From NCBI RefSeq assembly GCF_029643245.1, contig NZ_CP116398.1, positions 372,001-436,000 of the forward strand: a stretch of DNA of 64,000 bases, read 5' to 3'. Positions 1 through 64,000 of this stretch are shown here, piece after piece. Position 1 is the stretch's first letter, and every line of letters begins with the position of its first letter. The translations under genes and the position numbers were made by a program. The DNA is from Methylomonas sp. EFPC3. GTDB taxonomy: Bacteria; Pseudomonadota; Gammaproteobacteria; Methylococcales; Methylomonadaceae. Under the pieces are notes generated by a model. The model was not told the DNA's origin and did not search any database. It saw nothing but the letters and a program-made list of their open reading frames with translations.

Positions 1-27
1 CTCAACAAATCCGGAATTTAAGTTCTA

Positions 28-1023
28 TTAATTTAATTCGATTTTCACATTGACTTCAAGTCCGACTGGTGCTTGAAGTGGCGACTCTGGGTCGATAAAA
101 ACTTGAATAACGTCGATGTCTTTGCGCTCGGTTGCTGTTTTTGCGAACACGGTTTTTTTACCCATAATTTGCTTCACCAAGGACACGCGAGCGGGAATTT
201 CTTTATCGCCTAATCCTCTGCCAAACAAAGTCGCCTTTTGGCCTGCGCGAAGCATTAATGCATAATTCTCGTCCACTTCAGCCCGCACGCGTAACTTGTT
301 TAGGTCGCCCAATAATAATACCGGCTCCGGGCTGCTAGTCGAAAATGTCGACTCGCCGACGCGTAAGATATTTTCTAGCACGGTGCCGTCGATCGGGGCA
401 ATCAGTAAGGTTTCGGCGAGACTTTGCTGAGCGGCTTTTAATCGGGCTTCGGCAACTGCCACTTGAGCCATGGCGGCTTGTTTGTCGACGTCGCGGACGT
501 AGTTTGTCAGATAGCGGGTTTCCGATATTAGGCGAAGACTATCTGCTTGCTTAAGCTTGGCACTGGTTTCAGCCAGATCGCGTTCGTCTTCCGAAGCGAA
601 TTTGCTATTTTGCAGCCGGTCGATGCGCTCGAGTTTACGGCGTGCATATTCAGCGTCCAGGGCAGATACCTTCTGCGCGCTTTTTTTGGCTTCTATTTCG
701 TAGGGATTGATGCCTGCCATCACTTTTGCCAAATCGGCTTTGGCGGCGGTTAATTGGGCTTCCGCTACGGTCACGGCGATCTGCTCTTCGGCGTTTTTTT
801 GAGCGGCGAGGGTATCGCCGGCCTTGACCCGTTGACCCAGTTCGACTTTATATTCGCCGAGGATTCCAGGGTGTTTGAATGCTACTCGGCGAATTTCGTT
901 GGCAGGTTCAACGTAGCCTATGCCTTGTATCCTTCTCGGTTCTGATCCGGATTGCTCGGCTAAAAGTTGCGGACTGCCAATTGTCACCAGTAGAGCTACA
1001 AAAAATGAGGCGGGGCGTCGCAT
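28..1023 (-). CDS. HlyD/DevB-type periplasmic adaptor subunit of an ABC exporter
   Basis: 331 residues. An N-terminal signal/anchor (about residues 5-22) is followed by a short barrel-sandwich half, a long Ala/Lys/Glu-rich alpha-helical hairpin (about 80-205) and a second barrel-sandwich half with the family-typical 'APIDGTV' stretch. This is the membrane-fusion-protein architecture that bridges an inner-membrane ABC transporter to an outer-membrane channel. It is the third gene of a minus-strand operon and starts 2 bases after the ATPase gene ends. The order permease-ATPase-adaptor and the short adaptor length resemble DevBCA/MacAB systems. No TolC-like gene is visible, so an outer-membrane partner would be encoded elsewhere. 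The substrate is unknown; family members export glycolipids, peptides or macrolides. Confidence 0.85.
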   Translation of the reverse strand: MRRPASFFVALLVTIGSPQLLAEQSGSEPRRIQGIGYVEPANEIRRVAFKHPGILGEYKVELGQRVKAGDTLAAQKNAEEQIAVTVAEAQLTAAKADLAKVMAGINPYEIEAKKSAQKVSALDAEYARRKLERIDRLQNSKFASEDERDLAETSAKLKQADSLRLISETRYLTNYVRDVDKQAAMAQVAVAEARLKAAQQSLAETLLIAPIDGTVLENILRVGESTFSTSSPEPVLLLGDLNKLRVRAEVDENYALMLRAGQKATLFGRGLGDKEIPARVSLVKQIMGKKTVFAKTATERKDIDVIQVFIDPESPLQAPVGLEVNVKIELN

Positions 1024-1025
1024 AT

Positions 1026-1769
1026 TTAAAGTCCGGGAGGATGGTCCAAATTAGTTTCAGTATAGAAAGTATTTTCCGTTGCCGCAGTTTGCTTTCGTTC
1101 CACTAGAAGTCCGTCTGCAATCGACAGGATTCGATCGAAAAGAGGCAGCATTCTGGTGTCGTGGGTCACAACCACTAGGACTGCGTTTTCGATTCGGGCT
1201 TGTTCCAGCAATAGTTCAACTACGGTTTTACCGGTATTCCAGTCAAGTGCGGCTGTAGGTTCGTCAGCCAGTACAATGGATGGTCGGTGCAATAACGCGC
1301 GGGCGATGGCTACGCGTTGGCGTTGTCCGCCGCTCAGTTGCGTCGGATATTTGTGCCGAAGAGGTTGAAGTTGCAGCCTATCCAGTAGTTTGTTCACGCG
1401 CTGATCGATATCGGAGGGTTCCATGCCGGCATTGCGGCCGACAACGGATAGGTTATCTCCGATCGTTAAAAACGGTAACAGTTGAGCTTGTTGAAAAATA
1501 AACCCGAGTTTTTGTCGGCGAACTTCGGTCAAGCTGCTTTTGTCGGAAAAATTGACGGGGTTATTATCGACCAACAATTGGCCGGCGCTCGGTTCGAGCA
1601 GGCATCCCAGTATCGATAGCAATGTTGTTTTGCCTGAGCCGGACGGGCCTATCAATACCGATGCTTCTCCTTGGGTGAATTCGAGATCGACACGCTTCAA
1701 TACCTGTTCGACAAGATCTCCGCTGCCGTAACTTTTGGTTATGCCCTGGCAAGCTAAAACGTTTTTCAT
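1026..1769 (-). CDS. ABC transporter ATP-binding protein (DevA/MacB/LolD type)
   Basis: 247 residues. Walker A GPSGSGKTT at 41-49, a Q-loop near 93-95, the LSGGQ signature at 145-149 and Walker B ending in DE at 169-170 are all intact, so this should be an active nucleotide-binding subunit. The LolD/MacB/DevA subfamily pairs with FtsX-like permeases, exactly what the upstream gene encodes. Its ATG overlaps the last base of the permease gene, which implies translational coupling. It powers export, probably of an envelope lipid or peptide, from the cytoplasmic face of the inner membrane. Confidence 0.9.
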   Translation of the reverse strand: MKNVLACQGITKSYGSGDLVEQVLKRVDLEFTQGEASVLIGPSGSGKTTLLSILGCLLEPSAGQLLVDNNPVNFSDKSSLTEVRRQKLGFIFQQAQLLPFLTIGDNLSVVGRNAGMEPSDIDQRVNKLLDRLQLQPLRHKYPTQLSGGQRQRVAIARALLHRPSIVLADEPTAALDWNTGKTVVELLLEQARIENAVLVVVTHDTRMLPLFDRILSIADGLLVERKQTAATENTFYTETNLDHPPGL

Positions 1770-2902
1770 CAGTGAAACACCGATACTGGGTCCAATTTAA
1801 AGACTGCACGGATCGAGAACCAGGAGCCGGCTACGCAACATAGTAGTGAAAATAGGGTCAGGCACGCGGAGACCGCCGGCGTGGTTTCCAATGGAATTGG
1901 GCTCAGCGCTGTGAGTTTGCAGGCGACTAAGAACAGTAACGAGCCTAATATTATGCCCAGTCCGCCTAGGGTTATGCTTTGCGCGAGTATGATTTGTCTT
2001 AATGTTTTTTGGTGGAAGCCTAGAGCAAGCAGGGTTGCGTAATTGCCGATGTGGTCTTGCGTGATTGAAAACAAAGTTTGGCTCATAATGATGACGCCAA
2101 CCAACAACCCAAGTGCTGCCGTTATGATGACGGTGATGCCTACTCCTGTTTCCAACATCCAATATTTAACCGAGCGAGCCGCGAATTGTTTTGTGGTCAA
2201 CACCTCAACGTTAGATAGTTCACTCGCGATTCGGTCGCGGATGACGGACGGGTCTTCTCCTGGTGCTATGCGCGCCAGGACGTATGTAATATCGTCTTCT
2301 TGATGGGCGGGGACGTAGCCTAGGGCGTTATCGATTGATGTAAACACAAACGGAGCGGCAGTAAAGGTGCGCACTCCTCTGGAGAAACCGCCAACGATTG
2401 CTCGCTTTCCTTCCATCTCCGCTTCGTCTCCGATGTTATTCACACCCAGCGCGTTTTTTGACAGCTCGTCTATCAAAACGGTATCGGGCAAGTGCACGGA
2501 TTCGATATCTCCAGAGGCGATATTCCAGGGGCCGCCGGCGTTGCTGGAATCAAGGCCAATAACTTCAACGGTGATACGTTTACCATCCGGATGTTGCCAG
2601 TTTATCCAAATCACTAGCATACCTTCAGCCCACTTAACGCCATCAACGCTACTGACTTGCTGGATTCGATGCCGAGGTATGGTAGTGCCGAAGTCGAAAG
2701 TACGTGTGTTTTCTGCCATTACCCATACATCAGCCCCAGCATGTTCTATTATGGCACTGTTAGTATTTACCCAACCGACCAGCAGGCCGATTTGAGCGGC
2801 CGCCAAGAAGAATGCCAGTGCTATGCCGACCACCGTCATCGCAAAGCGTAGGCGTTTGTGAAGTAACATTTGGGTGGAAACTGGGAAAACTACCGAATTC
2901 AT
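1769..2902 (-). CDS. FtsX-like ABC transporter permease (DevC type)
   Basis: 377 residues. One transmembrane helix near the N terminus (about 20-45) is followed by a roughly 200-residue periplasmic MacB-type domain and three C-terminal helices (about 255-365). This is the four-helix MacB/FtsX/DevC permease topology. It is the first gene of the minus-strand operon, followed directly by its ATPase and its adaptor. It works as a homodimer in mechanotransmission-type exporters. The identity of the cargo cannot be read from the sequence. Confidence 0.85.
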   Translation of the reverse strand: MNSVVFPVSTQMLLHKRLRFAMTVVGIALAFFLAAAQIGLLVGWVNTNSAIIEHAGADVWVMAENTRTFDFGTTIPRHRIQQVSSVDGVKWAEGMLVIWINWQHPDGKRITVEVIGLDSSNAGGPWNIASGDIESVHLPDTVLIDELSKNALGVNNIGDEAEMEGKRAIVGGFSRGVRTFTAAPFVFTSIDNALGYVPAHQEDDITYVLARIAPGEDPSVIRDRIASELSNVEVLTTKQFAARSVKYWMLETGVGITVIITAALGLLVGVIIMSQTLFSITQDHIGNYATLLALGFHQKTLRQIILAQSITLGGLGIILGSLLFLVACKLTALSPIPLETTPAVSACLTLFSLLCCVAGSWFSIRAVFKLDPVSVFH

Positions 2903-3155
2903 CGTGGAATTGAATGATTTTTACCGATGTGAGATTGGACTTCTGCCGTCTTTTAGCTGGGTATCGCAGAGGAAGAGGCTAGTAGTTTAGGGTGGCCAGT
3001 CTTCGGCTTGAGGTTTAGGTCCAGGGCATCGGTGTTGGGAGGATGACTATAGATACATTCATAATAGTAGCTGGCGCAAACAGAAGGCAAAAAAGCCTGT
3101 TGACAGTATAGCAAAATACTTAGTACAACCACCGACCTCTATCTGGAGCAGCCCC
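2903..3155. promoter_or_regulatory. Divergent intergenic region between exporter operon and thiF-like gene
   Basis: 253 bases separate the exporter operon (leftward) from the ThiF-like gene (rightward), so promoters for both should lie here. On the plus strand TTGACA at 3100-3105 is a perfect -35 hexamer, with only a weak TAGTAC-like -10 at 3121-3126 and a short 15-base spacer. I see no clear leftward promoter and no sigma-54 element. Confidence 0.3.
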
Positions 3156-4025
3156 ATGACCGCATTCAATTTCGAACAGGCGTTTTCCCGCAATATCGGT
3201 TGGATCACGCAAGATGAACAGGCAAAACTTCGTGGCAAAAAAATAGCGATTGCGGGTTTGGGCGGCGTCGGAGGCAGTCATTTGCTTACGCTGACCCGCT
3301 TAGGTATCGGCAGCTTCCACATAGCGGACTTTGATAAATTTGAACTGGCCAATTTTAATCGTCAGGCAGGGGCGACAATGTCGCATCTAAATCAGCCCAA
3401 AGTTGACGTGATGGCAGACATGGCGCGCGATATCAATCCTGAGTTGACCATCGAAAAGTACTCGGACGGTGTTACTGCAAGCAATCTCGCCAATTTTTTT
3501 AGTGGGGTGGATTTATATGTTGATTCGCTCGATTTTTTCGCTTTCGAAGCCAGAGAGATGGTGTTTGCTTACTGTGCAGAGCATGGTATTCCTGCAGTCA
3601 CGGCGGCTCCTTTAGGAATGGGGGTTGCGCTACTGAACTTTATGCCGAGCAAAATGACTTTTGAACAGTATTTTCAACTTAGAGGTAAGTCGCGAACGGA
3701 GAAAATTTTGCATTTCTTATTGGGATTGTCGCCCGCTATGTTGCAGAGAGGATATTTGATAGAGAGAGGTGCAGTCGATTTACTAAATAATCGTGGGCCT
3801 TCCACTCCAATGGCATGCGAGTTGTGTGCCGGAGTCGTAGCGACTCAAGCTCTGAAAATTTTATTAGATCGAGGTAAGGTTATTGCCGCGCCGACAGGGT
3901 TGCATTTCGACGCTTACCGTAACAAGTTGGTTAAGACTTGGCGGCCGGGCGGAAACAACAATCCGATCCAGAAGTTGGGTATTCTGCTGGCTAAGCAGCA
4001 GTTTATTAAGATGATTCAGGAATAG
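3156..4025 (+). CDS. ThiF/MoeB/E1-like adenylyltransferase
   Basis: 289 residues. An N-terminal Rossmann ATP-binding motif GLGGVG lies at 34-39. The acidic residue D60 and an N-x-N-R-Q segment at 66-70 match the E1-like ATP/Mg site. A C-x-x-C pair (C221, C224) sits where the family carries a conserved Cys motif near the C terminus. E1-like enzymes adenylate the C terminus of a small protein or peptide. No ThiS/MoaD-like partner with a Gly-Gly tail is seen nearby. The gene starts a rightward run with a nitroreductase-like gene 20-35 bases downstream, a pairing also seen in peptide-modification loci. Function here is unknown. The lower GC content of this and the next two genes than of the flanking core genes is compatible with acquisition by transfer. 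Confidence 0.75.
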   Translation: MTAFNFEQAFSRNIGWITQDEQAKLRGKKIAIAGLGGVGGSHLLTLTRLGIGSFHIADFDKFELANFNRQAGATMSHLNQPKVDVMADMARDINPELTIEKYSDGVTASNLANFFSGVDLYVDSLDFFAFEAREMVFAYCAEHGIPAVTAAPLGMGVALLNFMPSKMTFEQYFQLRGKSRTEKILHFLLGLSPAMLQRGYLIERGAVDLLNNRGPSTPMACELCAGVVATQALKILLDRGKVIAAPTGLHFDAYRNKLVKTWRPGGNNNPIQKLGILLAKQQFIKMIQE

Positions 4026-4060
4026 GATTTCTTCCTCGTCATTGATTGGCCAAAACTAAA

Positions 4061-5104
4061 ATGGAAAAGACAACAATAGAAAAAATATTGGATGCCGCCA
4101 TTCGGGCGCCATCGGGAGACAACTCGCAGCCGTGGCGTTTTGATGTTACGGACGATTGCTCGAGCATACTTCTTTATAATCTTCCTGAAAAGGATGACTC
4201 TTATTATAATTATCAACAGGTCGCGTCTTATATTGCGCATGGCGCAGTAATAGAAAACATTAGTTTAGCGGCGCGACATTTAGGCTTTTCTATTAACGTC
4301 GAGTTGTTTCCAAACTCGAGCAACATTCATCAGGTTGCAGTTATTAATTTTAGGGGTGAAGAAAATTTTCCCGTTCTAGAACCGCTTTATGAATCCATCT
4401 TCAAGCGGTCGACTAACCGATTTAGATATCAATCGGCTAAATCGACTATTTATGACTTAAAGTTATTGGTAGAGTCAGTGAATGCAATTCCAGGTGTTGT
4501 TAGTCATTTTGTAACGGAGCCGAATATTATAAATAAATTGGCGAAAGCGTTTATGATAAATGATAGTTTGGTTTTCGAGAGTCAAGCTATACATGGCTTT
4601 CTATTTAGACAAATACGCTGGAATCGAGAGCAAAGCATCAATTCCGGAGATGGTATGGCATTGGATGTTTTAGGTTTGAGTTGGCCCGAGAAACTATTAT
4701 TTCCAATGTTGCGCTTTTGGCAGTTTGTGAAATTGGCCAATTATTTCGGATTGTCACGAGTGGTTGGTCTCAAGTGTTGGTACAACTTTCGTAATGTACC
4801 CATCGTTGGTATGTTGTGCGTGGAAAGAACTGATAGAGTTGGATTTATTCAAGCAGGCCGAGCCATGCAGCGAGTTTGGCTGGAGGCCACTAGACAGGGA
4901 TTGGATTTTCAGCCGCTTGTCGGCTTGCCTTTGCTTTTTTATCGTGGGAAGGTTGCGGATCTGTCAGCTTTTCCTGAAAAACGTCAGAAGCAGCTTTTTC
5001 AGGCTGAGGCAAGACTAAGGGAATTGCTCAACGTAGGTGCCTCTGAAGAATTAGTAATCGGTTTTAGAATCGGTAAAACTTTGCGGGCAGGGGGGCAACC
5101 CTGA
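4061..5104 (+). CDS. Nitroreductase-like flavoprotein (Acg/TpiN-like), putative
   Basis: 347 residues from the ATG at 4061; an in-frame TTG at 4046 would add five residues, and neither start has a strong ribosome-binding site. The N-terminal stretch A-P-S-G-D-N-S-Q-P-W (about 10-20) is the FMN-phosphate-binding signature of nitroreductase-fold proteins. The family's core is otherwise diverged, and the central part (about 150-250) is an insert rich in aromatic residues. Similar long proteins are annotated as Acg-family FMN-binding oxidoreductases. It follows the ThiF-like gene closely and is probably co-transcribed with it. An enzymatic partner of the ThiF protein, such as in oxidation of a modified peptide or cofactor, is possible but is my inference. 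Confidence 0.6.
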   Translation: MEKTTIEKILDAAIRAPSGDNSQPWRFDVTDDCSSILLYNLPEKDDSYYNYQQVASYIAHGAVIENISLAARHLGFSINVELFPNSSNIHQVAVINFRGEENFPVLEPLYESIFKRSTNRFRYQSAKSTIYDLKLLVESVNAIPGVVSHFVTEPNIINKLAKAFMINDSLVFESQAIHGFLFRQIRWNREQSINSGDGMALDVLGLSWPEKLLFPMLRFWQFVKLANYFGLSRVVGLKCWYNFRNVPIVGMLCVERTDRVGFIQAGRAMQRVWLEATRQGLDFQPLVGLPLLFYRGKVADLSAFPEKRQKQLFQAEARLRELLNVGASEELVIGFRIGKTLRAGGQP

Positions 5105-5500
5105 GAAAGCCCGTTTCCATTCAATCTTAATTAACTTATTGACGTCTCTGTGTTAGCGGAAAGAACTCTGAGCAGTCGCATCTGGTGCGTGGTTACGTGA
5201 ACCCGACAATGCATAAAGAGTTGCTGTTCGGGGCAAATCCAATTCGAGAGTCGGCCGGTCGTGCCTTATAACTCGGATTGTGAGCCATGTTTCAGAGCTG
5301 AGTTGCTAGTGATTGGTCACTGATCAGATCGGCATTATGGCGGGTGGCGCAAGCCGGTTAATCGAGTTTTATCGTTAAAATTCAAGTTGTCAATTGCAAT
5401 AGTATCTGTGCAAAACTTGGTATTCTCAGACTTGTCTTAGTTCCCACTCGCGATGGGAGTATATGAATTCTCTTTCTATCTATAAATCCTGCCCAGGAGG
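5105..5500. other. 396-base intergenic region upstream of the TPR gene
   Basis: No convincing gene. Two small inverted repeats are visible: AGTGA-TTGG-TCACT near 5310, and TCCCA-CTCGCGA-TGGGA near 5443-5459. Neither is followed by a T-run. No GG-N10-GC element was found. The region ends in AGGAGG at 5495-5500, which serves the downstream gene. Confidence 0.4.
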
Positions 5501-7111
5501 GTGTCGTGTTACGAAAAAAAAAATAGTGATTATTGTTCTAATGGGTTTGCAGTAGCGTTATTGACATATGGTTTTTCTATTTCTCAGGCGTGGGCTTTGT
5601 CTGTTTATCCCGAGCAAAAGAACGACCCCGTTATAGAGCAAGGCTTGGGGTTGGATGGATTAGGCTTTGGTCAAGTGCCGGAGCAGGATTATTACCGTAA
5701 TACTCCCGGAGTTTTTCTTCCAGATAAGAGTGAACTAGTCAAGCAATTCTACCATAGCGGTTTAAAGCATTTGCAAGAAGGGCGCAAAGAGGAAGGTGTA
5801 AAGGATTTAGAAAAGGCCTGGAGACTGGCGCCAAATCAAATACCAACGGCCGTTGCTTTATCCAATATTTATCTTAAGGATAAAAAAGTAGAAAGTTCTC
5901 TCGATATTGCTAAAAAGCTTCAGCAAGCCCAGCCAGACGTTCCTCACGGTTTTATTATCGAGGGTTTTTCTTACCAAACTTTGGGGGACGATAAAAAGGC
6001 TATAGCCGCTTTTGAAAAAGCTCTGGGCTTAACTAAGGGTGAGCCGTCAGCATCTGCGGCGTTAGCTGAATATGCGTTGCGTGGGAAGGATCCGCAGCTT
6101 GCTCGGTCGCTGTATTTGGATGTTTTGAAATATAATCCCGGACATATTCGAACTTTATTTTTGCTCGCGGGGTTGGATAAAAATTCCGGGGATACCAAGG
6201 AGGTCGAGGCTTTGGTTGCCGATGCCCTGAGCAAGGCGGCCGATGATCTTCAAACTCATAATCAGTTCGCCCAAATTTACGAAGTTCTTAGAAACTATCC
6301 GCAAGGGATTGGCGAGCTTGACAAAGCGCTTAAAATTCAACCGGATGACGGCTATACGCTGTTTGCTAAAGCGCGACTATTGGCTTCCGACCGACAGTTT
6401 GATGCGGCGCGAGACATTTTGAGCACGTTGTCGGCTAAGTATCCCAAGTCTGCGAACTCCCGTCAATTAGAGGCGCGTATAGCTTTGGAGCAAAATAAGC
6501 CGGATGAAGCCGTGGCTTTGTTTCAAGAGGCATTAAAGCTAAACGACAATACGCCACTCGCAATTGAATTGGCTGTTGCTCTGATGCGGGCTGGTAAGAC
6601 TGATGCAGCGCTAGAGGTGTTTCGAAGCCGCATCAATAGCGAGCCGACCAATATAAGTTTGCGGGCTCTTTACGCAGAACAATTGCGCAGAAATAAAGCC
6701 TTTGATGAGGCCTTGCTGCAATATGAGGAAATTATTAGACAAAATCCCGATAACATTGCCGTGCATAACAATATGGCGTGGATGTTAGGTCAAAAAGGTG
6801 ATATCGATTCGGGCCTGCGTCACGCTAAGCTCGCCTACGAAAAAGCACCTAAAGATCCTAACATTGCCGACACATACGCTGAGCTATTGTTAAAAAAAGG
6901 CGCATTTGTCCAAGCAGAACCGATTTTGCTTAAAGCTTACGAAGCATTACCGAACAGCAATAGCGTTCGTTTGCATCTGTCGGAAGCTTACTTAGGGTTG
7001 AACAAGCGCGATCAAGCCAAAAAACTCCTGACCGAATTGCTGGCTCAAAAAGGTGATTTTGACGAACGCCCGCAAGCTGAAGCGTTATTGAAGACGCTCG
7101 CGGCAAATTGA
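5501..7111 (+). CDS. Secreted TPR-repeat protein, PEP-CTERM/EPS-associated
   Basis: 536 residues as an open frame from GTG 5501. A hydrophobic segment ending in A-W-A (about residues 16-32) looks like a signal peptide. The rest is TPR repeats from about residue 80 to 530, with recurrent A-x-x-x-Y/L and N-P/A-P positions. It resembles PrsT-type TPR proteins of exosortase/EPS systems but is shorter than their usual 900 or so residues. The start is problematic: AGGAGG (5495-5500) abuts GTG 5501 with zero spacing. The ideally spaced GTG at 5506 reads MLRKK into an A10 tract and then a stop; nine As would put it in frame with the TPR protein. Slippage, recent frameshift or a sequencing error are all possible. 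The next gene lies 16 bases downstream. Confidence 0.75.
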   Translation: MSCYEKKNSDYCSNGFAVALLTYGFSISQAWALSVYPEQKNDPVIEQGLGLDGLGFGQVPEQDYYRNTPGVFLPDKSELVKQFYHSGLKHLQEGRKEEGVKDLEKAWRLAPNQIPTAVALSNIYLKDKKVESSLDIAKKLQQAQPDVPHGFIIEGFSYQTLGDDKKAIAAFEKALGLTKGEPSASAALAEYALRGKDPQLARSLYLDVLKYNPGHIRTLFLLAGLDKNSGDTKEVEALVADALSKAADDLQTHNQFAQIYEVLRNYPQGIGELDKALKIQPDDGYTLFAKARLLASDRQFDAARDILSTLSAKYPKSANSRQLEARIALEQNKPDEAVALFQEALKLNDNTPLAIELAVALMRAGKTDAALEVFRSRINSEPTNISLRALYAEQLRRNKAFDEALLQYEEIIRQNPDNIAVHNNMAWMLGQKGDIDSGLRHAKLAYEKAPKDPNIADTYAELLLKKGAFVQAEPILLKAYEALPNSNSVRLHLSEAYLGLNKRDQAKKLLTELLAQKGDFDERPQAEALLKTLAAN

Positions 7112-7127
7112 TTCTAGGTGACCAGTT

Positions 7128-7790
7128 ATGAAGACCCATCCCGTCGATTTTATCTTGTCAGGGTTTTTTACAATCTTGATTTTCTGCCTGAGTTTGTTTC
7201 CGGTGTCGGTTTTGAGTGGGATTGTTACCGTACCTGCTTTTGGCGATTATCATGTCGTGATCGATTCGCTATTGCTTCTTTTGCTTTATGGGTTATGGTC
7301 GGCAGCGATTCTCAGGTTAATGATGGTGTTCAAGCCGTTTTCGCCTGGAGAATACTCTATGGAGGATCGCTTGTTCACTTACTGGAAATTATTTACGGTG
7401 ATTTACGAGTTTGGCAAAGGGGCTTTGTTGCCTTTCACAACGGTGTTCGCAAAACCGCTTGTGGCCAAGTTATTCGGCGCAACAATAGGGCGGGATATCG
7501 CCCTGGGCGGGCATCTGGTCGATCCTCAGCTGATTCAGATTGGTGATGAAGCCGTTATTGGTCACGATTCAGTTATTACGGCACACACGATAAACAGCGG
7601 CACCATCGTGCTCAAACCTGTGGTTATCGGTGCCAGAGCGACGATTGGCGTCCACGCGGTATTAATGTCTGGCGTAAGTGTGGGAGAGGGGGCCATTGTT
7701 GCGGCGGGTTCCGTAGTGCCGCCGGATACCAGCATTCCGGCAAATGAACTCTGGGGCGGTATTCCGGTAAAAAGAATCAAATCGTTGTAG
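7128..7790 (+). CDS. Hexapeptide-repeat (left-handed beta-helix) acyltransferase with membrane anchor
   Basis: 220 residues. Two hydrophobic segments (about 8-32 and 43-67) are followed by a left-handed beta-helix of [LIV]-G-x-x-x-x repeats from about 115 to 205, ending in the 'GGIPVKRI' cap typical of CysE/LacA/NodL-like acetyltransferases. The membrane anchor suggests it O-acetylates a lipid-linked saccharide or envelope component. It starts 16 bases after the TPR gene and is probably co-transcribed. The next gene has its own sigma-54 promoter. Confidence 0.8.
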   Translation: MKTHPVDFILSGFFTILIFCLSLFPVSVLSGIVTVPAFGDYHVVIDSLLLLLLYGLWSAAILRLMMVFKPFSPGEYSMEDRLFTYWKLFTVIYEFGKGALLPFTTVFAKPLVAKLFGATIGRDIALGGHLVDPQLIQIGDEAVIGHDSVITAHTINSGTIVLKPVVIGARATIGVHAVLMSGVSVGEGAIVAAGSVVPPDTSIPANELWGGIPVKRIKSL

Positions 7791-7873
7791 TTGGGTGTCG
7801 CGAAATTTTACAGTTGTTCGTTTTTATCGGTTCTGTATTTTTTAACTCATTGAAAATGTTAATTAAATTATTT

Positions 7874-7889
7874 TGGCATCCATATTGCT
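7874..7889 (+). promoter_or_regulatory. Sigma-54 (RpoN) promoter of the PEP-CTERM gene
   Basis: TGGCATCCATATTGCT matches the -24/-12 consensus TGGCAYR-N4-TTGCW: GG at 7875-7876, exactly ten bases, then GC at 7887-7888. Transcription would begin near 7900, leaving a leader of about 45 bases before the ATG at 7945. PEP-CTERM genes are known to be controlled by RpoN with the PrsK/PrsR system in other bacteria, which supports the call. Confidence 0.8.
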
Positions 7890-7944
7890 TTGTTATGGCA
7901 TCACCGAGTGATACCTGTTTAACCTCAAAATTTGGAGCAATGTC

Positions 7945-8751
7945 ATGTTTAACAAAATGAAAGTTATCGGCGGAGCCTCTTTGTTGGCTCTCAGCTTTGG
8001 CGCTAACGCGGCCCCTGTTGATTTGTTTTCGACCAATCAAGGCGCATATACAGATAACACCAAAGACGGTACCGATACCGGCACTATTATTACTTCCGGT
8101 CCTGGCGGCTCTGTCGGTGTTGCTGATCCGACCATCTTGGGCGGCAACCGGGATTTGTTCGTTAGTAAAATCTCAGATAACAACGGAGATCAAGCTACCC
8201 GTTCTGCTACTGCTTCTGTATCCGGTGGCGTGTTTGACTTTAGTACTTCTACCGGTACTACCGGCCGCGCTCAAATTCAATGGGACGGCGCAGAAGCTAC
8301 CAACGCGATTGATCATACTGGCTTGGGTGGTCTGGACTTGACCTTTGGCGGTACTCAAAACGCATTTTCTATCGGCGTGGTTTTTTCTGATGCTGGCTTC
8401 AATTTCAAGATCACAGCATATACCGATGCAACTAACTATACGGAAGTGACGATTACTTCCAATGCGCATGATGTTCCAGCTACGACTTCGATTCCTTTTT
8501 CTGCGTTTCTGTTGGGTTCCGGCAGCTACCTGGGCGGTACTGTTGTAGTTAATCAAGTCGGAGCAGGTGGTGATTTGACTAAACTGGGCGCGTTGGTTGT
8601 CGATATCGACCAATTCGGTCTAAAAACCTCTTTGGATTTGACTTTGGATCAAGTAACTACCGTTCCAGAACCTTCTGTATTGGGTTTGATGGGTATCGGT
8701 TTACTGGCTGCTGGCTACTCTCGCGGCAAAAAAGCTAAATTGGCTGTTTAA
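7945..8751 (+). CDS. PEP-CTERM sorting domain-containing surface protein
   Basis: 268 residues. A signal peptide (residues 1-22, ending in N-A-A) is followed by a Gly/Thr/Ser/Asp-rich, Cys-free body. The C-terminal exosortase tripartite signal is V-P-E-P-S, a hydrophobic stretch (about 245-258) and a basic R-G-K-K-A-K tail. Such proteins are exported by Sec, cut by an exosortase and attached or released at the surface, often with exopolysaccharide. No exosortase gene is in this window. The gene is monocistronic: a sigma-54 promoter precedes it and a terminator follows. The body belongs to no family that I recognise. Confidence 0.85.
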   Translation: MFNKMKVIGGASLLALSFGANAAPVDLFSTNQGAYTDNTKDGTDTGTIITSGPGGSVGVADPTILGGNRDLFVSKISDNNGDQATRSATASVSGGVFDFSTSTGTTGRAQIQWDGAEATNAIDHTGLGGLDLTFGGTQNAFSIGVVFSDAGFNFKITAYTDATNYTEVTITSNAHDVPATTSIPFSAFLLGSGSYLGGTVVVNQVGAGGDLTKLGALVVDIDQFGLKTSLDLTLDQVTTVPEPSVLGLMGIGLLAAGYSRGKKAKLAV

Positions 8752-8775
8752 GTTTTAGCTTAGCTGATTTAACAT

Positions 8776-8812
8776 TGAGGCGGTGTCTTCCTCTGGGAGA
8801 CGCCGCTTTTTT
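8776..8812 (+). terminator. Rho-independent terminator after the PEP-CTERM gene
   Basis: A GC-rich hairpin (GGCGGTGTCTTCC / GGGAGACGCCGC, with one or two mismatches) is followed by six Ts, beginning about 25 bases after the stop codon. Confidence 0.8.
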
Positions 8813-8851
8813 ATGCCTTGAGTTTTCTGGAACGGATCAATATTTCTAGCA

Positions 8852-10045
8852 ATGAAATCTGATGCCAAACGCGTATTGATTTTTGCCGAAGCTGTGACCT
8901 TGGCGCATGTGGCCCGTTGCGCCACCATTGCCGAAGAGTTGTCCGCGTCAGGTAAATATGAGGTGATCTTGGCTGTAGACCAACGTTTTCAAGCGGTTTC
9001 CAGGCCTGCAAAATATCGGCATATAGAGATTGAATCCGTTTTAACCGACGAATTCCTGAAAAAACTAAATAAGGGTTCTCCGCTGTATAGCGTTAAAACT
9101 CTTGAAAAATACGTACAGGAAGAGCTTAGAATTTTCAGCGAGTTTAGCCCCGATTTCGTTATCGGCGATTTCCGGTTGTCACTAGCGATTAGCTGCAGGC
9201 TTGCAGAAATACCTTATGCGACGGTAACCAACGCTTATTGGAGTCCTTACATTGAGACTTCTTATCCGATTCCTGAGTTACCAATAACAAAGATTTTCGG
9301 CGAAGCGGTCGCACAAAAGATGTTCGATCTTGTCCGGCCGGCTGTGTTTGCATTGCATTCCCTAGCTTTTAATCGAGCTTGTAAAAAATTCGGCTTGCCT
9401 CCCTTGGCATACGATATGCGGGAAGTCTATACCCATGCCGATTTCACCCTATATGCTGACATCGAATCTTTGTTTTCGATGCGGGATTTGCCGAAAAATC
9501 ATTTTTTTATAGGTCCGATTTTGTGGTCGGCGGATGTTGATTTGCCTGACTGGTGGTGGAATCTGCCGGAAGACAAACCGATCGTTTTTGTGACTTTAGG
9601 TAGCTCCGGCAACGCCACATTACTGCCGATGATACTTGAAACGCTATCTAAAATGCCGTTGACCGTGGTCTGCGCGACAGCGCAAAGAAGCAATATAGAA
9701 GTCTGCTATCCGAACGTGTTTATTGCCGATTATCTGCCAGCGGAACACGCTGTGAGTAGGTGTGATTTAGTAGTTTGCAACGGTGGCAGTCCGATGGTTT
9801 ATCAGAGTTTGGCATCTAACAAACCTGTGCTTGGCCTTCCGAGCAATCTTGATCAATACCTGATGATGTCAACCCTGCGGCAAAGCGGTAGAGGGTACTT
9901 AATCCGTTCTGGTCAGGCAGATCCTATAACTATTAGACGAGCCGTCGAGCAAGCCCTGACAAATACGCCGGAAAATCTGGCCGGGGAATGTCATTTGCAT
10001 CTCGACAAAATTATTGACTTGATCGAAGGGAAAATGGCCGATTAG
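8852..10045 (+). CDS. Glycosyltransferase, GT1/MGT (UGT-like) family
   Basis: 397 residues. The N-terminal half carries a Rossmann acceptor domain (opening V-L-I-F-A-E-A-V-T-L-A-H-V-A). The C-terminal half has the GT-B donor-binding features: V-T-L-G-S-S-G near 248 and C-N-G-G-S-P-M-V-Y-Q-S near 310-320, corresponding to the UGT 'H-G-G' signature with Asn in place of His. It probably transfers a sugar to a lipid or polyketide-like acceptor. It sits between a PEP-CTERM gene and a convergent polyprenyl-phosphate sugar transferase, so an envelope role is likely. The exact donor and acceptor are unknown. Confidence 0.8.
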   Translation: MKSDAKRVLIFAEAVTLAHVARCATIAEELSASGKYEVILAVDQRFQAVSRPAKYRHIEIESVLTDEFLKKLNKGSPLYSVKTLEKYVQEELRIFSEFSPDFVIGDFRLSLAISCRLAEIPYATVTNAYWSPYIETSYPIPELPITKIFGEAVAQKMFDLVRPAVFALHSLAFNRACKKFGLPPLAYDMREVYTHADFTLYADIESLFSMRDLPKNHFFIGPILWSADVDLPDWWWNLPEDKPIVFVTLGSSGNATLLPMILETLSKMPLTVVCATAQRSNIEVCYPNVFIADYLPAEHAVSRCDLVVCNGGSPMVYQSLASNKPVLGLPSNLDQYLMMSTLRQSGRGYLIRSGQADPITIRRAVEQALTNTPENLAGECHLHLDKIIDLIEGKMAD

Positions 10046-10084
10046 AGATGTGAGCTGGAACGGCTATCGATGATGTCTTTAGCG

Positions 10085-11473
10085 TTATCTTGCTCCCTTA
10101 CCCCACAAAATCACTTCAACCGTACTCAACATGATCGTTAAGTCCAAAAACAGACTGTAGTTCTTGACGTAGTACAAATCATATTGCAGTTTTTGCCGGG
10201 TGTCGTATTCGCTGGCGCCGTAGGGGTAACAAAGTTGAGCCCAGCCGGTGATGCCAGGCTTAACTCGGTGTCGTTCCTTGTAATACGGAATGGTTTCTTC
10301 GAAGCCCCTGACAAATTCCGGTCGTTCCGGTCGGGGGCCGACAAAGCTCATATCCCCTTTAAGGACATTCAATAATTGCGGCAATTCGTCTATCCGGTAT
10401 TTTCGGATGAACTTGCCGACTTTGGTTACACGGTCGTCGCTCTGGCTGGCCCATTGCGCCCCGTTTTTTTCGGCGTCCACCCGCATGCTGCGAAACTTGA
10501 TGACGTCGAATGGAACGTCTCGGTAGCCGACGCGTTTTTGCCGATAAAATACCGGGGCGCCAAAACCGCTTTCCATATAGATGGCCGCTGTCGTCAACAG
10601 CATCAACCACCAACTCACGGCCAGCAGCAACAAGCTGGCGATAATGTCGAAACTGCGTTTGACGATCGGCCTCATGCCGCTGTTGACGAAGCCGTCGGAG
10701 AACATTAGCCAACTTGGGCTGAGGGCGGCGAGAAACACCAGACGTTGTTCCCGTTCGTAGAAAGTCTGCAAGTCCATGACCTGTACGCCGGACATTTTGA
10801 TGTCCAGCAATTCCTCGACGGGTAATTTTTTACGCCTGTCATCCACGGCGATGACGATTTCGTCGACATTTGCCGCGTCAACAATATCGGTCAGCCTGAT
10901 TTTGTCGTTCAATGCAATGGCATGGGGCACCGCGACCGGCTCGTCCTCTAACGTTATGTAGCCTACGATTTCGAAGCCTTTGTATACGTAGCTGGAATTC
11001 ACCACGCTCAGTTCTCCGGCTCTGTCTCCGCAGCCGACTACCAGCACTCGGCGTTTTAAATTTTCCAAGTTTACGAAGCGGTAGAACAGGTAACGGGTAA
11101 GCAGCAGGCCGGAAAAAGAGAATAAGATCGCCGAAATCAACACGCTGCGCGCCAGCATGAGCTCGGGGATGATGTAGTAGGTGAAGGCCAGAATAAATAC
11201 CGCGACGGCGAAACTGACGCTGATCCGTTGCAGGATGTTGTATTCCTCTTTATCCAGTGTTTTACGGTACAGCCCCAATGCGGAACAACTGGTCGTCATG
11301 ATGATTGAAAATACTGCCGCAGATGACGCCAATTCCGGTTGCGAGTACCAAGAGGCCGTGTAAAGAAACCGGACTGCAGCTCCGATATACATGGCCGAGT
11401 AGAACACTATGGCTTCGGCCAGCAGGAGCCACAGGTAAGCCGTCGATATGTAATGCCGAAATATTCTGATCAT
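10085..11473 (-). CDS. Exopolysaccharide polyprenyl glycosylphosphotransferase (PEP-CTERM-associated EpsB/WcaJ type)
   Basis: 462 residues. Four to five N-terminal membrane helices (about 10-125) are followed by a CoA-binding-like Rossmann domain (G-C-G-D-R-A-G near 148) and, after one more helix near 275-295, the C-terminal sugar-transferase domain with K-F-R-S-M-R, D-E-L-P-Q-L-L-N and P-G-I-T-G-W-A-Q motifs. These enzymes load the first sugar phosphate onto undecaprenyl phosphate and so start EPS repeat-unit synthesis at the cytoplasmic face. Homologues co-occur with exosortase/PEP-CTERM systems, consistent with the neighbours. It starts 28 bases after the protease gene ends and probably shares its transcript. 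Confidence 0.88.
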   Translation of the reverse strand: MIRIFRHYISTAYLWLLLAEAIVFYSAMYIGAAVRFLYTASWYSQPELASSAAVFSIIMTTSCSALGLYRKTLDKEEYNILQRISVSFAVAVFILAFTYYIIPELMLARSVLISAILFSFSGLLLTRYLFYRFVNLENLKRRVLVVGCGDRAGELSVVNSSYVYKGFEIVGYITLEDEPVAVPHAIALNDKIRLTDIVDAANVDEIVIAVDDRRKKLPVEELLDIKMSGVQVMDLQTFYEREQRLVFLAALSPSWLMFSDGFVNSGMRPIVKRSFDIIASLLLLAVSWWLMLLTTAAIYMESGFGAPVFYRQKRVGYRDVPFDVIKFRSMRVDAEKNGAQWASQSDDRVTKVGKFIRKYRIDELPQLLNVLKGDMSFVGPRPERPEFVRGFEETIPYYKERHRVKPGITGWAQLCYPYGASEYDTRQKLQYDLYYVKNYSLFLDLTIMLSTVEVILWGKGAR

Positions 11474-11501
11474 GGTTTGAGCTTTCGCCGGTTCCGGACA
11501 G

Positions 11502-12281
11502 TTATCGGGCAGGGCCCTGTTCTAACAATGTTTTAATGTGTTCGGACGGAATCGCATAAGTGATGCCGCTGGGGTTTGAAATCGCATTTTCCTTACTGCC
11601 CTGGACAAACACTTTATTGATTATGCCGACGACTTTACCGGACTTTAGATCGTAGAGCGGGCTGCCGCTATTGCCCGGATAGGCAGTTGCATCCAGTTGG
11701 AAAATGTCGAAGGGGGTCTGCAGGCGTTTCAGCATGTTGACGTTCAGTTGATTGCTGGCAACAGCCGGAATGGCATTGGGCGATATAGCCGCAATAATGC
11801 TACGGTGCGTCACCGGATACAGACCCAAAACCATGCCAATCGGATAACCGGTGAAGGCGTATTGCTCGCCCTCGCGGACGCGTTGCGAATCGCCAATTTC
11901 CAGTGCCGGCAGGGCGCGGCCTTCAACCGTCAATAGCGCTAGGTCGTGGTCTTCGTCGGTCGCACGGAGATCGGCTATTTGCATCTGTTCTTTTTGTTCT
12001 TCGCGGTAAAACACGGCAAACCGCTCCAAATGACCTGCGTCAAGTTTCTTGGCGGTAACGTGAGCATTTGTGATCACCTTTTTGCCGTCTGCCACGGCAA
12101 ATCCAGTTCCAAGCAGGACGCCGCGCGGATTGCGGCTTGGCATATACGTTCCGATTGCCACAATTCCGGGTTTGACCCGGTTTAGTATGTCAGGTAGGTT
12201 CAATTCGCTGGAGCGGCTGCCGTGAGGGAGCAGTAGCAATACCAGTATAGTGACGAGGAGACGCTGTATGCCGAATTTCAT
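11502..12281 (-). CDS. Trypsin-like serine protease, S1C-like, secreted
   Basis: 259 residues. Signal peptide 1-24, then a chymotrypsin fold with a complete triad: H74 (T-N-A-H-V), D113 (D-H-D-L-A-L-L) and S205 (G-N-S-G-S-P). There is no C-terminal PDZ domain, unlike DegP/DegQ. It should act in the periplasm or outside the cell. Its gene is directly upstream of the EPS-initiating sugar transferase on the same strand, which hints at a role in processing EPS or surface proteins. Confidence 0.85.
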   Translation of the reverse strand: MKFGIQRLLVTILVLLLLPHGSRSSELNLPDILNRVKPGIVAIGTYMPSRNPRGVLLGTGFAVADGKKVITNAHVTAKKLDAGHLERFAVFYREEQKEQMQIADLRATDEDHDLALLTVEGRALPALEIGDSQRVREGEQYAFTGYPIGMVLGLYPVTHRSIIAAISPNAIPAVASNQLNVNMLKRLQTPFDIFQLDATAYPGNSGSPLYDLKSGKVVGIINKVFVQGSKENAISNPSGITYAIPSEHIKTLLEQGPAR

Positions 12282-12675
12282 GGTCTATAAGTGCCGGAGA
12301 GCCTTGAGGCCTTGTTTGGTTTAGAGTGTAGCGCAACTTAGTCGAATTGGCATCGCGCTGTAATGGTGTCAGTTTAGGTTTGACGCTCGCGGATGAATGG
12401 ATTTCGCCGGCGGGTTCCGGGTTATATTTCGGCGAAAACCGCTCGGAGCGCACGCCATATCCGACTTCGATAAACGTTAGCAATAGTAGCCAGTAATTAG
12501 GAAGACCTATTTGGCTGGCACTAGTTTGGCGCAGATCGGTGTTTGGCGCAGTGAACTTGTCACTACTAGGACGGTCCATGCAAGCGGAGATAGTAATCCG
12601 TTTCCGGCGGCGAGACGGTAAATTCTGAGATCGGTTTCGATACAGCGATTAACGACGGACCGCCGGATCTTTTAG
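12282..12675. other. 394-base intergenic region between lpxH and protease genes
   Basis: An open minus-strand frame crosses most of this stretch but lacks any recognisable domain or convincing start, so I do not call it a gene. The region must hold the promoter for the protease/sugar transferase operon. I found no GG-N10-GC element and no clear hairpin. Confidence 0.4.
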
Positions 12676-13398
12676 TCAGATTTGCTCTTCGGCAAAACTG
12701 CCGTTTTTCCAACACAACACCCCAGCCGACTCCGGCCGCCAATCCGCGAGCACGTACCGTAGCGCCGGTTCACCGTCCAACATGAACTCGTGACGGTTCG
12801 GCCGATGAGTATGGCCGTGGACCAAGATGCGGCAATTGTACTGGCGCATCGTTTCCATCACGGTGGCTTGGTTGACATCCATGATTTCGTCGGATTTTCC
12901 TCGCTTATGAAAGTAACTGCGCAAACGGTACCAGCGGGCGGCGATCAGCCTTAGCCAAAGCGGTTTGTTCAACACTGAGTCCTGCCATTCGCGACGGCGC
13001 GATTTGATGCGGAACGCTTGATATGCCTCATCGTCGCTGCAAAGTAAATCGCCGTGGGTAAGCAGTATCCGGTGGCCGTCGAGTACGATAACTTCGAAAT
13101 CTCCGATTAGCCTGATTCCGGTTTCGGCACAAAATGCGTCGCCCAACAGAAAGTCCCGGTTGCCTTGTTGTACGAATACTTTTACGCCGGAAGCGGTTAG
13201 TTCCTTAAGCGCCTGTTTGATCGCTCTGGCAGGCCGGGTGTTATCGTCGTCGCCGATCCAGGCGTCGAACAGATCGCCAAGTATATATAGAGCTTCTGCC
13301 TGGGGGGCGCGTTGTTGCAGGAACGCGAAAAAGCGCCGGAGAATTTCGGGTTTCTCCAGCGCCAAATGCAAGTCGGAGATGAATAGGATGTCTTTCAC
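12676..13398 (-). CDS. lpxH: UDP-2,3-diacylglucosamine diphosphatase
   Basis: 240 residues, the usual LpxH length. The calcineurin-like metal site is complete: S-D-L-H (D9, H11), G-D-L-F-D (D42), G-N-R-D (N80), T-H-G-D (H115) and the C-terminal H-G-H-T-H-R. LpxH hydrolyses UDP-2,3-diacylglucosamine to lipid X in lipid A synthesis at the inner face of the inner membrane. It follows the cyclophilin gene on the same strand, the ppiB-lpxH order found in many gammaproteobacteria. Confidence 0.93.
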   Translation of the reverse strand: MKDILFISDLHLALEKPEILRRFFAFLQQRAPQAEALYILGDLFDAWIGDDDNTRPARAIKQALKELTASGVKVFVQQGNRDFLLGDAFCAETGIRLIGDFEVIVLDGHRILLTHGDLLCSDDEAYQAFRIKSRRREWQDSVLNKPLWLRLIAARWYRLRSYFHKRGKSDEIMDVNQATVMETMRQYNCRILVHGHTHRPNRHEFMLDGEPALRYVLADWRPESAGVLCWKNGSFAEEQI

Positions 13399-13437
13399 AA
13401 ACGGGGCCGTGACGGCGATACCGTAACGGCAGGGGCC

Positions 13438-14019
13438 TTATTCCACGATTTCAGCTTTCTCGATGACGATGTCGGTCTTAGGTACGTCCTGATGCATGCC
13501 GCGGTTGCCGGTCGGTTGTTTTGCCATCGCGTCGACTATGTCCATGCCTTCGGTGACTTCGCCGAACACGGCATAGCCCCAGCCGCTGGGGGTCGGGCTG
13601 GTATGGTCCAGAAAAGAATTATCTTTGTAGTTGATAAAAAATTGCGCGGTGGCGGAATGCGGATCGCTGGTGCGCGCCATTGCCAGGGTGCCGCGTTTAT
13701 TTTTCAGGCCATTGTCGGCTTCGTTTTTGATGGGTGCGTTTGTCGTTTTTTGGTTAAACGAGGTATCGAAACCGCCGCCTTGCGCCATAAAGCCGGGAAT
13801 GACCCGGTGGAAAATCGTTCCGTCGTAAAAACCTTGTTTGACGTAAGCGGCGAAGTTTGCTGCGGAGGCCGGAGCCTTTTCGTCCTCCAACTGGATGGCG
13901 ATGGTGCCAAGAGAGGTGGTTAATTTAACTTTGGTGTGTGTATTGGACATTTTATTTTCTGTTGCAAATGAAAGAGTTGAGATTGAAAACAGCATCAAGT
14001 AAACCAGAGTTGCGCGCAT
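13438..14019 (-). CDS. Peptidyl-prolyl cis-trans isomerase, cyclophilin type
   Basis: 193 residues from the ATG at 14019, chosen because GGGAG lies just upstream and the protein then begins with a clear signal peptide ([11 protein letters not shown]...). An earlier in-frame ATG at 14121 would add a charged leader and run almost up to the divergent cysS gene. A further ATG ([10 protein letters not shown]) could give a cytoplasmic form. Cyclophilin motifs [13 protein letters not shown] and G-T-L-A-M-A-R are intact. It catalyses prolyl isomerisation, here probably in the periplasm. lpxH follows. Confidence 0.9.
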
Positions 14020-14132
14020 GACCGCTCCCAAATATAGCTGCAAGCCTTGAATTCTATGTGTTTTTATCTTGAAAGAGAAGTTCGAATCTTGGTAGATTGC
14101 CGGATGTTTTGCCGTCTTCAAGCCTCCTATAC

Positions 14133-15506
14133 ATGTTAAAAATCTACAACACTCTGACCCGCAGCAAGCAAGAATTCGTCCCGAAACAACCCGGAAAAGT
14201 CGGTATGTACGTCTGCGGCATGACCGTCTACGACTACTGCCACATCGGCCATGCCCGGGTGATGGTCGTGTTCGATACGGTGGCGCGTTACCTACGGCAT
14301 TCGGGTTACGAACTGATCTATGTGCGGAATATTACGGATATCGACGACAAGATTATTCAGCGCGCTAACCAGAACGGCGAGGATTTTACGGCACTGACCG
14401 CCCGCTTTATTGATGCGATGCACGAAGATGAACGGGCTTTGGCCGTGCTGCCGCCTGACCGCGAACCCAGAGCAACCCAGTCGATTTCCGAAATCATCAA
14501 CATGATATCGGCATTAATCGACAAGCAATTTGCCTACCTCGGGAGTAACGGCGACGTGTTTTATGCCGTCAACCGGTTTCCGGGGTACGGCAAATTGTCC
14601 GGTAAAAATATCGAAGACTTGAATGCCGGCGAGCGGGTCGATGTCGACGGCGCCAAACGCGATCCGTTGGATTTTGTCCTGTGGAAGACCGCCAAGCCCG
14701 GCGAGCCGGCGTGGGATTCGCCCTGGGGCTCCGGTCGACCCGGCTGGCATATCGAATGCTCGGCGATGTCAACCTGCTGCCTGGGCAACCATTTCGACAT
14801 TCACGGCGGCGGCATGGATCTGCAGTTTCCGCATCACGAAAACGAAATCGCCCAATCCGAGGGCGCTACCGGCGAGCCTTTCGTCAATTACTGGATGCAC
14901 AACGGCTTTGTCCGGGTTAACGAAGAGAAAATGTCCAAATCGTTGGGCAATTTTTTCACGGTGAGGGAAGTGCTGAAACAGTACCGTCCGGAAGTCATCC
15001 GCTTTTTCATTCTGTCCAGTCACTATCGCAGTCCGTTGAATTATTCCGACGAACATTTGGATGAGGCCGGTATCGCCTTGACCCGGCTTTATACCGCGCT
15101 GAGAGGGGTGGATATTGCCGATATCCCCGCAGACGTCGAGTTCAGACAACGCTTCGAGCAGGCGATGGACGACGATTTCAATACGCCGGTCGCACTGGCA
15201 GTGCTGTTCGAATTGGCGCGGGAATTGAACAAAGCCGCGGATAAAACGCTATTGGCCGCCACGTTAAAACAGTTGGCGGCAATTTTGGGCCTGTTGCAAG
15301 ACGATCCGGAACAATTTCTGAAAGGTGGGGCCGGGCAGGGCGGTTTGGACGAAGCGGAGATCGAACGCCTGATAGAGGCACGCAAAGCCGCAAAAGCGCA
15401 AAAAGATTGGGGGCAGGCTGATGCCATTCGCGACCAATTGAAATCTCAGGGCATCTTGCTGGAAGACGTGGCCGGCGGTAACACCACTTGGCGCCGGGAA
15501 GCTTAA
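14133..15506 (+). CDS. cysS: Cysteinyl-tRNA synthetase
   Basis: 457 residues from ATG 14133; the frame is open upstream to 14097, but the family begins [10 protein letters not shown]. The class I signatures are present: HIGH at 37-40 and KMSKS at 266-270. Zinc ligands are C28, the Cys of G-W-H-I-E-C-S-A-M, and the His/Glu of H-H-E-N-E. The gene is divergent from the cyclophilin gene and is followed 8 bases later by fchA. Confidence 0.97.
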
Positions 15507-15514
15507 GGAAACAC

Positions 15515-16144
15515 ATGAGCGAAATTAAAGACAAATCGATCGCAACATTTCTCGATGAACTGGCCAGCAAACAAGCCACCCCGGGTGGCGGTAGCGCGGC
15601 GGCGGTTATGGGGGCGCAGGCTGCGGCGTTGATCAGTATGGTTTGCAATCTGACGATAGGAAAGCCGAAATACGTCGAGGTGGAAGCCGAGTTGAAGAAT
15701 TTGCTGATCGAAGCCGAAGCTCTGCGCCAGACGCTGATCGATATGATCAAGGCCGACGTCGACGTATTCGATAAACTGATGGCCAGTTACGGCTTGCCGA
15801 AAGCCAACGATCAGGAAAAAAGCCAGCGGAGCGAGCAAATCCAAATCGTGTTGAAGGAAGCGACGCTGGTGCCCTTGGCCTGTGCCAAGGCGTGTGCAAA
15901 GGCTATCGAGTTGAGCAAAATCGCCGCCGACAAAGGCAATTTGGGCGTGATCAGCGATGCCGGCGTAGCGGTGATGGCCGCCTACGCCGGTTTGAAGAGT
16001 GCAGCTTTGAATGTGCAGATCAATGCCGCCGGTTTGAAAGATCGCGATTTCGCCGATGCCCAACTGGCCGAGCTTGACGGATTGCTGGCGGCGGCAGAAC
16101 AAGCCGCGCTGCACGTTTATCAAACCGTGCAGAGCAAGCTTTAA
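15515..16144 (+). CDS. fchA: Methenyltetrahydrofolate cyclohydrolase (FchA)
   Basis: 209 residues from ATG 15515, which has AAGGA 7 bases upstream; an earlier ATG at 15488 overlaps cysS. The cyclodeaminase/cyclohydrolase helical fold shows T-P-G-G-G-S-A-A-A near residue 20 and D-A-G-V-A-V-M-A-A-Y near 145. In methylotrophs FchA interconverts methenyl-H4F and formyl-H4F, partnering MtdA in assimilatory C1 flux; length and motifs match those enzymes rather than the bifunctional FTCD. It is probably co-transcribed with cysS. Confidence 0.85.
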   Translation: MSEIKDKSIATFLDELASKQATPGGGSAAAVMGAQAAALISMVCNLTIGKPKYVEVEAELKNLLIEAEALRQTLIDMIKADVDVFDKLMASYGLPKANDQEKSQRSEQIQIVLKEATLVPLACAKACAKAIELSKIAADKGNLGVISDAGVAVMAAYAGLKSAALNVQINAAGLKDRDFADAQLAELDGLLAAAEQAALHVYQTVQSKL

Positions 16145-16186
16145 CCGTCACGGCTTTTTGATCGCCGGGTGTTGATCGCATTTAGC

Positions 16187-16855
16187 TTAATTTCGCGAAG
16201 GGAATATGCCTGAAGTCGCGATGCAATACGTCATGCCGACGTAAGGATTGCGTATAGGTACTGGCTGATTCCCGCCGGTGATTCCGATCGATGTGGTCGC
16301 GGTGGCCGATGCGGTCAGGGCTTCCGGAGCCAGCGGCGAGCTGGCTCCCGCGACGTTGCCTGAATAAATGTTGTCCCGAGCGGATGAGGCTGCCAGCACT
16401 TTACCGGCCGGGCTGCTGCTATTGCCGGTCGCATTGACTGTGTTAATGGTGCCGGTAACTTGGACATTGGTGCTGGCGGTATGATTGTGCTGCGGTAACT
16501 GGGTAATATTCAAAACCACGTGTTCCGCCCCGGCTTCTTCGCCGAGGAATACATTGAACAGTCCCGGACCCTGGCCGGCGCCGACTGGAGTTCGCCCGCG
16601 CAGATCCGGCAGAGCGAAGGTGCTGCGGCCGTCGCCGCCGTAAGTCGTACCGAGTAACGAAAACAAGGCGGTGTGACTGGCGATGGGTAGCAGCGAGCCG
16701 TCGGCCGGCAGGTAGTTGCGCGGGCAAAAGTTGAAGGCAAAGGTGCACACTTCACCTATGAAGGGCTCGTTGCCACAGGCTGAGGCGGACATCGGTAAGC
16801 TGGCAGCGGCGATCAGGGCCAGTTTCAGTAGCGGTTTTTTGAAGGGTTTTGACAT
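16187..16855 (-). CDS. Secreted phage tail collar-domain protein (microcystin-dependent protein-like)
   Basis: 222 residues. Signal peptide 1-26, then an E-V-C-T-F-A-F-N-F-C-P-R-N-Y-L-P-A-D-G-type tail-collar domain with the characteristic T-Y-G-G-D-G-R-S-T-F-A-L-P-D-L-R-G-R segment (about 60-85) and an H-N-H-T motif. Bacterial 'MdpB-like' proteins with this domain are not prophage remnants; their role is unclear. The signal peptide marks this one as exported. It begins 33 bases after a PEP-CTERM gene on the same strand and has a GAGGAAA ribosome-binding site, so the two look like an operon. Confidence 0.8.
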   Translation of the reverse strand: MSKPFKKPLLKLALIAAASLPMSASACGNEPFIGEVCTFAFNFCPRNYLPADGSLLPIASHTALFSLLGTTYGGDGRSTFALPDLRGRTPVGAGQGPGLFNVFLGEEAGAEHVVLNITQLPQHNHTASTNVQVTGTINTVNATGNSSSPAGKVLAASSARDNIYSGNVAGASSPLAPEALTASATATTSIGITGGNQPVPIRNPYVGMTYCIATSGIFPSRN

Positions 16856-16888
16856 GTCGGTTTCCTCTTAAATTTAAGTTGTCGGGTC

Positions 16889-17827
16889 TTAACCAGCGAG
16901 CGGGTTGCTACGGCGTTTGGCGGCGAACAGAGCAAGTAAACCGATTGCTGTCAGCATCAAGCTTTCCGGTTCCGGTACGGTCTGGCTGTTTTGTTTGACG
17001 ACCGAGTCGACCGTAATCAGCGTGTTCACCTCACCGCCGAACAAGCCGGAATCGGCCCCGCCTTGCAACAGTACTTCGGGACTGCCGTCCCCTAAACTCA
17101 GCAATTGGCCCGGATTCAATAGAAAGGACAGGATCATAAAGCCGCTGTCGCTTAAGGTGCCACCGAATCCGCTGGCGGTATCAACCAAGTTGTTCGTGAA
17201 TAGAAATTGTTGGTTGCTGTACGTGGTGTCGGACAATCCGCTGGCGAATAACAATTCGCTACCGTCCTCTTTATGCAAGGTGACTTGGGCGCGGGCGAAT
17301 TCGCCGTTATCCGTCGTGGAGCGGACCGAGTCGGTCGCGCTGACCTGATAGCTGAATTGGAACCTTAAATTAACCAGGAAGGCATCGGTGGCCGAATTGT
17401 TCTGCAACGACATCGTATAGTCGCCGAACAACGGATTGACGATAGACGGTTCGCTGTTGGAGCTGCCATTGGCATTGAATTTGATGCCGAAGCCGTCGCC
17501 GATGCTGGTTAGCGTGCCCGAGAGTGGATCGATGCCGTTGATCGCCGCGCCGGTCAAGGTCGTCGTGGTCGTGATGCCGGCCATAATTCTGGTCAATTCC
17601 CCGGCTTGTGTGGCATTGACCGGGTCGGAAGGCGAGCCGGTGCTGTCGAATTCGGCGGAACCTTTGATAACGATGTTCGGATCGAAGCTGGCGGCATGCG
17701 CCGCCCCGATTTGTTGGCCTAACGCCAATCCGATGGCCAAGGCCAAGCTTTTGAAATTGCGGAACGGTCGGTCTGGCGTGGCGGTCGGGTTGGGATTGGC
17801 CGGATTTGGCATGGTGACGGTTTTCAT
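16889..17827 (-). CDS. PEP-CTERM sorting domain-containing surface protein
   Basis: 312 residues from ATG 17827, which has AGAGG 8-12 bases upstream; an in-frame ATG at 17899 would add 24 residues ahead of it. The N-terminal region has an unusually long Pro/Asn-rich n-region and then a hydrophobic core ending A-A-H-A-A. The body is Thr/Asn/Gly/Leu-rich and low in Cys. The C-terminal signal is V-P-E-P-E, a hydrophobic helix and A-K-R-R. It is exported and processed by an exosortase. A sigma-54-like element lies 80-95 bases upstream. The next gene encodes a secreted tail-collar protein. Confidence 0.85.
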   Translation of the reverse strand: MKTVTMPNPANPNPTATPDRPFRNFKSLALAIGLALGQQIGAAHAASFDPNIVIKGSAEFDSTGSPSDPVNATQAGELTRIMAGITTTTTLTGAAINGIDPLSGTLTSIGDGFGIKFNANGSSNSEPSIVNPLFGDYTMSLQNNSATDAFLVNLRFQFSYQVSATDSVRSTTDNGEFARAQVTLHKEDGSELLFASGLSDTTYSNQQFLFTNNLVDTASGFGGTLSDSGFMILSFLLNPGQLLSLGDGSPEVLLQGGADSGLFGGEVNTLITVDSVVKQNSQTVPEPESLMLTAIGLLALFAAKRRSNPLAG

Positions 17828-18317
17828 CGGTTTTTCCTCTTGATTTTTGGCGAAGTAGTTATGAATCGGATCTCGGGCCGGGCCCGAACGGGTTTCCATA
17901 ATCGATAGTCAATTCGTGTGCCAAGGCGGTTTTAGCAGCTCAAGTCATTGGTTTTGCGGTGTTTTGTGGCAGCGGGTTAGCGCGGGCGACAGAGGATGGG
18001 CACGGGATGTCGCGCGATTTACGAAATATCGCGCTTTATGGCGGAGTGTGGCAGCCGATGCGGCCAGGATTGGAGGCTAACAATGAGCGGTTTGACGGCG
18101 GCGGTCGCGAGTGTTGGTCTTGACCATGCTGTGGCACCGTTCTGACGCGACGGCAAACGGCCGGCGCCAAACTATCGATTATTTCACCGGCCGCCGGTGC
18201 AAACTTTGCTTGGTGGGCCGCGCCAACTCGCAGACGGTTTCGGCGGCTACCGCGCCGGGTATAATGCCGGTATCGACCGATAACCTGAGCGCCGTACGCG
18301 GTTTTGCGGAGCAATCC
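17828..18317. other. 490-base divergent region between PEP-CTERM operon and radical SAM gene
   Basis: Contains the sigma-54-like element listed separately at 17908-17923. It also holds a perfect 7-base dyad GCGCGAT-N9-ATCGCGC at 18012-18034, about 100 bases upstream of that element, the distance expected for an enhancer-binding-protein site. Translation is open on the plus strand from 18111, but this is taken as an upstream extension of the radical SAM frame. No other gene seen. Confidence 0.4.
17908..17923 (-). promoter_or_regulatory. Candidate sigma-54 promoter of the PEP-CTERM/tail-collar operon
   Basis: Read on the minus strand: TGGCACACGAATTGAC. It has TGGCAC, then TTGA instead of TTGC, with GG-N10-GA spacing, so it fits the -24 element well and the -12 element imperfectly. 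The leader to the ATG at 17827 would be about 70 bases. Confidence 0.5.
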
Positions 18318-19394
18318 ATGTCCAAACCCCTGATTTACAAAGGCCGCGCCAGCATCAGCAATGCCGCCGGCCGGTTCGAGAAGCAAAGCGGCCATGCCGA
18401 GGACGACGGCTGGGGCAGCCTGGATGACGATCTGCCGCCGCTGCCGACCGAAATCGTGGTCGATAACAGCAAATCGCTGATCACCTATAACGATTCGCCG
18501 GATATTCCGTTCGACCGTTCCATCAATCCCTATCGCGGCTGCGAGCACGGCTGCATTTATTGTTTCGCCCGGCCGACCCACGCTTACCTGGGCTATTCGC
18601 CGGGCTTGGATTTCGAAACCAAAATCCTGGTAAAACCCAATGCCGCCGCATTGTTGCGGGCAGAGCTGGGCAAGCGCAATTACCAGTGTGCGCCGTTGGC
18701 CTTGGGTACCAACACCGATCCCTACCAGCCGCTGGAACGCCAGCAGCGCATCATGCGCGGCATATTGGAAGTGCTGGCCGAGACCCGGCATCCGGTCAGC
18801 ATCGTCACCAAGTCGGCCTTGATCGAACGCGACATCGATATTTTGGCCGAGATGGCGCAACAGGGCTTGGCCTCGGTATGCCTGTCGGTCACGACCTTGG
18901 ACCGGAATCTGGCCAGAACTCTGGAGCCGCGCGCCTCGGCACCGCAACGCCGGCTGGACGCCGTGGCGGGCTTACGCGAGGCGGGCGTGCCGGTCGGGGT
19001 GATGGTGGCGCCGTTGATTCCGGTATTGACCGACTACGAATTGGAGCGAATCGTCTCCGCCGCGCACGCGGCCGGTGCGCTCAGTGCCGAATACATTCTG
19101 CTGCGCCTGCCGCTGGAAACCGCTGAGCTGTTTGAAGAATGGCTGCAACACCACTTTCCGCTGAAAGCGGAGCATGTCATGAACCGGGTCCGCGACAGCC
19201 GCGGCGGCAAAGCCTACGATGCCGCGTTCCATCAGCGTTTGCGCGGCAGCGGTTCTTACGCCGATTTGATCGCCCAGCGCTTTGGCTTGATCTGCAAGAA
19301 ACTGGGCATGGACCGCGCCTTGCCGGCATTGCGTAGCGATGTGTTCCGCAAGCCCGAGCCGAGCGGGCAGATGAGTTTCGACTTTTTCGATTGA
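18318..19394 (+). CDS. PA0069-family radical SAM protein
   Basis: 358 residues from ATG 18318 (GGAG 8 bases upstream); an open extension to 18111 lacks conservation-like features. The radical SAM cluster motif is C75-x3-C79-x2-C82, written R-G-C-E-H-G-C-I-Y-C, followed by a SPL-like core with T-N-T-D-P-Y-Q-P-L-E and S-I-V-T-K-S. These proteins are related to spore photoproduct lyase-like enzymes; their substrate is unknown. The CPBP protease gene starts 10 bases later. Confidence 0.85.
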   Translation: MSKPLIYKGRASISNAAGRFEKQSGHAEDDGWGSLDDDLPPLPTEIVVDNSKSLITYNDSPDIPFDRSINPYRGCEHGCIYCFARPTHAYLGYSPGLDFETKILVKPNAAALLRAELGKRNYQCAPLALGTNTDPYQPLERQQRIMRGILEVLAETRHPVSIVTKSALIERDIDILAEMAQQGLASVCLSVTTLDRNLARTLEPRASAPQRRLDAVAGLREAGVPVGVMVAPLIPVLTDYELERIVSAAHAAGALSAEYILLRLPLETAELFEEWLQHHFPLKAEHVMNRVRDSRGGKAYDAAFHQRLRGSGSYADLIAQRFGLICKKLGMDRALPALRSDVFRKPEPSGQMSFDFFD

Positions 19395-19403
19395 GCCGGC
19401 TGC

Positions 19404-20282
19404 GTGGTGTTTGTAACGCCCATTATTCTGTGGACTTACGGCCTGCTGAGCCTGGCCGTGCTGGGCTTATGGCTGCCCGGCAAGTGCTGGCTGACGCCAT
19501 TGGCCTTGGCCGCGGCGATTGCGGCCGGACTCTACGGCCGTATCCTGCAGCCGCTGGCCTTGCTCTGGCCTGTACTGTTGGCGACCGGATTGCTGCTGGC
19601 CGAACGTGCCGCGCTGGCTAAGTTTTGGCGGACTCTGGCCTGGCTGGTCGCCCTCATCGTTGCTACCGGGTTGATATTTCATTGGTTGCCGGGCTTCGCC
19701 AATCCCAAAGTCATCGCCGATTGGCGCTTCGGTCTGGATTCGTTGCCGTATAGCAAGTATTTGAACTTCGACGGCATTTTGCTCGGCCTTTGCGTGTTGG
19801 GTTGCACACGGCACCGCCTGCCTAAGGTCGGGGAATGGCGACAACTCGGGAAACGGGTGTTGCCGATTCTGTTGCTGACGACGATCGCGGTTTTAGGAGC
19901 GTCGCTGGCTTTGGCGTTTGTGCGCTGGCAACCGAAATGGAGCGAGCTGTTTTGGCTGTGGGCCTGGGGCAATTTATTGTCGACCTGTCTGGTCGAAGAA
20001 GCCTTTTTCCGGGGTTTGTTACAGCGCGGCTTGATGCGCTGGTTGAAGCGTTGGCGCCATGGCGAAAAGTCGGCGATTGTATTGGCGGCGGCTCTGTTCG
20101 GTTTGAAGCATCTGCCGGGCGGCTGGACTTACGCCGGATTGGCGACGCTGGCCGGTATCGGTTACGGCACAGCATATCAGGCCACTGGCCGCGTGGAAGC
20201 CGCGATCCTGAGCCATTTTGGCCTGAATTGTCTGCACTTTTTGCTGTTCAGCTATCCGGCACTCAGCGCCGGCGGCATTTAA
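19404..20282 (+). CDS. CPBP-family intramembrane glutamic protease (CAAX protease/Rce1-like)
   Basis: 292 residues from GTG 19404. About eight membrane helices. The abortive-infection/Rce1 catalytic motifs are complete: E198-E199-x3-R203 (V-E-E-A-F-F-R-G), H236 (F-G-L-K-H) and H271-x3-N275 (H-F-G-L-N). Rce1-like proteins cleave membrane-proximal peptides; in bacteria some act in bacteriocin immunity or in protein-sorting systems with C-terminal signals. The stop overlaps the stop of the convergent downstream gene. Confidence 0.8.
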   Translation: MVFVTPIILWTYGLLSLAVLGLWLPGKCWLTPLALAAAIAAGLYGRILQPLALLWPVLLATGLLLAERAALAKFWRTLAWLVALIVATGLIFHWLPGFANPKVIADWRFGLDSLPYSKYLNFDGILLGLCVLGCTRHRLPKVGEWRQLGKRVLPILLLTTIAVLGASLALAFVRWQPKWSELFWLWAWGNLLSTCLVEEAFFRGLLQRGLMRWLKRWRHGEKSAIVLAAALFGLKHLPGGWTYAGLATLAGIGYGTAYQATGRVEAAILSHFGLNCLHFLLFSYPALSAGGI

Positions 20283-20647
20283 TCCTCGCTGTCGGTTGCG
20301 GTTTTCGCCGGCAGCAAGCCTTCAGCGCGGATCATCGCTTTAAAACTTTTCATCACCGGCCGCGAGATGGCGGTTTCGGCTAGCAGGCGTTTTTCGTAGA
20401 TCAGATTTTTCAGTGCTTCGTCATCGGCATTGCGAGCAGATTCGATCAGTTCGTGTACGCTATGGTCCAGCAATTGGCCGGGCAGATGTTTGATCCGGTC
20501 GTACAGCAACTCCATCACCACTTTTTCCTGCGCCGGCATCTTGCATTTGCCGTCCAGGATTTTCAGCATCACCGTCACGGCGCAATCGATCTGAAGCGGA
20601 GATAACGCATGCGTTGCCGCCCACGCGGCGACATGCTCCGGCGTCAT
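20279..20647 (-). CDS. Conserved-looking hypothetical protein, partner of NifX-like protein
   Basis: 122 residues from ATG 20647. The ATG overlaps the stop of the upstream NifX-like gene (ATGA-type), so the two are translationally coupled. The protein is largely alpha-helical, with two Cys (one in V-x-C-x-M-x-K and C-A-V-T-V near the N terminus) and an acidic tail. I do not recognise the family. Coupling suggests a role connected with metal-cluster handling by the upstream protein. Confidence 0.65.
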   Translation of the reverse strand: MTPEHVAAWAATHALSPLQIDCAVTVMLKILDGKCKMPAQEKVVMELLYDRIKHLPGQLLDHSVHELIESARNADDEALKNLIYEKRLLAETAISRPVMKSFKAMIRAEGLLPAKTATDSED

Positions 20648-21006
20648 CCGATTTCCTCGCCGGCTGCGGTACGCCGGGCGTAATCCAGCAGGGATTCTTC
20701 GACCGCCGCATAGGCATATTCGGACACGGCGCGGACGCCGATGGCGTTGACTTTCGCGGTCGGGCCGTCGCCGATGCGGGCGACGAAAACGGCGTGGCAA
20801 TCCTTGATGGTTTCCAGGATGCCGGCCATCGCCGATTGGTCGGCGTGCTGGCCCAGGCAATAATTATCGACGTCGCGGGTTTCCAGGAGCCGGCAGCCGT
20901 TTTCGCCGACGCTATAGATGCCGAATTTTTTGGCGTGGCCGAAGTGTTCGTTGATCGAGATGCCGTCTTTGCTGGCAACCGCGAGTTTCAGGGCCGGTTC
21001 CAGCAT
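20644..21006 (-). CDS. NifX/NafY-like dinitrogenase iron-molybdenum cofactor-binding domain protein
   Basis: 120 residues. It carries the NifX/NifB-C-terminal/VnfX fold: I-N-E-H-F-G-H-A-K-K-F-G-I-Y near residue 18-31 (His-Phe-Gly-His-Ala is the hallmark), then C-L-G and A-x-V-x-A-R-I-G-D-G-P near 90-98. Such proteins bind and shuttle iron-molybdenum precursors or other metal clusters. There is no nifB, nifE or nifN nearby, so a role in nitrogenase maturation is an inference; many methanotrophs fix nitrogen. It overlaps the following 122-residue gene by 4 bases. Confidence 0.8.
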   Translation of the reverse strand: MLEPALKLAVASKDGISINEHFGHAKKFGIYSVGENGCRLLETRDVDNYCLGQHADQSAMAGILETIKDCHAVFVARIGDGPTAKVNAIGVRAVSEYAYAAVEESLLDYARRTAAGEEIG

Positions 21007-21248
21007 AGTCCTGACTCCGGAATTGGTCGGCCGGCTATGGCCGAATGGAAAGCAGCGAATTTCGGTTTCATCGTGGCAAAAGTGGTGGTGGTCAGGACTT
21101 GATTAGCAAGTCCGATACCAGACGTACAACCCAGGCGGACCGAGGGCTGCGGCTATAGCAGGAGCATGGGTTGTCGGGTTTACGACAGGTCAAAACCGAC
21201 AAACCGGCGCTGAACTGCGTCCGGCGCATAACGCAACGTTGCCGGCAA

Positions 21249-21959
21249 TCAGTCGCCGCCGCCGCCGCAACCGCCGCCGCAGCCCCCGGAATCGCCATCC
21301 CCGCCACTGTCCCCGCTGCCACTGTCGTCGCCGAAGCCGTCGGTGTCGCCGTCGAAACTGCTGTCGGCGAAGTCGGCGCCGCAATAGGGCGTGCCGCTAC
21401 GGCCGTCGTCGCCGGCACGGGCGATCTGGCCGCGGCAATCGGCGACGTAACTGAAACCGTCGGCGATCTGCAATTTGCTGTCCAGGGCAAACAGGAGCGG
21501 TAGTCGGCTGGGTTTTCTGGGGTTGATGTTTTCCTCGCGGCAGCATTGCCACCAGACCCGGCGCAGGCCGGCATTGCTGCGGCGGTTTCGGCTCAATACC
21601 ACGGCCGGCGTATGGTGCAGAAAGCCGCCGAAGGCTTGGCGGCAGAATTGCTGGTAATGCCGGGTATACAAAATGAACTCGTGCCACAAGTCGTCGGCCA
21701 GTTGCGACGGCATCGACACGAAGTTACCGCCGCCATGCAGATACGCCAGAAAAAACTGGCGCAAGGCACGGGCGGTCAATTCACAGTCCTTGCGTGTCAA
21801 TTGCGGCCGGCGCTTTTGCAATTTTTCGAATAGCCCGGCAGGGAAGGCGTAGCGGCGGATGAAGTCGGCGCGGGCAGCGCGGCGCCAGTGCTGCCATAAC
21901 CAGAGCAGCACCGCGCTGAGTATGGCTATCAGGATCAGTAGCGCAGTTTGGCTGGCCAT
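21249..21959 (-). CDS. GRDP-like (glycine-rich domain protein-like) membrane-anchored protein
   Basis: 236 residues. One N-terminal transmembrane helix (about 6-24). The middle has the D-D-L-W-H-E-F-I-L-Y-T-R-x-Y-x-x-F-C segment (about 88-106), typical of the GRDP-like/DUF1399 family of plants and bacteria. The last 45 residues are a low-complexity tail of Gly, Asp, Ser and Cys, ending in a C-G-G-G-C-G-G-G-G-D pattern. Its function in bacteria is unknown. A tail of this kind often serves metal binding or interaction, but that is inferred. The next gene upstream is the DHPS-like gene 9 bases away, so they may be one operon. Confidence 0.75.
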   Translation of the reverse strand: MASQTALLILIAILSAVLLWLWQHWRRAARADFIRRYAFPAGLFEKLQKRRPQLTRKDCELTARALRQFFLAYLHGGGNFVSMPSQLADDLWHEFILYTRHYQQFCRQAFGGFLHHTPAVVLSRNRRSNAGLRRVWWQCCREENINPRKPSRLPLLFALDSKLQIADGFSYVADCRGQIARAGDDGRSGTPYCGADFADSSFDGDTDGFGDDSGSGDSGGDGDSGGCGGGCGGGGD

Positions 21960-21968
21960 AGTGTCACC

Positions 21969-23363
21969 TTAGTCCTGATGTTTTTTCAGCGTGCTGCCGG
22001 CCGGTTTGAAAGTGTGCAAGTCCACGGTCGGCTCGGCGCCTTGCGCGGCGCAGCCCCAGCTTAAGGCTTGGTCCTGGGTGAAACGCTTGCCCAGTTGCCA
22101 GGCGATTTCGGCACGGGCCAATTCGACGCCCAGATAGAAAGCGTGGCCGCCGTCGGTTTCGACCTGCAGTTTCGGATATAGATCGAACGGGTCGGTGGCG
22201 CTGTGCAGGCCGTCGCGGTTGAAAATGTGGATGCCGTCGCTGTTGACCTGGATTCGGTAGCTGGGGTCTTTGATTTGCGCCGCCAGATTTTCGACTTCTT
22301 CGCGGCTGTTCAGAAACGGCGCAGTCTCGTGCACCGTCATCAAGTCCGGGCTGATATGTTTGGGCAACGTGTTGTGCTGTTTGGCGGCATACATCATGCG
22401 CCGGGCCACGTCGGCCTCCTTGATCGCCCGCCGTGCGTGTTTGCTGACTTCCGTTGCCAGGATGTGGTTGATGTTCAGTTCCGAGCAAATGCCCAACAAC
22501 ATGGCATTGATGCCGGAGGTGTCGGCGTGGGTGAGTTCGGTCAGGTTGCCGACACCCATCATCATTTCGATGTCCGGGTAGCGTTGGCGAAACTGGTAAT
22601 TGCGGACGATGGACTCGGTAAAGCCGAAATGGATTGGGTCCAGGATCGGGTCGACGATGAAGGCGCGGTTTTTGGCGCTCAAGGTCTCGATGGCTTGATC
22701 CAGTGTATCCAAGTCGCCGTGGACTTCCGGAATCAGAATCGGCGTTGCCGCCACTTCGTCGGCAATCCACAGACTCTTATTGGTCAGGCTCAGCAGGTAA
22801 TCGGCGCCGGCCTTGCCGCCGGCCAGCAGGTCGGCGTCTTCCAGCGAGTCGATGCTGACGCTAAAGCCTTCCTGCTTCAACGTTTTGATGCAATCGGCCA
22901 GATGTGGAAACGGCGTGCCGGGTAGACAGCCGATATCGATTACGTCGGCACCGTTGGCTTTGTAGTAATGCGCGCGCTCGACCACCGCGTCGACGCCGAT
23001 ATTCGGCGCATCGGTGATCTCGGCGAAGATTTTGGTTTGGTATTGGCTCAGGTCGTATTGGTGCGCAGCCATGCCGAAGTGTTGCGGCAAGTCCTTGATC
23101 TCTTCCGGGCCGCGTTCGACCGGAATGCCGTAATGCCGGGACAGCATGTCCAGATCGCCGCGGCAGCGGCCCGGTATCACGATGCGGTCGGCGCCGCCGG
23201 TGTCGGTTAGCCGGCGAGCGATCATTTCCGCGGTGATCAGTGCCGCCACCGTCACGCCCATCACATGCACCTTGTAAAAAAAATCGGGCTGCATTTTTTC
23301 CAGCACCTGGCGGACCTGTTTTTCGGCCAGGCGGCCGGTGATGAACAGGATTTTTTCGCTCAT
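21969..23363 (-). CDS. Dihydropteroate synthase-like protein (methanopterin-linked family)
   Basis: 464 residues. An N-terminal domain of about 150 residues precedes a TIM-barrel pterin-binding domain with D-V-I-D-I-G-C-L-P-G (about 190-200), S-I-D-S-L and D-P-I-L-D-P. These proteins are longer than folate DHPS (about 280). They belong to the set found with tetrahydromethanopterin-dependent formaldehyde oxidation in methylotrophs and methanogens, where a role in H4MPT synthesis is assigned by genetics. It overlaps the upstream flavoprotein gene by 4 bases, an arrangement conserved in methylotrophs. Confidence 0.85.
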   Translation of the reverse strand: MSEKILFITGRLAEKQVRQVLEKMQPDFFYKVHVMGVTVAALITAEMIARRLTDTGGADRIVIPGRCRGDLDMLSRHYGIPVERGPEEIKDLPQHFGMAAHQYDLSQYQTKIFAEITDAPNIGVDAVVERAHYYKANGADVIDIGCLPGTPFPHLADCIKTLKQEGFSVSIDSLEDADLLAGGKAGADYLLSLTNKSLWIADEVAATPILIPEVHGDLDTLDQAIETLSAKNRAFIVDPILDPIHFGFTESIVRNYQFRQRYPDIEMMMGVGNLTELTHADTSGINAMLLGICSELNINHILATEVSKHARRAIKEADVARRMMYAAKQHNTLPKHISPDLMTVHETAPFLNSREEVENLAAQIKDPSYRIQVNSDGIHIFNRDGLHSATDPFDLYPKLQVETDGGHAFYLGVELARAEIAWQLGKRFTQDQALSWGCAAQGAEPTVDLHTFKPAGSTLKKHQD

Positions 23364-23896
23364 AGCCCGGCCAGGCGGGTGTTTACCGCCAGGATCAGTT
23401 GTTCGACGTCGTCCACGACTTGGGTGTAGGGAAAGCTGCGAATTTTATCGGTGGCCTCCAGGTCGACCGGGCGCGGATAGACCATGAATTTTTTCTTGCC
23501 CGGCGCGGTGGTCTCGATTTCCGGCGCGGTATCGCAGGGGTAGACGATGCTGGGTACTCGGCATTTGCCGGCTTGCGAGTACAAATTGGTCACCAGCGAA
23601 TCGGCGATGCCCAGCACGCATTTGGCGATGGTGTTGGAGGTGGTCGGCGCCATGACGAAGGTGTGGTAATAGCCTTTGTAAAACAGCCCCACCGGCGGCG
23701 CCGAAGCCGCTTTGTCCCGATAAATCGGCATCTTGGCGCGGATATCGTCCAGTTTGATGCCGTACATTTTCAGTACTTCCTCGCCGGCCTGGCTCAGGTA
23801 AAGATCGACGTTATCCAACGTCAGCATGAAGTCGAGACATTCTTCGATGTAATGTCCGGAGCCGGTGATAGCCCAGGCAAGGCGTGGCGTGGTCAT
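23360..23896 (-). CDS. afpA: Archaeal-type flavoprotein (AfpA-like), methanopterin-linked
   Basis: 178 residues. It is a flavodoxin-like/PPC-decarboxylase-fold protein (G-S-G-H-Y-I-E-E at the N terminus, V-M-A-P-T-T-S-N-T-I-A near 80) that resembles the archaeoflavoprotein AfpA family. In methylotrophs the gene accompanies H4MPT-biosynthesis and formaldehyde-oxidation genes. Overlap with the DHPS-like gene by 4 bases implies co-translation. Exact reaction is not established from sequence. Confidence 0.75.
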   Translation of the reverse strand: MTTPRLAWAITGSGHYIEECLDFMLTLDNVDLYLSQAGEEVLKMYGIKLDDIRAKMPIYRDKAASAPPVGLFYKGYYHTFVMAPTTSNTIAKCVLGIADSLVTNLYSQAGKCRVPSIVYPCDTAPEIETTAPGKKKFMVYPRPVDLEATDKIRSFPYTQVVDDVEQLILAVNTRLAGL

Positions 23897-24103
23897 GGCG
23901 TTTCGGTTAGTTTGCAGGTCGCGGCATTATACGTGAAGACTCGCGGCAAATGCCGCCGAGGCCGAGTGGGTTCCGACCGGCCGCCGCCGCTATTTTCGCC
24001 GCGCCTTTTAGTTGCTTGGGATTTGTAGGATAAGGCGTACAATGCCGAGCCGAATTGTCAGGATATTTCTCCCAGCCGCTATCGTTTCGTTTGCCGTTTC
24101 ATT

Positions 24104-25744
24104 ATGGATAGTCAGATTACTCAATTGCAGGATACAAACGTTCTTCGAAAAACGCCGCACGTCCTGGTATTCGCCAGTGGCACAAGTGGGGTCGGCAAGT
24201 CCAGTTTGGTGGCTAATCTGGCCGCGGCAATGGCCGCCCGTGGCCTCGGTGTCTGCATCATCGACGCCGATACCGGGCTTTCCAATATCAATTCCGTGCT
24301 GGGCTTGCGACCGGCGTTCAACCTGGAGCAACTGGCCCGCGGCGAGCGTAGTCTGGCCGAGGCGGTGATCAAAACCAGTGACGGTGTGGCGGTGTTGCCC
24401 GGCGCGCAAGCGCTGATGAGCAAGCCGTTGGCGGCGGAGCAGCACTCGCAGCTGGAACGGGTAGTGCGGGAACTGGAAGGCCAATACGATTATTTTTTGA
24501 TTGACGTCCCGGCGGCACTGACCGACAAGGTATTGCAATTAATCGAGGCGGCCAGATACGCATTTTTGTTAGTCAGTGCCGATCCGGCCGCGTTAACCGA
24601 CGGCTTTTCCCTGCTGAAAGCCTTGAATGCCAGAAACTACCGCGGCAGTTTGCGCGTGGTGGTCAATCAGGCGCTGGATTATCCGGCGGCGACCGAAACT
24701 TACCGCCGGTTTGCCGCGGTCGCCGAAAAGTGTCTGAAACAGAAGGTCGAGTACGGCGGTTTCGTGGTTCGCGACGACAATGTCTCCAAAGCGGTGGCTT
24801 TGCAGATGACGGTGATCGATTTGGCGGCCGGTTCGCCGGCCAGCCGCTGTTTGTTCTCGTTAGCCGATAACATCGTCAAACATATCGGCAGCGATCCGAA
24901 TGCTCCCGGTTTGACCGACTATTGGCTGCGGATGCTGACCGCCGCCGATGCCGCGCCGGCGGCCGAGCCCGCAGTAACGGCGGGATACGCGGAACCGGGG
25001 CCGGACATTCGCAGTGCGGTCCGTACACAAAGACCGGCTGTCGCCAGTGATACGCCGCAGCGCTTGCTTGCGGACATAAGACGCCAAGTTTTGGACCAGC
25101 CGGCACTGGAGCGGTTTACCGGCGATTTCGTCGAAGCGTATTGCGAGCAGTTCGGCACCTTTCCGGCCGCGTTCAAGGCACTGTTTTATCGTTGGCTGGA
25201 AACCGAAAACTATGCTGCGCCGCGCCTGCTGGAACTGGCGTCGACTCTGGAGGCGTTGTATGCGATGCGCCATCAAACGCCAATGTACAAGCTGTCTGAA
25301 GCAGTGGCGCGCTTGGCGGCCCAGGTGCAGGGACAGCCGGAACAGCACCAGGATGCGATCGAACAACTGCGCGTCGCGTTCCGGCAGGCTTACCATCGCG
25401 ACGCGTTCGATGCCGAACAGGCGGTATTGGCCAGCGTCGGCAGCGACGAATTCACCGAACAGCGGTTTGAAGAATTGCTGCAAAAATTGCGCGATGCCTT
25501 TCACGCCCGCTTCAATCGTCCTTACCAAAGCCAACCCGAATTATTGCTCACTTCGACGCTGGAGGCTTTGGATATGATGGCGGTTGACCAACAAAACCTG
25601 CAGGACGAAATCGCGATGTTGATGCACGGATTCCAGTTGTTGGCATCGCGCCGCGAAAAACTCTCCATCGCCATCAAAACCTTGTTAAACCCTGGGCTTG
25701 GCGGTGTGGCGCCGCCCATGGCAGGCGATGGCCGATCGCGTTGA
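24104..25744 (+). CDS. MinD/ParA-like (FlhG-type) ATPase with unusual C-terminal helical extension
   Basis: 546 residues against about 270-300 for MinD or FlhG. Residues 18-270 form a deviant-Walker ATPase: G26-T-S-G-V-G-K-S33, then I-D-A-D-T-G-L-S (about 51-58) and L-I-D-V-P-A near 137. Two features are odd. The signature lysine of the MinD/ParA family (first K of K-G-G-V-G-K-T) is replaced by Thr27. After a Pro/Ala-rich linker (about 275-310), a roughly 230-residue helical region carries two related halves, each with an F-x-x-x-F-N/G-x-x-Y/P segment and a T-L-E-A-L-x-M motif. No flagellar or division gene is nearby. I infer a spatial-regulation ATPase with a new effector domain. Confidence 0.75.
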   Translation: MDSQITQLQDTNVLRKTPHVLVFASGTSGVGKSSLVANLAAAMAARGLGVCIIDADTGLSNINSVLGLRPAFNLEQLARGERSLAEAVIKTSDGVAVLPGAQALMSKPLAAEQHSQLERVVRELEGQYDYFLIDVPAALTDKVLQLIEAARYAFLLVSADPAALTDGFSLLKALNARNYRGSLRVVVNQALDYPAATETYRRFAAVAEKCLKQKVEYGGFVVRDDNVSKAVALQMTVIDLAAGSPASRCLFSLADNIVKHIGSDPNAPGLTDYWLRMLTAADAAPAAEPAVTAGYAEPGPDIRSAVRTQRPAVASDTPQRLLADIRRQVLDQPALERFTGDFVEAYCEQFGTFPAAFKALFYRWLETENYAAPRLLELASTLEALYAMRHQTPMYKLSEAVARLAAQVQGQPEQHQDAIEQLRVAFRQAYHRDAFDAEQAVLASVGSDEFTEQRFEELLQKLRDAFHARFNRPYQSQPELLLTSTLEALDMMAVDQQNLQDEIAMLMHGFQLLASRREKLSIAIKTLLNPGLGGVAPPMAGDGRSR

Positions 25745-26071
25745 TTCGGCATCAGGCAAGCGGTTTTAACGGCAGGTCGGTCGAAGCTGAATCGCACCAG
25801 CGTTTATCCCGTCGTCGAGCCCAGCGAATCGCTCAAATCAGATTACTGTGGCCTGGTCAGGCCTTGCATTAGCCGCAAAGCCTTATTGGGCCCTTCTTCC
25901 TCCATTATCAAAACATCCGAGTTCCCAGGCAAATCCGGACCGCTCTCCGCCAGGCGATAACAGGCGCGGCTGGTGTCCCCGTCGTTCGGTCAGCGGGAGC
26001 TTTTGGTTCGGGCTTTATCGCAACCGTGGATTTTGGTTAAATCGCGGCCTTGCCTCAGCGATTTCCTGATC
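25745..26071. other. 327-base intergenic region
   Basis: No gene, convincing hairpin or known RNA motif seen. A plus-strand open frame runs from 25973 into apbE, but the apbE start is placed at 26072. The promoter of apbE should be here but I cannot point to it. Confidence 0.35.
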
Positions 26072-26998
26072 ATGAACTCCAACAAACCCGCGAAGAATCG
26101 GCCGTTGACCTATTACCGCCGCGAATTCAACGCAATGGGTACCCCGTGCGAAATTCAATTGTTTGCCGTCAGCACCGCTACCGCCAGTGCGGCGGCGGAT
26201 GCGGCGGTGGCCGAAGTCCAACGTTTGGAGGCGCGATATTCCCGCTACCGCCCCGACAGTTTTCTGTCGGAAATCAACCGGGCCGCTGCGGCCGGAACCG
26301 CGATCGAAGTGGACGCCGAAACTGCAAGTTTGTTGGATTACGCCACGACCTGCCACCAGCAAAGCGAGGGCTTGTTCGACATTACTTCAGGACTTTTGCG
26401 GCAGGCCTGGAAATTCGATTCCGGCCGATTGCCCGAGCCGGCTGCGCTGACGGCGCTGTTGGCCAAAGTCGGTTGGGATAAGGTGGTTTGGCAAAAGCCT
26501 TTATTGGGTTTCGGCGTCGCGGGCATGGAAATCGACTTCGGCGGCGTGGTTAAGGAATACGCCGCGGATTGCGCGGCGACGGTTTGCCGCAATCGTGGCG
26601 TCAAACACGGCGTGGTTAATTTGGGCGGCGATATTCGGGTGATCGGGCCGCGCGGCGACGGGACGCCGTGGCGGGTCGGCATTCGCGATCCGCGTCAACG
26701 CGGCGAGATTCTGAAGACCTTGCCCGTTTATGAAGGTGCGGTGGCTAGCAGCGGCGATTACGAACGTTGCTTGCTGATCGACGGTGTGCGTTACGGCCAT
26801 ATTCTTAACCCGAAAACCGGCTGGCCGGTCAGGCATCTGGCGGCCGTTACCGCGGTCGCCGATTTTTGCGTGGTGGCGGGCAGTGCATCGACGATTGCGA
26901 TGTTAAAAGAGGCGGACGGCGTCGAGTGGTTACGGCAGTTGAATTTGCCCTGCCTGTGGGTGGATGTGCATGGCGGCAGCGGCGGCACACTGGGCTAG
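26072..26998 (+). CDS. apbE: FAD:protein FMN transferase (ApbE)
   Basis: 308 residues from ATG 26072. ApbE signatures: M-G-T-P-C-E-I near the N terminus, D-F-G-G-V-V-K-E-Y-A-A-D near 150-160 (FAD/Mg site), G-G-D-I-R-V-I-G, and H-I-L-N-P-K-T-G-W-P near 245. The last has Asn in place of the Asp of the usual H-I-I-D-P. It flavinylates Thr residues of proteins such as NqrB/NqrC/RnfG in the periplasm. No signal peptide is obvious from this start, so either a further upstream start or a cytoplasmic form is possible. It is convergent with comF. Confidence 0.85.
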   Translation: MNSNKPAKNRPLTYYRREFNAMGTPCEIQLFAVSTATASAAADAAVAEVQRLEARYSRYRPDSFLSEINRAAAAGTAIEVDAETASLLDYATTCHQQSEGLFDITSGLLRQAWKFDSGRLPEPAALTALLAKVGWDKVVWQKPLLGFGVAGMEIDFGGVVKEYAADCAATVCRNRGVKHGVVNLGGDIRVIGPRGDGTPWRVGIRDPRQRGEILKTLPVYEGAVASSGDYERCLLIDGVRYGHILNPKTGWPVRHLAAVTAVADFCVVAGSASTIAMLKEADGVEWLRQLNLPCLWVDVHGGSGGTLG

Positions 26999-27030
26999 GC
27001 TGTTGAGCAGACCGCTATTCGGGTCTGGGT

Positions 27031-27732
27031 TCAGGCCCGGGCGCAGACCCAAACGTCCACCCGGCCGACACCGGCCTGCTTTAACACACCGGCCAGAGCC
27101 GAAGCGGTGGCGCCGGTGGTCATCACATCGTCGACGATCGCTACATGCTCTGCTTTTAACGATTTAATCAGACGAAATGCGCCGCGCATGTTCTTATGCC
27201 GTTGTTTGGCCGGCAAGCCGGTTTGATGCACGGTATCCCGGCTGCGCGCCACACTATACAAATCCAGCGGCAGCTCGAAGCGCCGGGCCAAATGGCGGCC
27301 AATCTCGATCGATTGGTTGAAACCGCGTTCCCGGTATCGGTGCGGATGCAGCGGCATCGGCAGCAGTAGTTCCGGCAGTTCGGCGTCGGCGGCGATATGC
27401 TCGGCGAGCAGCATTGCCAACAGGCGCGCATTTTTATAATCGCGGCCGAATTTCAACTGACCGATCAGGTAGGGCATCTGATAACGGTACAGATACGGCG
27501 CATAGGTCTCGTCGAACTGCGGCGAGCGTTTCAGGCAGCGCCCGCACAAGCTGGGCAGCGCAATCTCGCTCTCGAACGGTTCGCCGCAGCGATAACAGCA
27601 GCTTAGATTGCGCGGCAAATCGTCCAAACAGCCCGCGCACAAGTCGAAATCGGCCAAGCCGGTATCGCCGCACAACACGCAACGCGGCGGCAACAGCTTT
27701 CGTTGTATAATCTTCAGCCAGTTGTTTACCAT
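27031..27732 (-). CDS. comF: ComF-family phosphoribosyltransferase-like protein
   Basis: 233 residues from ATG 27732; an upstream ATG at 27780 would add 16 residues and lie next to the divergent bioB. The N-terminal cysteine-rich zinc finger region (C-V-L-C-G, C-x-x-C, C-Y-R-C-G, C-G-R-C) is followed by a PRTase domain with the PRPP-binding motif V-A-I-V-D-D-V-M-T-T-G-A-T. ComF family members take part in DNA uptake in naturally competent bacteria. The position divergent from bioB, sharing a promoter region, is common in gammaproteobacteria. Confidence 0.88.
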   Translation of the reverse strand: MVNNWLKIIQRKLLPPRCVLCGDTGLADFDLCAGCLDDLPRNLSCCYRCGEPFESEIALPSLCGRCLKRSPQFDETYAPYLYRYQMPYLIGQLKFGRDYKNARLLAMLLAEHIAADAELPELLLPMPLHPHRYRERGFNQSIEIGRHLARRFELPLDLYSVARSRDTVHQTGLPAKQRHKNMRGAFRLIKSLKAEHVAIVDDVMTTGATASALAGVLKQAGVGRVDVWVCARA

Positions 27733-27799
27733 TTTTTTGCTGTTGGGTTGATAAGTGGCTGTGACGGCCCCGCCTGACAATTTTTCGGAGAGTAACAGA

Positions 27800-28786
27800 A
27801 TGTCCGCCAGTCACAAACCCTTGGAACCGGTCGCAGTGCGCCACGATTGGCAATTGCACGAAGTCGAAGCTTTATTCGGCCTGCCGTTCAACGATTTGAT
27901 ATTTCAGGCCCAAACCGTACACCGCTCCTGTTTCGATCCGAACGAAGTCCAGGTCAGCAGTTTGTTGAGTATCAAAACCGGCTCCTGCTCGGAGGATTGC
28001 GGTTATTGTCCGCAAAGTGCGCGTTACGATTCGGATCTGGCGCCGGAGGCTTTGATGCCGGTTGACTCGGTATTACAGGCTGCTGAGCGGGCCAAAGCGG
28101 AAGGCGCTTCGCGCTTCTGCATGGGCGCGGCCTGGCGCAGTCCGAAAGATCGCGATATCGAACGGGTGGTGGAAATGGTCAAGGGCGTCAAAGCGCTGGG
28201 CATGGAAACCTGCGTCACGCTGGGCATGTTGACCGACAAGCAAACCCAGGCTTTGAAAGAAGGCGGTTTGGATTACTACAACCACAATCTGGACACCTCG
28301 GAAGATTATTACTCGGAAATCATCACCACCCGGACCTATCAGGACCGGCTTGATACGCTGGAGCGGGTGCGCGATGCCGGCATCAACGTCTGCTGCGGCG
28401 GTATCGTCGGCATGGGCGAGTCGGAAACCGACCGCGCCAAATTACTGCTGCAGTTGGCCAATTTACCGAAGCATCCGGAAAGCGTGCCGATCAATATGTT
28501 GGTGCAGGTGCAGGGCACACCGTTGCACGGTACCGAAAAGCTGGACCCGATCGTCTTCGTGCGCACTGTGGCAGTGGCCCGGATCATGATGCCGCATTCG
28601 CGGGTGCGCTTGTCGGCCGGACGCACCCAAATGAGCGACGAAATGCAGGCCTTATGTTTCCTGGCTGGTGCCAACTCGATTTTCTACGGCGAGAAGTTGC
28701 TGACCACCGACAATCCGATGACCAACCAGGATAAGCAATTGTTCGCTCGCTTGGGCGTGCGGATGGGCGGCTCCAGCTACGCCTGA
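27800..28786 (+). CDS. bioB: Biotin synthase
   Basis: 328 residues from ATG 27800, with GGAGAG 9 bases upstream; an earlier ATG at 27755 has no ribosome-binding site. Radical SAM cluster C63-x3-C67-x2-C70 (C-S-E-D-C-G-Y-C). Further motifs for the [2Fe-2S] cluster and N-H-N-L-D-T-S are intact. BioB inserts sulfur into dethiobiotin. It is the first gene of the operon bioBFHCD, in which each gene overlaps or abuts the next. Confidence 0.97.
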
Positions 28787-29946
28787 TGCCGAAGCGGTTT
28801 TACGATTTTTCCGCGAGCCTGCAGCAGTTAGACCAGCAAAATCTGTATCGGCGCCGGCGCATCATCGACGGGCCGCAGGCGGTCGAATTACAGGTTGCGG
28901 GTCGCCGCTTGCTGAATTTTTGCAGCAACGATTATCTCGGGTTGGCCAATCATCCGGATGTGGTCGGGGCGTTCAAGGCCGGCGCCGACCGCTACGGTTG
29001 CGGCAGCGGCGCGGCGCATTTGATTTGCGGTCACAGTTCGGCGCATCACGCCTTGGAAGAGGAATTGGCCGCGTTCACCGGACGGGAACGGGCTTTGCTG
29101 TTTTCGACCGGTTATATGGCCAATCTGGGAGCGATCTCGGCATTGGTCGGACGCGGCGACTCTGTGTTTGAAGATCGGCTCAACCATGCTTCGTTATTGG
29201 ACGGCGGCTTGCTGGCCGGTGCCCGATTTCAGCGCTACCGCCACGCAGACACCGACGATCTGCGGGCCAGGCTTGATCGGGTTCAGGGCAGGGCAATGAT
29301 CGTCAGCGACGGCGTATTCAGTATGGACGGCGATCTGGCGCCCTTGCCGGACTTGGCGCGGCTGGCGGACGCCTATCAAGCCGGATTGCTGGTCGACGAC
29401 GCCCACGGTTTCGGCGTGTTGGGCCGCAACGGCGGCGGCGTGGTCGAACATTTCGGCCTTTCCGCCGAGCAAGTGCCGATCTTGGTTGGCACCCTCGGTA
29501 AAGCGTTCGGCACTTTCGGCGCCTTCGTTGCCGGTTCCGCAGAATTGATCGAGTATCTGATTCAAAAAGCCAGAACTTATGTTTACACCACGGCCTTGCC
29601 GCCGGCGGTGGCCGAAGCCACTCGCGTCGGCTTGCGCTTGCTGCAAACCGAGTCCTGGCGGCGGGAACAGTTGCAGGCCTTGATCGGCCATTTTCGCCGC
29701 GGCGCCGAACAACAGGGCTTGCGGCTGATGGAATCTGCAACGGCGATCCAGCCGCTGCTGGTCGGCGACAGCGGCCGCGCGCTGGCAGCGAGCCGGGAAT
29801 TGGCGGAGTTGGGATTTTGGGTCGGTGCGATTCGGCCGCCGACCGTGCCGGCCGGTAGCGCCCGTTTGCGGGTCACGTTTACGGCGCACCACAGTCTGCA
29901 GCAGGTCGATGCCTTACTGACGGCGTTGGGTCAGGTGTTGCGTTGA
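28786..29946 (+). CDS. bioF: 8-amino-7-oxononanoate synthase
   Basis: 386 residues. Fold-type I PLP enzyme of the alpha-oxoamine synthase family with the Schiff-base lysine K239 in G-T-L-G-K-A-F-G, and N-D-Y-L-G-L near 45. It condenses pimeloyl-ACP/CoA with alanine. The ATG overlaps the final base of bioB (one-base overlap). Confidence 0.96.
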
Positions 29947-30704
29947 ATAGCATCCATTGCGAAATTTACGGCCACGGCCGGCCGTTGCTGATGCTGCACG
30001 GTTGGGCCATGCACAGCGGTATTTGGCGCCAGTTCGCCCGGCAATTGGCCGAGCAGCGGCAGGTGATTTGTCTGGATTTGCCGGGGCATGGACGTAGTGC
30101 GCCGTTAATCAATTTTGAAATGCCAGCCATCGTCGAGGCCTTGTTGGCGGCGATTCCGGTGCCGCGTTTCGATTTGCTGGGCTGGTCTTTGGGCGCGACG
30201 GTCGCGATCAATTTGGCTTGCTCATGTCCCGGTCGGGTTCGTTCTTTAACATTGTTGGCGGGCAACCCGCGTTTCGTCCGTGAACCCGGCTGGCCGGGAG
30301 TCAAGCCCGAGGTGCTCGACAGTTTTGCCGAATTGCTAATTCGCGACTCGAAACAGACGCTGCAACGCTTTTTGGGCTTGCAAGTGCAGGGATTGCCGCA
30401 TGCCAAAACCGTGTTGCAACAACTGAAACTGACTGTCTCGGAATGCGAGGCTCCGGATTTCGGCACGCTGCAAGGCGGGTTGCAGATTTTGAAGCAGCAC
30501 GACGCGCGCGATAGCTTGGCGGCGTTGAAACTGCCGATACGGGTGATTCAGGGCGATAAAGATACGTTGGTGCCGGTGGCGACCGCGACCGCGTTACAGG
30601 ATTTACAGCCGGCGTTGCAGATAGAGATATTGCCAGGCGCCGGGCACGTGCCGTTTCTCACTCATCCGCAAGTTTTAGCTGATGCTGTGCTGAGCGATGA
30701 CTGA
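29943..30704 (+). CDS. bioH: Pimeloyl-ACP methyl ester carboxylesterase
   Basis: 253 residues from TTG 29943, overlapping the bioF stop by 4 bases. Alpha/beta hydrolase with nucleophile S82 (G-W-S-L-G), aspartate in Q-G-D-K-D and histidine in G-A-G-H-V-P-F. BioH hydrolyses the methyl ester of pimeloyl-ACP and so closes chain synthesis started by BioC, the next gene. No ATG is available at the same position; the TTG start follows from the overlap and the length of the family. Confidence 0.93.
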
Positions 30705-31482
30705 TACGGCGCTGTTGGACAAGGCTAAAGTCCGGCAGTCGTTTGCCGCCGCGGCCGATGGTTACGATGCGTCGGCCGGTTTGCAGCGCCGGGTCGGCGA
30801 GACCTTGTTGGCAAAATTTCCCTGCGCCGGCCTGGCTCAACCAGTGTTGGATATCGGTTGCGGTACCGGCTTTCTGAGCCGGCATTTGGCTAGCCGGACG
30901 CCGGCCGCCGTTGCGCTGGATATCGCTGTGCCGATGTTGCAAGCCGCGCAGCGAAACTGTGCCGGCTTGCCGCTTGCTTACGTCTGTGCCGATGCCGAGC
31001 GCTTGCCGTTCCGGAATGACAGTATCGGCCAAATCTATTCCAACTTGGCGGTGCAGTGGTGCGAGGATTTGAGCGCGCTGCTGGGCGATTGCCGGCGAGT
31101 ATTGTGCGTCGACGGTCGTTTGGTATTGTCGACTTTCGGTCCGCGGACCTTGGCGGAATTGAAAGCGGCGTGGAGCCAAGTCGACGAGTTTGCTCACGTC
31201 AACCAGTTTTACAGTACCGACCAGATAGGCCAATTCCTGGCAGCGGCCGGTTGGCGCCGGTTCGAACTGGAAACCGAGTTAATCACCCAGTCATATCCGT
31301 CGGTGATGGCGCTGATGCGCGAGCTGAAAGGAATCGGCGCGCACAACGTCAGTACTTACCGTAATCCGCGGCCGACCAGTCGGGCGGCGTTGCAAAGCAT
31401 GATTGCCCATTACGAATCGGCGATGGCCGGCGGCGAGATTGTTGCCAGTTATGAAATTATTTATCTACGAGCGATGCGATGA
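30697..31482 (+). CDS. bioC: Malonyl-ACP O-methyltransferase
   Basis: 261 residues. SAM-binding motif V-L-D-I-G-C-G-T-G-F-L near 48-58, followed by A-D-A-E-R-L-P-F and the BioC-typical W-C-E-D-L segment. It methylates malonyl-ACP to disguise it as a fatty-acid primer for pimelate synthesis. It overlaps bioH by 8 bases and bioD by 4. Confidence 0.95.
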   Translation: MTDTALLDKAKVRQSFAAAADGYDASAGLQRRVGETLLAKFPCAGLAQPVLDIGCGTGFLSRHLASRTPAAVALDIAVPMLQAAQRNCAGLPLAYVCADAERLPFRNDSIGQIYSNLAVQWCEDLSALLGDCRRVLCVDGRLVLSTFGPRTLAELKAAWSQVDEFAHVNQFYSTDQIGQFLAAAGWRRFELETELITQSYPSVMALMRELKGIGAHNVSTYRNPRPTSRAALQSMIAHYESAMAGGEIVASYEIIYLRAMR

Positions 31483-32174
31483 AGATCGGATATTTTGTCA
31501 CCGGTACAGATACCGATATCGGTAAAACCTGGGCCACTGCCGCATTGTTGCGCCGTTTCCGACGCGAGGGTTATGCGGTTGCGGGGATGAAGCCGGTAGC
31601 GGCCGGTTGCGAACGCCATGGCGGCAAGTGGCGAAACCAAGATGCGTTGCTGTTGATGCAAAATGCATCGGTCGACGCGGAATACGAGTTGGTCAATCCG
31701 TATGCCTTCGAACAGCCGGTGTCGCCGCATTTGGCCTGCGGCGGCGAAACCGTTGAGCCGGCACAGATCCTGGCAGCTTTCGGCGCTTTGCAGCAGCGGG
31801 CTCAAGTCGTTTTGGTCGAGGGTGCGGGGGGCTGGTATTCGCCGATGAGCCTAACTTTGGATAACGCCGGATTGGCTGGGATATTGGGGCTGCCAGTGCT
31901 GGTTGTGGTCGGTATCAGGCTCGGTTGCCTGAATCACGCGCGGTTGACGGTGCAGGCCGTCGTTGATTCCGGCTTGCGCTGTGCCGGCTGGATTGGTGTG
32001 CAAATCCTCGAAAATATGCCGTACTTTGCAGAAAATGTGGCGTATTTGCAGGAGGCGCTGCCGGCGCCATTTCTGGGGGTCTTGCCCTATTCGGAGACTG
32101 GCGATTTTGAATTTTTGTCAAGCGGCCTGCAGTTGCCAACCTGGCAAAATATTGATCTGCATCAAGAAAATTAA
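31479..32174 (+). CDS. bioD: Dethiobiotin synthetase
   Basis: 231 residues. The P-loop G-T-D-T-D-I-G-K-T (9-17) is the classic BioD motif; V-L-V-E-G-A-G-G-W is the second one. It closes the ureido ring from DAPA and CO2 with ATP. It is the last gene of the operon; bioA is not in the window. Confidence 0.96.
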   Translation: MKIGYFVTGTDTDIGKTWATAALLRRFRREGYAVAGMKPVAAGCERHGGKWRNQDALLLMQNASVDAEYELVNPYAFEQPVSPHLACGGETVEPAQILAAFGALQQRAQVVLVEGAGGWYSPMSLTLDNAGLAGILGLPVLVVVGIRLGCLNHARLTVQAVVDSGLRCAGWIGVQILENMPYFAENVAYLQEALPAPFLGVLPYSETGDFEFLSSGLQLPTWQNIDLHQEN

Positions 32175-32228
32175 GCGGCGGATGTTGAGAATGACGGCTC
32201 CATTACAACTATAACCAGGAGACGTTTT

Positions 32229-32624
32229 ATGGCTTTAATCACTTGGACCGCAGCACAATACGGCACCAACGTTGGCTTTGCCGATCAAGAACACCAAACT
32301 CTGTTCGGGTTGTTGAACAAGTTGTACGACGAAGCAACCGGCGGCGCGGCGCGGGCAACCGTCGGCGCTTCGTTGGATGCGTTGATCGCCTATGTGGTCG
32401 ACCATTTCGCCCACGAGGAAAAGGAAATGCAAGCCAAGGGTTTCGGCGGTTACGAGCGGCATAAGGCCGAACACGATGCGTTGGTGGGTATTTGCGCCGA
32501 TTTGCAAAAGAAATTCCATGCCGGTGAAGCCGACGTCACCGACGAGGTGGGGCAAATGGTGAAAGGTTGGCTGGATAGCCACATTCCGACTTACGATAAG
32601 GCTTACGCAGAAGTTTTAAGCTAA
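32229..32624 (+). CDS. Bacteriohemerythrin
   Basis: 131 residues, the size of single-domain bacteriohemerythrins. Iron ligands: H22 in D-Q-E-H-Q, then H-F-A-H-E-E-K-E-M, H-x-x-x-H (H-K-A-E-H-D), and the C-terminal H-I-P-T-Y-D segment. In Methylococcus capsulatus bacteriohemerythrin supplies O2 to particulate methane monooxygenase, so this gene fits a methanotroph. An AGGAG ribosome-binding site precedes it and a terminator follows. Confidence 0.93.
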   Translation: MALITWTAAQYGTNVGFADQEHQTLFGLLNKLYDEATGGAARATVGASLDALIAYVVDHFAHEEKEMQAKGFGGYERHKAEHDALVGICADLQKKFHAGEADVTDEVGQMVKGWLDSHIPTYDKAYAEVLS

Positions 32625-32655
32625 GTCAATCGCTGTTTACGGCATAACAGTCATG

Positions 32656-32691
32656 AAGGCTTGCGGGCAGCAATGTCCGTGAGCCTTTTTT
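32656..32691 (+). terminator. Rho-independent terminator after bacteriohemerythrin gene
   Basis: A-rich flank, stem AAGGCTTGCGGGC / GTCCGTGAGCCTT with G-U pairs, loop AGCAAT and a run of six Ts. It lies 32 bases after the stop. Confidence 0.75.
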
Positions 32692-32872
32692 ATGTGCATA
32701 GTGTACAAACGGGAAAAGCTCTTCTGGTCTGCCGGGGAGTCATGGGTTAAAATTGCCCAGTTTATTTATGACAATTATCTGTAAAGGGAGTTTGTTGTCT
32801 GTTTGGTGTCGGGCGGCAAGATTACAACGATATAACGCATACAAGTTTATAACTACCAATGGGGGCTGCTCC

Positions 32873-34003
32873 GTGAAGAAAACTAAGCAACTGCTCGCAT
32901 GTTCGGTTCTGATGGCTTTAGGGCTCGGATCGGCGCATGCGGACTACACACTCAATCTGACGAAAGGCGTGACCCAGCTCAGTAACGAGTTGTACGACCT
33001 GCACATGTTGATCATGTGGATCTGCGTGTTTATCGGCATCGCGGTATTTGGCACGATGTTCTATTCGATTTTCCATCACCGTAAATCGAAAGGTCATAAA
33101 GCCGAGCAGTTCCATGAAAACACCACGGTCGAGATCATCTGGACTATCATCCCCACGCTGATTCTGGTCGGTATGGCGATTCCGGCAACCAAAGCCGTGG
33201 TCGATCTGGACCGGACTCAAGAATCGGAAATGTCGATCAAGGTGACCGGCAAGCAGTGGTATTGGGACTACGAATATCTGGACAACGGCATTCATTTCGA
33301 AAGCCACTTGGATGAAGCCAGCGAACGCGTCCACCGCGTCAGCTCTATGGACCCTCGTTCAGTACCTAACTATCTGCTGAATGTCGACAAACCGTTGGTG
33401 GTTCCGGTTAAAAAGAAAATCCGTTTCCTGTTTACCGCGGCCGACGTGATCCATTCCTGGTGGGTTCCTGAACTGGGCTGGAAAAAAGACGCCAACCCCG
33501 GTTTTGTCAACGAGGCCTGGACTTACGTCGACAAGCCCGGTACCTACCGTGGTCAATGTACCGAATTGTGCGGCCGGGACCACGGCTTCATGCCGGTGGT
33601 GGTGATTGCGATGGAGCAGGACCAATATGACGCCTGGGTGAAGGCGACTCTGGAAAAGCAAAACCAAGCCCCCGATCTGAGCGACCAAACCCGCAATTCG
33701 CTGATGGCCCATGGCGAATCGGTTTACCTGAGAAACTGCGTGGCCTGCCACCAGATCGACGGCAAAGGTATTCCGGGCTGGTTTCCGGCTTTGAGCGGCA
33801 GTGCCAAAGTGACCGGCAACATGGATCAGTTGATCGGCTTTATCCAAGCCGGTACCAGCAAAATGCCGGCCTTCCGCAAGCTGCCCGACAACGAGTTGGC
33901 CGAGCTGATTACCTATATCAGAAACGCTCCGGCGCTGGGTAACAACGTGGGTGATGAAATTCAGCCCAACAAAATCACACCCAAATGGGACGATGATGAG
34001 TAA
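32873..34003 (+). CDS. coxB: Cytochrome c oxidase subunit II with C-terminal cytochrome c domain
   Basis: 376 residues from GTG 32873 (GGGGG 8 bases upstream); the open frame reaches 32753, but residues before the GTG lack signal-peptide features. Signal peptide 1-24, two transmembrane helices (about 40-62 and 80-105). The CuA-binding cupredoxin domain has H at 203-ish and C-T-E-L-C-G-R-D-H-x-F-M. The C-terminal class I cytochrome c has C289-V-A-C-H293. The extra heme c domain is typical of caa3/A1-type oxidases that receive electrons from cytochrome c. It is the first gene of the oxidase operon. Confidence 0.93.
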   Translation: MKKTKQLLACSVLMALGLGSAHADYTLNLTKGVTQLSNELYDLHMLIMWICVFIGIAVFGTMFYSIFHHRKSKGHKAEQFHENTTVEIIWTIIPTLILVGMAIPATKAVVDLDRTQESEMSIKVTGKQWYWDYEYLDNGIHFESHLDEASERVHRVSSMDPRSVPNYLLNVDKPLVVPVKKKIRFLFTAADVIHSWWVPELGWKKDANPGFVNEAWTYVDKPGTYRGQCTELCGRDHGFMPVVVIAMEQDQYDAWVKATLEKQNQAPDLSDQTRNSLMAHGESVYLRNCVACHQIDGKGIPGWFPALSGSAKVTGNMDQLIGFIQAGTSKMPAFRKLPDNELAELITYIRNAPALGNNVGDEIQPNKITPKWDDDE

Positions 34004-34056
34004 TTCGTTGATGTACGCATTGAACTCATTTTCTAATTTTTGCTGAGGTATAAAAC

Positions 34057-35673
34057 ATGACTGCTGTCGTAGCTGAACATGATGATCATCACGATCACCA
34101 CGATCACGGCCCGGAGAAGGGCATTCTAAGGTGGATAATTACCACTAACCATAAGGACATCGGTACCCTGTACTTGGTATTTGCACTGGCGATGTTCTTC
34201 GTTGGCGGGACCATGGCGCTGATCATTCGCTCGGAATTGTTCGAACCCGGCCTGCAATTCGTCGATCCGAACTTCTTCAACTCGATGACCACGATGCATG
34301 CGCTGGTCATGGTATTCGGTGCCGTGATGCCGGCATTCGTCGGTCTGGCCAACTGGATGATCCCGATGATGATCGGCGCGCCGGATATGGCGTTGCCGCG
34401 GATGAACAACATGAGCTTCTGGATGCTGGTCGCCGGCGTTTTATTGCTGGCCAGCACACTGTTCATGGAGGGCGGTGCGCCTGCCGCCGGTTGGACTTTG
34501 TATCCGCCGTTGGTCTTGCAAACCGGAAAAGCGTTTCCGTTTGCGATCTTCTCGGTGCACATGCTGGGTATTTCGTCGATCATGGGTGCGATCAATGTGA
34601 TCGCGACCATCTTCAACATGCGCGCGCCCGGCATGACATTGATGAAAATGCCGTTGTTCGTCTGGACCTGGCTGATCACCGCATTCCTGCTGATCGCGAT
34701 CATGCCGGTATTCGCTGGCGCGGTAACCATGTTGTTGACCGATAAATTTTTCGCAACCAGCTTCTTCGACGCGGCTGGTGGCGGCGACCCGGTGTTGTAC
34801 CAACACATTTTCTGGTTCTTCGGTCATCCTGAAGTGTACGTGATGATTCTGCCGACCTTCGGCGTGGCGTCTACCATCATTCCGGTATTCGCCCGTAAAC
34901 CGCTGTTCGGTTACGCCTCCATGGTGTATGCGACCGGTGCGATTGCCTTCCTGTCGTTCATCGTTTGGTCTCACCACATGTTTACCGTCGGTCTGCCGAT
35001 TGCCGGTGAGTTGTACTTCATGTATGCGACGATGCTGATCGCCATTCCGACCGGGGTAAAAGTCTTCAACTGGACGGCAACCATGTGGAAAGGCTCGATG
35101 ACTTTCGAAACACCGATGTTGTTTTCGATTGCGTTCGTGGTGCTGTTCACGATGGGTGGTTTCACCGGCTTGATGATGTCGGTGGCGCCGGTGGATTTCC
35201 AATACCACGACACTTATTTTATCGTTGCTCACTTCCACTACACGCTGGTACCGGCGTCGGTCTTCATCCTGATGGCCGCCGGCTATTTCTGGCTGCCTAA
35301 GTGGACCGGAAATATGTACAACGAGAAAATCGGCAAACTGCATTTCTGGTTGTCGGCGATTTCGGTCAACATCCTGTTCTTCCCGCAACACTTCCTGGGC
35401 CTGGCCGGCATGCCGCGTCGGATTCCGGATTACGCGGTCCAGTTTGCTGATTGGAACATGGTGTCCAGTATCGGCGCCTTCATTTACGGTTTCAGTCAGT
35501 TGTTGTTCGTCTATATCGTGATCGACACGATTCGCGGCGGTACCGGCGAGAAAGTCAGCGACGAAGTTTGGGAAGATGCCAGCAAACACAGTCTGGAATG
35601 GACCGTGCCTTCGCCTGCGCCATACCACACCTTTACGACTCCACCGGAAAAAATTCCGACCGAGCATTTCTGA
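34057..35673 (+). CDS. coxA: Cytochrome c oxidase subunit I
   Basis: 538 residues and about 12 transmembrane helices. Heme-copper ligands are present: M-H-A-L-V-M (low-spin heme a), H-P-E-V-Y with the Tyr cross-linked to CuB His, H-H, and H-F-H-Y. It starts 53 bases after coxB. The N terminus is unusually His-rich ([10 protein letters not shown]). Confidence 0.97.
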
Positions 35674-35741
35674 TTCGGTTTTAGCGATGCCGGTTGACCG
35701 CTCCATCGGGATGTTGCCGATGGAGCGTCTCGAGGAGCAAC

Positions 35742-35840
35742 ATGGATATTAAAAAGAAAAATATTTTGACGGCGGTGGTGTTGGCAGCAATTGCGATAAC
35801 CATCTACGTGTTGGCGGTCATCAAGGCCATGTCGCAATGA
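35742..35840 (+). CDS. Small membrane protein of the cytochrome oxidase operon (CoxD/'oxidase small assembly protein'-like)
   Basis: 32 residues: basic M-D-I-K-K-K-N start, one transmembrane helix of about 20 hydrophobic residues, then K-A-M-S-Q. Strong ribosome-binding site GAGGAG 5 bases upstream of the ATG, and the stop overlaps the start of cox11 (ATGA). A tiny single-helix gene at this place between coxA and cox11 occurs in many proteobacteria and is annotated as an oxidase small assembly protein. It was missed by length filters. Confidence 0.75.
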   Translation: MDIKKKNILTAVVLAAIAITIYVLAVIKAMSQ

Positions 35841-36382
35841 GCGACGACGGTTTAGATAAAAAAAATACTCGTTTGGCGGCGAAACTGGTTTTGTTCGCCG
35901 CAATGATGTTCGGATTCGGTTATGCCCTGGTTCCGCTCTACAACGTGTTATGCGATTTGGTAGGGCAGAATGCCAAAGTCGAGACCGTGGCAAAACAGGA
36001 AACGGCGTTCCAGCCCGAGCAAAACCGCGAGGTGACGATGGAGTTTCTGACGTCGTTGAACCGGTCGGTGCCGATGGCGTTCAAGGCCGAGACGCCGAGC
36101 TTGAAAGTTCATCCGGGGCAGTATTACTCGGTGGGCTTTTATGCCAAGAATCTGAGCGAGCGCCGGTTGAAGGTGAGGGCGGTAGCGACTTATTCGCCGG
36201 GTCAGGTCAAGGATTACGTGAACAAAGTGATTTGTTTCTGCGAATTGGAGCAAATCTTCGAGCCGAACGAAGAAAAGAATATGACCGTACGTCTGGTGGT
36301 GGATCCCAAGCTCCCGGAACGCTATAAAACCATTACGCTGTCTTACACTTTTTTTGAAATTACTGAAAATTCTGAAAATTAA
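35837..36382 (+). CDS. cox11: Cytochrome c oxidase assembly protein (copper delivery to CuB)
   Basis: 181 residues. One N-terminal transmembrane helix, then an immunoglobulin-like periplasmic domain. The copper-binding motif I-C-F-C-E near 133-137 (C-F-C-type) and Y-N-V-L-C-D near 36 are present. Cox11/CtaG delivers Cu(I) to subunit I. It overlaps the 32-residue gene by 4 bases. Confidence 0.93.
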   Translation: MSDDGLDKKNTRLAAKLVLFAAMMFGFGYALVPLYNVLCDLVGQNAKVETVAKQETAFQPEQNREVTMEFLTSLNRSVPMAFKAETPSLKVHPGQYYSVGFYAKNLSERRLKVRAVATYSPGQVKDYVNKVICFCELEQIFEPNEEKNMTVRLVVDPKLPERYKTITLSYTFFEITENSEN

Positions 36383-36396
36383 CGAAGGGGAAGGTT

Positions 36397-37272
36397 ATGT
36401 CGACAAACACAGCTTATTACATCCCGCATAAAGCCACGTGGCCGGTGATGGCGACCGCCGGCTTGATGCTGACGCTGGCGGGCTTTGCCAACTATTTGAA
36501 CGGTAACTCGGCCGGTTCCGGCATGATGATTACCGGCTTGCTGGTTTTCATTGCAATGCTGGGAGCCTGGTTTGCGTTGCAAGCTACCGAGAGCGAGTCC
36601 GGCATGTACAACCACGGCGTCGGTATTTCCTACCGGATGGGCATGATGTGGTTCATTTTTTCGGAAGTCATGTTCTTTGCCGTATTCTTCGGCGCGTTGT
36701 GGTATACCCGCAACCTGTCGGTGCCCTGGTTGGGCGAAACCGGCCCCGTCAGCGGTCCGGGTCGCTCCACTCACGAGATATTGTGGCCTGCTTTCCAAGC
36801 GGTATGGCCCACCAACGGCCCGGGCAAAGTCGGCGGCGATTTCGAACCGATGGGCGCCTTTGGGTTGCCGTTCTTGAATACCCTGATTCTGTTGACCAGT
36901 GGCGTTACTTGCACTTGGGCTCACCACGGCTTGTTGGCGAAAAATCGTAGCCAATTGATCAAAGGCTTGGCGGCAACTGTCGGTTTGGGCTTTTTGTTCG
37001 TGGTTTTCCAAGCCAGCGAGTACCATGAAGCGTATGCCGAAATGGGGTTGACTTTGGGCTCCGGCATCTACGGTTCGACCTTCTTCATGCTGACCGGTTT
37101 CCACGGTTTCCACGTCTGCGTCGGCGCGATCATCTTGTCGGTAGTCTTGTTCAGAAGTTGGAAAGGCCACTTCACGCCGGAAAACCATTTTGCCTTCGAA
37201 GCCGCCGCCTGGTACTGGCACTTCGTCGACGTGGTCTGGTTAGGCTTGTTCGTGTTCGTTTACCTGCTGTAA
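36397..37272 (+). CDS. coxC: Cytochrome c oxidase subunit III
   Basis: 291 residues, seven transmembrane helices, with the conserved segment E-x-x-F-F (helix III) and H-V-x-x-G / F-H-V-D-V-V-W-L near the C terminus. It starts 14 bases after cox11 and is followed by a terminator that separates it from the convergent DUF2909 gene. Confidence 0.96.
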   Translation: MSTNTAYYIPHKATWPVMATAGLMLTLAGFANYLNGNSAGSGMMITGLLVFIAMLGAWFALQATESESGMYNHGVGISYRMGMMWFIFSEVMFFAVFFGALWYTRNLSVPWLGETGPVSGPGRSTHEILWPAFQAVWPTNGPGKVGGDFEPMGAFGLPFLNTLILLTSGVTCTWAHHGLLAKNRSQLIKGLAATVGLGFLFVVFQASEYHEAYAEMGLTLGSGIYGSTFFMLTGFHGFHVCVGAIILSVVLFRSWKGHFTPENHFAFEAAAWYWHFVDVVWLGLFVFVYLL

Positions 37273-37290
37273 ATCCAAGCACCACCCAAT

Positions 37291-37326
37291 AAAAAGCGCG
37301 GTCTTTGCGGATCGCGCTTTTTTTTT
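37291..37326. terminator. Bidirectional terminator between coxC and the DUF2909 gene
   Basis: AAAAAGCGCG-GTCTTTGCGGAT-CGCGCTTTTT is a symmetrical hairpin with A-run on one side and T-run of nine on the other. It can terminate both coxC (plus strand) and the convergent gene. Confidence 0.85.
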
Positions 37327-37334
37327 GTTCGAAA

Positions 37335-37595
37335 TCAGGGGTTGGACGGGTTGGTCGAGGCTGGAGGAGCGTTGTGTATGCGTGTGCCGATGCCGTGAGG
37401 CTGGATCAGGCCGGTGGCCAAGGCGAGAAACAGTAAAATGAAGACGCCCAACGATACGCCGATCCTGACGGTTAAGGCCTTTGCCGTTTTTTTCGAATCT
37501 TCGTCGTCCTTGTGTTTGACAATGTGGAACAAGGCGGAGCCGAGGCTGACGACAATGGCGATGAATGCGGCAATGATGAGGATTTTGATGGGCAT
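37335..37595 (-). CDS. Twin transmembrane protein (DUF2909)
   Basis: 86 residues: two transmembrane helices (about 4-24 and 45-65) separated by a charged stretch with K-H-K-D-D-E-D-S-K-K, plus a Pro/Asn-rich tail. DUF2909 genes sit between coxC and surf1 in many gammaproteobacterial oxidase loci. Here the gene is on the opposite strand from its neighbours. Function unknown; oxidase assembly is the usual guess. Confidence 0.85.
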   Translation of the reverse strand: MPIKILIIAAFIAIVVSLGSALFHIVKHKDDEDSKKTAKALTVRIGVSLGVFILLFLALATGLIQPHGIGTRIHNAPPASTNPSNP

Positions 37596-37675
37596 GTCGG
37601 CGAAACCGGATAAAAATAAACATTTTCGGCGAATAAACTGCGCTTGCCAATAGCGGATAACGGTTGGAAAACAAT

Positions 37676-38419
37676 ATGGTCAGATTCAAATTTTTCGGGG
37701 TCGAGTTTCAGTTCGCCTGGCCGATGTTGGCCGGCTATCTGCTGCTGGTCGGGTTGTTGTGCAATTTGGGCTTTTGGCAATTGCGGCGCGGTGCTGAAAA
37801 GCAAAATCTGTTGGATGCGCAGCAGGCGGCGTTGTCTGCTCCGGCCTTGGATTTAAACGGCGATGTGTTAATCGACGTAGCGGAGTACCGTTACCGTCCG
37901 GCGACTCTGAACGGACATTACGATCACGCGCATCAGATTTTGCTCGACAATCAGGTCTTGGACGGTAAAGCGGGCTATCTGGTGTTAACGCCGTTTTTGC
38001 CCGGTAACGGTCAGGCCGCCGTTTTGATCAACCGGGGTTGGATTGGAATGGGCGTTTCGCGCGACACAGCGCCCGATCTGAGCGTAGTCGGCCAAATCGG
38101 GGCAGTTACGGGAAGGATCAACCGCTTTCCGGAGCCCGGTATCCGCTTGCAGGGCGCCGAAGTACCCGGCGATAGTTGGCCGGTGAGGGTACAAGTGATC
38201 GATACCCGGCTATTGGCCGAGAAAATGGGGTACGCCCTGGCCGATTACCAAATCGAATTAAGTCCGGATCAACCCGCCGGTTATCGCCGCGAATGGAAGA
38301 CAGCGGTGACGATCCCGCCTGAAAAACACCGGGCCTATGCAGTACAATGGTTCGGTTTAGCGTTGACCTTAACCGTGCTATTTGTTTGGCACAGCAGCCG
38401 TAATACACATCGTGGATAA
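37676..38419 (+). CDS. SURF1-family oxidase assembly protein
   Basis: 247 residues from ATG 37676; an in-frame TTG lies 12 bases earlier. Two terminal transmembrane helices (about 13-32 and 220-240) flank a periplasmic domain with G-W-I-G-M-G and Y-Q-I-E-L. SURF1/Shy1 proteins help insert heme A into subunit I. The last codons overlap the GTG start of the next gene. Confidence 0.92.
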   Translation: MVRFKFFGVEFQFAWPMLAGYLLLVGLLCNLGFWQLRRGAEKQNLLDAQQAALSAPALDLNGDVLIDVAEYRYRPATLNGHYDHAHQILLDNQVLDGKAGYLVLTPFLPGNGQAAVLINRGWIGMGVSRDTAPDLSVVGQIGAVTGRINRFPEPGIRLQGAEVPGDSWPVRVQVIDTRLLAEKMGYALADYQIELSPDQPAGYRREWKTAVTIPPEKHRAYAVQWFGLALTLTVLFVWHSSRNTHRG

Positions 38420-38999
38420 ACAACATCGTAAAAACCGCATCACTATTTTGGTGATTTTCGCCATGTCGGTAATTCCGTTCGGCATTGCCTGGTATCTGGC
38501 GAAACATCCTGACGCCGTGCGTCTGGGTACCAACCACGGCGAGTTGATCAGTCCGCCGTTGGTCACGGACGCGGGGGAGTTTTCCGGGGCCGATCCTTTT
38601 TCCGCAGAGCATATCGGCGAGTTGAAAGGACATTGGATCTTGGTTAATCCGGTGGCGGGCGAATGTGGCGAAACCTGCCGGGTGGCACTCCATAAAACCA
38701 ACCAAATCGGCTTGATGATGGGTAAGGACATTGCCAGAATCCGGCGCCTGGCATTGCTATTCGATAACAAACTGCCGCTACCGGCCGAGTGGCGCGAAGA
38801 CGGGCGTCTGCTGAAGGCTGCGCCTGCGCCAAGCTTGCAACAAAAAATCACAACAATAAATCCAAGTCCGCTACCGGATGGTAGCCTGCTGATCATGGAC
38901 CCGTTGGGCAACGTAATGATGAAATACGCGCCCGGTTACGATCCGTATCAGGTCAGAGACGACTTAGGCAAGTTACTCAGAATTTCACAAATCGGTTGA
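38412..38999 (+). CDS. SCO-like thioredoxin-fold protein of the oxidase locus
   Basis: 195 residues from GTG 38412. One N-terminal transmembrane helix, then a periplasmic domain with a C-x-x-x-C motif (E-C-G-E-T-C), as in Sco copper chaperones, but lacking clear conservation elsewhere. Such genes lie between surf1 and ctaA in many proteobacteria and are annotated hypothetical/Sco-like. It overlaps surf1 and ends 4 bases before ctaA-ftsY. Confidence 0.75.
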   Translation: MDKQHRKNRITILVIFAMSVIPFGIAWYLAKHPDAVRLGTNHGELISPPLVTDAGEFSGADPFSAEHIGELKGHWILVNPVAGECGETCRVALHKTNQIGLMMGKDIARIRRLALLFDNKLPLPAEWREDGRLLKAAPAPSLQQKITTINPSPLPDGSLLIMDPLGNVMMKYAPGYDPYQVRDDLGKLLRISQIG

Positions 39000-39003
39000 T
39001 CAC

Positions 39004-40977
39004 ATGTTCAGAAAACTAACCCTGTGTTGCGCGCTGCTGGCGCTGCTTGTCATCGTCGTCGGCGCCTATGTCCGCCTGACCCATGCCGGCCTTGGCTGTC
39101 CGGATTGGCCGGGTTGCTACGGTAAAGCCTTCGTCAGCGACAGCCCGCAATTCAAAGCCGACGCCGCAGCCGGTTTTCCGCAGCAAACGCTCGATACCGC
39201 CAAGGCCTGGAAAGAAATGGCGCATCGTTATTTGGCGGGCGGTTTGGCCGTTTTGGCGCTGGTCTGGTTCGGATTCGCCTGGCGCCAGCGCGAGCGGGCT
39301 GCCGCTTTGGCTTGGAGCGGGTTGGTACTGTTACTGATTGCCGCGCAGGCGGCGCTGGGCATGTGGACCGTTGCCTCGGGCACCATGCCGCTGGTGGTCA
39401 CCGGCCATCTACTGCTGGGTTTTGCCACGTTCTGGGCCATCGCCTGGAGCTATTTGCGCTTGCATCCGCAGTTGACGCCGAGATCGGTGAAGTCCGGGCC
39501 GACTTGGTTTGCCTGGATTGCGATTTTGGTATTACTGGCCCAAATCGGTTTGGGCGGATGGGTCAGCAGCAATTACGCCGGTCTGGCCTGCACCGATTTT
39601 CCACGTTGTAATGGCCAATGGTTGCCGGAGACCGATTACCAACACGCATTCGATCTATTCGGCAATGCCGATGCCTTGTCGGCCGATGCGAAAATGGCGA
39701 TTCAGGCGGTGCACCGGCTATTTGCCGGGTTTACCTTCTTGGTGTTGAGCGGATTGATGCTGGTTGCCACTTCCGAGCGTTACCCAAAACCGGTGCGCAT
39801 GGCCAGTAATGCTCTGAGTCTATTGTTGTTGATTCAAATCGCTCTCGGTGTCTTCGGCGTCAAATACACGCTGCCCTTGCCGCTGGCGGTTGCGCACAAT
39901 GCGTTCGCGGCTTTGTTGATGTTGCCGTTGTTGGCGATTTTACTGTTCAGCCGTTACCGGCTGGGCGAAGAAGCCGACGAAACCGGAGCGGAAATCGAAT
40001 TGGCTGTGCCTGCGGCACCGGCCGCCGAAGTCCCTGCGGAAGCGCCGGTCAGCCAGGAATCGTTATACCTGCGGCTGTCCAGCCAATTGCGAAAAACCCG
40101 CAGCGGCCTCAGCGGCGTATTGGGTAGCCTGGCGTTCGGTCAGAAAGCCGTCACCAAGGAATTGCTCGACGAACTGGAGGCGAATTTATTGATGGCCGAC
40201 ATGGGTATCGAGACCACGACGCAAATCATCAAACAACTGACCGATACCCTGGAACGCGACCAGCTCAGCGATGGGGAGGTGTTGACCGCTACGTTGAAGC
40301 AGAACTTGCAAAACATGCTGCAGCCTTGCAGCCAGCCGTTGCGGATTCCGCAACAGGACGGGCCGTTCGTGATTCTGGTGGTCGGCGTCAATGGTGTGGG
40401 TAAGACCACATCCATCGGCAAACTGGCCAAACGCCTGCAACAGCAAGGGCACAGCGTAATGTTGGCGGCCGGCGATACCTTCCGCGCGGCGGCGGTCGAA
40501 CAATTACAGACCTGGGGCGAGCGCAACAATGTTCAGGTTGTGGCTCAACATACCGGCGCCGACTCGGCCTCGGTGATTTTCGATGCCTTGCAATCGGCCA
40601 AAGCCAAGAACATCGATGTCCTGATCGCCGACACCGCCGGTCGCTTGCACACCAAATCCAATTTGATGGACGAGTTAAAGAAGATCAAACGCATCATGGG
40701 CAAATTGGACGAGTCCGCGCCGCACGAAGTATTGCTAATTCTGGATGCCGGCACCGGCCAGAATGCCCTGTCGCAAGCCAAGTTATTCAATGAAGCGGTC
40801 GAGCTGACCGGTATTGCTTTGACCAAATTGGATGGCACCGCCAAAGGCGGTATCATTTTCGCGTTGGCCAACCAACTGAGGGTGCCGATCCGTTTTATCG
40901 GCGTCGGCGAACAAATTGACGATTTGCAGGATTTCGATGCGAAGAACTTCGTCGATGCGCTGTTTGTGAAAGACTAA
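39004..40977 (+). CDS. Heme A synthase (CtaA/Cox15) fused to SRP receptor FtsY NG domain
   Basis: 657 residues in one unbroken frame. Residues 1-320 form a complete heme A synthase with about eight transmembrane helices, the four conserved heme-ligand histidines H74, H135, H237, H298, and Cys pairs C32/C38 and C196/C202. Residues 321-349 are an acidic then Ala/Pro-rich linker, like the FtsY A domain. Residues 350-657 are a complete FtsY NG domain: N-domain helix bundle, P-loop G-V-N-G-V-G-K-T-T (461-469), D-T-A-G-R at 543-547 and T-K-L-D-G at 607-611. ftsE starts 4 bases downstream, as expected for ftsY-ftsE-ftsX. ctaB, usually after ctaA, is absent. An internal start (for example GTG or TTG in the linker near 40000) could still give free FtsY. 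Confidence 0.9.
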   Translation: MFRKLTLCCALLALLVIVVGAYVRLTHAGLGCPDWPGCYGKAFVSDSPQFKADAAAGFPQQTLDTAKAWKEMAHRYLAGGLAVLALVWFGFAWRQRERAAALAWSGLVLLLIAAQAALGMWTVASGTMPLVVTGHLLLGFATFWAIAWSYLRLHPQLTPRSVKSGPTWFAWIAILVLLAQIGLGGWVSSNYAGLACTDFPRCNGQWLPETDYQHAFDLFGNADALSADAKMAIQAVHRLFAGFTFLVLSGLMLVATSERYPKPVRMASNALSLLLLIQIALGVFGVKYTLPLPLAVAHNAFAALLMLPLLAILLFSRYRLGEEADETGAEIELAVPAAPAAEVPAEAPVSQESLYLRLSSQLRKTRSGLSGVLGSLAFGQKAVTKELLDELEANLLMADMGIETTTQIIKQLTDTLERDQLSDGEVLTATLKQNLQNMLQPCSQPLRIPQQDGPFVILVVGVNGVGKTTSIGKLAKRLQQQGHSVMLAAGDTFRAAAVEQLQTWGERNNVQVVAQHTGADSASVIFDALQSAKAKNIDVLIADTAGRLHTKSNLMDELKKIKRIMGKLDESAPHEVLLILDAGTGQNALSQAKLFNEAVELTGIALTKLDGTAKGGIIFALANQLRVPIRFIGVGEQIDDLQDFDAKNFVDALFVKD

Positions 40978-40981
40978 ACCT

Positions 40982-41638
40982 ATGCTGAAATTCGAACACG
41001 TCAGCAAACGCTATCCGGATGCCGGCGAGGCGTTGACCGACGTCAGTTTTCATTTGCAACGTGGCGAGATGGCGTTTTTGACCGGGCGTTCCGGCGCCGG
41101 CAAAAGTACCTTGTTGAAGCTGATTGCAATGATGGAGCAATGCACGCGAGGCAATATTTTTCTGGACGGCCAGAATATCAGCCGCATCAGCGACCGGAAA
41201 ATACCCTATATGCGGCGTAACCTGGGTTTGATCTTTCAGGATTACAAGTTACTGAACGACCGGACCGTGTTCGATAACGTGGCATTGCCGCTGGTGGTTT
41301 CCGGTTATAACCATCAGGAAGTCGCGCGCCGGGTGCGAGCCTCGTTGGATAAGGTCGGCTTGCTGGGCAAGGAACGTAAGCATCCGCTGGCCTTATCCGG
41401 CGGCGAGCAACAGCGGGTTGGCATCGCCAGAGCCATCGTCAACAAACCGAAACTCATATTGGCCGATGAACCCACCGGTAACTTGGACCCGGATTTGTCG
41501 GCCGAAGTCATGCATATGTTCGAGCAATTCAAACAGGTCGGGGTAACGGTATTGGTCGCGACGCACGACATAGAATTGATCAATCATCTGGAACATCGGG
41601 TACTGACGCTCGACAAAGGCCACTTGGTAGCAAGCTGA
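40982..41638 (+). CDS. ftsE: Cell division ATP-binding protein FtsE
   Basis: 218 residues. Walker A G-R-S-G-A-G-K-S-T, Q-loop, L-S-G-G-E-Q-Q-R signature and Walker B L-I-L-A-D-E-P are complete. FtsE works with FtsX to activate septal peptidoglycan hydrolases via EnvC-like partners. It starts 4 bases after ftsY and ends at the start of ftsX, matching the classical ftsYEX operon. Confidence 0.95.
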   Translation: MLKFEHVSKRYPDAGEALTDVSFHLQRGEMAFLTGRSGAGKSTLLKLIAMMEQCTRGNIFLDGQNISRISDRKIPYMRRNLGLIFQDYKLLNDRTVFDNVALPLVVSGYNHQEVARRVRASLDKVGLLGKERKHPLALSGGEQQRVGIARAIVNKPKLILADEPTGNLDPDLSAEVMHMFEQFKQVGVTVLVATHDIELINHLEHRVLTLDKGHLVAS

Positions 41639-42603
41639 TGATGAAACAAATCCGCCGTAAACATGCCGGCAACCGCATCGTGGAATTATTTCAGGCCTAT
41701 CTGCTAAACCACGCCCACGGCCTGTTTTCCAGCCTGGGTCGCTTGACCCGCACGCCGTTTACCTCGGCGATGACTGTGTTGGTATTGGCGATTGCGGTTT
41801 CGCTGGCCAGCAGTTTCTATATCGTCGTCGCAAACGTCGAGCAGCTAACCGGCAATCTGGAGTCGAGCAACCAAATGTCTCTGTTCCTGCATGAGGGCAT
41901 TACCGATGCGGCCGGGCAGAAGCTGATGGAGCAGTTGCAGCAAAATGCTAGCGTTGCCGAAGTCAAGTACATCAGCAAAAAGCAGGCGTTGGAGGAGTTC
42001 AAAGCCAATAGCGGTTTCAGCGATGCGTTAAACGCGCTGGAGCGCAATCCCTTGCCCAGCGTGATTCAGGTGTTGCCGAAGAACGCGCTGGAACACAGCG
42101 AGGATATCGAGAAATTGATGGCCGATTTCAAACAATTGCCGCAAGTCGAATTCGTCCAGGTCGATATGCAATGGGTAGCGCGACTGCAAACCATTATGCT
42201 GATCGCCAGCCGGGGCGTGCTATTGGTCAGCTTGCTGCTCGGATTTGCCGTGACGTTCATCACCGGCAACACGATTCGCCTGGAATTGCAAAACCGTCAG
42301 GACGAGGTGTTCATTTCCAAGCTGGTCGGTGCTACCCATGCTTTTATCCAGCGTCCGTTTCTATACACCGGATTCTGGCTCGGCTTCATCTCCGGCTTCT
42401 TGGGTTGGCTGATCGTCACGGTCATGCTGCTGATCCTGGAATCGCCGGTGGAGAAATTGTCTACCCTATACAACAGTTCGTTCGAATTGCTGTTTTTGAG
42501 TTTTTCCGAGTTCCTGCTGTTACTGATGATTTCGGCCGCGCTGGCGGTGCTGGGTTCTTGGGCGGTGTTGCACTATCAACTACGCCAACTAAAACCTCAG
42601 TAA
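41638..42603 (+). CDS. ftsX: Cell division permease-like protein FtsX
   Basis: 321 residues, starting one base before the end of ftsE. Four transmembrane helices (about 38-62 and three between 190 and 310) and a periplasmic FtsX extracellular domain (about 70-180). It is the membrane partner of FtsE. The usual next gene rpoH is replaced by a YcgN gene. Confidence 0.95.
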   Translation: MMKQIRRKHAGNRIVELFQAYLLNHAHGLFSSLGRLTRTPFTSAMTVLVLAIAVSLASSFYIVVANVEQLTGNLESSNQMSLFLHEGITDAAGQKLMEQLQQNASVAEVKYISKKQALEEFKANSGFSDALNALERNPLPSVIQVLPKNALEHSEDIEKLMADFKQLPQVEFVQVDMQWVARLQTIMLIASRGVLLVSLLLGFAVTFITGNTIRLELQNRQDEVFISKLVGATHAFIQRPFLYTGFWLGFISGFLGWLIVTVMLLILESPVEKLSTLYNSSFELLFLSFSEFLLLLMISAALAVLGSWAVLHYQLRQLKPQ

Positions 42604-42606
42604 ACG

Positions 42607-43038
42607 ATGAAATTTTGGGAAGCCAAAACCCTAGCGCAAATGACCCCTACCGAGTGGGAGTCCTTATGCGATCATTGCGGCCAGTGTTGTTTGCATAAAC
42701 TCGAGGACGAAGACACCGGTGAAATTGCGTTTACCAATGTCGTCTGCGACTTGATCGATCTGGATACTTGTAGCTGTACCCGTTACAGCGAACGCTGCAC
42801 GCTGGTGCCGGATTGCCTCGACTTGAAGCAGCATGATTTTGCCGAGTACCGTTGGATGCCGAAAACTTGTGCTTATCGGCTACTGGCAGACGGCAAACCC
42901 TTGCCTGATTGGCACCCCTTGGTTTCCGGTTCGGCCGACTCGGTCAGAGATGCCGGAGTATCGATTAGCAGTTACGCTATCAAAGAATCTCAGGTCACGG
43001 ACCTGGAAGACCATATCATCGACTGGTTGCAACCTTAG
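42607..43038 (+). CDS. YcgN-family cysteine cluster protein
   Basis: 143 residues, 4 bases after ftsX. The cysteine cluster C-D-H-C-G-Q-C-C near 22-29 and C-S-C-T near 56-59 defines the YkgJ/YcgN zinc or iron cluster family. Function unknown. A strong hairpin follows. Confidence 0.9.
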   Translation: MKFWEAKTLAQMTPTEWESLCDHCGQCCLHKLEDEDTGEIAFTNVVCDLIDLDTCSCTRYSERCTLVPDCLDLKQHDFAEYRWMPKTCAYRLLADGKPLPDWHPLVSGSADSVRDAGVSISSYAIKESQVTDLEDHIIDWLQP

Positions 43039-43051
43039 CCGGTTGAAAACG

Positions 43052-43080
43052 TGCCGCCGAAAACGGTGTTTTCGGCGGCA
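43052..43080 (+). terminator. Hairpin after the YcgN gene
   Basis: A 13-base perfect inverted repeat (TGCCGCCGAAAAC / GTTTTCGGCGGCA) around a GGT loop. There is no T-run, so it may be a Rho-dependent or 3'-end-stabilising structure. Confidence 0.6.
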
Positions 43081-43130
43081 TTCAGGCTGGAAAAAACCGG
43101 GACGTTGCAGAGTGTGTCCCGCAGGGGGCG

Positions 43131-43490
43131 TTAGCCTTTACCCGGCAGCATACCTACCGTGCCCGGTTTGATGCGTTTGCAGGCTACAACCACATCCTCC
43201 TGGTGGCATCTGGCTTCCTGATTGTTGCCGCAACTGTCGCAGACGGTATTGCCGACGCTTTTTACTTCATCTACGTGCCAGCCGTAACCTTGCGATTGGC
43301 AAAACTTCTTGCTGAAACGGTCGATATTGTAGTTTTTCGTCGCGTTTTCTTTGGCTTTGGATTCAGCTTGGCAGTGCTCGGGCGCCAGCGTATTCGCCAT
43401 GATGTCGCGATAAATATACTCAGTGGCGTGGGCTGGAAAAGCCAATAGTAAGGTGGCGAATAAGCTGCCGATGAAAGTCGTTTTGATCAT
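43131..43490 (-). CDS. Small secreted cysteine-containing hypothetical protein
   Basis: 119 residues. Signal peptide 1-22 (L-L-A-F-P-A-H-A). The mature part has six Cys, including C-D-S-C, and no domain that I recognise. It starts 3 bases after the end of a 64-residue membrane-protein gene on the same strand, so they form a two-gene operon. Confidence 0.65.
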   Translation of the reverse strand: MIKTTFIGSLFATLLLAFPAHATEYIYRDIMANTLAPEHCQAESKAKENATKNYNIDRFSKKFCQSQGYGWHVDEVKSVGNTVCDSCGNNQEARCHQEDVVVACKRIKPGTVGMLPGKG

Positions 43491-43493
43491 AAC

Positions 43494-43688
43494 TTAATCC
43501 TCGCGATTGGCGATGACACGGATATTCATCAGCCGGTGCTCTTCGGCGATTTGGTCTTTGATGGGGGCGAATTTTTCATTCTCGCTCATCTTAACCGCCA
43601 AAATCGCGCCCACGACCACGGCTGTGACCAACACGACGTAGAGGACGAAATTATCTTTTTCCGGTTTTTCTTCTGTAACTTGTGACAT
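43494..43688 (-). CDS. Small single-helix membrane protein, hypothetical
   Basis: 64 residues from ATG 43688, which has GAGG 9 bases upstream; the open frame continues to 43919 but without coding character. Charged N terminus (E-E-K-P-E-K-D), transmembrane helix (about 14-33), then a charged cytoplasmic or periplasmic tail. No family recognised. Confidence 0.6.
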   Translation of the reverse strand: MSQVTEEKPEKDNFVLYVVLVTAVVVGAILAVKMSENEKFAPIKDQIAEEHRLMNIRVIANRED

Positions 43689-44138
43689 GGTGTTGCGCCT
43701 CGCTAGCTGTCGCTTCGGCCGGTAAACCGCCGAAAACTTATTGTTAAACCGGCCCGCATCCGGGGCGGACCTCTGCAGTCTGACACTCGCCGCATTGGGT
43801 GTGTATGATCGCGGCCTGGATTTACCGACGGGTCGGTTGTAACGGACGGTTGCCTTGCAGCTATCCGGATCGGGAGTGGTCTGGCAACGAAACGGCTTGT
43901 GGCTGTTTCGATTCGTCAATTAGTGTCGAATCGAAACAATAAAGCAAGTGCAGGGGCTTGTCAAACAAATATCGTATCAATATTATGGCTTGAACCGGTT
44001 TTCGGCAAGCCTTTTACAAATCGGAGTCCCCGGTCCGTTCGTGCTTGGACGGACGGACTGGCGATCTTAGCAACGCTTGGATGCGACAGAATGGGTATTC
44101 TTAGCTAGCTTGTCCGCTGATTTTGCTCTATGGCGCGA
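43689..44138. other. 450-base intergenic region
   Basis: No gene is supported. An 11-base perfect inverted repeat GTTTCGATTCG/CGAATCGAAAC lies at 43905-43915 and 43927-43937 with an 11-base spacer, and could be an operator or hairpin. Otherwise the stretch is featureless; it holds promoters for the leftward gene pair and the 3' end of the gamma carbonic anhydrase gene. Confidence 0.45.
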
Positions 44139-44666
44139 TCAGTCGAGATAATCGTCTTTCAGACGGACGTAATGTTTGGCGGAATATTCCAAAAATTCTT
44201 TTTCGGCATCGGTCAAGGCCCGGATTTGCTTGGCCGGGGCGCCGACATACAAAAAACCGCTTTCCAATTTCTTGCCCGGCGTCACCAGTGCGCCGGCGCC
44301 CAGCATCACGTAATCGCCCAATTCGGCGTCGTCCATGACGATGGCGCCGATGCCGATCAGGCAGTAGTTGCCTATCGTGCAGGCGTGGACCACGGCCCTA
44401 TGCCCAATCGTGACGCCCCGGCCGATATTGAGCGGATGGCCTTTCGGCGAAAAGTCGCCGGCGTGGGAGACGTGCAATACCGCGCCGTCCTGGACGTTGG
44501 TGCCGTTACCGATCTTGATGCGTTCGACATCGCCGCGCACGACGCTGGTAGGCCAGATCGAGACGTCTTCGCCCAGTTCTACATCGCCGATCACGACTGC
44601 GGTATCGTCGACGAAAGCCCGCGCGCCGATCAGGGGACATTTGCCTTTATAAGTTCTGATTGCCAC
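44139..44666 (-). CDS. Gamma-class carbonic anhydrase family protein
   Basis: 175 residues from GTG 44666, chosen because GGAG lies 6 bases upstream and the length then matches the family; ATG 44711 would add 15 residues. Left-handed beta-helix with Zn-ligand region H-V-S-H and G-H-x-x-x-x-H (T-I-G-H-R-A-V-V-H). Proteins of this kind (YrdA/PaaY-like) may be carbonic anhydrases or thioesterase-like; activity is not proven by sequence. Confidence 0.85.
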   Translation of the reverse strand: MAIRTYKGKCPLIGARAFVDDTAVVIGDVELGEDVSIWPTSVVRGDVERIKIGNGTNVQDGAVLHVSHAGDFSPKGHPLNIGRGVTIGHRAVVHACTIGNYCLIGIGAIVMDDAELGDYVMLGAGALVTPGKKLESGFLYVGAPAKQIRALTDAEKEFLEYSAKHYVRLKDDYLD

Positions 44667-44863
44667 TGCAACTCCGTATTTTTGCCATAATTGAGCGGCG
44701 ATATTACGCAATTATCGGAGTGTTCTCCAGTGTGGCGAGGATTGATGGCAGATCAGTTAGAAGTGTGGCGCCGGTGCCCGTTAAATGTCGGCCTTTCGGG
44801 GTCTTGGCGGGCTGAACGGACGTGGGATTCCAATGCGGTTGGTCGCCGCAGGGGTAGATGCTG

Positions 44864-45526
44864 ATGGCGAGCTGCGCAAATTGTGCCGCACCGCTGCCGG
44901 CCAATAGTCAGGTATGCCGGTACTGCGGCGTGCGTAACGACATGGACTTACTCGGGCGACAAGCTGTTCGTGTCGCCGACGCCGGTGTTAAGCGCCAATG
45001 CCCTAACTGCGAAATCGGACTGCAAACCGTTGCGTTGAGCCGTGAAGGTACGCTGCATATCGAGCGTTGCTCCGAGTGTTTCGGCTTGTTTTTCGATCCG
45101 GGCGAATTGGAGGTGCTGCTGGAAGACTCGGTTGCGCCGGTGGCCGACTTCAATCTGCCTCTGCTGCAAAACATCAACCGCGAACGTTACCAAGCCGATC
45201 GTCCGGTCAAATATTTGAAATGTCCGGTCTGTCAGGTGTTAATGAACCGGATGCTTTACGGCTACCAGAGCGGTGTGGTCGTCAACCGTTGCAAGGGCCA
45301 CGGCGTGTGGCTGGATAACGGCCAGATCAGTCATTTGTTGGAATGGAAAAAGGCCGGCGGCCAGTTGCTCGATCGGAAAAAGGCAGTGGAACGCCAAGTC
45401 AGAGGCCGGACCGAAACCGCGAAAACTGAATTTCGCAGCAACTATGCGGCACCTACCAACCAGGCCGGCGATGAGTTCGAGGTGTTGGAGACGATTGCAG
45501 AGGTCGTGTTCAAATTGTTCGAATAA
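44864..45526 (+). CDS. Zinc-ribbon (zf-TFIIB) protein
   Basis: 220 residues from ATG 44864; ATG 44858 is too close to the GGGG ribosome-binding site. Three zinc-binding clusters: an N-terminal C-A-N-C...C-R-Y-C-G rubredoxin-like ribbon, C-P-N-C...C-S-E-C-F-G-L-F-F-D-P-G-E-L, and C-P-V-C...C-K-G-H-G-V-W-L-D-N-G-Q-I. The last two are the zf-TFIIB (PF13453-type) pattern. Function unknown. The gene converges on ubiC. Confidence 0.85.
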   Translation: MASCANCAAPLPANSQVCRYCGVRNDMDLLGRQAVRVADAGVKRQCPNCEIGLQTVALSREGTLHIERCSECFGLFFDPGELEVLLEDSVAPVADFNLPLLQNINRERYQADRPVKYLKCPVCQVLMNRMLYGYQSGVVVNRCKGHGVWLDNGQISHLLEWKKAGGQLLDRKKAVERQVRGRTETAKTEFRSNYAAPTNQAGDEFEVLETIAEVVFKLFE

Positions 45527-45535
45527 TGGATTCGC

Positions 45536-46099
45536 CTAAACCTTTTGCAGCAGCGCGGGCAGAAAAAACTCGGCGACCAACAACGGGTGGCCGTGAATCG
45601 CATATTCCGTACGCCGGCCCCAAGTTGGCCCTGCCATCGAGAGCCTGGTTTGCACAGCAGTCGACCATTGGTTCGGCTCGGCGCGGCTGAACTGGCGTTG
45701 GCGGCGTTCAAGGTCGGGGTAGGCGAAAATGACTTCCCCCAAAGGCCGGTTGCCGAGGTGAGACAGATTGCGGTGGGCAATTTTGATGGTCGGGTCCGGC
45801 AACACGGTCCGGGCCAATACCAGCGGCCGGCCATCGGCATGCAGCAAAACCTCGCGGATCAACTGGTAACGCGCCGGCGGCAATGCCAGCAGCCGGCACT
45901 CGTCGTTGAATGCCGGTTTCCAACGGTGGAACAGTAACTCGACGCCGAAGCGGTTGCCGTAAATCCCGCGCAAGCGCTTGGTCAACGAACCAGTCTCGTT
46001 TAGCCAGGATTGCAACTCCGGCGTTAGTTGTCGTTGTGCTGCGGTCTCGTGGGCCGACCACAGCGGCGGGCGTTTAAATAGAAAACTCTTGTCGGGCAA
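45536..46099 (-). CDS. ubiC: Chorismate lyase
   Basis: 187 residues, the UbiC size. Features: R-E-V-L-L and P-W/L-V-x-A-R-T-V-L-P (about 80-100), and L-G-E-V-I-F. It makes 4-hydroxybenzoate and pyruvate from chorismate for ubiquinone. It begins 3 bases after recG ends on the same strand. Confidence 0.88.
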   Translation of the reverse strand: MPDKSFLFKRPPLWSAHETAAQRQLTPELQSWLNETGSLTKRLRGIYGNRFGVELLFHRWKPAFNDECRLLALPPARYQLIREVLLHADGRPLVLARTVLPDPTIKIAHRNLSHLGNRPLGEVIFAYPDLERRQRQFSRAEPNQWSTAVQTRLSMAGPTWGRRTEYAIHGHPLLVAEFFLPALLQKV

Positions 46100-46102
46100 T
46101 GT

Positions 46103-48205
46103 CTAAACCTCGGCGTAATGGCGGCTGCGGCCGATCCAGCGGTCGATGAGGGGTTGGATTATTTCGGGATGATGTTGAACGATGGTCTGCGCCGCGGCCG
46201 GAATCGATTCCAGCAGTTCGCGGTCGCGTTCCAGGTCGGCGATTTTAAACTGAATCTGTCCGGTCTGGCGGGTACCCATCACTTCGCCGGGGCCGCGCAA
46301 TTCCAGGTCTTTTTCGGCGATGACGAAGCCGTCGTTGCTTTGTTTCAAAATTGCCAGGCGTTGTTTGCCGGTTTGCGACAACGGCGCTTGGTAGAGCAGC
46401 AGGCAATAACTGTCCTGATTGCCGCGCCCGACCCGGCCGCGTAACTGATGCAATTGCGATAGTCCCAGTCGTTCCGGATTTTCGATTACCATCAGGCCGG
46501 CGTTCGGAACGTCGACGCCGACTTCGATCACCGTAGTTGCCACCAATAGGTCGCACTCCCGGTTTTTGAACGCCTGCATCACCGCGTCCTTCTCGGCAGC
46601 TTTCAGCCGGCCGTGGACCAAGCCGATGCGGACCTTGGACAAGGCCTCACGCAACGCGGCGGCGGTCTTTTCCGCCGCCTCGCATTGCAGCGCTTCCGAC
46701 TCTTCGATCAAGGTACAAACCCAATAGGCTTGGCGTTGTTGAGCGACCCAATGTTCGATCCTGCCGATCACGTCAGCTCGACGTTCCGACGATATCGCGC
46801 TGGTTGCGACCGGTTTGCGGCCTGGCGGCAGTTCGTCGATCACCGAGATGTCCAAATCGGAATATTGCAGCATCGCCAAGGTTCGCGGAATCGGCGTTGC
46901 GGTCATGATCAGCTGGTGCGGCCGCAAACCGCCGGTTTGGCCTTTCTCGCGCAAGGCCAAACGCTGATGGACGCCGAAACGGTGCTGCTCGTCGATGACG
47001 ATCAACCCCAGTTTGTGGAAATGCACACTGTCCTGGAACAAGGCATGGGTGCCGATCACAATCCCGGCGCTGCCGTCGGCCAGCGCTTGTAACGTTTGTT
47101 GTCGGGCTTTGCCCTTGAGTTGGCCGCTCAGAAACAGCACTCGGGTCGGCAGGTCGGCGAACCAATGGCTGAAATTGCGAAAATGCTGCTCGGCGAGTAA
47201 TTCGGTCGGCGCCATGATCGCAGTCTGGTAGCCGGACGCGAGCGCGGCCAGTGCGGCCAGCGCGGCGACCACGGTCTTGCCCGAGCCGACATCGCCTTGC
47301 ACCAGGCGCAGCATTGGCCGATTTTGCCGGCAATCGGCCTCGATTTCGGCGACCACCCGCTGCTGGGCGGCGGTCAGCCGAAACGGCAAAACGGCCAGAA
47401 AGGCCTGTTTGGTCTGCGCATCCAGGCTCAGAGTCGGCGCCGGCCATTGTTTGTAGGCTAGTTTGCCTTGCAACAGTGCCAGATGGTGGGCCAGAAATTC
47501 CTCGAACGCCAGACGCCGCAACGCCGGTAACGGCGTTCCGCTCAATATCTGCGCGGAAAGCTGCGGCGGCGGTGTGTGCAGCGTGCGCAAAGCGTCCTGC
47601 AAGCTGGGGTAGTCTCGGCTTTGCAGCAGTTCGGCCGGTAACCAGTCCTTTATCGCATCGCGGCTGTGCAGGCATAGGCTCAGAGCCTGGCGGGCGGCTT
47701 TGCGCAATGCGGATTGGGAGACGCCTTCGGTTAACGGATACACCGGTGTCAGCGTCTGCTCGATCAGTTGCGCCGGATCGTCGACCAGTCGGTATTCCGG
47801 ATGTACCATTTCCAGCCCGGCAAAGCCGTAACGGATTTCGCCGAAACAGCCGATCTGTACGCCGGGCTTCAATTGCTGGCTTTGCTGCACCGAGAAATGA
47901 AAAAAGCGGAGCGACAATTCGCCGCTGCCGTCGGCGATGCGACAAATCACGCTATTTCGACCGCGTTGAATCTGGTCGGTGAATTCGACGCGGCCACAGA
48001 CCAAGGCGGTCATACCGGGCAGCAATTGGTTGAGCGGCGTGATCCGGCTGCGGTCCTGGTAACGTAACGGCAGGTGGAACAGCAGGTCTTGCACATGGCG
48101 GATGCCGAGTTTTTCCAGGCGGGCGGCCGATTGGGCGCCGATGCCGTTCAATGCGGTGACCGGCAACAGCCGCGGGTCCGGATGCTGTTGCGGTTCGCTG
48201 CGCAT
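46103..48205 (-). CDS. recG: ATP-dependent DNA helicase RecG
   Basis: 700 residues, the usual length. N-terminal wedge/OB domain, Walker A G-D-V-G-S-G-K-T near 300, D-E-Q-H-R-F-G (motif II) and C-terminal R-G-R-V-G-R-G helicase motif VI. It remodels stalled forks and Holliday junctions. It precedes ubiC and follows ridA on the minus strand. Confidence 0.96.
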   Translation of the reverse strand: MRSEPQQHPDPRLLPVTALNGIGAQSAARLEKLGIRHVQDLLFHLPLRYQDRSRITPLNQLLPGMTALVCGRVEFTDQIQRGRNSVICRIADGSGELSLRFFHFSVQQSQQLKPGVQIGCFGEIRYGFAGLEMVHPEYRLVDDPAQLIEQTLTPVYPLTEGVSQSALRKAARQALSLCLHSRDAIKDWLPAELLQSRDYPSLQDALRTLHTPPPQLSAQILSGTPLPALRRLAFEEFLAHHLALLQGKLAYKQWPAPTLSLDAQTKQAFLAVLPFRLTAAQQRVVAEIEADCRQNRPMLRLVQGDVGSGKTVVAALAALAALASGYQTAIMAPTELLAEQHFRNFSHWFADLPTRVLFLSGQLKGKARQQTLQALADGSAGIVIGTHALFQDSVHFHKLGLIVIDEQHRFGVHQRLALREKGQTGGLRPHQLIMTATPIPRTLAMLQYSDLDISVIDELPPGRKPVATSAISSERRADVIGRIEHWVAQQRQAYWVCTLIEESEALQCEAAEKTAAALREALSKVRIGLVHGRLKAAEKDAVMQAFKNRECDLLVATTVIEVGVDVPNAGLMVIENPERLGLSQLHQLRGRVGRGNQDSYCLLLYQAPLSQTGKQRLAILKQSNDGFVIAEKDLELRGPGEVMGTRQTGQIQFKIADLERDRELLESIPAAAQTIVQHHPEIIQPLIDRWIGRSRHYAEV

Positions 48206-48262
48206 CGTCGCTACGGTTGGGACAGGGCTAAGGCGACTGTGTCCGCCGCCACGACGCCGAGC

Positions 48263-48658
48263 TCAGTAATATTCGTTGGGTAAAACCAAAATGCCGTCCA
48301 TTTCGACGTCGGCCGATTTGGGCAGTGCGGCAACGCCAATCGCGGCGCGGGCAGGGTAGGGTTGGTGGAAATATTCGGCCATGATTTCGTTGACGATCGG
48401 AAAATGGCTCAGGTCGGTCAGAAACACGTTCAGTTTGACGATGTCGTTCAAGCTGCCGCCGGCGGCTTCGGCCACGGCCTTCAGATTGTCGAATACCCGC
48501 CGGATTTGCAGGTCGATGTCGCCGTCGACCATTTGCATGGTTTGCGGATCCAACGGAATTTGCCCGGACAGGTAGACGGTATTGTCGACTTTGACGGCTT
48601 GCGAGTAAGTGCCGATGGCTTGCGGCGCCAGCGGCGTGGAGATGGTTTCCTTGCTCAT
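48263..48658 (-). CDS. ridA: RidA/YjgF-family enamine/imine deaminase
   Basis: 131 residues. The active-site Arg and signature N-V-F-L-T-D-L-S / [13 protein letters not shown] are present. It removes reactive enamines from PLP enzymes. Its gene directly follows spoT, as in many gammaproteobacteria. Confidence 0.93.
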
Positions 48659-48659
48659 G

Positions 48660-50843
48660 TTATGCCTTGATGCGGGTGATTTTTAAAACGATGGACAGCT
48701 TTTTCAATTTGCGGATGATGTTGGCCAGGTGTACCCGGTCGCGCACGGCTAGAACCAGCAAGTCCACCGAAACCCGGTCATCCTGGCTGACCACGTTGAT
48801 GTTCTCGATATTCGAGTCCATGCTGGAGATGGTCGACGCAATCGTGGCCAACGAGCCGCGCTGGTTCAGCAACTCGATCCGGATTTCGGCCGGGAATTCG
48901 CCGCTGGCTTCCGGGCTCCACTCCACATCCAGCCAGGTGGTTTGTTTTTTGCGGACTTCGTTGCTGTTGCGGCATTCGTGGTGGTGAACCACGATGCCTT
49001 TGCCCGGGTTGAAAAAACCGATGATAGGATCGCCCGGAATCGGCCGGCAGCACTTGGCCAGACTGACGACGATGCCCTCGGTGCCCTTGATAATCAAAGG
49101 TGTTTTATGGTGCGGTTCGTTATCGTCCAGTTTGACTGCGGCGTTGACGTCGGTTTGACTGATACGCTTGGCCACCAGGAACGGCATTCGGTTGCCGAGG
49201 CCGATGTCTTCCAGCAATTCGTTCAACGAGTGCTTTTTCAAGACTTGCAGCACCTGCAGAATTCGGGTGTTGTCGACGCTTTCTAGTTGGATGCCCAGGC
49301 TGTGCAGTTCTTTTTCCAACAGGCGGCGGCCGAGGTTGATGGCTTCCTGTTGGTTGAAATTCTTCAAATAAGCGCGGATGCAACTGCGCGCCTTGGCCGT
49401 TATCACGTAGTTCAGCCACAGCGGATTGGGTCGGGCCCAGGTGGCGGTGATGACTTCGACCGTCATGCCGTTTTCCAGCTTGGTTTGCAACGGCACCAGT
49501 TTTTTGTCGATCCGGGCCGAGATGCAGGCGTTGCCGACATCGGTATGCACCATGTACGCAAAGTCGACCACGGTAGCGCCGCGCGGCAGCTTGATGATCT
49601 TGCCTTTCGGCGTAAACACGAATACTTCCTGCGGAAACAGGTCGACTTTGAGATTATCGATGAACTCGAGCGAGTCGCCGGCCGATTTCTGAATTTCCAA
49701 CAGGTCGCGCAGCCATTCGTTGGCACGGGCCTGTATCGTCTCGCTTTTATCGTTGTCGGACTTGTACAGCCAATGTGCGGCGATGCCGGATTCTGACAGG
49801 CGGTGCATTTCGTGGGTGCGGATCTGGATCTCGATCGGTACCCCGTAAGGGCCGATCAGAATCGTGTGCAGCGACTGGTAGCCGTTGGCTTTGGGCAGGG
49901 CGATATAGTCCTTGAACCGGCCGGGTACCGGTTTATACAGATTGTGCACGCAACCGAGCGCGCGGTAGCAATCGTCCACTTGGGAGCAATAAATCCGGAA
50001 CGCGTATACGTCGAACACGTCAGTGAACGAAATCCGCTTGTTCAGCATTTTTTGGTAAATGCTGGCGATGTTTTTTTCCCGTCCCGCTACCGTGCCGTCC
50101 AGCCCGGATTCTTTCAGCCGGTTTTGAATCGCGTTCTGGATGGTGTCGATGATTTCCTTGCGGTTGCCGCGCGATTTTTTTACCGCATTGTTGATCGCCG
50201 CATAACGGTTCGGGTACAGGGCCTTGAAACCAAGCGATTCGAGCTGGTGGCGGACATCGTTCATGCCAAGGCGGTTGGCGATCGGCGCGTAGATTTCCAG
50301 TGTTTCCTTGGCGATCCGGCGCTTTTTGTCCAGCGGCATATTGCCCATGGTTTGCATGTTGTGCAGCCGGTCAGCCAGTTTGACGACGATGACGCGTAGA
50401 TCTTGCGCCATGGCGAGAAACATTTTGCGGACGTTTTCCGCTTGCGCTTCGGCGCGGGAGCGGCTGTCGATCTTGGACAGTTTGGTCACGCCGTCGACCA
50501 GATCGGCAACCTCGGCGCCGAATTGTTCGCCGAGTTGCTCCTTGGTGATGGGGGTGTCTTCGATTACATCGTGCAGAATGGCCGCCATGATGCCGTGGGC
50601 ATCCATATGCATGCCGGCCAACGTGATCGCAACCGCAACCGGGTGGCAGATATAGGCTTCGCCGCTACGGCGAAATTGGCCGGAGTGGGCGGCCGCGCCG
50701 AAATGGTAGGCGCGAACAATATCGTTGATTTGGTCTTGGTCGAGATAGCTGCGCAGAACGTCGCACAGCTGGTGCAACAGTTTTTCTTCCGGGTGTTCTA
50801 TGGCCGGAAGTGCTGGAGTCGGCTTGGCTGCTATCTCGGGCAT
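48660..50843 (-). CDS. spoT: Bifunctional (p)ppGpp synthetase/hydrolase SpoT
   Basis: 727 residues: HD hydrolase domain (H91-D92 in I-L-H-D-V-I-E-D-T), synthetase domain with R-x-K-x-x-S-I-like motif, TGS domain ([10 protein letters not shown]), helical and zinc-finger region (about 580-610) and a C-terminal ACT domain. Both hydrolase and synthetase signatures look intact. It lies downstream of rpoZ and upstream of ridA. Confidence 0.95.
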
Positions 50844-50848
50844 ACCGC

Positions 50849-51088
50849 TTAAAGTTCCAGGTGGGTTTCGGAGACGTAGCTGGAGCGGTGCAGGCGGTCG
50901 ACATTTTCCTCGGTGACGAAACCGGCGGCGATTTCGCGCAGTGCCACTACAGTGTCTTTATCCTTGCCGCGCGGCACGAATTCGTCGGCACCTTTTTCCA
51001 GCTGGCGCGCTCTTTTGCTGGCCAGCAGTACCAGTTTGAAGCGGTTTTCTACATTTTCTAAGCAATCTTCGACAGTCACGCGGGCCAT
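50849..51088 (-). CDS. rpoZ: DNA-directed RNA polymerase omega subunit
   Basis: 79 residues. [10 protein letters not shown] and R-A-R-Q-L match the omega family. It is followed by spoT after 5 bases. gmk, often upstream, is not here. Confidence 0.95.
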
Positions 51089-51161
51089 GATTAAACCTTG
51101 GTTGAGTTTATGGGATTGGAGGCTTGTAAAACCGCAAAGGTTTCAAGCGGAGAGGGCTGAA

Positions 51162-51167
51162 TTATAA
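51162..51167 (-). promoter_or_regulatory. Sigma-70 -10 element of the rpoZ-spoT operon
   Basis: TATAAT on the minus strand, located about 74 bases upstream of the rpoZ ATG; no strong -35 can be seen. Confidence 0.5.
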
Positions 51168-51230
51168 GACAAAAGCAAGTCTTAAGCCAGATACGGAACG
51201 GCGGCGGGGCAAGGCAGGGTGGCGGACAAT

Positions 51231-51252
51231 AAAAAGCCCGCTCAGCGCGGGC
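51231..51252 (-). terminator. Leftward Rho-independent terminator
   Basis: On the minus strand, GCCCGC-GCTGA-GCGGGC is followed by five Ts. It sits about 300 bases after the M48 protease stop and only about 65 bases before the rpoZ -10, so it seals an upstream transcript from the rpoZ operon. Confidence 0.75.
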
Positions 51253-51551
51253 CCGTCCTGTTTGTTGTAGTTATTATTGTTATCGTGTTGGACGCCTGCC
51301 TTAAGGCAGTTTAGTCAAGCAGTTACTATTTATTATTATTATTGTCAGCCTTTGTTACAGGCCGCTTCCCTCCCCCTCAAAGATACAACCCTGTCGGGTT
51401 GAATGCACTCCGTAAAAGGTGGCCGAAGTGTATTTTAAAAAAATCGGAGTGTCCAACAAAAAAATGCTTTTTTGCGAAGAAATGGTTTCGCCTCGAAATT
51501 GATTTTTTTAAACAGAAGCTTAGAGAGTGTTAGGGTTTTCTAATGTTTGCT

Positions 51552-53003
51552 TCAGCGCTCCATTCGGCGGGATTCTTCTTCGCTCAGGAAAAAATTTAAG
51601 CGTTCGTTAAGGATCGCTTGCAATTGAAAACTGAGGTCGTTTTGTTGTTTGGCCAGCCGGATCTGGGTGATGGCCGATTCGGTATCGCCGCTGGCGTAAT
51701 AGTATTCGGCGGTATAGCGGTGCGATTCGCCCGGTTGTTTCAGGTCGGCGAAGATTTGCGCGAGCAGTTCGTAGTAGTAAGGTTGGTCTTTTTGGTCTTC
51801 GGGCAGGCTTTGTAGGATTTGTTTGGCACGTTCGGGGCGTCCGCCTTTCAACAGGCTGCGGGTATATTCGATCTTCACTGCAGCGTTGTTCGGAAAGCGG
51901 GCGAGGGCGGCTTCGTAGAGTTTGCCGGCCTTATCGTAGTCGTGGCTTTCGCTGGCGGTGCGCGCCAAGGCAGCGATATATTGAGGTTGATTGGGGTATT
52001 GCTCCGCCAACTGCTGGAATATTTGGTTGGCGGCCGCAAATTGCAGATTGTGCAATTGCACCAGACCCATGCCGTAACGGGCGACCGCGCGTTGCTCGCT
52101 AGTGCCTTGCATTTCCAGTGTAGTGAAATGCTGCATTGCCGCTTTGGTATCCCGCGCGGTAACCACCGCTAACTTGGCTTTGACAAGCTGGTAGGCCAGC
52201 GAGTCGGGATACTGCCGGTAAGGATAAATTTCGGCGCGGCCGCGGGTGTCGGCAACCCGGTTTTCCGACACCGGGTGAGTTCTCAAAAATTCCGGAACGC
52301 CTTTCCCGTAGTAGCGGGTAGACTGCTGCAGTTTTTCAAAAAACGCCGGCATCGCACGCGGGTCAAAGTTAGATTCCGCCAGCGTCTGCATACCGACCCG
52401 GTCGGCTTCCTTCTCGTGGTCGCGGGTAAAGTCGATTTGAAACTGAATGTTGCCGGCCTGGATTGCCATCAGCGCCGCTTGTCCCATGTTCGGTGACTGG
52501 GTCCCAATCAGGATCGCCGCCAGCGTCGCGGCAACGGTCGGAATCGACAGTTTGCTGGCTTTTTCGATCGAGCGATACAGATGGCGTTGGGTGACGTGGG
52601 CGATCTCGTGCGCCATGACCGAAGCCAGTTCGCTTTCGGCTTCCGTCAGCAAAATCAGCCCCGAGTTGACGCCGATATAGCCGCCGGGGCCGGCGAAAGC
52701 GTTGATGTTCTGGTCCATCACGACAAAGAAATGAAACGGGTTGGACGGCGTATCACTGTGAGATGCCAGTTGTCGGCCTATGTTCTCGATGTATTGCTGG
52801 ATTTCGACGTCTTGACTGATTTCGGCTTGCCGATGCAGATTGCGGAAGAAGGCTTCGCCGAATTCCTTTTCCTGAATCGGCGAGATGATCGCTCCGGCGG
52901 AGTCGCCCATGTCCGGCAACTGGATTTTGTCAATTTCTAGCGCATGCGGCGGGGGGCAAAACAGGCTCAAACCAAGGGCGAGCGTAACGGGTATTAGTCT
53001 CAT
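51552..53003 (-). CDS. bepA: M48-family metalloprotease with TPR repeats (BepA/YfgC-like)
   Basis: 483 residues from ATG 53003, which gives a clean signal peptide; the frame continues to 53114 without one. The zinc motif is H-E-I-A-H, then a helical S-E-R/E-x-x-D site, and C-terminal TPR repeats. BepA-like proteins are periplasmic chaperone-proteases for outer-membrane LptD/BAM assembly. The last residues end in a charged E-E-S-R-R-M-E-R tail. The gene is divergent from tusD. Confidence 0.88.
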   Translation of the reverse strand: MRLIPVTLALGLSLFCPPPHALEIDKIQLPDMGDSAGAIISPIQEKEFGEAFFRNLHRQAEISQDVEIQQYIENIGRQLASHSDTPSNPFHFFVVMDQNINAFAGPGGYIGVNSGLILLTEAESELASVMAHEIAHVTQRHLYRSIEKASKLSIPTVAATLAAILIGTQSPNMGQAALMAIQAGNIQFQIDFTRDHEKEADRVGMQTLAESNFDPRAMPAFFEKLQQSTRYYGKGVPEFLRTHPVSENRVADTRGRAEIYPYRQYPDSLAYQLVKAKLAVVTARDTKAAMQHFTTLEMQGTSEQRAVARYGMGLVQLHNLQFAAANQIFQQLAEQYPNQPQYIAALARTASESHDYDKAGKLYEAALARFPNNAAVKIEYTRSLLKGGRPERAKQILQSLPEDQKDQPYYYELLAQIFADLKQPGESHRYTAEYYYASGDTESAITQIRLAKQQNDLSFQLQAILNERLNFFLSEEESRRMER

Positions 53004-53128
53004 GGCGGATCGGACCTGAGGTATCGAATTTGGTTCCATCGCGAATGCTCGGCGGCAAAACAGGCAAGATTGGTGGGCGCGTATTAAAATGCAACGATGT
53101 TTTTGCAAAGACAATATTCTACAGTGCG

Positions 53129-53518
53129 ATGAAATATGCCGTTCAAGTTAATGCCGGGCCTTGCTCCGGCAACTCCGGACTATGTGCTTACCGATTTATT
53201 TCGGCCGCGCTCGATGCCGGTCACGAGGTGGTTCGCGTATTTTTTTACAAGGACGGGGTTTACCATGCTTTTCGCTACGCCAGTCCGCCGGAGGACGAAC
53301 TGCAACTGGGGCGAAAATGGTCGGAATTGGCGCTCGACCGAGGAGTCGATCTAGCCGTTTGTATTTCCGCTGCCCAGCGTCGCGGCTTATTGTGTGCCGA
53401 CGAAGCGCGCCGGCAAGGCAAGCTCGACGACGATGTCGCGCCCGGGTTTCGGATCGCCGGCTTGGGGCAGTGGCTGGAGGCCGAGTTGTTGGCCGACCGC
53501 AGCTTGATATTCGCTTGA
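53129..53518 (+). CDS. tusD: Sulfurtransferase TusD (DsrE-like)
   Basis: 129 residues from ATG 53129. TusD/DsrE fold; the catalytic Cys lies in A-V-C-I-S-A-A-Q-R-R-G. TusBCD relays persulfide sulfur from TusA to TusE in tRNA 2-thiouridine synthesis, while DsrEFH does so in sulfur oxidation. tusC follows 7 bases later. Confidence 0.88.
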   Translation: MKYAVQVNAGPCSGNSGLCAYRFISAALDAGHEVVRVFFYKDGVYHAFRYASPPEDELQLGRKWSELALDRGVDLAVCISAAQRRGLLCADEARRQGKLDDDVAPGFRIAGLGQWLEAELLADRSLIFA

Positions 53519-53525
53519 GGCGGCC

Positions 53526-53882
53526 ATGAAGTCGTTTTTGTTCGTAATGCGCCGGCCACCGTACACTGGGGTTCGCCTGGCGGAAACCTTAGACGCCTTA
53601 TTAACAGCCGCAGCGTTCGATCAGCGGGTGGCGGTGTTGTGGCTGGACGATGGCGTGTTTCAGCTGTTGGCGCGGCAACAGCCGGAAAGTTTGGCGCTGA
53701 AGGATACCTCGGCTATTTTTAAGGCTTTGGAGCTTTACGAAGTGACGGAACTGTATCTGGAGCGCGAATCCTTGCAGGCAAGAGGGCTCACGGCGGACGA
53801 ATTGATCTTGCCGGTACGTTTGGTCGGCCGGGGCGACGTCCATGATTTGATCGGCGGTTTCACAACGATCATTCCCGATTGA
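53526..53882 (+). CDS. tusC: Sulfurtransferase TusC (DsrF-like)
   Basis: 118 residues, N-terminal F-V-M-R-R-P-P-Y-T-G typical of TusC. It should form a complex with TusD and TusB. No TusB gene follows, so TusB may lie elsewhere. Confidence 0.88.
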   Translation: MKSFLFVMRRPPYTGVRLAETLDALLTAAAFDQRVAVLWLDDGVFQLLARQQPESLALKDTSAIFKALELYEVTELYLERESLQARGLTADELILPVRLVGRGDVHDLIGGFTTIIPD

Positions 53883-53968
53883 TGTCCCCGGCTTTACCCG
53901 GCCGACGCTGCATCGGCTAGAATTGCCGTTTAAACATTCCAAATTATTTTACGAGGATAGAGCACGCC

Positions 53969-54553
53969 ATGGCGGAAGAAATTGAAGAAAAACGGCGCTA
54001 TTTCCGGGTCAACGATACTATCAACCTGTTGCACAAGGTGATCGATAAAAAGAATTTCGACGCCGCCAGCCATGTTTCCAACGACGTATTGAGCAATTGC
54101 ACTTTGTCCTCAGCCCTGGACGTATTGGCTCAAGAAGCTCGGATGCTCGGGCCGCGCCTGGAACGGCGCGACCCGGAAATGTTCGAATATCTGAAGATTA
54201 TCGACACCAAAATCAACCTGATCGCACAGGCAATCAATGCCCAGACCGATAAGTTTTCCGAGCACGATACTCGAGAAGTCAGTCTGAGCGCCACCGGCTT
54301 GGCGTTCAGTAACGAACAAGCGATTGCGGTCGGTGAAATCCTCGAGCTGCGGATGCTGTTGACCTCATGCATGGCGGTAATTGTCGCTTACGCCAGAGTC
54401 GTGCAATGCAAGGACATTTCTCAGGATAATCCGCAGCGGCCGTTCGCGATTTGTGTGGAATACATTAATCTGACCGAAGACAACCGCGAATTGTTGATCA
54501 AGCATGTCATCAAAAAGCAGTTGCAACAACTGCGCGACAAAAACGAATCCTGA
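53969..54553 (+). CDS. PilZ-domain protein (putative c-di-GMP receptor)
   Basis: 194 residues. N-terminal K-R-R-Y-F-R-V is the R-x-x-x-R-type PilZ motif and D/N-x-S-x-x-G appears as S-A-T-G. The protein opens M-A-E-E-I-E-E. Such proteins bind c-di-GMP and link it to motility or biofilm formation. No pil gene is adjacent. Confidence 0.75.
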   Translation: MAEEIEEKRRYFRVNDTINLLHKVIDKKNFDAASHVSNDVLSNCTLSSALDVLAQEARMLGPRLERRDPEMFEYLKIIDTKINLIAQAINAQTDKFSEHDTREVSLSATGLAFSNEQAIAVGEILELRMLLTSCMAVIVAYARVVQCKDISQDNPQRPFAICVEYINLTEDNRELLIKHVIKKQLQQLRDKNES

Positions 54554-54565
54554 ACCGCGTTCCTT

Positions 54566-55594
54566 ATGTCCAAATCCGGTAACGGGGTCGCGGATGGAGC
54601 CACACCGCTGGCGCCGAAACTCAAACAGTTGATCGGGTTGTTGGGCGACGGCCGTTTCCACTCCGGTACCGAGTTGGCGCAATCTCTGGGTATCAGCCGG
54701 TCAGCGGTCTGGAAATACCAACAGGCGTTAGCGGATGCCGGTGTCGATTTGCTTGCGGTTTCCGGAAAGGGCTATCGCTTGAACCAGCCGTTGCAATTGT
54801 TGCAGGAAGGACAAATTCTGGAGCATTTGACTCAGGATGCCTCAGCCTTGCTGCGACGCATCGAGATCCACGACCGTATCCAGTCCACCAACGGGCGTTT
54901 ACTTGAGCTCGCGCGCGAGTCGGGCGAGAGCGGCGTGGTTTGCCTGGCAGAGCAGCAAACCGCCGGACGCGGACGCCGTGGCCGGAAATGGATTTCACCC
55001 TTCGGCCACAATGTGTATTTGTCTATCCTCTGGCGTTTTCAGGGCGGACCGGCTGTTTTGAGCGGTTTGAGTTTGGCGATGGGCGTGGCCGTGGTGCGGG
55101 CACTGCGGGCATTGGGCGTCGAAGAGGTTGGCCTGAAATGGCCTAACGACATTTATTGGCGGCAACGTAAGTTAGCCGGCATATTGATCGAAGTCGGCGG
55201 CGAAAGCGGCGGACCTTGCCATGCCGTGATGGGTTTGGGGCTAAATGTGTTCATGCCCGGCCGAGATGCGGCAGAGATTGACCAAGCCTGGGTGGACCTG
55301 CATCGTATTCTGGCCGATGGTGCTCACGGTATGCGCAACCGGCTGACGGCGGAATTGCTAAACCATTTGCTGCCGGCCTTAGCCGAGTTTGAATCGCGCA
55401 CTCTTGCTTACTGGTTGACCGAATGGCGCAGCTACGATTGTATGTTGCTGCGTCCGGTCTGTGTGTTTTTGGGCGAGCAGCGGTTTAGCGGAGAAGCGGC
55501 CGGTATTGATGATCAAGGTTTGCTGCTACTACGTCAGGCCGACGGCGAAATACGTGCCTTTGCATCCGGTGAAGTGAGTCTACGTCAATCATGA
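54566..55594 (+). CDS. birA: Bifunctional biotin ligase/repressor BirA
   Basis: 342 residues. N-terminal winged HTH (A-Q-S-L-G-I-S-R-S-A-V-W-K) and ligase domain with G-R-G-R-R-G-R-K-W and K-W-P-N-D. The HTH implies that it also regulates biotin genes, such as bioBFHCD in this window. It overlaps coaX by 4 bases. Confidence 0.93.
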   Translation: MSKSGNGVADGATPLAPKLKQLIGLLGDGRFHSGTELAQSLGISRSAVWKYQQALADAGVDLLAVSGKGYRLNQPLQLLQEGQILEHLTQDASALLRRIEIHDRIQSTNGRLLELARESGESGVVCLAEQQTAGRGRRGRKWISPFGHNVYLSILWRFQGGPAVLSGLSLAMGVAVVRALRALGVEEVGLKWPNDIYWRQRKLAGILIEVGGESGGPCHAVMGLGLNVFMPGRDAAEIDQAWVDLHRILADGAHGMRNRLTAELLNHLLPALAEFESRTLAYWLTEWRSYDCMLLRPVCVFLGEQRFSGEAAGIDDQGLLLLRQADGEIRAFASGEVSLRQS

Positions 55595-56334
55595 TTTTGC
55601 TGGTCGATATCGGCAATTCCTTTCTGAAATGGACGCTGGCTGACTCTGGAATGATTGCCGAACCGCACTATTTGAATTACCGCGAATCGGATTTTATGTC
55701 GGTTTTGACCCAAGCCTGGACCTCGTTATCGGAACCGGAACAAATCGGGCTAGCGGCTGTTGCTGCGCCGGAAGTTGTGGCAAAGGTGCTTGGATTGGCT
55801 CAGGTGATGTGGCCTGCCGCCACGGTTGTCAAGCCGAGCGCTGCCGGCCAAGCCTTCGGTGTCACCAGCGCTTACGTCAAGCCCGAAAAATTGGGCGTCG
55901 ACCGCTGGTTGGCGATGATTGGCGCGCTGCACGCCTATCCGGGCGCCAATTGTATTGTCGATTGCGGTACGGCAATTACCGTCGATTTTGTCGCCGCCGA
56001 TGGGCTGCACCAGGGAGGCTTGATTTGCCCCGGCTTGCGTTTAATGAAGCAAGCCTTGTCGGCGAATACTCACGCTTTACCGGTTGCCGCCGGTGCCGGA
56101 GGGGTCGGACTGGCGGCCGATACCGATGCGGCGATCGACGCCGGAGTGCTGTGGGCGGCTGTCGGCTTGGTCGAAACCGCGCTAGGCCGGCAAAACCAAC
56201 CGTATCGATTGCTGTTGACGGGGGGCGATGCAGCACAGTTAGCGGAGCAACTTGCAGGTGACAAAGTGTTGGATTCGCAGCTGGTATTCAAAGGCTTGTT
56301 GCACTACTGCGCTGAAGCGGAGGCATCGGGATGA
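55591..56334 (+). CDS. coaX: Type III pantothenate kinase
   Basis: 247 residues. ATP-binding D-I-G-N-S-x-L-K-W and D-C-G-T-A-I-T-V-D, as in CoaX. First step of CoA synthesis. It overlaps both birA and the following SPOR gene by 4 bases. Confidence 0.92.
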   Translation: MILLVDIGNSFLKWTLADSGMIAEPHYLNYRESDFMSVLTQAWTSLSEPEQIGLAAVAAPEVVAKVLGLAQVMWPAATVVKPSAAGQAFGVTSAYVKPEKLGVDRWLAMIGALHAYPGANCIVDCGTAITVDFVAADGLHQGGLICPGLRLMKQALSANTHALPVAAGAGGVGLAADTDAAIDAGVLWAAVGLVETALGRQNQPYRLLLTGGDAAQLAEQLAGDKVLDSQLVFKGLLHYCAEAEASG

Positions 56335-57071
56335 AGCAGGTTTTTCTGCTGTTGTGTCTGGCTAATGTATTATTTTTTTTCTGGAAGCTCCATTTTGGTG
56401 CGTCGACGCCGGCCAACCAAGTCCAGGCCGTTCTGCCGTCGATTGTACTGGTTGCCGAACGGGATGCCGCGCTCCGTAGCGTGGCGATTTCGCGGGTCCT
56501 GGATCGCGATGCCGCCGAACTGCAACGCTTGGCCGCGCCCGCCGCTTTTGCGGCGTCTAAGCCAAAACAATTGGCGGGTGCCGCGGTTAAATCCGAAAAA
56601 AAATCGCTTCCGGCGGCAGCCGGGAAACCGGAGCCGGTTCGAGTGATTTGTTACGAAGCGGGGCCGTTCAGCGACGACCGCGAATTGCAGCGCTGGCTGC
56701 GCGGCAAACCCTTGCTTTTCACGAAGCCGTTTGTGCGCGAAACGACGGTTTCCGCCGATTACCAGCTCTACTTGCCCCCGGCCAAGGATGCGGAACAGGC
56801 TCGGCTTAACAAGTTGACGTTGCACGCCAAAGGCATTGACGACGTCTGGATGGTTCCGGACGGAGAGATTAAAGGCGCGCTATCTTTGGGTGTATTTGTC
56901 GATAGAGCGAGAGCGCTGGCGTTTAAGGAGCAACTTGCCGCGCGTGGTGTCCGGGCGGAGCTTAGGCAGCGCAGCAAAACCCGTCAGGCTTTATTCCTGC
57001 ATTTCGGCACCGCTGCCGCTTTTCCGGGGAGCGGCGGATATCAGCGGATTCCGGCTGCGGATTGCAAATAG
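56331..57071 (+). CDS. SPOR-domain membrane protein
   Basis: 246 residues: N-terminal transmembrane helix, Ala/Lys/Pro-rich linker, and a C-terminal SPOR-like domain with L-G-V-F-V-D-R-A-R-A-L-A and A-E-L-R. SPOR domains bind septal peptidoglycan. It overlaps coaX by 4 bases; a SPOR gene after coaX is common. Confidence 0.8.
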   Translation: MKQVFLLLCLANVLFFFWKLHFGASTPANQVQAVLPSIVLVAERDAALRSVAISRVLDRDAAELQRLAAPAAFAASKPKQLAGAAVKSEKKSLPAAAGKPEPVRVICYEAGPFSDDRELQRWLRGKPLLFTKPFVRETTVSADYQLYLPPAKDAEQARLNKLTLHAKGIDDVWMVPDGEIKGALSLGVFVDRARALAFKEQLAARGVRAELRQRSKTRQALFLHFGTAAAFPGSGGYQRIPAADCK

Positions 57072-57190
57072 CGCCAAAATGGCGCAGCCGAAACGCGAAT
57101 GACTTAAATTCCCGGAATTTGTGTCAGCTTATTTTACATTGGCTACTGTTCGGGCGAGCTAATTCCTTGAAATCCGGGGGCTGTAAATTT

Positions 57191-57206
57191 TGGCACGTTT
57201 TTTGTA
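57191..57206 (+). promoter_or_regulatory. Sigma-54 promoter of the VPLPA-CTERM gene
   Basis: TGGCACGTTTTTTGTA: GG-N10-GT with a perfect TGGCACG -24 element. It lies about 135 bases before the ATG at 57338. A 27-base imperfect dyad sits at 57100-57126, about 75-90 bases upstream, the typical place for an enhancer-binding protein. Confidence 0.7.
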
Positions 57207-57337
57207 TAATTCATTTTGGAGTGGAGGCTGCGGTCTTTGCTCTCGGCTTGGGGGCGGCAATTTCGGAAAAATCGTCAATTCCAGCTGTGTGGCCAGATGG
57301 ATGGCCGTTTGTTAACGTTAATTAATGGGGAATATCC

Positions 57338-57835
57338 ATGAAAACGCTTCTATCTTTAAGACTGTGGCTTGCTGTGTGCCTGTTTGCAGTTTCGACTGCA
57401 AGTTCGGCAGGTATTATTTGGGAATCGACCGATGGGAACAGCAACTTTTTGGGCGTGAGTTTTTCATCTCCGTTTCCCAGTGGTGATACCTTCGGTATCT
57501 TCGCGGCGAACGCGGATTTAAGCATTGCCTCTCCGTTGTATTCTTTTAGCGGAGTCGGTAGCTATTCGCCAGCCGGCGCGTTCAAATTCGGTTTGTGGAC
57601 CGGCGGTAAATGGGTCAGCGAAGATGCCAATTATGGCTTTAGCGGCAACACCTATTTGTTGTCTTTCACCAAAGCAGGTTTGACCAATACCCTTAGCTTG
57701 CTGTACGGCTTCGATATCAAGCCTGCGGCTGACCAAAGCGGTGGTTCTGTGGTTCCACTTCCTGCCTCTATTTGGTTCATGACAAGCGCTTTGTTGGGTT
57801 TTCTCTACAACACACGTCGTAAAACCTTGGCTTAA
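57338..57835 (+). CDS. VPLPA-CTERM sorting domain-containing protein
   Basis: 165 residues. Signal peptide 1-24, Ser/Gly/aromatic-rich body and a C-terminal V-P-L-P-A, hydrophobic helix (F-M-T-S-A-L-L-G-F-L-Y), N-T-R-R-K tail. VPLPA-CTERM is a PEP-CTERM variant, commonly assigned to its own exosortase. A rho-independent terminator follows. Confidence 0.8.
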   Translation: MKTLLSLRLWLAVCLFAVSTASSAGIIWESTDGNSNFLGVSFSSPFPSGDTFGIFAANADLSIASPLYSFSGVGSYSPAGAFKFGLWTGGKWVSEDANYGFSGNTYLLSFTKAGLTNTLSLLYGFDIKPAADQSGGSVVPLPASIWFMTSALLGFLYNTRRKTLA

Positions 57836-57856
57836 GCGCAAGCTTAAGTTCTCTGA

Positions 57857-57890
57857 GAGCCGGACGAGGGTATCCTCACCGGCTTTTTTT
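57857..57890 (+). terminator. Terminator after the VPLPA-CTERM gene
   Basis: Stem AGCCGG ... CCGGCT with an inner paired GAGGGTATCCTC and a run of seven Ts. The T-run lies about 50 bases after the stop. Confidence 0.8.
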
Positions 57891-57986
57891 ATGTCCGCCG
57901 GAAATCTGCGGTATCGGAACGCTTGGGGTCGGTAACGCCCAAGCGTACTGTCTGTCGTAGTCGGCAATACCGTTATCCTTGTCTTA

Positions 57987-60107
57987 CTAGCCACCGCTAA
58001 CCATCAGGTTGCGGGCCTGCTCTTTCAGCGCAATCGCTCGGCGCAGCAGACCGGTTTTGCCCGGAAAAAATCGGTTGCAGGCCATTGCCTCCAGATTCAA
58101 TGCTTGCTGCAATTTTTCCAAAGCTTCCGGATAGGGATTGATTACCGCTTGCTGTAATACCTCCACCGCGTCCTGAGTGTCGGCGATTGCCAGCTTCAGG
58201 GACTTCATACTTTGTTCGCCATTCTGTTCCAACGCTTTTTTGTCCAACGAATTGGAGCTGCGGATGTTTTCCAGCACATTGATCGTACGGAGGAACATTG
58301 CTACGGCTATTACTTGCGACGAATCCAATTTGCCTTGCCGATTCGCTTTACTAGAGGTAAATGCGCCGGGCGAGCTGTTGAAGGCATCGGAGCTGTAGTA
58401 GGCGACGCTTTCTTCCAGCGTCGTTACGCTGTTGTTGTGAAAGAACGGTGCGGTGTCGGCCGCTTCGACCAAGGACGGCGTATTGAAACGGTTCAAGCCC
58501 TGGTGTCCTGCCGGTCGCGAGGTAGTACCGCTCGGCGCAACGCTGCCGTCGCTAAAACAGACTTCGTCATAATTCGGGCCGCAGTCGTTTTGTTGGATCT
58601 GACCGAAGCCACCGTCATAGGCCAGCGTCGGGTCTGCCAAATGGTGCAATTGGTCGCGCATTCGTTCCACACCGGTATCGCGGGTCGGATTGGCATTGGT
58701 GGTCGAACTGATGCCGCCGGCATTGGAATGGCAGCCGTTACAGTTTGCCGTGGCGCCGAAAATCACCGAGCCGTCGGCCGCTTTCGGATTGTTCTTGGTA
58801 TTGAACAACATCAGGCCGTTTTGCACCAAAGGGGATTTGAAATACATATTGGCCAGATTCAATTCGCCGCTACGCCCCAATGACAGCATATAGGCTTCCA
58901 AGGCGTCGAGTTCGTCTTCGCTGGGTAATCTGAAATCGATGTTTTCGGCCCGGATCAATGTTTTCGGCATGTGCTGCTTGATCGCGCCTTTGGCGAAGTC
59001 ACGCAAGGAGCCCCCATCCGGCGCGCCATCACCGGACCAGCCTATGGCTTCGGTGTGCCTGCCGGATTGCTGCGCTTCTTCATCGTGGCGTTTGAAGTAT
59101 TCTTCGTCCTGCGGAAACTCGCCGTTGCCGTAACCAGGATTTACGGCACGCTCGAAGGTGAGGGTATTGGCCATGCCCAACAGATGGGGAGAACTGCGCA
59201 TCACCGGTGGCCGGTCGAAGCCGTCGGCGTGGGCGACGAACAAGGCAAACTGGCGCATTAGTGCCGGCTTTTCCAGATCGGCCAATTCCGGCCGGGTTTC
59301 GGCGACGAACAGCGGGTCGCTTTTCGGTAACTTGGCGATGTAACTCGGGTCGATCGTGTGATTGTTATCCGGCCGGTGGCAGGTGGCGCAGGTACGTCCG
59401 TTGCCGCCGAAAGTCTCTTCTGTAAATATTTTTTGGCCGCGGGCTATCAGCTGCGCTAACTGCGGTTCGCTCCCGAAATTGCCGGCTTGAGCGGTCTTCG
59501 GCAGTAAGAATTCGAACGGCAGGCGATTCGCGGCGATCTCGCCGCCGGCGGCAGCCAAGTTCGCGCCCGGCCAGTCGTGCTCGGTGAAATAAAGCCGCTG
59601 CAGCAGGTTGGGCGAGCCGAACAGCAGGCCGCCGTTTTCGGGAGAGGTTCCGGCTTGGACGACTGCCGCGCCGTCAAGCGTAAAGTTCCGCATTCGCTGC
59701 GGGTCGAGTTGCAGCGTCAAACCATGGCGGCCCGCCGCCGGCTCCAGTTGGCCGACGCGCAATCCTTGCCGAGACTGCTGATGATTGTCCAGCAACCAAA
59801 GTTCGTATTGGCCGGTTTCCGGTAAACCCGATACCGTTGCCTGCAAGCGCCCGGTGCGCAGATTCAGTTGAAGGTGGCCGGCGGCCGGGCTGAAGCTTGC
59901 GGACAATGCCTTGGAATAGCTCAAGCCGATTTGCAAGCTGTCCGGACTGGAGGATTGTTCGTGAGCATATTTCCAGCGCTGGTACAGCCGGCTTAAAACT
60001 TCCGGGTCGCCGTGGCCGGTAAATGGCGCTTCCGGGGTTGGCGTCACCATGGTTCCGATGCCAAGCGCAGCCGAGAATGCCAGCGCGCGTTTATAGCGTA
60101 TTTTCAT
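57987..60107 (-). CDS. Di-heme c-type cytochrome / cytochrome c peroxidase-family protein with N-terminal extension
   Basis: 706 residues. Signal peptide followed by an unusual roughly 200-residue N-terminal region (including L-P-E-T-G-Q-Y-E-L-W-L-L-D, reminiscent of anti-sigma or adhesion-like folds). Two CxxCH motifs: C-A-T-C-H at 240-244 and C-N-G-C-H at 456-460, in a CcpA/MauG-like architecture. It may be an outer-surface cytochrome. It is much longer than CcpA (about 340). Methanotrophs are known to carry surface cytochromes of this type. A good sigma-54 element lies 100 bases upstream, and no partner gene is adjacent. Confidence 0.8.
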   Translation of the reverse strand: MKIRYKRALAFSAALGIGTMVTPTPEAPFTGHGDPEVLSRLYQRWKYAHEQSSSPDSLQIGLSYSKALSASFSPAAGHLQLNLRTGRLQATVSGLPETGQYELWLLDNHQQSRQGLRVGQLEPAAGRHGLTLQLDPQRMRNFTLDGAAVVQAGTSPENGGLLFGSPNLLQRLYFTEHDWPGANLAAAGGEIAANRLPFEFLLPKTAQAGNFGSEPQLAQLIARGQKIFTEETFGGNGRTCATCHRPDNNHTIDPSYIAKLPKSDPLFVAETRPELADLEKPALMRQFALFVAHADGFDRPPVMRSSPHLLGMANTLTFERAVNPGYGNGEFPQDEEYFKRHDEEAQQSGRHTEAIGWSGDGAPDGGSLRDFAKGAIKQHMPKTLIRAENIDFRLPSEDELDALEAYMLSLGRSGELNLANMYFKSPLVQNGLMLFNTKNNPKAADGSVIFGATANCNGCHSNAGGISSTTNANPTRDTGVERMRDQLHHLADPTLAYDGGFGQIQQNDCGPNYDEVCFSDGSVAPSGTTSRPAGHQGLNRFNTPSLVEAADTAPFFHNNSVTTLEESVAYYSSDAFNSSPGAFTSSKANRQGKLDSSQVIAVAMFLRTINVLENIRSSNSLDKKALEQNGEQSMKSLKLAIADTQDAVEVLQQAVINPYPEALEKLQQALNLEAMACNRFFPGKTGLLRRAIALKEQARNLMVSGG

Positions 60108-60207
60108 AATGTTATCCGTCGTTGTTCAGGCCATGCGATTGAGCCGATGGTGTAGAAGGCAGCGGTGCGGCTACCTCGGACCGGGCGGTCAATTGATAGT
60201 TGCGGAT

Positions 60208-60223
60208 AGCAATAGCCATGCCT
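60208..60223 (-). promoter_or_regulatory. Sigma-54 promoter of the di-heme cytochrome gene
   Basis: On the minus strand AGGCATGGCTATTGCT: GG-N10-GC with TTGCT -12 element and GGCATG at -24. It is about 100 bases upstream of the ATG at 60107. Confidence 0.7.
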
Positions 60224-60867
60224 ATTTTATATAAATCCTTTATAAATCAAAATTTTGGCGTTTTTTGTCTGGCGATCGGCTTGCACGGGAAAATCGGCGG
60301 TTTGCTATCGACTATCGTTTCCGCGAGTTTTCCAGTGTTAGGCGGCGCGACTGAAAACCTAAGGATTGCGCGGTTTTCGAGGGTGTGGATCTCAGTATCC
60401 GATCGTCCGATAGTGGCGGTACCCGATTCGCGCTGTTGCCCGGATGCAGGTGCCGGGTAAATCCAAATTATGTGATATCGCGCACACACTAAGTGAAATC
60501 ACACAATATGTGTGTTTTTTATGCATTTGCAGGCGACTTGCGGTTGGCCAACCGGACTTACACAAACGGTGTCTATGGGTAATTCATTAGTTAAAACAAA
60601 GGACTAGAGTATGCGTTGCAGCTTAGGCCTGCCGGGCACTTAGCCGTCGTTACCCAGCTGTTTTCCGGCTGCACCGCGGTACCGATGCCGGATCGGCTGG
60701 TAACCGTTTTTTGCTGTGAATGTTTAATAAGTTAATGAATTTAATCAGGTATTAGTGTTGATTTGTCGTGCTGGCCAAGGCGTTGCCGCAGACGGCCAAT
60801 ACTGCGGCAAAATCCGCAAGTCTTGGTTGGATTGATTGTAACTTATTGAAAATTAATTAAAAAAAAT

Positions 60868-60883
60868 AGGTACAAATTGTGCT
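60868..60883 (+). promoter_or_regulatory. Candidate sigma-54 promoter upstream of the riboswitch
   Basis: AGGTACAAATTGTGCT: GG at 60869-60870, ten bases, GC at 60881-60882. The predicted start site (about 60893) falls just before the GEMM-like RNA. The -12 TTGC is GTGC, so the match is imperfect. Confidence 0.5.
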
Positions 60884-60911
60884 TTCTCATTCGAGTGATA
60901 ACGGAAGCGAT

Positions 60912-60994
60912 ATCACCTCCGGGAAAAAGCCGAACCTGCCGCGAGGAGGAGACGGAAATTCAGGGGTCTCACGGCGAGACGGCCTGACTGCCCT
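60912..60994 (+). ncRNA. Probable cyclic-di-GMP-I (GEMM-I) riboswitch
   Basis: Core GEMM features are visible in order: A-rich segment and GCCGAACC, then CCTGCC-GCGA-GGAGG (a GNRA tetraloop-capped P1b hairpin at 60935-60949), GACGGAAA, and a P2 hairpin CAGGGGTCTC/GAGACGGCCTG with a C-rich loop (60961-60985), ending near GACTGCC. These match the GEMM-I pattern (G-C-A-A-A-C-C ... G-A-C-G-C-A-A-A ... G-G-T-x-C-C) with some substitutions. It lies 55 bases before the VPLPA-CTERM start, in a position to control it. Confidence 0.65.
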
Positions 60995-61048
60995 GGACTA
61001 GGCAATTATGCAATTTCTTCACTTCGAATCAGTTATTGAGGCATCAAT

Positions 61049-62056
61049 ATGATAGGCATTAATCAACAGAGCTTACGCCGCGCAATTCTGGCTGCGCTCG
61101 GCGCCAGCGTTATGGCCGCTTATTCCGGACAGGCCGCCGCTATTAGTCCGGCCAGTCTGGGTGTTATCGACGCTGGCGACAGCGCTAGCTTATCCGGCAA
61201 GGCGCCGAAAAGGGCTTGGGCTGACTACGGTACCGGTTTTAACTACGGTTGGACCCATACGCCACCCTTCAGGATTTTTCAAGTCGGCGATGATGCCGAC
61301 GCCGCCGCGGGTACTCGATTCGATGTCACGGTCAATCTGAAACAAAACGGCGGCACGGCGCCGATGAACTATCCGGGATTTTCGATCTGGACCAGTGGAA
61401 CCGCGCCCATGGTTACCGGTGCCGCCGACGGCAGCGGTTACGGACATGCCTGGAGTCAGGTGCGCGGGCCTTACGATGGCGGTGTCGCCGGTTACGTCGC
61501 GCCTCCCGGCCTGGGCGGCACGGGATTGCTGGGGGTGCCCGGCGCCGATTTGACTCAGGGTAGCAACGGCTGGCTGGGTGAAGGCGGCGGCGGAAACATA
61601 GTCCGCGGCCATGACGGATGGATCGGTTATGCCAATGCCGGCTACTCCTTCACTAACGGCGATGGCGATAAGATTCAAGGTCTGCTCGCGGGTGCCACCA
61701 ACCCCGGAAATGTCGGTCAATACGGCGGCGGTGCCAGCGATCCGCTGAATGGTACGGCACTCACCAACGTCAACCAAGATTCACCCTACGTCTACACCGG
61801 TTTCGCGACCCTGAGTGCCGGCGAGGCGATGTTGACCCTGCAGGGCTTGAAAGCCGGTTATTACTTGATCGGCTGGGCGGGTAGTTGCCCGGATGATAAT
61901 GCCAATGGTCAAAATTGCGGAATCGGTGCAGGCCAAAACTACATGTTGACTATCAACAATACCGGAGTCAGTGCGGTGCCGTTGCCCGGAGCTGTCTGGA
62001 TGTTCGGTTCGGCTCTATTGGGTTTTACCGCGTTAGGTCGAAAAAAACCGGTCTAG
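61049..62056 (+). CDS. VPLPA-CTERM sorting domain-containing protein
   Basis: 335 residues. Signal peptide (about 1-32), Gly/Ala/Asn-rich body, S-A-V-P-L-P-G-A-V-W-M hydrophobic helix and G-R-K-K-P-V C-terminal sorting tail. GAGG lies 9-12 bases upstream. Likely an exosortase substrate. Upstream sits the probable c-di-GMP riboswitch; downstream a di-heme cytochrome gene. Confidence 0.85.
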   Translation: MIGINQQSLRRAILAALGASVMAAYSGQAAAISPASLGVIDAGDSASLSGKAPKRAWADYGTGFNYGWTHTPPFRIFQVGDDADAAAGTRFDVTVNLKQNGGTAPMNYPGFSIWTSGTAPMVTGAADGSGYGHAWSQVRGPYDGGVAGYVAPPGLGGTGLLGVPGADLTQGSNGWLGEGGGGNIVRGHDGWIGYANAGYSFTNGDGDKIQGLLAGATNPGNVGQYGGGASDPLNGTALTNVNQDSPYVYTGFATLSAGEAMLTLQGLKAGYYLIGWAGSCPDDNANGQNCGIGAGQNYMLTINNTGVSAVPLPGAVWMFGSALLGFTALGRKKPV

Positions 62057-62331
62057 CTTACAGCGCCAGCCTATCCGCTTTGCCGAATGGGGCGTGCTCG
62101 GGTAACAAGGTCCAAATGCCTTATGTCCGATGTTGCCCCGATTAGCTGGCGCTCACAATAATTTAGTGGTCGGTTCCCGGGGTTGTCTAGGTTGGGGCCG
62201 GCCCTGATTTCTTTGGTTTCGACTGAACTGATGCAATCGAAGGCGTGCACAGGTTCAGTCTTTATCCGACTCCCAGACCGGAGCTAAAGCAGATGCGGCG
62301 CCGGGTGAATAGCGGGTTTTACGAGGCAGGT

Positions 62332-64000
62332 ATGAAGGTATTTCCGAGAATCTTTTTAATAGCGATCGCTTCGCTGGCGGCGCTGCCGGTGGCGGCCCAC
62401 GGACCGGTTCCGGTATCGTTACAGCGGGTACCGGTGCCGCCGGTGCCAGGTTTGTTGGACGGTTCCAGCCCGATCGTGGTGAATAAGGCGGCAGCGATTG
62501 CGTTGGGCAAGGCCTTATTTTGGGATATGAACGTCGGTAGCGACGGCATGGCCTGCGGGTCCTGCCATTTTCACGCCGGGGCCGACGCCCGGGTCAAAAA
62601 TCAGCTGAATCCCGGCGCCAAGAGCAGCAAAGCCAGCGGGCAGACGTTCGATACGTTGGCGTCGGGCGGTGGCGGCCCCAATCATACCTTGCGTTCGCAA
62701 GACTTTCCGCTGCACCGGCTGTCCGATCCGGCCGATAAATTCAGCGCCGTGACCTTTACCACCGATGATGTGGTGGCGTCGTCCGGTACCTTTAGCGGCG
62801 AATTCAAAGGTGCTTCGCGTTTCAGCGGCAGTACCGACCAATGTTCGCGTAGCGTCGATGCGGTATTTCACGTTAACCAAACCGGTACCCGGCGGGTGGA
62901 ACCGCGGAATGCGCCGACTGTAATCAATGCGGTGTTCAACCACCGCAATTTCTGGGACGGGCGGGCCAACAATATCTTTAACGGTAGCAGCCCCTGGGGC
63001 GAACGCGACCCGAATGCCGGGGTTTGGGTCAAACTCAATTCACGCTCGGTGATTAAAGAGAAGCTGCATCTGGAGAACTCGTCTCTAGCATCGTTGGCGA
63101 CGGCGCCGGGTTTGAGCGATACCGAAATGAGCTGCCGGCAGCGGACGTGGGCCGATATCGGCCGCAAACTGTTGGGACGCCAAGCCTTGCAACATCAGAA
63201 GGTGCACCACGAAGACAGTGTGTTGGGCCCCTATAGCTTGAGCAGCATCGGAAATCTAAAGCCCGGCCTGAATACGACCTATAAAAATCTGATCATGCAG
63301 GCTTTCAATGCCAAATACTGGTCTTATAGCGGCATCGGCCCGTTCGGTGCTCCGCCGGGACAAACCGCCTACAACCAAATGGAGGCCAATTTCCCGATGT
63401 TCTTCGGCTTGGCGCTCCAGCTTTACCAGTCGACCTTGGTGGCGGATCAATCGCCTTTCGATTTGAGCCCGGTGGATGGCAGTCTGCGCCCGACCTGGAC
63501 CAATATTGTCGGCGCCACGCCGGCCGAGACTGAGGCCAAGCGCCAAGCGCTGAAAGACGGCGGCAACTTGTTTTTCAACAATCATTGTAATTTGTGTCAT
63601 GCCGGCCCGAGCTTGAGTCTGGCCGCGGTCGCTACCAATGCGGCGTTGTTAAAGCCCGAGCCCGGCAAAACCTTCGGTTTGGCAGCGACGCCAATTTCGT
63701 ACGGACCGGATGCGTTCGGTCCTTCCGGCGGCGCGCGAGCAGCCGGCATGACCCAATATGTCAATCCGGTAACCCGGGATTTTAGTAGCGACGGCATGCC
63801 TTTGCTGATGGACTTGGGGTACATCAACACCGGTGTTGCCGATCCGAATGGCGATCCTGGAGTTGGCGGTCTCGACGATTTCGGCAATCCGCTATCCTTT
63901 GCCGCTCAGTACCTTCAGTATTTGCAGGACCGTCCCGCCGGGATCAAGGATCGTCTGGTTAAGGATATTCGCGCTTGCGATTTCATCACCGCGATCGCGA
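62332..64000 (+). CDS. Di-heme cytochrome c peroxidase-family protein, partial (runs off window)
   Basis: At least 556 residues, no stop before the window end. ATG 62332 has AGGCAGG just upstream; an in-frame ATG at 62293 would add 13 residues. Signal peptide 1-22 (A-A-L-P-V-A-A-H-G). Two CxxCH motifs: C75-G-S-C-H79 and C419-N-L-C-H423, with an R-N-A-P-T-V-I-N-A-V-F segment typical of CcpA/MauG proteins. Longer than classical CcpA; related in character to the 706-residue cytochrome upstream. It may follow the VPLPA-CTERM gene in one transcript, as the gap is 275 bases with no terminator seen. Confidence 0.8.
   Translation, partial: MKVFPRIFLIAIASLAALPVAAHGPVPVSLQRVPVPPVPGLLDGSSPIVVNKAAAIALGKALFWDMNVGSDGMACGSCHFHAGADARVKNQLNPGAKSSKASGQTFDTLASGGGGPNHTLRSQDFPLHRLSDPADKFSAVTFTTDDVVASSGTFSGEFKGASRFSGSTDQCSRSVDAVFHVNQTGTRRVEPRNAPTVINAVFNHRNFWDGRANNIFNGSSPWGERDPNAGVWVKLNSRSVIKEKLHLENSSLASLATAPGLSDTEMSCRQRTWADIGRKLLGRQALQHQKVHHEDSVLGPYSLSSIGNLKPGLNTTYKNLIMQAFNAKYWSYSGIGPFGAPPGQTAYNQMEANFPMFFGLALQLYQSTLVADQSPFDLSPVDGSLRPTWTNIVGATPAETEAKRQALKDGGNLFFNNHCNLCHAGPSLSLAAVATNAALLKPEPGKTFGLAATPISYGPDAFGPSGGARAAGMTQYVNPVTRDFSSDGMPLLMDLGYINTGVADPNGDPGVGGLDDFGNPLSFAAQYLQYLQDRPAGIKDRLVKDIRACDFITAIA

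Follow-up and report, generated by a model that had tools for sequence, protein, structure and literature searches.

Heme A synthase (CtaA) and FtsY, the receptor of the signal recognition particle (SRP), are encoded as one fused protein across six families of a single bacterial order, among them the family of Methylomonas sp. EFPC3, from which the window analysed here, a stretch of 64,000 nucleotides, is taken. We consider it probable that this protein is a permanently anchored SRP receptor that arose after one inversion, being bifunctional in Methylomonas and, elsewhere, an anchor that has kept a heme-b site. FtsY, which delivers newly made membrane proteins to the membrane, is essential, and its mode of attachment there has long been disputed.

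The fusion gene (39004..40977, plus strand, as are all features of the window given below) begins with ATG and continues for 657 codons with neither a stop nor a shift of frame across the junction. The N-half of CtaA (residues 1-160, TM1-TM4; 39004..39483) carries a first pair of cysteines, C32 and C38, together with E71, H74 and H135, residues that homology assigns to the heme O substrate site, and the C-half (residues 161-318, TM5-TM8; 39484..39957) carries the second pair, C196 and C202, together with H237 and H298, likewise assigned to the heme b site. These nine residues, the full set that was tracked, were assigned by motif against those of B. subtilis CtaA, of which, in the available sections of PMC12808453, E57, H60 and H123 of the N-half are tied to the heme O substrate site and two more histidines of the C-half, in helices VI and VIII, hold a low-spin heme b. 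Behind CtaA follow a linker (residues 319-350; 39958..40053), the amphipathic lipid-binding helix region of FtsY, alphaN1 (ESLYLRLSSQLRKTRSGLSG...; 40054..40134), which is retained in the fusion with the function given for it in sections of PMC5533587, and the FtsY NG domain (40135..40974), in which Pfam recognizes SRP54_N at 371-435 and the SRP54 GTPase at 454-654 (262.7 bits). The Pfam COX15-CtaA profile covers residues 4-307 with 237.8 bits against a cut-off of 29.9, and the NCBIfam ftsY equivalog TIGR00064 scores 373.5 bits, above its cut-off of 260.7; the alphaproteobacterial CtaA equivalog NF045570 reaches 57.2 bits against a cut-off of 550. The GTPase motifs G1 (GVNGVGKTT, 461-469), G3 (DTAGR, 543-547) and G4 (TKLDG, 607-611) can all be read. 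The first-pass annotation had described a complete CtaA, with four heme-ligand histidines, two cysteine pairs and about eight helices, joined in one uninterrupted frame to a complete NG domain with G1, G3 and G4, and this description is borne out in full.

The AlphaFold model of the fusion (mean pLDDT 85.1, pTM 0.54, 48 sequences in the alignment) places eight long helices ahead of the NG domain, at residues 2-25, 65-92, 98-124, 129-152, 167-189, 227-255, 262-287 and 292-317, and given these predicted helices the fusion should be an integral membrane protein. As their number is even, the predicted C-terminus, and with it the NG domain, would lie on the same side of the membrane as the N-terminus of CtaA, which we take to be cytoplasmic. 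After TM8 the model continues through a helix extension (321-334) and a stretch of low confidence (pLDDT below 50 at 327-348) into the FtsY helices and the GTPase fold, with the pTM of 0.54 leaving the mutual placement of the CtaA and FtsY halves undefined. The closest PDB match of the NG fold is 6cqp_B (TM-score 0.94 by target length, 63% identity); in a search with two fusion models, the matches listed were all FtsY/Ffh-type GTPases, the NG domain crowding out other hits, and the absence of CtaA among them is uninformative. At the border of the N domain, alphaN1 is modelled as helices 351-361 and 363-377, in the place and pattern seen in outgroup free FtsY. The A domain with its first lipid-binding motif is absent, and CtaA and the short linker stand there instead; as this domain is poorly conserved (PMC5533587, in the part consulted), its absence is not taken as excluding membership of FtsY.

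The gene stands at the 3' end of an aa3-type oxidase operon comprising coxB, coxA, ctaG and coxC (32753..37272; names from translations rather than profiles), followed by SURF1 (37664..38419; PF02104) and a gene for 205 residues (38382..38999). Surf1 and SCO-like genes had been proposed as the upstream neighbours, of which SURF1 is recovered by its profile; the 205-residue gene has no Pfam match and sits at the expected SCO-like position, where it is also kept in relatives. On the other side, ftsE (40982..41638) starts 4 bases past the fusion stop, as first reported, with ftsX (41638..42603) 3' of it. In the genome itself, a single contig of 4,443,658 bases that is 99.91% complete, a whole-genome search found no second FtsY, leaving the fusion as the only ftsY found and the initial reading unchallenged on this point. 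The remaining matches were an Ffh-like protein (34%), a second CtaA (32%) and an FlhF-like protein (30%), the Ffh and FlhF labels being read from identity and length. The second CtaA, of 324 residues, has the motif E..NR, three histidines and Cys pair 1 with no second Cys pair, and resembles H60N types tabulated in the accessible part of PMC8239418. The ctaB gene lies far from the fusion, at 3.44 Mb vs 0.41 Mb.

Related Methylomonas genomes, named in the first-pass annotation as a check, do share the fusion: a fused protein is present in Methylomonas sp. SURF-1 (90% identical to that of the window), M. koyamae and Methylomonas sp. WSC-6, and it also occurs in one Methylococcales MAG, in one Methylothermaceae MAG and in Crenothrix polyspora, where the match begins only at residue 74. 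In a sample of 151 genomes of the family, 144 have an FtsY match, and CtaA and FtsY share an open frame in 142 of these, a recurrence which, together with the six named genome records, excludes chance or an assembly or frameshift artefact. The other two of the 144 are G041, which is cut by contig ends and of which one piece covers residues 117-421, across the junction, and the draft G045 (75% complete), with one in-frame TGA in the fused gene. A further irregular case among the f1-f6 frames read (families as numbered below) is the draft G207, with the CtaA and FtsY parts in separate, broken frames. An FtsY match is missing in seven genomes (G004, G032, G101, G125, G131, G134 and G145), G032 being listed as 100% complete.

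Widening the search to 201 genomes from eight families of the order (f1 to f8), the fusion was seen in f1 to f6 among the matches listed. From 131 collected FtsY frames, the unfused G167 and G157 and the TGA-bearing G045 were removed, giving 128 fused proteins for alignment (103 from f1 and 25 from f2-f6), with fragments from G207 and G163 outside the set. The families f7, which we take to be the Cycloclasticus group, and f8 have an unfused FtsY of normal length (frames of 343-353 in five genomes) that begins with a short MFGFGKKK-type tail where fused relatives have CtaA (5/5), and their CtaA is separate and intact (CCEHHCCHH in 5/5). Outside the order, the fusion was not found among the matches listed, about 150 best by E-value, for 365 genomes of the class (369 in total, 6 without a match) or, in an overlapping sample, for 397 genomes of the phylum besides that of the window (398 in total, 21 without a match at 1e-60). 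None of these listed matches begins before query residue 303, a comparison of match positions in which a divergent CtaA part adding no score would go unnoticed, also in the several long open frames present there. One candidate from further afield, L278, a Pyrinomonadaceae MAG with a match from residue 283, turned out to have a 371-residue frame without CtaA.

The fusion is most likely single in origin. In a tree of the FtsY domain, 70 fused sequences group without outsiders, with 16 outside FtsY sequences included and a UFBoot value of only 72, which is the weak point for a single clade; in a FastTree rooted on f7/f8 the support for the fused clade is 0.933. Gene order suggests how the join came about. 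In four of the five f7/f8 genomes, ctaA and ftsY lie on one contig on opposite strands, and in G167 and G157 (f7 and f8) two M16 peptidase genes pointing away are followed by ftsY-ftsE-ftsX-rpoH, which faces ctaB-ctaA-sco; ctaB is preceded by a gene for an aspartyl protease in f7 and by two different genes in f8. The one f6 genome examined, G172, reads sco-ctaA|ftsY-ftsE-ftsX-rpoH, then an inverted ctaB and M16-M16, and in G195 (f4) the inverted ctaB still adjoins M16; the rpoH and M16 names come from reading the sequences, not from profiles. One inversion, broken at the ctaA-ctaB and M16-ftsY boundaries, converts the first order to the second, and the arrangement fits an event in which the segment ctaB-rpoH-ftsX-ftsE-ftsY was turned round once next to the end of ctaA. 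This one-time event would have placed ftsY-ftsE-ftsX-rpoH directly behind ctaA, ftsE having moved with ftsY. In nine other fused neighbourhoods and in the window, ctaB is absent from the stretch.

How such a protein might work can be sketched from its parts. The full-length chain would be expressed, and its CtaA moiety, with eight helices and both ends cytoplasmic, would hold the NG GTPase at the cytoplasmic face of the membrane, substituting for the usual A domain and first lipid-binding motif, with FtsY's own alphaN1 staying for the SRP-triggered step. As described in portions of PMC5533587, the N-terminal motif of the A domain makes the first, dynamic membrane contact and alphaN1 the stable, SRP-driven one; FtsY pre-set in the stable mode targets indiscriminately in vitro and does not support cells, so that no anchor may hinder the switching of alphaN1. 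The linker, acidic and Ala/Pro-rich as first noted, spans about 32 residues in the window, counted between TM8 and the amphipathic helix, instead of the 29 originally given, and across the 128 fused proteins has a median of 37 residues (range 22-63) and a net charge of -6, a length that leaves room for alphaN1 to switch. The simplest reading is that CtaA would give permanent proximity and alphaN1 would still act as the switch. It had been argued from the outset that a polytopic enzyme here replaces the tether and that this is plausible as artificially anchored E. coli FtsY is functional; membrane-tethered FtsY does work in vivo (PMC2780400, in the part available), and the predicted replacement fits this, the eight helices and the tails of the sister families. 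As a description, an intact heme A synthase serving as anchor suits Methylomonas more than it suits the relatives, since 77 of the 101 fused proteins from outside that genus have an incomplete enzyme half. After the inversion the join would have been locked in, since FtsY is essential, has no other copy and lacks a conserved start separate from that of CtaA.

The CtaA half has decayed unevenly. Of the 128 fused proteins, 51 keep the whole N-half set (C, C, E, H, H), and with it all nine residues, at a rate of 27/27 in the window's genus and 24/101 outside it; 68 of the 128 have lost the catalytic Glu. In the C-half, the two Cys and two His persist together in 125/128, the three exceptions (G025, G124 and G057) indicating that the heme-b site is not indispensable. 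On the tree, the N-half set was lost 20 times under Dollo parsimony, which allows no regain, or changed 13 times under unrestricted Fitch parsimony, and each C-half residue was lost two to three times. Decay goes further in genus g13, whose fused proteins of 564-569 residues have helices 2-3 deleted (5/5 aligned), with helices 1, 4 and 5-8 remaining when the model of one protein is set against the alignment, and in G057, where both CtaA halves are altered past Pfam detection and FtsY is intact. With one sequence per genus, sites conserved at 90% or more number 1/160 in the N-half, 13/158 in the C-half and 156/303 in NG among 37 decayed proteins, and 47, 29 and 173, respectively, among 14 intact ones. 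Median dN/dS (Nei-Gojobori, within genus; 138 intact pairs, mostly from two genera, and 30 decayed pairs) is 0.103 for intact and 0.195 for decayed pairs in the N-half, 0.099 and 0.091 in the C-half, and 0.045 and 0.043 in NG; the N-half is therefore relaxed yet not free, and the C-half is without relaxation. That the join was kept in many species in which the CtaA part decayed suggests, at the level of sequence, that an enzyme was turned into an anchor.

The same pattern could be read as lock-in with no function gained, FtsY having lost its own start and CtaA drifting as a passive membrane segment by constructive neutral evolution. The 13-20 losses in the N-half, its raised dN/dS once decayed and the failure of Pfam to see CtaA in G057 are what such drift would produce, and as regards the N-half it is compatible with our preferred explanation. 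It accounts poorly for the C-half, whose ligands and Cys pair persist in nearly all fused proteins, whose dN/dS is equally low in decayed and intact pairs and which, in the decayed set, keeps 13 conserved sites against one in the N-half, so that at least the C-half does something. As an account of the whole protein, we regard drift as possible though unlikely.

The strongest rival to action at full length is proteolytic release, whereby the fusion would be only a precursor, cut by a protease in the linker (or bypassed by a ribosome restart) into separate CtaA and FtsY, and the joined frame would serve co-expression. An acidic, poorly conserved linker with pLDDT below 50 at 327-348 would suit a protease, and a cleavable N-terminal anchor of E. 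coli FtsY figures in a title cited in PMC2780400, which was available in part. Restart within the linker, raised in the first-pass annotation as a route to free FtsY, fares less well: start codons of any kind occur in 111/128 linkers and ATG in 35/128, some start with a Shine-Dalgarno-like site in 16/128, about the background of 4.7% per codon position, and an in-frame ATG with such a site in 1/128, with no conserved signal, so that it is not supported. Moreover, a stop followed by a restart is a simple route to two proteins, though among the f1-f6 frames read the two parts are separated by a break only in the drafts G045 and G207, and the strongly decayed CtaA of G057 and g13 is still in frame, which would be difficult to account for if free FtsY were all that counted. 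We judge the precursor reading rather unlikely.

Returning to the anchored receptor, the retained C-half raises a further and equally doubtful idea, that the SRP receptor is a hemoprotein in which the bis-His heme-b bundle and the periplasmic Cys pair sense redox, oxygen or heme. A sensor role of this kind would explain why the C-half, and not the catalytic half, outlives heme A synthesis, and if it held, the targeting of membrane proteins, the oxidase and methane monooxygenase included, would be tuned to respiratory state.

Improbable, by comparison, is that fused CtaA is a working heme A synthase throughout, its residue changes being tolerated and its coupling to FtsY aiding co-translational insertion and hemylation of the oxidase. 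Its attractions are that coxA or coxC lies near the fusion in 47/58 genomes (several stretches stop at contig ends), that 76/77 genomes have a coxA-type match, that the catalytic set is complete in 27/27 of the window's genus, and that natural CtaA types with substitutions at E57, H60 or H123 are on record in the consulted part of PMC8239418. Against it, the Glu lost from 68/128 fused proteins is described as strictly conserved in the available text of PMC12808453, g13 lacks helices 2-3, and there are other copies: at least one further CtaA-family match exists in 54/54 decayed genomes searched, and second copies from seven genomes (six of them decayed) keep the catalytic Glu, the Asn at the first His, Tyr-[Val/Ile]-His-Arg and Cys pair 1 in 7/7, with every motif looked for matched in 5/7. 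Among 77 genomes searched for CtaA, 74 are fused and 71 of these have a second CtaA match, the full catalytic set being kept in 17/71; where the fused CtaA is the sole one found (G154, G021 and G047), the set is full in 3/3 (Fisher one-sided p = 0.018, with kinship ignored and the three genomes representing two lineages). G047 has no coxA match and its catalytic set is complete, which counts against a simple link to the oxidase. For the anchored receptor, these counts would mean that the protein probably has both functions in Methylomonas and in the lineages with no other CtaA found, all of which keep an intact heme A synthase site, and that the presence of a second CtaA allowed repeated decay of the N-half to an anchor with a C-terminal heme-b half. 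Methane oxidation does not explain the fusion, as pmoA-family genes, found in 73/80 genomes, also occur in 5/6 unfused f7/f8 genomes and copper monooxygenases thus do not separate fused from unfused.

A naturally transmembrane FtsY was reportedly described in some Gram-positive bacteria by Bibi et al. in 2001. With this form the fusion would share an FtsY held by a true transmembrane sequence (PMC2780400, in part), the difference being a true transmembrane helix there and, here in proteobacteria, the fold of a polytopic, heme-binding enzyme of separate descent. With bacterial FtsY as defined by TIGR00064 it shares the NG domain, the GTPase motifs, alphaN1, ftsE-ftsX downstream and its status as sole copy, and differs in having an eight-helix enzyme or its remnant for the A domain and first lipid-binding motif. 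The engineered membrane-anchored FtsY of 1997, functional in vivo according to the same portions of PMC2780400, likewise has NG on an anchor and no A domain, but is artificial, whereas CtaA-FtsY is natural and common to six families. In the eukaryotic SRP receptor, SR-alpha sits on the integral SR-beta and the receptor GTPase is permanently tethered to the membrane (PMC2780400, in the sections seen), as proposed for the fusion, which would be one chain instead of two subunits and has an anchor of a different kind. On the CtaA side, the window protein shares with type 1B / 1.1 (two Cys pairs, four His, Glu) the nine residues, the cox operon context and the eight helices, and the fusion differs in its C-terminal FtsY and in a substrate half that is incomplete in most proteins outside the window's genus.

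Integral-membrane FtsY is thus already known, and the CtaA-anchored version was not found described in the literature searched: no account of a CtaA-FtsY fusion appeared in the accessible parts of open-licence literature on FtsY/SRP receptor, CtaA/heme A synthase, Methylomonas or Methylococcales. The portions available of PMC9145763 and PMC8239418 contain no mention of FtsY, signal recognition or Methylo- organisms, and those of PMC12808453 no mention of Methylo- organisms; the partner named for a fused CtaA in these portions is heme O synthase (CtaB), and in the part seen of PMC3568101 FtsY is a tree marker only. Genes of the CtaA-FtsY type can be misnamed as CtaA alone or as FtsY alone.

The puzzle posed by these proteins is the heme-b site kept inside an SRP receptor, the retained half being the part without a good explanation. 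If our reading is true, the steps from enzyme to anchor can be followed on the tree, from the intact fusion through loss of the catalytic half and deletion of helices to a fold no longer recognized. Evolution would then itself have carried out the tethering test, in six families belonging to an order with important methane oxidisers, and a permanently anchored SRP receptor would be both viable and old.

The fusion lies at the 3' end of the cox operon. Between surf1 and the fusion sits a conserved gene for a 205-residue protein (window 38382-38999, + strand), which gave no Pfam match and which, on comparison of neighbourhoods, occupies the position expected for SCO-like genes. Further upstream, an 86-residue protein, which we take to be DUF2909, is encoded within the operon on the opposite strand (window 37335-37595, - strand), and its gene occupies this position in 58 of the 60 neighbourhoods, among them both unfused ones. 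In the f4 genome G195 (stretch L127), ftsE, ftsX and rpoH were not found adjoining the fusion, although the M16 genes and the inverted ctaB are retained.

In the draft genome G207, FtsY and CtaA pieces are adjacent with broken frames (C243:4354-6067, - strand); the breaks may be errors of assembly, or the fusion itself may be damaged or split. In G032 (f1, genus g6), listed as 100% complete, no FtsY match above the Ffh-level one was recovered (best E 2.3e-39), although FtsY should be essential; an assembly gap is the probable cause. In G047 (f1, genus g21; 1.7 Mb, 99% complete), the fused CtaA is fully intact despite the lack of any coxA match; the fusion is adjoined by coxC, surf1 and the SCO-like gene close to a contig end, and coxA may have been truly lost or may fall in a gap of the assembly.

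A second CtaA match was absent from the searched genomes of the unfused sister families f7 (G156, G167) and f8 (G157), and from those of genus g21 (G021, G047) and fused family f5 (G154). Methylomonas sp. EFPC3 itself encodes a stand-alone second CtaA (L003:1474-2448; contig C1, about 1282003), with no cox genes recognised among ORFs in the surrounding 3.5-kb stretch. It belongs to another subtype than the fused protein, having the E..NR motif and Cys pair 1 only. Of the 74 fused genomes searched, 71 have a second CtaA match.
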